Of a stretch of 23,887 bases of DNA, positions 1 to 23,887 are shown piece after piece. The position numbers and the translations under genes are program-made. This DNA comes from a virus. Position 1 is the stretch's first letter; every line of letters starts with the position of its first letter. Under the pieces are notes generated by a model. That model had not been told where the DNA came from. It ran no database searches and saw only the letters and a program-made list of their open reading frames with translations. The DNA is taken from positions 1 through 23,887 of IMG/VR virus record IMGVR_UViG_3300040806_003399; one strand, written 5' to 3'.

Positions 1-2
1 CA

Positions 3-2195
3 CCAAACGGTCTTTTTTCTGCAACAGCAGAAAGAAATGATAGTAGTACGTATGGATTTGATAATACAACATCTACAATTACACTTCCTTCTACCGGACT
101 AGCAGATGGCTACATGTTTGTTGTGCGTGTAGAGACAGACGATACCTCAAATGGACGTTTTAACCCTAGTGGTCATGTTATTCAAGCTTCCGGTACAGGC
201 ACTTTTGTAGGCTCTCCAAGTGGGGGATTTAGTAGGGATACTTCAGAAGATAGAGCATACTTTAGTACGTGGGCTTTTGTAGATAACCCGAGTGCAAGTA
301 GCACATATCAATTTCAATGGAAGCGGGACGCCGATGCAGCGACAGGTACTACAATTATTGCAACATTTGATGTAATTCCTTTTTATTATTCTGATATTGG
401 TTTATATACTAGTACAAGTGCTGCTTTGTATGGAGGTACAACACCAAACCAAGTTACAGGATACTCAGGCACAGACGGCACTAATATTACACTTACTAGT
501 AATGTTGTAACTGTTACCGGAAATAATAAAAAATATCTTTGTTTGGGTGGTCAGTATTACGAAGGACGAGGCGGGCGAACTCAGCGCTGGATGGGTTGGC
601 GTATTGGTGGAACCAAAATTGACTATGGTAAAGGATACGCATATTATAGAAATAATTCAAACGATAATAATGGGTCAAGTTATTATCATATGTTTGAAAC
701 TACAACAGCAAGTGTTACAATAGACAACTTTTGTTATCTAGGCGATGGAGTAGCTGCAGGACAAGGTGGTGCAGATAGTGATGGAAGTACCCCTTCTTCT
801 GGTGACCATTGTATGGTAATTATAGAATTAAATGATAGTGCAGAAGGCTTTCATACAGTTGACAATACTGGAGGAGTTGATCTAAACGTAACGACTCCTG
901 TTGATCAAGTTCTTTGTCGCACAGCAGCAATTACATTTAATGACGCAGCATCTTTTACTCGCTCTACAGATACAGCAATGGATGTTACCGCAGCAGCAGA
1001 CATATTTATAGCCGCTAATATAACCGCAGCACAAGAGGTAGTTTCAACAACAGCACGCTGGACTTCTTGTGTAAGACCAACTGTAAACGGTACAGCAGAT
1101 AATGATATATTTGAAGGTAACTATGCACGTAACAATCAAGGTAGTATAGATACGTTTGGTTGGGGCTGTAATATTGCAGGATTTATTGGAGCCAGTACTG
1201 GAGACGATATCGGCGTAGAAACCCTAGAACATGCCGGAGGAGAAGATGGTGGGCAGTTTGAAGTGCAGCCTAATTGGTCCGGCTTTATGGGTCTTAATCT
1301 GGATACACTACAAGCCGCCGCTGCTACACAATATTCGGTAACTAGTGGACAAATTACCTTAGGTGGCGTTCAAGGATTTTTCGCCGACACAGGCAGTATT
1401 GCACTAGGTGATCTTTATCGCGGCGGAGGCATTGTTCCAGACATTACAGAAAATGCAGCAGTTCCTGCTAGTGGTGAAATTACACTAGCAGATATGTATG
1501 GTGTTTATAGCTCTAGTTCAACCGACGCAACTCCTGATGCCTTTACTTTTACTGATGTAACAGATGTTGCTGTATCAACAACGCAAACGTCTAATACTAT
1601 AACAGTCAGTGGCATGGATACTGGAGCATCAACAAGTGTTACAGTAACTGGAGGTGAGTATTCTAAAAATAGTGGGGCTTATACATCTACCGCAGGAACC
1701 GCGCAAAATTCAGACACATTTAGTGTACGACACATTTCATCAGCAAGTAATAGTACCTCTGTGAATACTACACTAAATATTGGTGGTGTAAGTGATACCT
1801 ATACGTCGACCACAGTGGCAGCTGCGGACGTCACACCAAGCAACACGAGCTGGTGGAATAACGTCAACGTGACCAACGCCTCAGGCACGACGGACACAAA
1901 CACGATTACCATTGCTGGCATCAACACTACAATTACACTCCGCATCGAAGCGACCACCGGCGGGCGTGACGCTTACAGCATCCGGCCACGTGTCAACAGC
2001 GCACTGGTTGGTACGGCACAGACCACACCTATTGATACGGCAGATGCGTTCACATTTACCGTCAGCAATGGTGACACCATCGCGTTTTTTCTGGACACGG
2101 TCGACCGAACGGAAAACGGTCAGGTGTCCATTTATAACCAAAGCGACAGCGACGCGTTGTTAGATACATTTACAGTTAACTTGGAGGTCAATTGA
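3..2195 (+). CDS. Tail fibre / receptor-binding-like structural protein, C-terminal part (5' partial)
   Basis: The frame is open from the first bases of the window, so the Met codon at 114 is probably internal and the gene starts upstream. The visible ~730 residues are rich in Thr, Ser, Asn, Gly and Ala and poor in Lys, like beta-structured phage tail adhesins. Three short related motifs follow one another at about 1344-1376 (SGQITLGG), 1392-1418 (GSIALGDLY) and 1470-1502 (SGEITLADMYG); such SG-I-L-D-YG motifs are common near the ends of phage structural proteins. From about 1530 to 1815 there is an Ig-like module of a type widespread in bacterial and phage surface proteins (DAFTFTDVTDVA, SNTITVSGM, GGEYSKNSGAYTS, TLNIGGVSDT). 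A second, divergent beta module occupies the end. The last ~360 bases have much higher GC. The role in host recognition is inferred. It could also be a tail-tip or decoration protein. Confidence 0.7.
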   Translation, partial: PNGLFSATAERNDSSTYGFDNTTSTITLPSTGLADGYMFVVRVETDDTSNGRFNPSGHVIQASGTGTFVGSPSGGFSRDTSEDRAYFSTWAFVDNPSASSTYQFQWKRDADAATGTTIIATFDVIPFYYSDIGLYTSTSAALYGGTTPNQVTGYSGTDGTNITLTSNVVTVTGNNKKYLCLGGQYYEGRGGRTQRWMGWRIGGTKIDYGKGYAYYRNNSNDNNGSSYYHMFETTTASVTIDNFCYLGDGVAAGQGGADSDGSTPSSGDHCMVIIELNDSAEGFHTVDNTGGVDLNVTTPVDQVLCRTAAITFNDAASFTRSTDTAMDVTAAADIFIAANITAAQEVVSTTARWTSCVRPTVNGTADNDIFEGNYARNNQGSIDTFGWGCNIAGFIGASTGDDIGVETLEHAGGEDGGQFEVQPNWSGFMGLNLDTLQAAAATQYSVTSGQITLGGVQGFFADTGSIALGDLYRGGGIVPDITENAAVPASGEITLADMYGVYSSSSTDATPDAFTFTDVTDVAVSTTQTSNTITVSGMDTGASTSVTVTGGEYSKNSGAYTSTAGTAQNSDTFSVRHISSASNSTSVNTTLNIGGVSDTYTSTTVAAADVTPSNTSWWNNVNVTNASGTTDTNTITIAGINTTITLRIEATTGGRDAYSIRPRVNSALVGTAQTTPIDTADAFTFTVSNGDTIAFFLDTVDRTENGQVSIYNQSDSDALLDTFTVNLEVN
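1801..2160 (+). other. GC-rich patch inside the adhesin gene, likely recently acquired module
   Basis: Counting bases by line, 1801-2160 is about 55% G+C (197 of 360), whereas 1741-1800 is 37% and the genes further on are AT-rich. The change is abrupt near 1803 and reverses near 2160, where the last codons of the protein return to AT-rich codons. The reading frame stays open throughout. This fits replacement of the C-terminal module of a receptor-binding protein by DNA from a higher-GC source. Confidence 0.75.
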
Positions 2196-2491
2196 TGAAA
2201 AAAATACCCGAAGATTATTTAGATGGATGCACTTATTTTCCAGATAAGTTTGGAAAAGTTGATCATACCATTATATGCCTAGCCCACGATGTGGATTACT
2301 GGTATAATAGAACGTTTTTAGAAAAAATCAAAGCAGACATAGAGTGGTTTGTTGGAATCAATCGTATTCATATTATTAATACATTACCTTGGAGAGTAGT
2401 AGCTTTTTTTGCTAGTTTTATAGGTTTTTTGGCTTTAAGTACGTTTGGTATTTATTTTTGGCTAAAAAGACCTAAATGGGATAACTTGTAA
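2195..2491 (+). CDS. Phospholipase A2-like small protein with C-terminal membrane helix
   Basis: This 98-residue protein starts at the ATG in a TGATG overlap with the adhesin stop. GGAGG at 2183-2187 lies seven bases upstream, which favours this ATG over the TTG three bases earlier. The N-terminal half carries a PLA2-type signature: Gly11-Cys12, Pro16-Asp17, then C28-L-A-H31-D32-V-D-Y35, and a later Asp48 in KADIEWF. In secreted and prokaryotic PLA2 enzymes the HD pair with a downstream Asp forms the catalytic site, and the Cys pair can form a disulfide. Residues about 68-90 form one hydrophobic helix followed by a basic tail (KRPK). No signal peptide is seen. Phages and bacteria do carry small proteins with a C--HD--Y...AD pattern. 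Membrane attack during entry or lysis is possible, but activity is inference. Confidence 0.6.
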   Translation: MKKIPEDYLDGCTYFPDKFGKVDHTIICLAHDVDYWYNRTFLEKIKADIEWFVGINRIHIINTLPWRVVAFFASFIGFLALSTFGIYFWLKRPKWDNL

Positions 2492-2529
2492 CACAACAAA
2501 AGAGTTTTTGTTAAATTACAAGGAGTAGA

Positions 2530-2793
2530 ATGAAAAAACAAGACTTAATAAACAAACTTATTGATTATGGGGATGCCATAGTAACGTATAGATCTGAACA
2601 GTCAAAGAAACTAAAATATAATGTGGTTACACTAGATTTTTCAACTCCATACATAAAAACAAAGAAAACTCACGCAAAAGAAAACAGCAACACAGTATTA
2701 ACCTTTTCTTGGGATACAGATGCTTATAGGCTAATAAATGCACCTTTAGTAACATCAGTGGTTCCTCTAGAAAAGGTCTTAAAAAATGTATGA
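2530..2793 (+). CDS. Hypothetical protein, 87 aa
   Basis: I do not recognise this protein. The ATG at 2530 is preceded by AGGAG at 2521-2525, a good ribosome binding site. The product is lysine-rich at the N terminus, has no obvious membrane segment and shows alternating polar and hydrophobic stretches suggesting a small alpha/beta fold. Its last eight bases overlap the start of the next gene, so the two are probably translationally coupled. It lies between the adhesin end and the ligase promoter. No function can be assigned. Confidence 0.7.
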   Translation: MKKQDLINKLIDYGDAIVTYRSEQSKKLKYNVVTLDFSTPYIKTKKTHAKENSNTVLTFSWDTDAYRLINAPLVTSVVPLEKVLKNV

Positions 2794-3061
2794 CAGAATT
2801 ATTTATGAAGATGAAACCTATCAATGGAGAGTAACAATTAATGTATTTCGCGATGTAGAATATTTTCACATGCGAAAATACATACTAGACTTTGAAGAAA
2901 AATGGGTTCCTATAAAAGAAGGCGTATGCTTTCCACTAGATCTAAGCAATATAACTGAGCTATTCACAGCGCTTGTAGAAATACTATCTTTAGCAGAAAG
3001 TAAGGATGTTATAGCTAAACACTTTTCACAAATTTTAAACGAAGTGTATAATAACTCTTGA
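2786..3061 (+). CDS. Hypothetical protein, 91 aa
   Basis: I do not recognise this protein. Its ATG at 2786 overlaps the end of the previous gene, with AAAAGG at about 2771-2776 upstream. The product begins MYDRIIYEDETYQWRV and has amphipathic stretches, several aromatic residues and an acidic overall character. No Cys cluster or nucleotide-binding loop is visible. The stop codon lies inside the -35 element of the promoter at 3058, so this gene ends the late-type region just before the replication module. Confidence 0.7.
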   Translation: MYDRIIYEDETYQWRVTINVFRDVEYFHMRKYILDFEEKWVPIKEGVCFPLDLSNITELFTALVEILSLAESKDVIAKHFSQILNEVYNNS

Positions 3062-3086
3062 CTTTAGCTTATATTTATACTAATAT
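3058..3086 (+). promoter_or_regulatory. Sigma70-like promoter for the ligase N-half unit
   Basis: TTGACT at 3058-3063 is followed after 17 bases by TAATAT at 3081-3086. It sits in the short gap before the ligase gene. The surrounding core ctcTTGACTTt is shared with three other intergenic promoters in this window. The expected transcription start at about 3092-3094 coincides with the ATG at 3093. Confidence 0.8.
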
Positions 3087-3092
3087 AGCATT

Positions 3093-4025
3093 ATGAACAG
3101 ATACTTAGATAAACTTAGTAAATTATATTACGAAGGCAACCCTGCCGTTAGTGATGAGGAGTTTGACCGACTAGCTGAGAAGCATAATTATAATGCTGTA
3201 GGCGCTAGAGAAGGAAAAACTCCTCATTACTTTCGTATGTATAGTCTCCAAAAAGTGCATTTTGGAGAAGAAGAACCTGTACTTACTAACCCAGTTACTA
3301 CACCAAAACTAGACGGAGCGGCTATCTCTGTACTTTATAGTGCTACGGAGTTTAAAACGCTACAAAACATTATTACTAGAGGCGATGGGGTAGTTGGCCA
3401 AGACATTACAAGTAAAATTTCTCATCTAGTGCCTCCAAGGCTTTTTGGTGGTACTGGTGGCATACAATTCAATTGTGAGGTTATAGCACCAAAGTCTATC
3501 CCAAATAGTAGAAACTATGCTTCTGGTGCCCTTAACCTAAAAGATGTATCAGAGGTTAAGCAGAGAGACCTAACAGTGGTTTGTTATGATGTGCTAGGAA
3601 CAGAACTACCTACTTACCTAGAACGTTTGCACTACGCCAAAGATTGCGGATTTACTACTGTCCTTGATGGTATGGATAACTTTCCCCACGATGGAAAAGT
3701 TGTAAGAGAAGATAATATTAGCCTCTATGAAAAAGCAGGCTTTACATCGAAACACCCTAGAGCAGCCTACGCACTAAAACCCAAACCACAAACAGTAGTA
3801 ACAAAGTTACTAGACGTAGAGTGGAATGTCGGCAGAAGTGGTGTAGTTGCCCCAGTAGCTATACTAGAGCCTGTACTTATTGGAGAAGCTACAGTTTCTA
3901 GAGCAACACTTCATAATATGGAATATATTAATAATCTTAATCTAGAAATAGGCTGCGACGTTGTTGTTGTAAGAAGTGGAGAAATTATTCCACGAATATT
4001 AGGAAGAGCGGATGAGCTACAATAA
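3093..4025 (+). CDS. ligA: NAD+-dependent DNA ligase, N-terminal half (Ia, adenylation and OB domains)
   Basis: The 310-residue product matches the first part of bacterial LigA. Residues 1-35 (LYYEGNPAVSDEEFDRL) form the NMN-binding Ia domain. The nucleotidyltransferase motif K72-L-D-G-A-A supplies the lysine that takes AMP from NAD+. TRGDGVVGQDIT (about 95-106) is the conserved segment after it, and residues about 240-305 (GRSGVVAPVAILEPV, SRATLHN, GCDVVVVRSGEIIPRI) are the OB fold. The protein ends there, whereas a complete LigA (about 670 residues) continues into zinc finger, HhH and BRCT domains; these are encoded separately at 5477-6193. T5 also has a ligase in two polypeptides. The start is fixed by the Ia domain and lies right at the predicted transcription start, so the mRNA may be leaderless. 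Confidence 0.92.
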   Translation: MNRYLDKLSKLYYEGNPAVSDEEFDRLAEKHNYNAVGAREGKTPHYFRMYSLQKVHFGEEEPVLTNPVTTPKLDGAAISVLYSATEFKTLQNIITRGDGVVGQDITSKISHLVPPRLFGGTGGIQFNCEVIAPKSIPNSRNYASGALNLKDVSEVKQRDLTVVCYDVLGTELPTYLERLHYAKDCGFTTVLDGMDNFPHDGKVVREDNISLYEKAGFTSKHPRAAYALKPKPQTVVTKLLDVEWNVGRSGVVAPVAILEPVLIGEATVSRATLHNMEYINNLNLEIGCDVVVVRSGEIIPRILGRADELQ

Positions 4026-4395
4026 TACCTCTTTTAATAACAACCCAGAAAAAGCTAATAGTCCAGGCATACTTTATCTAGTTGTACTAGTGAATAAACT
4101 AACACACGAAAGAGAGTGCTGTAAAATTGGTATAACAAAAGGAAAGTCTTGGAAGGATGCAGTAAAAAGATCTAGAGGTTTTAACGGGTATGAGCTGCGT
4201 ATACAAAAAATTGTAGAAGGAACCTTACAGCAAGTATATAATCTAGAACAACATCTTCACGAAAAGTATAAAAGTTACAAAGTTACTCCAAGCCAAGATT
4301 TTGGTGGTAAAACAGAGTGTTTTGATATGTATATTTTAAAGTCAGTATTAAAAGATCTAAGGGAGCTAAACAATGATCTATCTAGTTTCAGTTAA
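4012..4395 (+). CDS. GIY-YIG superfamily protein (T5orf172 / Mug113-like)
   Basis: The 127-residue product has the layout of the small GIY-YIG nuclease family that includes T5orf172. GILYLV (19-24) stands at the GIY position and C37-K-I-G-I-T (37-42) at the YIG position. Arg53 or Arg55 follows, then NLEQHLHEKY with Glu79 as the likely metal-binding glutamate, and a terminal GGKTECF (98-104). The ATG overlaps the ligase stop by 14 bases, with AGGAAGAG at 4001-4008 upstream. It sits immediately after the ligase N-half, in the stretch that separates the two ligase genes. Freestanding GIY-YIG proteins are often homing endonucleases, but others in this family repair or bind DNA. The catalytic role is inferred. 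Confidence 0.7.
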   Translation: MSYNNTSFNNNPEKANSPGILYLVVLVNKLTHERECCKIGITKGKSWKDAVKRSRGFNGYELRIQKIVEGTLQQVYNLEQHLHEKYKSYKVTPSQDFGGKTECFDMYILKSVLKDLRELNNDLSSFS

Positions 4396-4612
4396 AACAA
4401 GACAAACTGAAATTTATGCAGTAGAGGCACAAACTGAAATGGAGGCTTTAGGAAAAATCAATAATGAATCTGTTCCTATTGAATCTAATACAGTAAAGAA
4501 AAAAGCGGAAGTTCTTATGCCGCTTACAGAAGACCAATTTATTACTTATGGCAAGTCTAAATTTCCAGAAGGTTGGTCAGAAGACTTAATTGCTCTTATG
4601 GTGGAACGATGA
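4373..4612 (+). CDS. Hypothetical protein, 79 aa
   Basis: I do not recognise this protein. The ATG at 4373 lies inside the end of the GIY-YIG gene, preceded by AGGGAG at about 4360. The N terminus (MIYLVSVKTRQTEIYAVEAQT) reads as two beta strands followed by an acidic helix (EMEALGKINNE). That pattern is seen in small phage proteins of unknown role that respond to residue context such as 'V-A---EEA--K'. No catalytic motif is visible. The stop overlaps the next ATG, so translation is likely coupled. Confidence 0.65.
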   Translation: MIYLVSVKTRQTEIYAVEAQTEMEALGKINNESVPIESNTVKKKAEVLMPLTEDQFITYGKSKFPEGWSEDLIALMVER

Positions 4613-4755
4613 AACTTTGGAAACACTCTGCAACACTTTCACAGCTAAACATTATTATCGATAGAATTATTGTGTTTAGAGGAAAACTACTAGAAGTAAA
4701 CAATGCAGGATCTACTTTTATTGTATCCTATCTCAGTAAAGAAAGACTTATATGA
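4609..4755 (+). CDS. Hypothetical small protein, 48 aa
   Basis: This very small gene fits the coupled arrangement exactly. The ATG at 4609 overlaps the preceding TGA as ATGA, GGTGGAA upstream (about 4600-4606) can serve as ribosome binding site, and its own TGA overlaps the ThyX ATG in the same way. A longer reading starting at a TTG at 4573 has no reason to be preferred. The product (MKLWKHSATLSQLNIIIDRI...) has a predicted amphipathic helix and two strands with no known motif. Its function is unknown. Confidence 0.55.
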   Translation: MKLWKHSATLSQLNIIIDRIIVFRGKLLEVNNAGSTFIVSYLSKERLI

Positions 4756-5405
4756 CAGTAAAACTTATAGGAATTACTCAGCCTAGAGAAGTTCCCTGCA
4801 CTTCGGCAGAAGACCTTATCTCATATGCCGCTAGAGTAAGTAATCCAAGTAATCAAGCCAACACAAAAACATCGTCTAGACTGTTGCGATACTTAATTAG
4901 GGAGGCTCACTGGTCTCCTTTTGAGATGGTGCATGTTCTTATGGAAATTACCACAACTAGAGATATCTCTAGACAAATGTTAAGGCACAGGTCTTTTTCT
5001 TTTCAAGAATTTAGCCAGCGATATGCAGAGTCTGAAAACTTTATTACCAATAGAGAGGCTAGGCTTCAAGACACTGAAAACCGGCAAAACTCTATTGAAA
5101 TTAACGACAAGCACTTTCAAATAGAGTTTGAACGTGCACAGTCACGCACACTTAAATTTGCTAAAGAAAACTACAAGTGGGCATTAAAGCAAGGCATCGC
5201 AAAAGAGCAAGCTAGAGCACTACTTCCCGAAGGCTTAACAGAAACAACACTGTACATGTCAGGATCATTGAGAAGCTGGATACACTTCGTAGACCTGCGA
5301 GCAGGCAATGGAACTCAAAAGGAACACATGATAATTGCCGAAAAATGTAAAGAAATATTAGCTAGAGAATTTACATTTTTAGAAGATTATTGGGATCTAA
5401 AGTAG
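4752..5405 (+). CDS. thyX: FAD-dependent thymidylate synthase ThyX
   Basis: ThyX makes dTMP from dUMP using methylene-tetrahydrofolate, FAD and NADPH. The 217-residue length is normal for the family. The signature RHRx7S is present as R78-H-R80 followed by S88, continuing Q-R90-Y91 (FQEFSQRY). The upstream segment EAHWSPFEMVHVLMEI (51-66) is also typical, where a His and a Phe help bind FAD. A C-terminal segment (LRSWIHFVDLRAGNGTQKEHMIIAE) contains the conserved R..N..AQ.E-like nucleotide-binding part. The gene overlaps the preceding small gene by ATGA and stands between the ligase halves. Together with the ribonucleotide reductase downstream it would supply dNTPs. A variant acting on another pyrimidine cannot be excluded. 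Confidence 0.93.
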   Translation: MTVKLIGITQPREVPCTSAEDLISYAARVSNPSNQANTKTSSRLLRYLIREAHWSPFEMVHVLMEITTTRDISRQMLRHRSFSFQEFSQRYAESENFITNREARLQDTENRQNSIEINDKHFQIEFERAQSRTLKFAKENYKWALKQGIAKEQARALLPEGLTETTLYMSGSLRSWIHFVDLRAGNGTQKEHMIIAEKCKEILAREFTFLEDYWDLK

Positions 5406-5424
5406 TACCTTAGAAAAATTGTTC

Positions 5425-5453
5425 TTGACTTTTCTTGGTTAAAAGAGTATACT
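5425..5453 (+). promoter_or_regulatory. Sigma70-like promoter for the ligase C-half and D5-like gene
   Basis: TTGACT at 5425-5430, a 17-base spacer and TATACT at 5448-5453 lie in the 71-base gap between thyX and the ligase C-half. The extended core ttcTTGACTTt is shared with the promoters at 8333 and 13863. Transcription should start at about 5460, leaving a leader of under 20 bases. An A-rich stretch (5412-5418) lies just upstream of the -35. Confidence 0.8.
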
Positions 5454-5476
5454 ATATAAACAATACAGAGATAAAT

Positions 5477-6193
5477 ATGAAGATTGTACCTCCTACAAAT
5501 TGCCCATCATGTGGACATACCTTAGTACTAGAAAATAATATACTGTACTGTAGAGGTATATCTTGTAAACAACAAAAGTACAAGACAATCGAAAATTTTG
5601 CTAAGGCAATGAAAATCTTAGGGCTTGGCCCAGCTTCTATCAAAAAGTTAGACTTTACCGACATTAGTGATATTTATATTAGCGAGAAAAGTTACTTTAT
5701 TGAGAGGCTAGGTACAGCTCTTGGTGAAAAACTGTATACAAATATACAACAATCTAAAGATGCATCATTAAATAAAATAATTGCATCAATGGGTATACCA
5801 TTAGTAGGCAAGACAGCAGCAGATAAAATTTGCTCAAAAGTTTCTAATATTTATGAAATAACAGAAGATTTAGTTAGAGAAACGCTTGGGCCAAAATCTG
5901 CTGATAACTTTATAACGTGGTTAAACTCAGACAGTTGGGTAAATCTTCCATTTCAATTTATTTCAGAAAAACCTGTTGAAGGTAAATCTGTTTGTATATC
6001 TGGAAAACTAAAGTCTTTCAAGACTAAAGCCCAAGCTGCCTCTTATTTAAAAGATAAAGGTTATGTTGTTACTTCTAGTGTAACAAAAAATACTGATATC
6101 CTAGTAAATGAATCAGGTCTTGAAAGCGAAAAAACTAAGAAAGCCCGTGCCAATGGCACACAAATCATAACTAATATAATGGAGTTAGAATGA
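5477..6193 (+). CDS. ligB: NAD+-dependent DNA ligase, C-terminal half (zinc finger, HhH, BRCT)
   Basis: The ATG at 5477 gives 238 residues; reading from a TTG at 5435 would place the start inside the promoter, so it is rejected. The N terminus has a four-cysteine zinc finger as in bacterial LigA: C9-P-S-C12 and C25-x4-C30. Next comes a helix-hairpin-helix region (KILGLGPASIKKL, SMGIPLVGKTAADKI, about 45-125). The end is a BRCT domain (about 165-238: GKSVCISGKLKSFKTKAQA, KGYVVTSSVTKNTDILV). This is what the protein at 3093-4025 lacks, so the two probably assemble into one nick-sealing ligase, as in T5. It has its own promoter and its TGA overlaps the next ATG. Confidence 0.9.
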   Translation: MKIVPPTNCPSCGHTLVLENNILYCRGISCKQQKYKTIENFAKAMKILGLGPASIKKLDFTDISDIYISEKSYFIERLGTALGEKLYTNIQQSKDASLNKIIASMGIPLVGKTAADKICSKVSNIYEITEDLVRETLGPKSADNFITWLNSDSWVNLPFQFISEKPVEGKSVCISGKLKSFKTKAQAASYLKDKGYVVTSSVTKNTDILVNESGLESEKTKKARANGTQIITNIMELE

Positions 6194-6921
6194 ATAAACT
6201 ACCCAAGTGGGATGAAGCACGTACTTCTGAGCTAGAAACTTTCGTAGGTTCAGAAGATCCTGTATCCCTGCAAACTGTTGCACAAGCAGCAGACAACCTA
6301 AACACAACGACTCGTTCTGTTGCATCAAAACTTCGTAAGATGGGTTACGATGTAGAAAAGGTTGCTAACGCAAACTCAAAGTCTTTTACTGATTACCAGG
6401 AAGACACACTGCGCGCATATCTTGAAAACAATAGTGGAGATTACACTTTTGCCGAGATTGCAGAAGTTTTTGAAGATGGCCAGTTTACTGCAAAGCAGCT
6501 ACAAGGCAAAATCTTGTCTATGGAGCTAACAGAGCACGTAAAGCCAGCTGAAAAGAAAGAGTATAAGCGTACCTACAGCGAAGAAGCACAGGAAACATTT
6601 ATCCAAATGGCTAATGATGGTGCACAGATTGAAGAGATTGCCGAAGCACTAGGTTATACTGTTGCTTCTGTACGAGGAAAAGCCCTTTCTCTTCTTCGCA
6701 GTGGTGAGATTTCAGCAATTCCTTCCTCTAACAAAGTAGCAAAAGCTGTAGATGCTTTTCAAGGTCTAGACATTGAAAGCATGACTGTTGAAGAGATTGC
6801 AAACGAGATTGATCGTTCACCTCGTGGTGTAAAAACAATGCTAACACGCCGTGGTCGCTCTGCTGTAGACTATGACGGAGCCGCTCGCCGTGAAAAAGCA
6901 GCTCGTGTAGCAGCTCAGTAA
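6190..6921 (+). CDS. Multi-HTH DNA-binding protein, T5 D5-like
   Basis: The 243-residue product appears to hold four degenerate repeats of about 55 residues with Myb/SANT- or HTH-like character: about 4-58 (TTRSVASKLRKMGYDVEKV), 66-115 (EIAEVFEDGQFTAKQLQGKI), 120-172 (EEIAEALGYTVASVRGKAL) and 183-225 (EEIANEIDRSPRGVKTMLTR). Each pairs a helix 'EEIA' with a basic recognition-like helix. The C terminus is strongly basic. Position between ligase and helicase matches the T5 D5 gene, an abundant DNA-binding protein needed for T5 replication and control of transcription. All 15 arginines use CGN codons, unlike the neighbours. A good site (GGAG at 6181) overlaps the ligase end, and a strong terminator follows. 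The D5 equivalence rests on position and general character. Confidence 0.7.
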   Translation: MNKLPKWDEARTSELETFVGSEDPVSLQTVAQAADNLNTTTRSVASKLRKMGYDVEKVANANSKSFTDYQEDTLRAYLENNSGDYTFAEIAEVFEDGQFTAKQLQGKILSMELTEHVKPAEKKEYKRTYSEEAQETFIQMANDGAQIEEIAEALGYTVASVRGKALSLLRSGEISAIPSSNKVAKAVDAFQGLDIESMTVEEIANEIDRSPRGVKTMLTRRGRSAVDYDGAARREKAARVAAQ

Positions 6922-6941
6922 TTCTAGTAATTAGAGGTTTT

Positions 6942-6974
6942 AAAACGGGGTGTATCTAATACATCCCGTTTTTT
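6942..6974 (+). terminator. Rho-independent terminator after the D5-like gene
   Basis: Two 14-base arms (6942-6955 and 6959-6972) pair with one G-T wobble around a 3-base loop CTA, and a run of six T follows at 6969-6974. The GC-rich core is CGGGG/CCCG. No promoter is visible between it and the helicase start at 6989, so it probably works as a partial terminator that steps transcription down. Confidence 0.85.
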
Positions 6975-6988
6975 AGTGGAGAAACAAA

Positions 6989-8326
6989 TTGGACCTTGCA
7001 AGTGCTTTATTAAAACAAATTATAGCTCAGCAAGACCTTATTGCCTGGACTTCACTGAGAAGAAATTACCTGCCCTCTGAATACTCTGAAGTATACGATA
7101 AAGTAAATTCATTTGTAGACAGATTCAATAAAATCCCTAGCTTTGAAGAACTAAAGTTTGATAGCAAGGGAAAGCGCTTACAGCAAAAAATATCTATTAT
7201 TGAGCAAGTAGATGTTGAAGCTGACGCAGAAATGCTGTTAGAGTTTCTTAAATCTGACTATGCTCAAGAAGTTACTTTTACTAATATAGAAAAGTTGCTA
7301 AACAACTCTTCCGCTTTTGAAAGAGTTGATGATACTATAGAACATCTCCAGGGAATGATCGTAGACCTAGAGAACAAAATTGATATTGATACTGACCAAG
7401 AAAGTATGCAAACAATTGAGCTTTTCGAAACTGAAGAATTACTAGAAGGACGACTGGCTTTAGGACTAAACGCAGCATTCGACGAAAATATTACGTTTAG
7501 TCAAGAAGACCTTATTATGATAGGAGGCCGTAGAGGCTCTGGTAAATCATTGGTGTGCAGCAATCTAGCCGCTAGTACGTACAATAATAATCAGTCGTCT
7601 ATTTATTTCACAATCGAGATGAATCAAAGGGAAATCCTACAAAGGATTGCTTCTATTGGAGCAGGAGTATCTCATTATAGGCTAAAAAATAGAACCCTGT
7701 CAACTGATGAGATTCAAAAACTAGCTAAATGGTGGGCAGGTAGATACGAAGGTGGCTTAGAGGTTTATAGTAACGAATATAATCTTAGTATGCCTTTTGA
7801 TGAATTACACCAGAAATTAAAAAGATTACCCCTAAGAGATAAGCGATTTGATATTGTCTACGACCCTGAACTTACAATCTCAAAGATTCGATCAGAGCTT
7901 GAGAGAAAAGTTAATTTAATCGAGCCTAAGATTATTATTGTAGACTATATTAACCAAATTAAAATTACAAAGTTTTCCAACAAAAAAGGTCAGTATGATT
8001 GGGACCAACAAATTGAGGTTGCTAAGTTTCTAAAAACTATGGCACAAAAGTATAAAGTGCCAGTGCTATCGCCTTACCAGATTGACAACTCTGGGGAAGC
8101 TAGGTTTTCAAAAGGGATCCTAGACTCTGCAGATTGTGCATTTACTCTAGATCCTCACACTAAGGAAGACAAGTGCATGACGTTTAACTGCTCTAAAATG
8201 AGAGCATACCCTGAAACAGACTTCACATCCTTTATGGATTGGGAGACTTTAAAGATAGGGCCGGAGTCTGCAATTGTCCCTAGCGAGGATGCTGTCGAAG
8301 AAGAAGTCGATGATATGCCTTGGTAA
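6989..8326 (+). CDS. Replicative DNA helicase, DnaB/RecA-fold family
   Basis: This is a 445-residue helicase that would unwind the fork 5'-3' as a ring. Walker A is G179-G-R-R-G-S-G-K186-S187, Walker B is KIIIVDYINQI (about 311-321), and the DnaB-type YFTIEM segment (about 206-211) follows Walker A. The N-terminal ~150 residues are helical, as in DnaB N domains that contact primase. The start is a TTG at 6989 with GGAG at 6978-6981 seven bases upstream; no ATG lies nearby in frame. It follows the terminator of the D5-like gene by 15 bases and precedes the primase, an arrangement usual for phage replisomes. The C terminus is acidic (EDAVEEEVDDMPW), possibly a protein-contact tail. Confidence 0.9.
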   Translation: MDLASALLKQIIAQQDLIAWTSLRRNYLPSEYSEVYDKVNSFVDRFNKIPSFEELKFDSKGKRLQQKISIIEQVDVEADAEMLLEFLKSDYAQEVTFTNIEKLLNNSSAFERVDDTIEHLQGMIVDLENKIDIDTDQESMQTIELFETEELLEGRLALGLNAAFDENITFSQEDLIMIGGRRGSGKSLVCSNLAASTYNNNQSSIYFTIEMNQREILQRIASIGAGVSHYRLKNRTLSTDEIQKLAKWWAGRYEGGLEVYSNEYNLSMPFDELHQKLKRLPLRDKRFDIVYDPELTISKIRSELERKVNLIEPKIIIVDYINQIKITKFSNKKGQYDWDQQIEVAKFLKTMAQKYKVPVLSPYQIDNSGEARFSKGILDSADCAFTLDPHTKEDKCMTFNCSKMRAYPETDFTSFMDWETLKIGPESAIVPSEDAVEEEVDDMPW

Positions 8327-8332
8327 TAGTTC

Positions 8333-8361
8333 TTGACTTTATATTGAATATATTATATATT
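8333..8361 (+). promoter_or_regulatory. Sigma70-like promoter for primase-polymerase unit
   Basis: TTGACT at 8333-8338 and TATATT at 8356-8361, 17 bases apart, fill the 48-base gap before the primase. The core ttcTTGACTTt matches the promoters at 5425 and 13863. The -10 choice is less certain because the stretch 8341-8363 is nearly all A and T. Transcription would start at about 8368, so the leader is only a few bases. Confidence 0.72.
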
Positions 8362-8374
8362 ATTAGGTAGGAAA

Positions 8375-9211
8375 ATGACAGTCGAAGAGTTACTTGAAAA
8401 GCAAAAGATCTACTATAAAAATAGTGGAAAAGATATTGTAATTAGGTGTATAAACCCAGAGCACGATGACACCAACCCATCTATGCGTATAGATAAGGTT
8501 ACCGGTGTTTATCACTGCTTTTCTTGTGGCTACAAAGGAAACCTGTTTAATAAGTTTAACATTGTTACATCTAGAATACAGCAACGAAGACAAAAGCTAT
8601 TGCAAACCTTAGCTGATATTAAACTAGAGAATGTTGGCTTAAAACTGCCAGAAAATGCTATATACTTTGAAGATAAGTATCGTAATATTTCTTCTACAAC
8701 GTATAAAACTTTCAAGGCATTTACACACGAAGAGTTTGAAAACAGGCTAGTCTTTCCTGTATATGATATTACCAATAAAATTACAGCATTTATTGGTAGA
8801 TCTTTAGATGAATTTGCTAAGCCAAAGTATATGATATACCCACGACATGTACAGTTACCTTTGTTTCCTCTTTATCACAAGCCTAAGCAAGGTAGCATCA
8901 TATTGGTGGAAGGCATATTTGATATGTTAAATCTATACGATAAAGGCGTTACTAACGTAATGTGCACATTCGGCACCTCTACAGTAACTGAAGAAAAGCT
9001 AAGACTACTAAGTTTGATAGGTTGCACTAAACTTTACACGTTTTTTGACGGAGATGAAGCAGGCCAACAAGGTGCAAAAAAAGTAGGTGAATTAGCCAAA
9101 GAACAGGGCTTCGAAGTGGTAAATATCTATTTTAGGGATAGAGACCCAGGAAGTCTAAGCAGCAAACAGATAAACAAGGTTATAGAAATAAAATGCCCAG
9201 AGTACTCTTAG
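8375..9211 (+). CDS. DNA primase (CHC2 zinc finger plus Toprim)
   Basis: The product makes RNA primers for the replisome. In its 278 residues the N terminus has a zinc-binding site of DnaG/T7 type: C25-x4-H30 ... C48-F-S-C51. A Toprim domain follows with LVEGIFDML (Glu179 as the catalytic acid) and FFDGDEAGQQGAKK (about 224-237) as the DxD metal site. It lacks a C-terminal helicase-interaction domain of the DnaG kind and is shorter than DnaG. The ATG at 8375 has AGGTAGG just upstream. Its end overlaps the polymerase start by 19 bases, so primase and polymerase are probably translated in a coupled way. Confidence 0.9.
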   Translation: MTVEELLEKQKIYYKNSGKDIVIRCINPEHDDTNPSMRIDKVTGVYHCFSCGYKGNLFNKFNIVTSRIQQRRQKLLQTLADIKLENVGLKLPENAIYFEDKYRNISSTTYKTFKAFTHEEFENRLVFPVYDITNKITAFIGRSLDEFAKPKYMIYPRHVQLPLFPLYHKPKQGSIILVEGIFDMLNLYDKGVTNVMCTFGTSTVTEEKLRLLSLIGCTKLYTFFDGDEAGQQGAKKVGELAKEQGFEVVNIYFRDRDPGSLSSKQINKVIEIKCPEYS

Positions 9212-11463
9212 TAGAAAGTAAACCTTCTAGAAATAAATTTGATAGCTTTACTTTTGAATATGATCGTATTAGCTTGACTAGTGATCCTAATGTCAAGAAA
9301 TTACTAAAAAAGCATGTAGAAATTGATACGAGCATTGCTGATGAGTATGATTGGGTTGTTTTGGTTGGTTCAGAGCCTTTCAAGTTTTTTACTAGCAAAA
9401 CATCTGTTACTGAATATGCCGGTAAGGTAGTAAATGAAAAGTTTATTGCTACTATTAACCCAGGAATGCTTGCTTTTAAACCAGAAGCTAAAAAAGTTTG
9501 GGACAAGTCTGTAGAATCTATTAACTCTTACGTATCAGGGAAGAAATCTCACAAAGGATATGACAAATCAAAATTTAAAGGTATCAACACCAAACCAGAG
9601 GCAATGGAGTTTATTGAAAGCGTACGAAGAGCCCCGTACCCTTACTGTGCATTGGACAGTGAAACTACGGCGCTTTATCCTCGCAATGGTTATATACTTG
9701 GTATTAGTTTGTGCGGTGAGCCTGATACTGGTGCTTATATCGACGCAGATTGTATTGACGAAGAAGTTGCCAGCCTTTTACAAAAACTTTTTAGAGAAAA
9801 GGCCGTTGTCTTTCACAATGCTAAGTTTGACCTCGCTTTCTTTGAATATCATTTTAATTTTGAGTTTCCTGTTGTAGAAGATACTATGCTTTTACACTAT
9901 GCCTTAGACGAGCGTCCTGGTACTCATGGGCTAAAGCAGCTAGCGCTTCAATACACAGAGTATGGCGACTACGAAGAAGAGCTATACAAGTGGATTGAAG
10001 AGTATAAAAAGAAGCATGGTATTTTAAAAAGCGAATTTAGCTGGGAATTTATACCCTTTGACGTAATGGTAGAATATGCAGCCATTGACGCCTGTGTTAC
10101 TTTTATATTGTATAATAAATTTAAACGTGCAGTAGAAAAAAGTGATAAGCTAAATAAGTTATACACAGAGATTCTTATCCCAGGTATGCGATTCTTGACC
10201 AAAATTCAGGATAATGGTGTGCCTTTTGACAAGGAAAGACTGCAGCTAGCGCAAGTAACTATGCAGGAACGTATTAATGCGCAAACCGAGGCGTTATATT
10301 CTCATAAAGAAGTAGCCGAGTTTGAAAAAGTACGTGGAGAGCCTATTAACCCTAACTCAGTGCAACAGCTACGGTCGCTTTTATTCGACTATCTAAACCT
10401 AGAGCGCACAGGCATTATGACAGGTACAGGTGCTGACTCTACTAATGCAGAAGCTCTAGAGCTATTAGCAGAGCAACATCCAGTACCTAGTATTATCTTA
10501 AATATTCGTAAGGATTCTAAGATTAAAAATACTTATCTAGATAAGATTATTCCACAGCTTGATAGAGATTGTAGGCTGCGTACTAACTTTAATCTGCACG
10601 GTACTACATCAGGTAGACTTTCTTCTAGTGGTAAGCTAAATATGCAGCAATTGCCACGCGACAATCCGGCTGTTAAGGGTTGTATCAAGGCTAGAGACGG
10701 TTACAAGATTGTATCTATGGACCTTACAACCGCTGAGGTTTATATTGCCGCAGTTTTATCTTATGATAAAGAACTAATGTCAGTATTTCAAGAAGGAGGA
10801 AACTTTCACAGCTCTATTGCTAAAAAAGTCTTTGCACTTCCATGCAATGTAGAAGATGTTGCAGAGTTTTACCCAGACAAAAGGCAAGCAGCAAAAGCTG
10901 TAACATTTGGAATTCTTTATGGTGCAGGAGCTAACAAAATCTCTGCACAAGTAACAAAAGATTCCGGCAGCTACTTTTCAAAGCGAGAAGCACAAGAAGT
11001 AATTAATGAATACTTTGGAACTTTTCGTAGTTTGAAACGTTGGCTAGAGAAGTCAGAAAAATTCATCTTAACTAACGGTTTTGTTTATAGCCGTTTTGGA
11101 AGAAAACGACGGCTTAGAAACATAACTAGTGACAATCCTGGTATTGTCGCTCATGAAGTAAGAAGTGGTATTAACTTCTTAATTCAATCTCCTGCTTCAG
11201 ATATCAACCTACTAGGTGCAATCGAGATGCAGGATTACATTGAAAAATCTAATCTTGATTCTAAAATCTTTGCACTAGTACATGACTCTGTACTTGCAGA
11301 AGTAAAAGAGGATCAAGTAGATACTTACTCAGAAGCATTAAATAAATTTATCCAAAAAGATAGAGGACTGAGTATTCCCGGCTGTCCTATTGGAACAGAC
11401 TTTGAGGTAGGTGATGACTATTCCTTTGGAAAATTTGAAAAGCTATACCTACACAACAATTGA
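9193..11463 (+). CDS. DNA polymerase, family A, with 3'-5' exonuclease
   Basis: This 756-residue protein is the replicative polymerase. Exonuclease motifs are complete: ExoI D155-S-E157-T-T-A-L, ExoII FHNAKFDLAFFE and ExoIII YAAIDACVTFILY. Polymerase motifs are motif A with D510 (MDLTTAEVY), motif B R564-QAA-K568-AVT-F572-GIL-Y576-G and motif C VH697-D698-S. The residue equivalent to E. coli Phe762 is Phe572; in phage surveys Phe or Tyr here goes with virulent life style. Residues 1 to about 118, before the exonuclease, are an extra domain with a possible degenerate uracil-glycosylase-like pattern (VVLVGSEPFKFF, FIATINPGMLAFKPEAKKVW). No 5' nuclease domain is present; that activity is encoded at 18092. 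The ATG lies inside the primase gene. Confidence 0.95.
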   Translation: MPRVLLVESKPSRNKFDSFTFEYDRISLTSDPNVKKLLKKHVEIDTSIADEYDWVVLVGSEPFKFFTSKTSVTEYAGKVVNEKFIATINPGMLAFKPEAKKVWDKSVESINSYVSGKKSHKGYDKSKFKGINTKPEAMEFIESVRRAPYPYCALDSETTALYPRNGYILGISLCGEPDTGAYIDADCIDEEVASLLQKLFREKAVVFHNAKFDLAFFEYHFNFEFPVVEDTMLLHYALDERPGTHGLKQLALQYTEYGDYEEELYKWIEEYKKKHGILKSEFSWEFIPFDVMVEYAAIDACVTFILYNKFKRAVEKSDKLNKLYTEILIPGMRFLTKIQDNGVPFDKERLQLAQVTMQERINAQTEALYSHKEVAEFEKVRGEPINPNSVQQLRSLLFDYLNLERTGIMTGTGADSTNAEALELLAEQHPVPSIILNIRKDSKIKNTYLDKIIPQLDRDCRLRTNFNLHGTTSGRLSSSGKLNMQQLPRDNPAVKGCIKARDGYKIVSMDLTTAEVYIAAVLSYDKELMSVFQEGGNFHSSIAKKVFALPCNVEDVAEFYPDKRQAAKAVTFGILYGAGANKISAQVTKDSGSYFSKREAQEVINEYFGTFRSLKRWLEKSEKFILTNGFVYSRFGRKRRLRNITSDNPGIVAHEVRSGINFLIQSPASDINLLGAIEMQDYIEKSNLDSKIFALVHDSVLAEVKEDQVDTYSEALNKFIQKDRGLSIPGCPIGTDFEVGDDYSFGKFEKLYLHNN

Positions 11464-11938
11464 TAATGCTTCTGAGATAGAATTTCCTGTATATCATATA
11501 GAAGACGAGCCCTTAGTTATTGATGGTATTGTTTTTGTAGAGGGCAAGGCAATTGATGACAGGAATGTAAATAGTAGAACATTAGGAGCAAGGAGACTTC
11601 AATCTCCGGTAAAGTTGAGCAAGCTAAAAAAATGTTATTTAGACATTATTGCGTTAATAAAGCACAACAAATCCTATATAAGTTGGTACATAGACAGATC
11701 AGGCAAAATTATAAAATATCAAAAAACCAGAAATGAAAAACTAATCTGCCATAGAATAACAAAAATACTACATAAAGACACGTATTCTCTGGTGCTAGCA
11801 GAAGGTTTGAATTTTGGGTTGGAGTTTCCAAACCCTCCAATAGGCAGTTACATACAAATGCTGTACTATAAAGGACTTCCTTGGAAACCCTACGAAATAT
11901 GTAGAGAGCCTGCGGCCAACTCTCATAAGAAAGTTTAA
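11414..11938 (+). CDS. Hypothetical protein, ~174 aa
   Basis: I do not recognise this protein. The frame opens with GTG at 11411 followed by ATG at 11414, both inside the polymerase gene; GAGGTAGG at 11404-11411 is close upstream. A TTG at 11426 is an alternative, so the exact start is uncertain. The middle is basic (KLSKLKKCYLDIIALIKHNKS) and the end has a run of hydrophobic and aromatic residues (PPIGSYIQMLYYKGLPW), but no membrane helix is evident. Its stop overlaps the ATG of PhoH as TAATG. The place after polymerase suggests a replication accessory role, which is only inference. Confidence 0.6.
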   Translation: MTIPLENLKSYTYTTIDNASEIEFPVYHIEDEPLVIDGIVFVEGKAIDDRNVNSRTLGARRLQSPVKLSKLKKCYLDIIALIKHNKSYISWYIDRSGKIIKYQKTRNEKLICHRITKILHKDTYSLVLAEGLNFGLEFPNPPIGSYIQMLYYKGLPWKPYEICREPAANSHKKV

Positions 11939-12582
11939 TGTCTCAGAAAAAACCAAGTATAATGGGCTTAAAGCCCCTTAATGCCCCTCAAGCAAAAGTA
12001 CTAAAAAGCAATAAAAATTTAGTTATTTATGGCGCAGCAGGCACAGGAAAGTCTTTACTAGCCGTGTATAAAGCAATGAAAGCCATTGAACGAGACGACG
12101 TAGATAAGCTACTTATAGTAAGAAGTGCTGTTCCTACTAGAGATGTGGGATATTTACCTGGATCACTAGAGGATAAGGTAAAAGTTTATGAAACTCCTTA
12201 CGAAGAAATATTTAGCTTTCTCTACGATGATAACCAAGCATACAGACTATTTAAAAATAAGTTTAAGCAAGTAGAATTTATGACCTCTTCATACGTTAGA
12301 GGAATAACGCTAGAAGACTGTCATATTATAGTAGATGAATTCCAAAACATGAGTTTTCATGAGCTTGATTCTATTATAACAAGATTAGGAGAAAACTGTA
12401 AGATTAGCTTCTGTGGAGACGCTAGGCAAACAGATTTAAAAAACTCTGAAATTGATAAATTTTTACGTATTATTGACAATATGCCAGAATACTTTGATAC
12501 AGTAGAGTTTAAGGTTGAACACATTGTACGAAGTGGCATAGTAAAAGAATATCTAACAGTGAAACAAGAACTTTATGGCTAA
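11938..12582 (+). CDS. phoH: PhoH-like ATPase
   Basis: The 214-residue product has a single P-loop domain of the PhoH family. Walker A is G32-A-A-G-T-G-K-S39 (VIYGAAGTGKSLLAVYKAM). A conserved segment KLLIVRSAVPTRDVGYLPGSLEDKV follows, Walker B is CHIIVDEFQNMSFHEL (about 123-138), and the sensor segment is ISFCGDARQTDL. PhoH proteins are frequent in marine phages. They are related to the helicase core and are suspected of RNA or nucleotide-linked roles; in this operon a nucleic-acid role beside the SF2 helicase is more likely than a phosphate-starvation role. The ATG overlaps the previous stop, and the end overlaps the helicase start by 8 bases. Confidence 0.9.
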   Translation: MSQKKPSIMGLKPLNAPQAKVLKSNKNLVIYGAAGTGKSLLAVYKAMKAIERDDVDKLLIVRSAVPTRDVGYLPGSLEDKVKVYETPYEEIFSFLYDDNQAYRLFKNKFKQVEFMTSSYVRGITLEDCHIIVDEFQNMSFHELDSIITRLGENCKISFCGDARQTDLKNSEIDKFLRIIDNMPEYFDTVEFKVEHIVRSGIVKEYLTVKQELYG

Positions 12583-13852
12583 AGCTATTATAACAAATAG
12601 AATCTTCTTGGACAACGATTTTGAGGTTAGACAAAAGTTACTGCAGGAGCTTACCTATAAAATACCTAATTATAGGCCAGAGCTTCCGCCAAAAGTAATT
12701 ACTAATCTCAGAATCGTTAATGAGAAACTGCTAGCCATTCCTAGTGGTAGAACAGATCTTATACCTGCTCATTATGAAGTAGAAGATCGTCGGAACACTG
12801 TTCCTGTAGACTTTCCAGAGTTTAAATTTACTTTGAGGGAGTCACAAAAACTAGTGTATGATCAAGTAAATTCTGACTGTTTTATTAATGCTTGGACTTC
12901 TTGGGGTAAAACATTTACAGGACTAGCAATAGCTGGTAAACTAGGTCAAAAAACTTTGATTATCGTCCATACTCTTACGTTAAGAGATCAGTGGGCAAAA
13001 GAAGTAGAAAAGGTCTACGGTTTTACCCCATCAATTATTGGATCTGGAAATTTCGATATATCAAAACCTATTACAATTGCTAATATACAGACTCTAACTA
13101 GAAGAAATAAGTCTTTGTATAATAAAGAGTTTGGAACAGTAATAGTTGATGAATGTCATCATATACCTGCTGTGTCATTTTCAAAGGTATTAGATAGTAT
13201 CGACGCAAGATATAAAATAGGGTTGTCTGCTTCTAACACTAGAAAAGATGGTCTTCATATATTATTTCCAGATTTTTTTAGTATTAAAAAGTTTAGTCCT
13301 CCAAAAGAAAACTTTATGAAACCATCAATTCATAGGGTAAAATTACCTTTTAGAGTAGCAGACGGTATACAAACCTGGGCGCAAAAAATTAATGATCTTG
13401 CCTATAATCCAGATTACCAAAAAATACTGGCTCTTACAGCGGCTAGTTATGCCTCAAAAGGGCACAAGGTACTAGTGGTAGGTTCTAGAACTAAACTTTT
13501 GGAAAGAGCGTCTGAACTAACGCCTAATAGTGTTTGTGTGGTAGGATCAACTAAAGATAGAGCTGAAAAAATACAAAAAGTACTAGATAATAAAGCTAAG
13601 GTACTTTATGGTAGTACGAATATTTTTTCTGAAGGTATATCGGTAAATAATCTAAGCTGTTTAGTGCTAGGCACACCCATGAATAATGAGCCGCTACTAG
13701 AACAACTTATAGGCAGGGTTATTCGTAAGGCTGAAGATAAGTTAGACCCGGTAGTGGTAGACCTATTACTTGACGGAAAAACTGTCAGAAAGCAAGAACA
13801 ACTCAGAAAAGGTTACTATATTAAGCAAGGCTACAAGATAAAAGATCTTTAA
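12575..13852 (+). CDS. SF2 DNA/RNA helicase, T5 D10 / UvsW-like
   Basis: This 425-residue SF2 helicase probably remodels branched DNA. A Q-rich entry segment FTLRESQKLVYDQV (85-98) precedes motif I, which is unusual: AWTSWGKT (106-113) with Trp where most relatives have Gly, Ala or Ser. Motif II is D192-E-C-H195. Motif III is probably GLSAS (about 214-218), and motif VI is QLIGRVIR (about 380-387). The N-terminal ~80 residues are a small extra domain as in UvsW-type proteins. It is between PhoH and the recombination genes, as D10 lies between polymerase and the SbcCD homologues in T5. It starts within the end of phoH and its stop is followed by A-tracts leading into a promoter. Confidence 0.88.
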   Translation: MAKAIITNRIFLDNDFEVRQKLLQELTYKIPNYRPELPPKVITNLRIVNEKLLAIPSGRTDLIPAHYEVEDRRNTVPVDFPEFKFTLRESQKLVYDQVNSDCFINAWTSWGKTFTGLAIAGKLGQKTLIIVHTLTLRDQWAKEVEKVYGFTPSIIGSGNFDISKPITIANIQTLTRRNKSLYNKEFGTVIVDECHHIPAVSFSKVLDSIDARYKIGLSASNTRKDGLHILFPDFFSIKKFSPPKENFMKPSIHRVKLPFRVADGIQTWAQKINDLAYNPDYQKILALTAASYASKGHKVLVVGSRTKLLERASELTPNSVCVVGSTKDRAEKIQKVLDNKAKVLYGSTNIFSEGISVNNLSCLVLGTPMNNEPLLEQLIGRVIRKAEDKLDPVVVDLLLDGKTVRKQEQLRKGYYIKQGYKIKDL

Positions 13853-13862
13853 AAAAATTTTC

Positions 13863-13891
13863 TTGACTTGCACAGTAAAGTGTGGTACTAT
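13863..13891 (+). promoter_or_regulatory. Sigma70-like promoter upstream of the SSB unit
   Basis: TTGACT at 13863-13868 and TACTAT at 13886-13891 are spaced by 17 bases. The core ttcTTGACTTg matches the other three promoters. A-tract and T-tract DNA (13851-13862) just upstream resembles an UP element. The -10 hexamer directly abuts the ATG of the small gene at 13892, so transcripts from here would begin inside that gene and chiefly serve the SSB gene at 14270. Confidence 0.7.
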
Positions 13892-14260
13892 ATGATTCTG
13901 TTTGATTGGAATAAAGTTAAAAGTAGAGCAAGAAGAAGCAAAAAAGATACTATATTAATTATATCTTCTATTACATGGCCCTACACTTTACCAACAAAAA
14001 GACAGAGAAGACTTAATAGATTCTATGATGAGGAGTTTCAAGGCATATCTTTCTTGCTAAATCCAGAAGAGCTTCTGGAATCAAGAAACTTGTCAAACTA
14101 TAAAATTGTAGAATATATCACTTTAGCAGCTAGAAGGTCTCTTGCAGACTATCTATATTGCAAAGAAAAAACGCTAGATTGTAGGCTAGCTCCTTTTTTA
14201 CCTACAAACAACGAGCTACTAACAATAAAAAACGACAAAATACATTTTGCATTTGAATAA
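13892..14260 (+). CDS. Hypothetical basic protein, ~122 aa
   Basis: I do not recognise this protein. The open frame reaches back to a TTG at 13868, but that lies in the promoter; the ATG at 13892 is the best start. It lacks a clear ribosome binding site and directly follows the -10 element, so it would be read from upstream transcripts or start further in. The product is very basic at the N terminus (NKVKSRARRSKKD, TKRQRRLNRFYDEEF), which suggests nucleic-acid contact. It is helical in the middle (KIVEYITLAARRSLADYL). It occupies the place of T5 D11 between D10-like and D12-like genes, but I see no sequence reason to equate them. Confidence 0.55.
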   Translation: MILFDWNKVKSRARRSKKDTILIISSITWPYTLPTKRQRRLNRFYDEEFQGISFLLNPEELLESRNLSNYKIVEYITLAARRSLADYLYCKEKTLDCRLAPFLPTNNELLTIKNDKIHFAFE

Positions 14261-14269
14261 GGAAAAATA

Positions 14270-14905
14270 ATGGCACTTTCATTTAACCAAGTTAAAGGCG
14301 AAGCCCCTAAACGAGAAAAAACTCCAAGTTACAAAATGATGCCTGGAGAAAATAAGGTTCGCCTTTTTGGTGGTGTACTGGCACGATATATTTACTGGGT
14401 TCCCAATAAAGATGGAGCTAAGTCTCCAGTAGAATGCCTAGCATTTAATCGTGATGAGGAAAAGTTTGACAACGTAGAGACAGATTGGGTAAAAGAATAC
14501 TACCCAGACCTGACCCCAGAGTGGGCTTACGCAAGTCTTTGCTTGGATCTAAAAGACAATACTGTAAAGATCTTTAACCACAAGCGCAAGCTGTTTGGTA
14601 CAATTGTAGACATGGTTGAAGATCTTGGTGACCCTGCTGATGTAGAAAAAGGCTGGGATCTTGTATTTAGCCGCGATAAAACTGGACCAAAGGTTTACAA
14701 CGTGGAATACAATGTAAAACAGCTACGCTGCAAAAATCGAGCTTTATCAGAAGATGAGCTAGCTGTGGTTAACGCCAGCCCTTCAATTGATGAGATCTTG
14801 CGTCGGCCACCAGCAGAAGATATCAAAAAGTATCTAGACGAGCTACGAAGCGGTTCAGGGGCGTCAGAAGATATTGACGATGAAATCCCAGACGACTTTC
14901 AGTAA
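14270..14905 (+). CDS. Single-stranded DNA-binding protein
   Basis: The 211-residue product has features of a phage SSB of the gp32 kind. A basic N-terminal segment (VKGEAPKREKTPSYKMMPGENKVRLF) leads into an OB-like core with aromatic residues suited to stack on bases (ARYIYWVP, EYYPDLTPEWAYASL). The C terminus is strongly acidic (GASEDIDDEIPDDFQ), the usual contact tail of SSBs. A cysteine at about 64 (ECLAF) and FNRDEEKFDN occur where gp32-like proteins have part of their core, but no full zinc site is visible. The AAGGAAAA site lies just upstream. All 11 arginines are CGN-coded, implying high expression, as expected for a protein needed stoichiometrically. A hairpin follows the gene. The family call is by character and place. 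Confidence 0.75.
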   Translation: MALSFNQVKGEAPKREKTPSYKMMPGENKVRLFGGVLARYIYWVPNKDGAKSPVECLAFNRDEEKFDNVETDWVKEYYPDLTPEWAYASLCLDLKDNTVKIFNHKRKLFGTIVDMVEDLGDPADVEKGWDLVFSRDKTGPKVYNVEYNVKQLRCKNRALSEDELAVVNASPSIDEILRRPPAEDIKKYLDELRSGSGASEDIDDEIPDDFQ

Positions 14906-14918
14906 TTAACGACAAAAC

Positions 14919-14944
14919 AGGGGTGGGACAGTAGTTCCGCCCCT
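14919..14944 (+). terminator. GC-rich hairpin after the SSB gene, no T-tract
   Basis: Arms 14919-14928 and 14935-14944 form ten pairs, two of them G-T wobbles, with a six-base loop CAGTAG. There is no run of T after it. It may act as a weak terminator, a processing site, or a block that stabilises the 3' end of the SSB mRNA. Confidence 0.5.
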
Positions 14945-14945
14945 A

Positions 14946-14957
14946 CTCCTATAGGAG
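14946..14957 (+). promoter_or_regulatory. Palindrome covering the SbcD ribosome binding site
   Basis: CTCCTATAGGAG is a perfect 12-base palindrome whose right arm contains most of the Shine-Dalgarno sequence GGAGG (14954-14958) of the gene starting at 14963. As RNA it could fold into a four-pair stem with loop UAUA and partly hide the site. The stem is short, so control of translation is only a possibility. Confidence 0.35.
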
Positions 14958-14962
14958 GAAAC

Positions 14963-15901
14963 ATGATACTATTTACTGCTGACTGGCACATTAAACTTGG
15001 TCAGAAAAACGTGCCAGTAGAGTGGGCGCTTAATAGGTACAAAATGTTTTTAGACCAAATAAAAAACATAGAGTACGATATACATATTGTAGGCGGGGAT
15101 GTTTTTGATAGAATGCCTTCTCTAGCCGAATTAGGAGTTTACTTTGACTTTTTATCTCAAGTGGACTCTACAACAATTATTTATGATGGAAATCATGAAG
15201 CAACTAAGAAAAATAAAACATTTTTTGATTTACTAAAAGGAGTAAGCCAAGACATATCATCAGAAGTAGAAATTGTGACACAAACTAAAGAGTTTTATAA
15301 CTTTACTATACTTCCATATGCTGACTTACACCTTAAAGACTCTATAGAAAAATGCAATAAAGATCTAGCGCTTTTTACACATGTTAGAGGAGAAATACCC
15401 CCTCATGTAAAACCCGAGGTAGACTTAGATAGATTTAACGACTTTCCAATAGTATTTGCTGGAGACCTTCACAATCACAATAACTCTCAAAGAAATATTG
15501 TGTATCCTGGTAGCCCTATGACAACTAGCTTTCATAGAAATAAAGTAGATACGGGCTTTCTTACGATTAACCCTAGCGATCTTACTGACTGGGATTGGAA
15601 CAAATTTGAGTTACCCCAACTTATAAGAAAAACGGTTACTGCTCAAGAAGAAATGGTAAAAACGCCTTATGATCATACAATTTATGAAATAGAAGGTGAC
15701 CTACAAAAGCTAAGTGCTGTATCTAATTCAGATCTTTTAGACAAAAAAATTGTTAAAAGAAACTCAGAAGTTTCTATTAATTTAGTAGATAAAACCATAG
15801 AAGAAGAGCTTTATACTTATCTAGAAGAAGTGCTAGAAGTAAGAGGAGACGCTCTATCGGCAACAATGGAGGTATTTAATGCTTATTCTAGAGGAAGTTA
15901 G
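14963..15901 (+). CDS. sbcD: SbcD/Mre11-like exonuclease subunit (T5 D12-like)
   Basis: This 312-residue metallophosphoesterase should bind two metal ions and pair with the SbcC-like ATPase that follows. Motifs of the family appear in order: D7-W-H9, G45-D-V-F-D-R50, G76-N-H-E79, FTHVRGEI (about 143-150), and VFAGDLHNHNN with GDLH at about 172-175. The C-terminal ~100 residues form the capping and SbcC-binding region. The family degrades and opens blocked or hairpin DNA ends; in T4 the homologue is gp47 and in T5 the D12 product. AGGAGG precedes the ATG. The end overlaps the next gene by 23 bases, fitting a 1:1 complex made by coupled translation. Confidence 0.92.
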   Translation: MILFTADWHIKLGQKNVPVEWALNRYKMFLDQIKNIEYDIHIVGGDVFDRMPSLAELGVYFDFLSQVDSTTIIYDGNHEATKKNKTFFDLLKGVSQDISSEVEIVTQTKEFYNFTILPYADLHLKDSIEKCNKDLALFTHVRGEIPPHVKPEVDLDRFNDFPIVFAGDLHNHNNSQRNIVYPGSPMTTSFHRNKVDTGFLTINPSDLTDWDWNKFELPQLIRKTVTAQEEMVKTPYDHTIYEIEGDLQKLSAVSNSDLLDKKIVKRNSEVSINLVDKTIEEELYTYLEEVLEVRGDALSATMEVFNAYSRGS

Positions 15902-17672
15902 TTGGGGAGATTGCTTTAGCTATGGAAATCAGAATACCTTAAAGCTAAACGAAAATACCATTACCCAGCTAATTGGAGATAATGGAGCAGGCAAGTCTTC
16001 TATCTCTTTAATTATACAGGAAGCACTATACAATAAAAATTCAAAGGGAATTAAAAAGGCAGATATCCCTAATAGAATTAATACTAGTAAAAATTATTGG
16101 ATAACACTAAACTTTTCTTATAATAATAAAAAGTATGAAGTAAAAATTAATAGAAAAAGCTCTCTGAAAGTAAACTTAATAGAAGACGGTGTAGATATAT
16201 CGTCACATACAGCAACAGAAACATTTAAAACTATAGAAAAGCTACTAGGAGTAGACTATAAGGTTTTTGTACAGTTAATGTACCAAAGTGTTACAGACGG
16301 GCTAACTTTTTTAACCGCTACAGACAGCAATAGAAAAAAGTTTTTAATTGACCTTTTTGGCCTTGATGAGTATGATAAGTATCACAACGTTTTTAAAGAC
16401 CTTAGTAGAGAATTAACGTCAAAAGTAACTAGAGTTTCTGGTAATATAGAATCTTTACAAAAGTGGATATCAAAAAATTCAGACCCTGGGGAAGTAAAAG
16501 AGTTACTAGAAGAGCCCGAAAAGCCAGAAGAACCTTCCGAGCTTAGAGAATTAAAAGATAAGCTAGCAAAAATTAAAGATCATACAAGAAGAGTTAACTC
16601 CAATAATAAGCTAAAAGAGATTCTTAAAAGCATAGAATTTGATAGCAATATACTTTCTCAGCCTAAAGTTGAAACAAAAGAGTTGACCAGTTTTGTAGGA
16701 GAATTTAACTCAATAATCAAAAATCAAACCGCTTTTTATAATAAAATTAATAAGCTAGACAATAAGTGCCCTACGTGTGAGCAGCCAATAAATAAAAAGC
16801 TACAAGAAGAGCTGCTTCAAGAAGCTAAAAACCAAATTAATAGTGCAAAAGTAAAACTTACCAGTATACAAGAAGAGCTTGCAGAGGCTGAAAAGCATAA
16901 TAGATTAGTAGAAAAACACACTAGGGCAAAAGCTGACTGGGAAAAAACCTACGTACAGATTGACAATAGTTTAGAATCTAGTGTAGAAAGCGTTTCAAGT
17001 CTTACTAGCGCTATAAAATCTCTAGAGACAGAGATGGAGGTTCTGCGCGATAGGTATGAGACAGTTCTTAGAGAAAACGCTGCAATATCTGCCAGAAATG
17101 CTCGTATAGAAGTAATAAAAGAACAATTACAAGAGCATCGCGCCGAACTAGAGAACTATAGAGAAGTTTTACGTGAGGTATCAGAAACGTGTGCAATAGT
17201 AGAGACACTAAAGAAAGCATTTTCTAACAACGGACTCGTTGCACATAAGCTAGAAAATCTTGTTAAAGATATTGAAGAGCTTACAAATTCTTACTTATCA
17301 GAGCTATCAGATGGTAGATTTACGCTATTATTTACTATCGTATCAGATAAGTTAAATGTTGTCCTAACGGATAATGGCCAGGATATTAATATTTCTGCAT
17401 TGTCTAGCGGAGAATTGGCTATGGTAAATGTAGCCACCCTACTTGCTATTAGAAAAATGATGAATTCTATTAGTAAAACCCAAATTAACATTCTATTCTT
17501 AGATGAAGCAATTAATGTTTTAGCTGAGCATGGAAGAGACTGTCTTATTGATGTACTACTAAAAGAAGAGGGGCTGAATACATTTCTTGTCAGTCATGGG
17601 TGGAGTCATCCTCTACTAGCTAAAGTTATAATCTCTAAAGAAGACGGCATATCGAGACTAAATTATGGTTAA
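15879..17672 (+). CDS. sbcC: SbcC/Rad50-like ATPase subunit (T5 D13-like)
   Basis: In 597 residues this shows the complete SMC-type plan: Walker A G33-D-N-G-A-G-K-S40, a coiled coil rich in Glu and Lys (about 185-285), a zinc hook C297-P-T-C300, a return coiled coil (about 305-460), the ABC signature LSSGELAMVN (about 508-517), Walker B INILFLDEA (about 545-553) and an H-loop FLVSHGWSH. It is short compared with E. coli SbcC (over 1,000 residues) and close to T4 gp46. The ATG at 15879 has a perfect GGAGG at 15868-15872 and overlaps sbcD. With the SbcD homologue it would process DNA ends for recombination-dependent replication and host DNA degradation. Confidence 0.93.
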   Translation: MLILEEVSWGDCFSYGNQNTLKLNENTITQLIGDNGAGKSSISLIIQEALYNKNSKGIKKADIPNRINTSKNYWITLNFSYNNKKYEVKINRKSSLKVNLIEDGVDISSHTATETFKTIEKLLGVDYKVFVQLMYQSVTDGLTFLTATDSNRKKFLIDLFGLDEYDKYHNVFKDLSRELTSKVTRVSGNIESLQKWISKNSDPGEVKELLEEPEKPEEPSELRELKDKLAKIKDHTRRVNSNNKLKEILKSIEFDSNILSQPKVETKELTSFVGEFNSIIKNQTAFYNKINKLDNKCPTCEQPINKKLQEELLQEAKNQINSAKVKLTSIQEELAEAEKHNRLVEKHTRAKADWEKTYVQIDNSLESSVESVSSLTSAIKSLETEMEVLRDRYETVLRENAAISARNARIEVIKEQLQEHRAELENYREVLREVSETCAIVETLKKAFSNNGLVAHKLENLVKDIEELTNSYLSELSDGRFTLLFTIVSDKLNVVLTDNGQDINISALSSGELAMVNVATLLAIRKMMNSISKTQINILFLDEAINVLAEHGRDCLIDVLLKEEGLNTFLVSHGWSHPLLAKVIISKEDGISRLNYG

Positions 17673-18147
17673 TACTAGAACAAAAGGACTTAGAGCTGAG
17701 TATGCTGTACGTGATATGATGCGTACATATACTAATTTACCCTGGGAAAGAACGCCCTCATCTGGTGCACTAGAGTGGGCTAAAGGAGATCTGTTTTTAC
17801 CGAATAGAACCCAAGATGTTATTGTAGAAGTAAAGCATTATAAAGATAGTGCATTAAATGACAAACTTCTTACTTCTACCACAAATAATTTACTAAAGTG
17901 GTGGAATAAGCTAGAGCACCAAGCTAAAATTACTAAAACAGCTCCAATACTTTTTTATAAGTATGATAGAAGTAAGTGGTTCGTAGCCACAGATGTACAG
18001 CCGACACAACTAAAAAAATATCTTTACATCAATCACATTTCCTGCTACAATATGCTTGCAGAAGATTGGCTAAGAGAAGAATGGAAACACTATGTCAAAA
18101 GCATTGAAGGCAGAACCCCGCGACCCAAAAAAGACACTACTAGTTGA
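17665..18147 (+). CDS. PDDEXK nuclease, Holliday-junction-resolvase-like
   Basis: The 160-residue product has a PDDEXK core like archaeal Hjc and phage resolvases. Glu12 lies in helix 1 (TKGLRAEYAV), Asp42 in KGDLFLP, and E55-V-K57 in IVEVKHYK. Between them is a Ser-Ser-Gly loop (RTPSSGA) typical of this fold. A basic, aromatic C-terminal half (LLKWWNKLEHQAKITK, LFYKYDRSKWF) may hold DNA or form the dimer. It sits between the SbcC-like and flap endonuclease genes, the place of T5 D14. It overlaps the SbcC gene by 8 bases and the flap nuclease gene by 56 bases. It could resolve branched DNA before packaging. Other VRR-NUC or restriction-like roles are possible. Confidence 0.75.
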   Translation: MVNTRTKGLRAEYAVRDMMRTYTNLPWERTPSSGALEWAKGDLFLPNRTQDVIVEVKHYKDSALNDKLLTSTTNNLLKWWNKLEHQAKITKTAPILFYKYDRSKWFVATDVQPTQLKKYLYINHISCYNMLAEDWLREEWKHYVKSIEGRTPRPKKDTTS

Positions 18148-18925
18148 TAGTCTAAATATTGCATTTAGATGGAAGCATGGTGGGAACGATTTTGACATGC
18201 CCACAGACATGGTAGCTACTGTTAAGTCTTTGGCTAAGTCTTATGACTGCGGCACTATTATTATGCTAGCAGACGGTGGTTCTAGCTGGAGAAAGTCCTT
18301 ACATCCGGGGTATAAACTTACTAGAAAGCTAAAACATCAAAATGCTACAGAGCAAGAAAAACAAGAGTCAGAAGACTTTTTTGCTTACTATCAGCAAACA
18401 CTAGATAACTGCGGACTCCCCGTTTTACGTTATCAAGGAGTTGAAGCAGATGATCTTGCTGCATACATCGTAGAAAATAAGTATGCACTAGACATTAATG
18501 AAATTTGGCTAATTTCTAGTGACAAAGACTGGGATCTACTGATTGAAGAAGATGTATCTAGATTTTCTACGGTTACACGAAAAGAAGTAACTTATGATAG
18601 CTGGGATCACCCTGTAGACATGGATAAGTACATTGACCTTAAAACCTTGGTAGGGGATAAAGGAGATGACGTTCCTGGAGTTGATGGCATCGGGCCTACC
18701 CGAGCAGCTAGTCTTATTGAGCAATATGGTTCAGTTTTTGATATTATAGCAAATCTACCTTTACCAGGAACTGCTAAATATATTCAGGAATTAAATAACT
18801 CTAAAGACAAAATGTTACTGTCTTATCAGCTTATGGATCTACGTTCTTTTTGTGAAGATGCTATTGGAGACAAGCTAGACGAGCTAAAGAATGACTTAGC
18901 TGAAATTTACGGCAAAGTTATTTGA
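18092..18925 (+). CDS. 5'-3' flap endonuclease (T5 D15-like)
   Basis: This 277-residue enzyme removes 5' flaps and RNA primers, which the polymerase here cannot do because it lacks a 5' nuclease domain. Conserved acidic residues of the FEN family are present: D19 in LLVDSLN, E118-A-D120-D121 in GVEADDLA, D144-K-D146 in SSDKDWD, and D189-K-G-D-D193 in GDKGDDVPG. The last belongs to a helix-3-turn-helix DNA-binding motif continuing GVDGIGPTRAASL. Length and motifs match T5 D15. The ATG lies 56 bases inside the resolvase-like gene; a residue stretch of 15 before the first strand leaves the exact start slightly open. The end runs close to the RNR start. Confidence 0.92.
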   Translation: MSKALKAEPRDPKKTLLVDSLNIAFRWKHGGNDFDMPTDMVATVKSLAKSYDCGTIIMLADGGSSWRKSLHPGYKLTRKLKHQNATEQEKQESEDFFAYYQQTLDNCGLPVLRYQGVEADDLAAYIVENKYALDINEIWLISSDKDWDLLIEEDVSRFSTVTRKEVTYDSWDHPVDMDKYIDLKTLVGDKGDDVPGVDGIGPTRAASLIEQYGSVFDIIANLPLPGTAKYIQELNNSKDKMLLSYQLMDLRSFCEDAIGDKLDELKNDLAEIYGKVI

Positions 18926-18933
18926 GGAAAAAT

Positions 18934-20694
18934 ATGAAAATTGATTATACTAGAGACGAATTAATTGGTGAGTTTGCTTACCAAACCTTAAGAGATCGGT
19001 ACATGCTGCCGGAAGAAAGAAGCCCTCAGGATGCTTATGCTCGTGCAGCAAAAGCATTTGCAGACGATGATGAGCACGCACAAAGAATTTATGATTATGC
19101 GTCTAAGCAGTGGTTTATGTTTGCTACTCCTCTACTATCTAATGGAGGCTCTAGCAGAGGGCTGCCTATCTCCTGTTTTTTAAACTATGTAGACGATAGT
19201 AGAGAGGGAATTACCGATACACTAACCGAAGATGCCTTTCTTTCTAGTGTAGGAGGTGGAATTGGGACTTATTGGGGCTCTGTAAGATCAAAAGGAACAA
19301 AAACTTCTAGAGGTTCTGAAAGTACTGGTGTTGTACCCTTTATCAAGGTTAGTGACAGCATGATGTTAGCTTTTTCCCAAGGAGTTACACGTAGAGGCTC
19401 CAACGCTGCTTATCTGGATATCAGCCATCCAGAAGTAGAAGAATTTTTAGATATTCGTAAGCCTACTGGCGATTCTAACCGCAAGTGTGTAAATATACAC
19501 CACGGCATTGTAATCTCTGATAAGTTTATGCGTATCATTGAAAAAGCTACTGTAGATAAAAATTATGATGATAGCTGGCAACTAGTTGATCCTCATACAA
19601 AAGAAGTAGTAAAAACAGTATCTGCTAAAGCTCTTTGGATTAAGATTATTCAAAATAGACATGAGACTGGCGAACCTTACATTATGTGGGGAGACACTGT
19701 TAATGATCATTTGCCAGATTACCAAAGAAAGCTAGGTTTATCAGTAGCTCAATCTAATCTCTGTTCGGAAATTACCCTTCCAACAGACAATGAGCGAACA
19801 GCTGTATGTTGCTTATCGTCAGTAAATCTTGAAAAGTATGATGAGTGGAAACGAGATGAAAACTTTATTTCAGATCTTATCAGAATGTTAGACAATACAC
19901 TAGATGTATTTATTAATGAAGCACCTGATCAACTTTACAAAGCGGTATACTCTGCCCACAGAGAAAGATCTATTGGTCTAGGTGCTATGGGTTTCCACGC
20001 TTATCTTCAAAGCAAGGGTATTGCTTTTGAAAGCGAAGTAGCTAGAAAAGTAAATAGTAGTATCTTCCAGCACATTAAAAAAGAAGCATTGAAAGAATCT
20101 GTGCGGCTTGCAGACGAAAGAGGGCCGTGCCCTGATGCAAAAGGCAATGATAACGTTCGTAATGCGCACTTACTAGCTATCGCACCTAATGCTTCAAGTA
20201 GTATTATTTGTGGCAATACTTCTCCTGGTATTGAGCCCTATAGAGCTAATGTATTTAACCAAAAAACTCTGACGGGAACACATACTTTTAAAAATCCTTA
20301 TCTAAAAGCCGTGCTACAGGGGCATGATATGGACAATGAAGAAACTTGGGCAAGTATTATTTCTAACAAAGGAAGCATCTCTCACTTAGACTTGCCTGAC
20401 TATGTAAAAGATATTTTTAAGACTGCTATTGAGATTAATCAAAACTGGACAGTAAAACATGCTGCTGATCGACAGCCTTTTATCTGCCAGTCGCAATCTC
20501 TAAATCTTTTCTTTCCTGCTGATGTAGGCAAAAAAGAACTACATGATGTTCATATGTTTGCCTGGAAAGAAGGAGTCAAAACTTTATACTATTTACGGTC
20601 TGAAGCATTTAAACGATCAGATGACTTAAACAAAAAAATCGAGCGGTATAACTTTAAATTTGAAGAAAGTGACTGCTTAGCGTGTGAAGGATAA
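18934..20694 (+). CDS. nrdA: Ribonucleotide reductase class I, large subunit NrdA
   Basis: NrdA reduces ribonucleoside diphosphates to deoxy forms. The ATG at 18934 has GAGGAAAAA just upstream, so the TTG at 18922 is not used. In 586 residues the motifs are SCFL (substrate cysteine, about 86), NLCSEITLP with Asn, Cys and Glu of the active site (about 273-281), AVCCLSSVNL, LGAMGFHAYL, the phosphate-binding region APNASSSIICG, the radical-relay pair YYLR near 548, and a C-terminal C-L-A-C pair for thioredoxin-type re-reduction. The protein starts directly in the helical domain; there is no ATP-cone, which in E. coli NrdA takes up the first ~100 residues. The loss of the allosteric activity site is known in phage RNRs. 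The nrdB ATG lies two bases after the stop. Confidence 0.93.
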   Translation: MKIDYTRDELIGEFAYQTLRDRYMLPEERSPQDAYARAAKAFADDDEHAQRIYDYASKQWFMFATPLLSNGGSSRGLPISCFLNYVDDSREGITDTLTEDAFLSSVGGGIGTYWGSVRSKGTKTSRGSESTGVVPFIKVSDSMMLAFSQGVTRRGSNAAYLDISHPEVEEFLDIRKPTGDSNRKCVNIHHGIVISDKFMRIIEKATVDKNYDDSWQLVDPHTKEVVKTVSAKALWIKIIQNRHETGEPYIMWGDTVNDHLPDYQRKLGLSVAQSNLCSEITLPTDNERTAVCCLSSVNLEKYDEWKRDENFISDLIRMLDNTLDVFINEAPDQLYKAVYSAHRERSIGLGAMGFHAYLQSKGIAFESEVARKVNSSIFQHIKKEALKESVRLADERGPCPDAKGNDNVRNAHLLAIAPNASSSIICGNTSPGIEPYRANVFNQKTLTGTHTFKNPYLKAVLQGHDMDNEETWASIISNKGSISHLDLPDYVKDIFKTAIEINQNWTVKHAADRQPFICQSQSLNLFFPADVGKKELHDVHMFAWKEGVKTLYYLRSEAFKRSDDLNKKIERYNFKFEESDCLACEG

Positions 20695-20695
20695 A

Positions 20696-21646
20696 ATGCT
20701 AATAAAAACTAGAGAATACTATAAACCGTTTCAATACCCGTGGGCTTTCGAGCATTATAAAGCACAAAAGAAAATGGAGTGGCATCCTGAAGAAGTTCCG
20801 TTAGCTGAAGACATTTCGGATTATAACGCTTTTGACCCGTATACTAAGAAACTAATTACACAAATCTTTCGTTTCTTTACTCAAGCAGATGTGGATGTAG
20901 CAGGAGGGTATTGCCAACACTATCTTCCCACATTTAAGGCACCAGAAGTACGTATGATGATGGCTTCATTTGCTAGTATGGAAGCAACCCATATTGAAGC
21001 ATATTCTTTACTTATTGAAACGCTTGGTTTGTCGGATGATGAATACAAGATGTTTAGCAAGTATAAGGCCATGGCAGACAAACATGAGTATCTAGAAAAC
21101 TTCAATATGGATACTCCTGAAAATATTGCAAAGTCTTTAGCAGTATATAGCGGCTTTACAGAAGGTGTTCAGTTATTCTCATCTTTTGCTATCTTACTTA
21201 ACTTCCCTAGACATGGTAAAATGAAAAATATGGGTCAAATTGTATCTTGGTCTATACGAGATGAAAACTTGCATGTTGAGGGAATGACCCAGCTGTTTAG
21301 ACAATACATTGAAGAAAACCCATCTTTATGGACAGATGCCTTAAAGTCTCAGTTATACTCTATTGCAGAACGCATTGTAAGCCTAGAAGATGCTTTTATT
21401 GATCTATGCTTTGAAGGTGGAGAGTTAGAAAACTTATCAGCAGATGATGTAAAAGAGTATATTAGGTATATTGCTGGGCGCAGGCTAAATCAACTAGGTC
21501 TTAAAAATATCTTTAAGGCAGAGAAAAATCCATTACCTTGGATTGATGCAATGATTAACGCAGTAGAGCACACAAACTTCTTTGAAAATAGGCCAACAGA
21601 ATATGCAAAAGCTGCTACAACCGGAAATTGGGATGAGATATTTTGA
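20696..21646 (+). CDS. nrdB: Ribonucleotide reductase class I, small subunit NrdB
   Basis: NrdB carries the di-iron tyrosyl radical used by NrdA. The ATG at 20696 follows GAAGG (20686-20690) and gives 316 residues; an in-frame GTG at 20684 inside nrdA is less likely. Metal-ligand motifs are complete: an acidic residue in QADVDVAGGY, MEATHIEAYS with Glu, His and, four residues on, the radical Tyr, GFTEGVQLF with the third Glu, and RDENLHVEGM with ExxH. The retained Tyr points to class Ia rather than a radical-less or metal-variant class. The C terminus (EYAKAATTGNWDEIF) ends in acidic and aromatic residues, as needed for docking on NrdA. Its stop overlaps the next start. Confidence 0.93.
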   Translation: MLIKTREYYKPFQYPWAFEHYKAQKKMEWHPEEVPLAEDISDYNAFDPYTKKLITQIFRFFTQADVDVAGGYCQHYLPTFKAPEVRMMMASFASMEATHIEAYSLLIETLGLSDDEYKMFSKYKAMADKHEYLENFNMDTPENIAKSLAVYSGFTEGVQLFSSFAILLNFPRHGKMKNMGQIVSWSIRDENLHVEGMTQLFRQYIEENPSLWTDALKSQLYSIAERIVSLEDAFIDLCFEGGELENLSADDVKEYIRYIAGRRLNQLGLKNIFKAEKNPLPWIDAMINAVEHTNFFENRPTEYAKAATTGNWDEIF

Positions 21647-22281
21647 TAAGAGTATTTAATAACTTTTTGCCAGACGAAAAAGCCCATCAATTACTACATG
21701 ATATAGAAGCGATTAATGGGGGCTGGTGGAGAGACGCTAGAAAAGTAAGAGATCAAGAGGTACACTATTTTATACCAAATATATCTTCAGATTTAAAAAA
21801 GAGCAGGATAGAGTATAATATTGGTAACAGCCTAACTGATGGCTACTTTACCTACTCTTTTTCTAGAAGTGTAAAGCATGTAGATAGCTGTGTTTGTGCA
21901 GAGTGTAACTTTAAAAATGAGTTTTTGTTATCAGAAACATTTTTAAACTTTATCAGACAAGAAGCTAATATAAAGAAGCCCGTACTGTTTGAATCTTTTG
22001 TTAGTATTTATAAAAGGGGTGATTTTTTATCAACGCATACTGACAAAAATAGGGGTGTAGCATTTATATTGAATCTTACCCCAAACTGGAGGGCCGAGTA
22101 CGGCGGGTTGTTACACGTATACACAGAAGATGGAATAAAAGCTTACACGCCTACTTTTAATTCTTTAATATTACTAGGGTTAAATAATGGAAAAGGGCTC
22201 AATCATTTTGTTTCTGAAGTAAGCCAATATGCTCCAAGACCTAGAATAGCAATAACAGGGTGGTACAATGAAAGTAGTTAA
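21643..22281 (+). CDS. 2-oxoglutarate/Fe(II)-dependent dioxygenase
   Basis: The 212-residue product has the double-stranded beta-helix core of prolyl-4-hydroxylase-type enzymes. The iron ligands are H132-T-D134 (LSTHTDKNRG) and H188 (LNHFVSEV), and Arg201 in RPRIAITGWY binds 2-oxoglutarate. NLTPNWRAEYGGLLHVY (144-160) matches the segment common in Tpa1/OGFOD1-like members. An added loop holds a C-x-C-x-x-C cluster (C83, C85, C88) that could bind metal. The likely start is the TTG at 21643, overlapping the nrdB stop, with GGATGAG about six bases before. It overlaps the glycosyltransferase gene by 14 bases. Targets of phage members of this family are mostly unknown; hydroxylation of a protein, sugar or base are all possible. 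Confidence 0.85.
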   Translation: MIRVFNNFLPDEKAHQLLHDIEAINGGWWRDARKVRDQEVHYFIPNISSDLKKSRIEYNIGNSLTDGYFTYSFSRSVKHVDSCVCAECNFKNEFLLSETFLNFIRQEANIKKPVLFESFVSIYKRGDFLSTHTDKNRGVAFILNLTPNWRAEYGGLLHVYTEDGIKAYTPTFNSLILLGLNNGKGLNHFVSEVSQYAPRPRIAITGWYNESS

Positions 22282-23269
22282 TATATGTTCTACTAGGTAT
22301 AGTAATCTTACCTATCAGTGGGATGATGCACTAAACCATATTATGAAAGCATTTCGCGAGCTAGGATATACTGTAAAAGTATCATCAAACTTAGTAATGC
22401 AAAAAATGCCTGAGTTTGTAGAGATTGGTTTGGAGCACAGCAGTGAAGCTATATATGTGTATAATCATACATATTTGCAGGAAATAAAAGAGTTAGATCT
22501 TCCATTAGGTAAACTAAATCTTTTTGTAAAGCCTACTGCTCCTGCTCCAAACTACTTTACAATAGATAAGTTGGGTTATGCTGCAAGTTCTGAAATTACG
22601 TATAATAAGCCAAACTTTGAAAATGTAGAATATGAAACATTTTACTCTACCGTAGTCAAAGAGTTAAAATCTAACAGGGAACACAAATGGTCTAGAACAA
22701 AAGAAGTAACATTTACACCGACTAATAATGTTCCAGAAGACCATATCTTAATTTTGGGTCAAATGATTGGGGACGAAACTGTTACAAAGTTTAGTTTTGG
22801 AAATCATTGGGTTAAGCTGCAAAGTATAGTGGAAAAACTAAAAGGTAGAGATAATGTGGTACTAAAACTGCATCCTACATTTAAGTCAAAGATGGGAAAC
22901 TTACCTCAGTGGGATGGTCTATATAAGATAATTAATAGGTGGAAGCAAGAAGGCATTACAGTATATGAAACCTATGAAAGTTTATACGATATTTTGCCGC
23001 ACACAAATGTTGCAATACTAGAAAATAGTACTGCAGGTATTGAATGTTTAATGCATGAGGTTCCTATTATATCATATGGTTATCCTGAGTTTCACTGGGT
23101 CACTAAGGATCTTCGACACCTTAATATGTTAGACAGCTATATTGAGGACACCTCTTGGTGGGATTTAGAAAAGTCAAAGCAATGGTTAGCGTGGTACTGT
23201 ACAAAGTATCAATGTCACAACTACGCTAGCACATTTAATAGAGTGGAGGAACTATGTTCGGAGATCTAG
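22268..23269 (+). CDS. KpsC/KpsS-like glycosyltransferase (GT-B fold)
   Basis: In this 333-residue protein the second half looks like the capsule-polysaccharide (KpsC/KpsS-type) transferases. ILILGQMIGDE (about 157-167) opens the nucleotide-sugar domain, VVLKLHPTFKS (about 197-207) is the conserved KxHP segment, and ILENSTAGIECLMHEVPII (about 254-272) matches the 'St-G-EAl---pvi--G' motif, followed by SYGYPEFHW. The first ~140 residues form the other Rossmann-like lobe (VVNICSTRYSN, HIMKAFRELGYTVKV). Such enzymes often transfer Kdo. In a phage the target could be virion protein, DNA base or host surface glycan. It lies between the dioxygenase and methyltransferase genes and overlaps both. Homology was judged by eye only. 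Confidence 0.68.
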   Translation: MKVVNICSTRYSNLTYQWDDALNHIMKAFRELGYTVKVSSNLVMQKMPEFVEIGLEHSSEAIYVYNHTYLQEIKELDLPLGKLNLFVKPTAPAPNYFTIDKLGYAASSEITYNKPNFENVEYETFYSTVVKELKSNREHKWSRTKEVTFTPTNNVPEDHILILGQMIGDETVTKFSFGNHWVKLQSIVEKLKGRDNVVLKLHPTFKSKMGNLPQWDGLYKIINRWKQEGITVYETYESLYDILPHTNVAILENSTAGIECLMHEVPIISYGYPEFHWVTKDLRHLNMLDSYIEDTSWWDLEKSKQWLAWYCTKYQCHNYASTFNRVEELCSEI

Positions 23270-23829
23270 CGTTAGTATTTTTAGACAATAAAAAATTTAC
23301 CTCTGTACTAGACATTGGATGCGGCAGAGGAGAAGCTACTAGACACTTTATGCAAAGAGGTAAAAGTGTTACTAGTGTGGATATAGCAAATGTAGGAGCC
23401 CCTAATGTAACTATTGGTAACTACATGGACTTAAAACTAGATAAATATGATCTTATCTGGGCATCCCACGTACTAGAACATCAGCTTAATGTTAATGCTT
23501 TTTTACGCAAGTGTAGATCCGAGCAAAATGAAGGCGGTCTAATATGCGTTACTGTGCCCCCACTAAAACATGAAATTGTTGGCGGTCATGTTACGTTATG
23601 GAATGCCGGTCTAGTGATGTATAATCTTATCTTGGCAGGGTATAACTGTAGAGACTGCCACATAAAGCAATATGGTTATAATATATCTGTAATAGCAAAA
23701 GCAGACAACTTTACGTTGCCTGCTTTGCGGTATGATTACGGTGATATTGGAACTTTAGCTCCATATTTTCCACCTGAGTTTGGGTTTCAAGGATTTAATG
23801 GAGACATAAGAGAGTATAATTGGAATTAA
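23254..23829 (+). CDS. Class I SAM-dependent methyltransferase
   Basis: The 191-residue product has a Rossmann methyltransferase core. Motif I is VLD20-I-G-C-G-R-G26 (SAM binding), the acidic residue after strand 2 is in VTSVDIA (about 40-46), and LIWASHVLEH (about 67-76) is the motif IV/post-I segment usual in Methyltransf_11-type enzymes. GGLICVTVPPLKHEIVGGHV follows. There is no DPPY or NPPF motif as in N6-adenine or N4-cytosine DNA methylases, nor a PC motif for 5-methylcytosine, so a small molecule, sugar or protein target is more likely than plain DNA methylation. The GGAGG at 23245-23249 precedes the ATG, which overlaps the glycosyltransferase end by 16 bases. Confidence 0.85.
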   Translation: MFGDLALVFLDNKKFTSVLDIGCGRGEATRHFMQRGKSVTSVDIANVGAPNVTIGNYMDLKLDKYDLIWASHVLEHQLNVNAFLRKCRSEQNEGGLICVTVPPLKHEIVGGHVTLWNAGLVMYNLILAGYNCRDCHIKQYGYNISVIAKADNFTLPALRYDYGDIGTLAPYFPPEFGFQGFNGDIREYNWN

Positions 23830-23853
23830 GTTATAAATATAAGAAAGGTTAAT

Positions 23854-23887
23854 ATGACAAAATCAGATAGAAAAGTACTACTTCCAC
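23854..23887 (+). CDS. Start of a further gene (3' partial)
   Basis: An ATG at 23854 preceded by AGAAAGG (23841-23847) opens a frame that continues to the window end (MTKSDRKVLLP). The spacing from the methyltransferase stop is 24 bases, and the strand is the same. Only 11 residues are visible, so the product cannot be named. Confidence 0.55.
   Translation, partial: MTKSDRKVLLP

Follow-up and report, generated by a model that had tools for sequence, protein, structure and literature searches.

A probable tail-protein modification cassette, with a collagen-like target suggested by its relatives, in a marine-type tailed phage

A 23,887-nucleotide stretch of viral DNA (IMG/VR record IMGVR_UViG_3300040806_003399; "the window") encodes a 2OG-Fe(II) dioxygenase (OXY), a KpsC-like glycosyltransferase (GT), and a methyltransferase (MT), in three overlapping and conserved genes. 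We consider it probable that this trio is a cassette of a marine-type tailed phage for modifying a tail protein of the virion, and the target is probably collagen-like. Because relatives of these genes adjoin tail proteins with collagen repeats, the most likely target of the cassette is the tail fibres of this uncultured phage itself and not its DNA.

An earlier, sequence-only reading had described three coupled, overlapping genes after RNR, and ORFs were found at just these coordinates, directly 3' of nrdB (Table 1). The nrdB stop and the OXY start overlap by 4 nt, OXY and GT overlap by 14 nt, and GT and MT overlap by 16 nt. The start codon of OXY is TTG, while the homologue in L003 (the closest relative of the window) has ATG. 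The nrdB-OXY junction is also present in L003, and in G008 there is one small ORF between the two genes. Each gene of the trio has full-length homologues, at 41–70% identity, and divergence is greatest at third codon positions, which indicates that the trio is more than a chance arrangement.

Table 1. Positions of the trio, the upstream gene, and sequence motifs in the window.
Feature	Position	Strand	Support
RNR small subunit (nrdB), immediately upstream of OXY	20684..21646	+	Pfam Ribonuc_red_sm 5.5e-72
OXY, 2OG-Fe(II) dioxygenase, prolyl-hydroxylase type, 212 aa	21643..22281	+	Pfam 2OG-FeII_Oxy_4 3.6e-16
OXY loop H79-x3-C83-x-C85-x2-C88	21877..21906	+	kept in 17/18 homologues
OXY Fe(II)-binding H132-x-D134	22036..22044	+	invariant, 18/18; roles follow from the 2OG-oxygenase fold
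OXY third Fe ligand H188	22204-22206	+	invariant, 18/18
OXY 2OG-binding R201	22243-22245	+	invariant, 18/18
Shine-Dalgarno-like AGGGTGG, inside OXY, upstream of GT	22257..22263	+	read in the sequence
GT, GT-B glycosyltransferase similar to KpsC (a retaining beta-Kdo transferase), 333 aa	22268..23269	+	Pfam Capsule_synth 2.8e-4, narrowly passing the curated cut-off
GT QXXXD motif Q165-M-I-G-D169	22760..22774	+	Q165 and D169 invariant in 36/36 GTs
GT HP motif H202-P203	22871..22876	+	H in 35/36, P in 36/36; aligns with the HP of KpsC
Shine-Dalgarno GGAGG, inside GT, upstream of MT	23245..23249	+	read in the sequence
MT, class I SAM-dependent methyltransferase, 191 aa	23254..23829	+	Pfam Methyltransf_23 3e-14

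The nearest solved relatives of OXY are prolyl hydroxylases, as had been proposed from the sequence: its profile matches OGFOD1 (4nhx, 2.7e-20), TPA1 (6e-7), the P4H of P. putida (2.1e-5), and PHD2/EGLN1 (6e-4). The top fold matches of its AlphaFold2 model (pLDDT 92.6) are also prolyl hydroxylases (P4H, OGFOD1, and PHD2), and PolD and PasI, enzymes that act on small molecules, share a similar fold. OXY has the HxD...H triad and the 2OG-binding arginine of 2OG-Fe(II) oxygenases, set in a double-stranded beta-helix according to its model and fold matches. OXY may hydroxylate peptidyl-proline. The extra C-x-C-x-x-C loop noticed earlier is real and slightly larger than first described; with its histidine and three cysteines, it is probably a metal (Zn-like) site.

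For GT, the label "KpsC-like" holds up, on the strength of the fold, a weak sequence match, and invariant catalytic motifs. The best Foldseek match to its AlphaFold2 model (pLDDT 95.6) is the N-terminal domain of KpsC (6mgc, 2.4e-8; TM ~0.5), other GT-B enzymes rank just below it, and the sequence profile match to 6mgc is at noise level (E=0.17). In a column alignment (the overall match being weak), Q165 and D169 of GT align with Q156 and D160 of KpsC, where D160, in the QXXXD motif, is the nucleophile (PMC10148158). Y104, K140, and W141 are invariant in GT and are spaced like Y93, K133, and Y134 of KpsC. GT thus has the motifs of retaining beta-Kdo transferases: a QXXXD with the aspartate and an HP motif for CMP. 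The KpsC enzymes that have been characterised transfer to sugars and not to protein. The identification of MT as a SAM methyltransferase is borne out by its Pfam match; it is 55–70% identical to its GT-linked homologues, and its C-terminal half is strongly conserved (LKHEIVGGHVTLWNAGLVMYNL).

GT is nearly restricted to viruses, with relatives on 181 viral contigs. A cellular origin was rejected because the single match among 85,000 genomes is probably a viral contig within a MAG. Among 50,697 deposited phage records, neither clade of GT has a relative, and the sole relative of OXY in deposited phages is a partial match in an unannotated record, so there was no annotation to borrow. The trio does recur: L003 has the same trio, L032 has it in the order MT-OXY-GT, and G008 has all three genes in split form (GT-MT, with OXY at a distance). 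This removes the objection, raised in advance, that the three genes might never co-occur in other phages; and there is support, as first suggested, for the gene identities, for their coupling, and for a single hydroxylate-glycosylate-methylate series. OXY and GT with overlapping ends are also found at L002, L004/5, L006, L016, and L034, and the majority of OXY-GT pairs sit in tail modules. In the GT tree, the GT of the window belongs to the clade that holds every collagen-linked GT, and the split between this clade and the other has 100/100 support. Of the GT loci fetched, well over half (clade B, from T4-like phages) have neither OXY nor a collagen-like gene nearby.

The association with collagen-like proteins, which the sequence-only reading did not foresee, appears in many relatives and in G008, whose collagen-like protein is encoded at L111:7194-9356 on the minus strand. 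GT, with or without OXY, lies within two genes of a collagen-like (Gly-X-Y) ORF in three unrelated tail settings: a J-type tail tip (L005/L030/L032/L029/L085), a second J-type tail tip (L016/L028/L034), and T4-like baseplate regions (L018, L026, and L027). In these settings, GT, usually with OXY, comes after the tail protein that bears the repeats. Two of the loci, L029 and L085, have a PLOD-type collagen glycosyltransferase beside GT; the one in L029 has a GT_PLOD match of 6e-49, a GT25 domain, and a C-terminal 2OG domain, and lysine occupies 53% of the Y positions in the collagen that it adjoins. The proteins of the window match neither PLOD nor GT25 domains, which among the neighbours occur only in L029, L085, and L207.

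We infer a collagen-like target for the window phage from these relatives, since its 24-kb fragment, an incomplete record, has no collagen-like ORF. The 34-kb contig of L003, also incomplete, has none either; its tail-tip protein has homologues that bear collagen repeats but itself lacks them. In the window, the trio sits after RNR and not after a tail gene. Gene 1 of the window (3-2195), whose 5' end is cut off, was considered as a hidden collagen protein and rejected, as it lacks repeats and none of the loci fetched by that stage held a homologue.

We surveyed 55 non-redundant J (tail-tip) proteins that were retrieved without reference to these enzymes, and asked which had a 2OG oxygenase or a glycosyltransferase within three genes. 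Such a neighbour was found for 11 of the 16 J proteins with collagen repeats and for 0 of the 39 without; this broad criterion was formed after viewing the downstream genes, so the p-value of 3.7e-8 does not carry the weight of a test planned in advance. With near-relatives collapsed, the counts were 9/14 and 0/38. All nine J proteins with more than 200 collagen residues had an enzyme neighbour. The control arm was clean. A narrower first comparison, of the cassette's own OXY or GT against collagen in J proteins, gave a marginal result (2/12 versus 0/48, p = 0.037).

Classical collagen prolyl 4-hydroxylases act on proline at Y, which is rare in these phage repeats (0–10%), so a proline target would need to be mainly at X. 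Triplet composition showed no clear difference between OXY-bearing and OXY-less phage collagens, and it pinpointed no target residue.

Another reading, which we regard as unlikely, is that the trio modifies the host surface: GT would add Kdo to LPS or capsule, MT would methylate, and OXY would hydroxylate the sugar, so that superinfecting phages are excluded. Kdo transferases of LPS and capsule are the closest relatives of GT, and Kdo hydroxylase does hydroxylate the Kdo sugar; however, OXY matches peptidyl-prolyl hydroxylases, and no Kdo hydroxylase is among the fold matches listed. The authors of a pelagimyophage survey read tail-adjacent phage glycosyltransferases as O-antigen modifiers (PMC7029224), but a host-surface role does not predict recurring collagen-like tail proteins and PLOD-type neighbours, and the trio has no membrane or export gene with it.

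It is quite improbable that the enzymes and the collagen-like proteins merely share a hot spot for cargo by the tail-fibre genes and are functionally unrelated. Tail-fibre regions are hypervariable and often carry accessory genes (PMC7029224), but the same site behind the non-collagen J proteins never held such an enzyme, enzyme presence tracks the length of the collagen, and the collagen with lysine at Y adjoins a hydroxylase/transferase of the PLOD type. We likewise give little credence to a role for OXY, separate from its neighbours, in hydroxylating a host translation protein (ribosomal uS12 or EF-Tu) as OGFOD1, Tpa1, and the Pseudomonas enzyme do; its closest structural relatives do act on uS12 and EF-Tu, but the repeated OXY-GT overlap and the collagen-like neighbours point to a shared substrate.

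Pairs of an oxygenase and a glycosyltransferase hypermodify DNA in other phages and in kinetoplastids. Of the three targets first offered, a virion protein is favoured by the relatives beside collagen-like tail proteins, and DNA, with the base hydroxylated by OXY and glycosylated by GT, is very improbable: the trio follows RNR in a replication module, but the ThyX of the window is an ordinary one (4.5e-41), the window proteins scanned include no base-modification enzyme (no nucleotide hydroxymethylase, Tet/JBP match, or partner DNA glucosyltransferase), and the families of OXY and GT are of the protein and Kdo types, with most OXY-GT pairs lying in tail modules.

For a tail-protein cassette, we infer the catalysis, target residue, sugar, and order of steps as follows. 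The residue hydroxylated by OXY would most likely be a proline of a tail-fibre protein, and it would probably lie within a Gly-X-Y collagen-like stretch. GT, as a KpsC-like retaining enzyme, would proceed via a covalent intermediate on Asp169 and use a CMP-activated donor, for which CMP-Kdo made by the host is the likeliest candidate; the acceptor could be the hydroxyl made by OXY, a neighbouring threonine, or a sugar already present. MT would then methylate, and so cap, the product. The outcome would be a stabilised triple helix and an altered surface chemistry of the tail fibre. Only tentatively do we extend this to a general system by which marine tailed phages hydroxylate, glycosylate, and methylate collagen-like tail fibres, here with Kdo or another ulosonic acid on the hydroxylated residue.

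Collagen modification is usually seen as an animal trait, with few outliers (Mimivirus and Bacillus spores). In this sample, long collagen repeats in phage tail proteins predicted an adjacent hydroxylase or glycosyltransferase without exception, which suggests a testable function for many phage 2OG oxygenases and glycosyltransferases whose present annotation is unknown, metabolic, or modification of host LPS. The literature searched, which covers few subscription papers, holds no description of a phage tail collagen with its own hydroxylase or transferase. If the proposal is true, Kdo on a hydroxylated collagen residue would be a protein modification not known before. It would also hint at ways in which phages adjust or shield the fibres that they adsorb with, and compact single-module prolyl hydroxylases and transferases would be on offer for making modified collagen in bacteria.

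Several known systems share parts of this arrangement. GT has the GT-B fold, QXXXD, HP, and similar tyrosine and lysine-aromatic spacing in common with KpsC (GT107) and WbbB (GT99), but it is a single short module, viral, and found by tail proteins instead of capsule or LPS genes. OXY shares its catalytic domain, its Fe and 2OG residues, and a significant profile match with OGFOD1/Tpa1 and with the bacterial and HIF prolyl hydroxylases; unlike them, it is one short domain, has the added H-C-C-C loop, and is genetically coupled to a glycosyltransferase. Bacillus likewise is a prokaryote with a glycosylated collagen-like protein, BclA, and a prolyl 4-hydroxylase (PMC8968730), but BclA is a protein of the bacterial spore surface, with no overlapping phage cassette. 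Mycobacteriophage virions are glycosylated by a system of three glycosyltransferases and an O-methyltransferase (Freeman et al. 2023, cited in PMC11600133). Like the trio, if its target is as proposed, this system pairs phage-encoded glycosyltransferases with a methyltransferase that act on virion proteins; the likeness is one of general description, and the citing account gives capsid and tail-tube targets and mycobacterial hosts and mentions no oxygenase. A further parallel is Mimivirus L230, a lysyl hydroxylase/glucosyltransferase whose substrate is viral collagen (Luther et al. 2011, via PMC9614988). As described there, the virus itself supplies both the oxygenase and the glycosyltransferase that modify its collagen-like proteins, as we propose for the phage; L230 is a single GT25+PLOD polypeptide that acts on lysine, whereas the trio is three separate genes of other families. 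The trio may act like L230 without belonging to the PLOD family; L230-like fusions are present in the related phage loci L029 and L207.

Three overlapping genes at the right end of the window, which is an entire IMG/VR record of 23,887 bases and a phage fragment, encode a 2OG-Fe(II) dioxygenase (OXY), a KpsC-like glycosyltransferase (GT), and a SAM methyltransferase (MT). As the sequence-only reading had it, they follow RNR and overlap: each gene shares bases with the one before it (4 nt for OXY, 14 nt for GT, and 16 nt for MT), and the Shine-Dalgarno-like sequences of GT and MT lie within their respective upstream genes. The three are conserved and coding, not chance reading frames: each has full-length homologues, and divergence from the trio in L003 (the window's closest relative) is greatest at third codon positions.

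Coordinates of the trio, and of enzymes found elsewhere beside collagen-like tail proteins (L-handles are the contigs compared)
Feature	Location	Strand	Domains	Setting
OXY	window 21643-22281	+		after two RNR genes
GT	window 22268-23269	+
MT	window 23254-23829	+
Second 2OG oxygenase family	L156:6283-6825
Second 2OG oxygenase family	L167:7202-7744
Second 2OG oxygenase family	L202:17355-17900
Second 2OG oxygenase family	L208:17116-17661
PLOD-type enzyme	L029:4160-6016		GT25+GT_PLOD+2OG	next to collagen-like tail protein
PLOD-type enzyme	L207:8074-9315		GT25+GT_PLOD, gene cut off	next to collagen-like tail protein
PLOD-type enzyme	L085:8458-9993		GT2+GT_PLOD	next to collagen-like tail protein

OXY (Pfam 2OG-FeII_Oxy_4, 3.6e-16) had been described as a prolyl hydroxylase type with an extra cysteine loop, and both points held. 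A profile of 18 homologues matched the solved prolyl hydroxylases OGFOD1 (2.7e-20), TPA1 (6e-7), Pseudomonas putida P4H (2.1e-5), and PHD2/EGLN1 (6e-4), and the predicted structure (pLDDT 92.6) matched the same enzymes as well as the nucleoside-antibiotic enzymes PolD and PasI. H132, D134, H188, and R201 do not vary among the homologues, and the loop (H79-x3-C83-x-C85-x2-C88), kept in 17 of the 18, looks like a small metal site.

GT is marginally over the threshold for Pfam Capsule_synth (2.8e-4). Its predicted structure (pLDDT 95.6) matches GT-B enzymes, with KpsC-N at the top (2.4e-8, TM ~0.5), followed by WaaG, other Kdo transferases, and more GT-B enzymes. The profile alignment to KpsC, which is weak overall (E = 0.17), places Q165-x3-D169 on KpsC Q156-x3-D160 and K-x-H202-P203 on KpsC KVHP. 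In KpsC, the nucleophile has been proven to be D160, and the enzyme class shares the QXXXD and HP motifs (PMC10148158). Q165, D169, Y104, K140, and W141 are invariant across 36 GTs, and the last three resemble, by spacing alone, the Kdo-site residues Y93, K133, and Y134 of KpsC. The motif matches agree with the proposed likeness to Kdo enzymes. No sugar-nucleotide gene lies alongside the trio in the window; a CMP-Kdo donor would explain this if the host is Gram-negative, as such hosts produce CMP-Kdo themselves. MT is a class I methyltransferase for which we found no close relative among solved structures. In all six contigs with an MT at least 55% identical and intact upstream sequence, GT is directly upstream.

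The trio does co-occur in other phages: L003 has the gene order of the window, L032 has MT-OXY-GT, and the phage genome G008 (L009) has GT-MT near a helicase and OXY about 14 kb off, behind RNR. OXY-GT pairs without MT were found on L002, L004/5, L006, L016, L028, L031, L033, L034, and L035/36. When contigs were scanned for OXY only, GT adjoined it in 7 of 12; no GT was seen on the OXY contigs L092, L095, L097-L099, and L217. The GT-MT phages G010 and G022 lack a window-type OXY, yet each has another 2OG oxygenase. OXY, GT, and MT thus combine as modules around GT. G010 also has a second modification cluster (L112:3954-6472: an MptE-like protein, another methyltransferase, an unassigned 273-aa protein, and another 2OG oxygenase), and in G022 at least the MptE-like protein and another methyltransferase are side by side (L118:2012-3150).

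The GT tree has two clades (split support 100/100). Clade A, which includes the window GT, is linked to tails, but one of its GT-MT subgroups (L007-L010, L012, and L118) lies among replication or other genes. In L005, L006, L016, L018, L026-L030, L032-L034, and L085, a collagen-like (Gly-X-Y) ORF precedes the GT/OXY unit by no more than two genes; L002 and G008 encode tail proteins of this collagen-like kind at another place on the contig. These collagen-linked tails belong to several lineages: two families of J (tail-tip) proteins and a T4-like baseplate region. Clade B GTs (L038-L088, e.g., L074:10025-10831) are in T4-like phages, and many adjoin a pyrimidine-dimer-glycosylase-like gene (Pyr_excise, 6e-4). 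We found neither OXY nor collagen near them, and although metagenomes hold many copies, deposited phage records gave no match. L100 is the sole GT match in bacterial genomes. This 10.9-kb contig, assigned to a planctomycete MAG, has neighbouring genes matching those of clade B phages and is probably a mis-binned viral contig.

As a control, we retrieved homologues of the two J families independently of the enzymes, which gave a non-redundant set of 55 J genes whose downstream region was available. Sixteen were collagen-positive (at least 30 residues in Gly-X-Y runs). The hypothesis was sharpened to any 2OG oxygenase or glycosyltransferase after we looked at the genes downstream of J. Such an enzyme was among the next three genes for 11 of 16 collagen-bearing J versus, among the matches listed, 0 of 39 without collagen (Fisher 3.7e-8); with near-relatives collapsed, this was 9/14 versus 0/38, again among the matches listed (5e-7). 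In the negative arm, Pfam counting took in 79 of 87 genes; the matches listed reach E = 1.3e-4, with 8 low-ranking families of that arm beyond them. All nine J with over 200 collagen residues have such an enzyme, and the five collagen-bearing J without one have just 33-63 collagen residues each. The enzymes span several families: window-type OXY and GT, other 2OG oxygenases (L156, L167, L202, L208, L264, and L274), GT4-type glycosyltransferases (L224 and L245), and GT25+GT_PLOD (L207). One second 2OG-Fe(II) oxygenase family (MRQxWQLWxG...), distinct from the window OXY, is immediately behind collagen-bearing J.

On L029, a window-type GT adjoins a 618-residue protein (GT_PLOD, 6e-49) whose domain set is that of LH3 and Mimivirus L230; we regard the phage PLOD-type enzymes as their counterpart. 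Of the Y positions in the L029 collagen, 53% are Lys; in the other collagens examined, Y is mostly Thr, Gln, or Ala. That the enzyme type fits the composition of its presumed substrate supports the neighbours being collagen-modifying enzymes. In OXY phages, collagen Pro occupies 46-79% of X positions and is rare at Y; a Bacillus prolyl hydroxylase acts at both (PMC8968730).

From the gene identities, motifs, linkage, and collagen association, we infer the catalytic steps, their residue, sugar, and order, and the target in the window phage. Most likely, OXY would hydroxylate prolines in a protein of the tail fibre; GT would attach a Kdo-type sugar via an Asp169 adduct; and MT would then add a methyl group. 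Two reports describe systems alike in working but with other enzymes: Mimivirus L230, by which a virus modifies its own collagen (PMC9614988), and mycobacteriophage virion glycosylation, which involves a methyltransferase (PMC11600133). A pelagimyophage survey noted collagen repeats and glycosyltransferases and took the latter as O-antigen modifiers (PMC7029224). Our search, which most subscription papers lay outside, turned up no account of collagens in phage tails that have hydroxylases or transferases next to them. The suggestion of an undescribed system survives, with a virion protein now the favoured target given the collagen-like tail proteins beside its relatives, and DNA modification is dropped.

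Elsewhere in the window, 3-2195 encodes the last 730 residues of a large protein resembling a tail fibre (its 5' end is missing from the record), with no homologue among the loci compared with it. The 99-aa protein at 2192-2491 has a hydrophobic segment, no Pfam match, and a CLAHDVDYWY stretch similar to the C-x2-HD-x2-Y motif at the active site of secreted phospholipase A2. An NAD-dependent DNA ligase is apparently in two genes (3093-4025, adenylation+OB; 5435-6193, C-terminal-like part), with thyX and small genes between them. Finally, the protein from 6190-6921 has several helix-turn-helix units that match region 4 of sigma-70, and similar proteins occur in L007 and L010.
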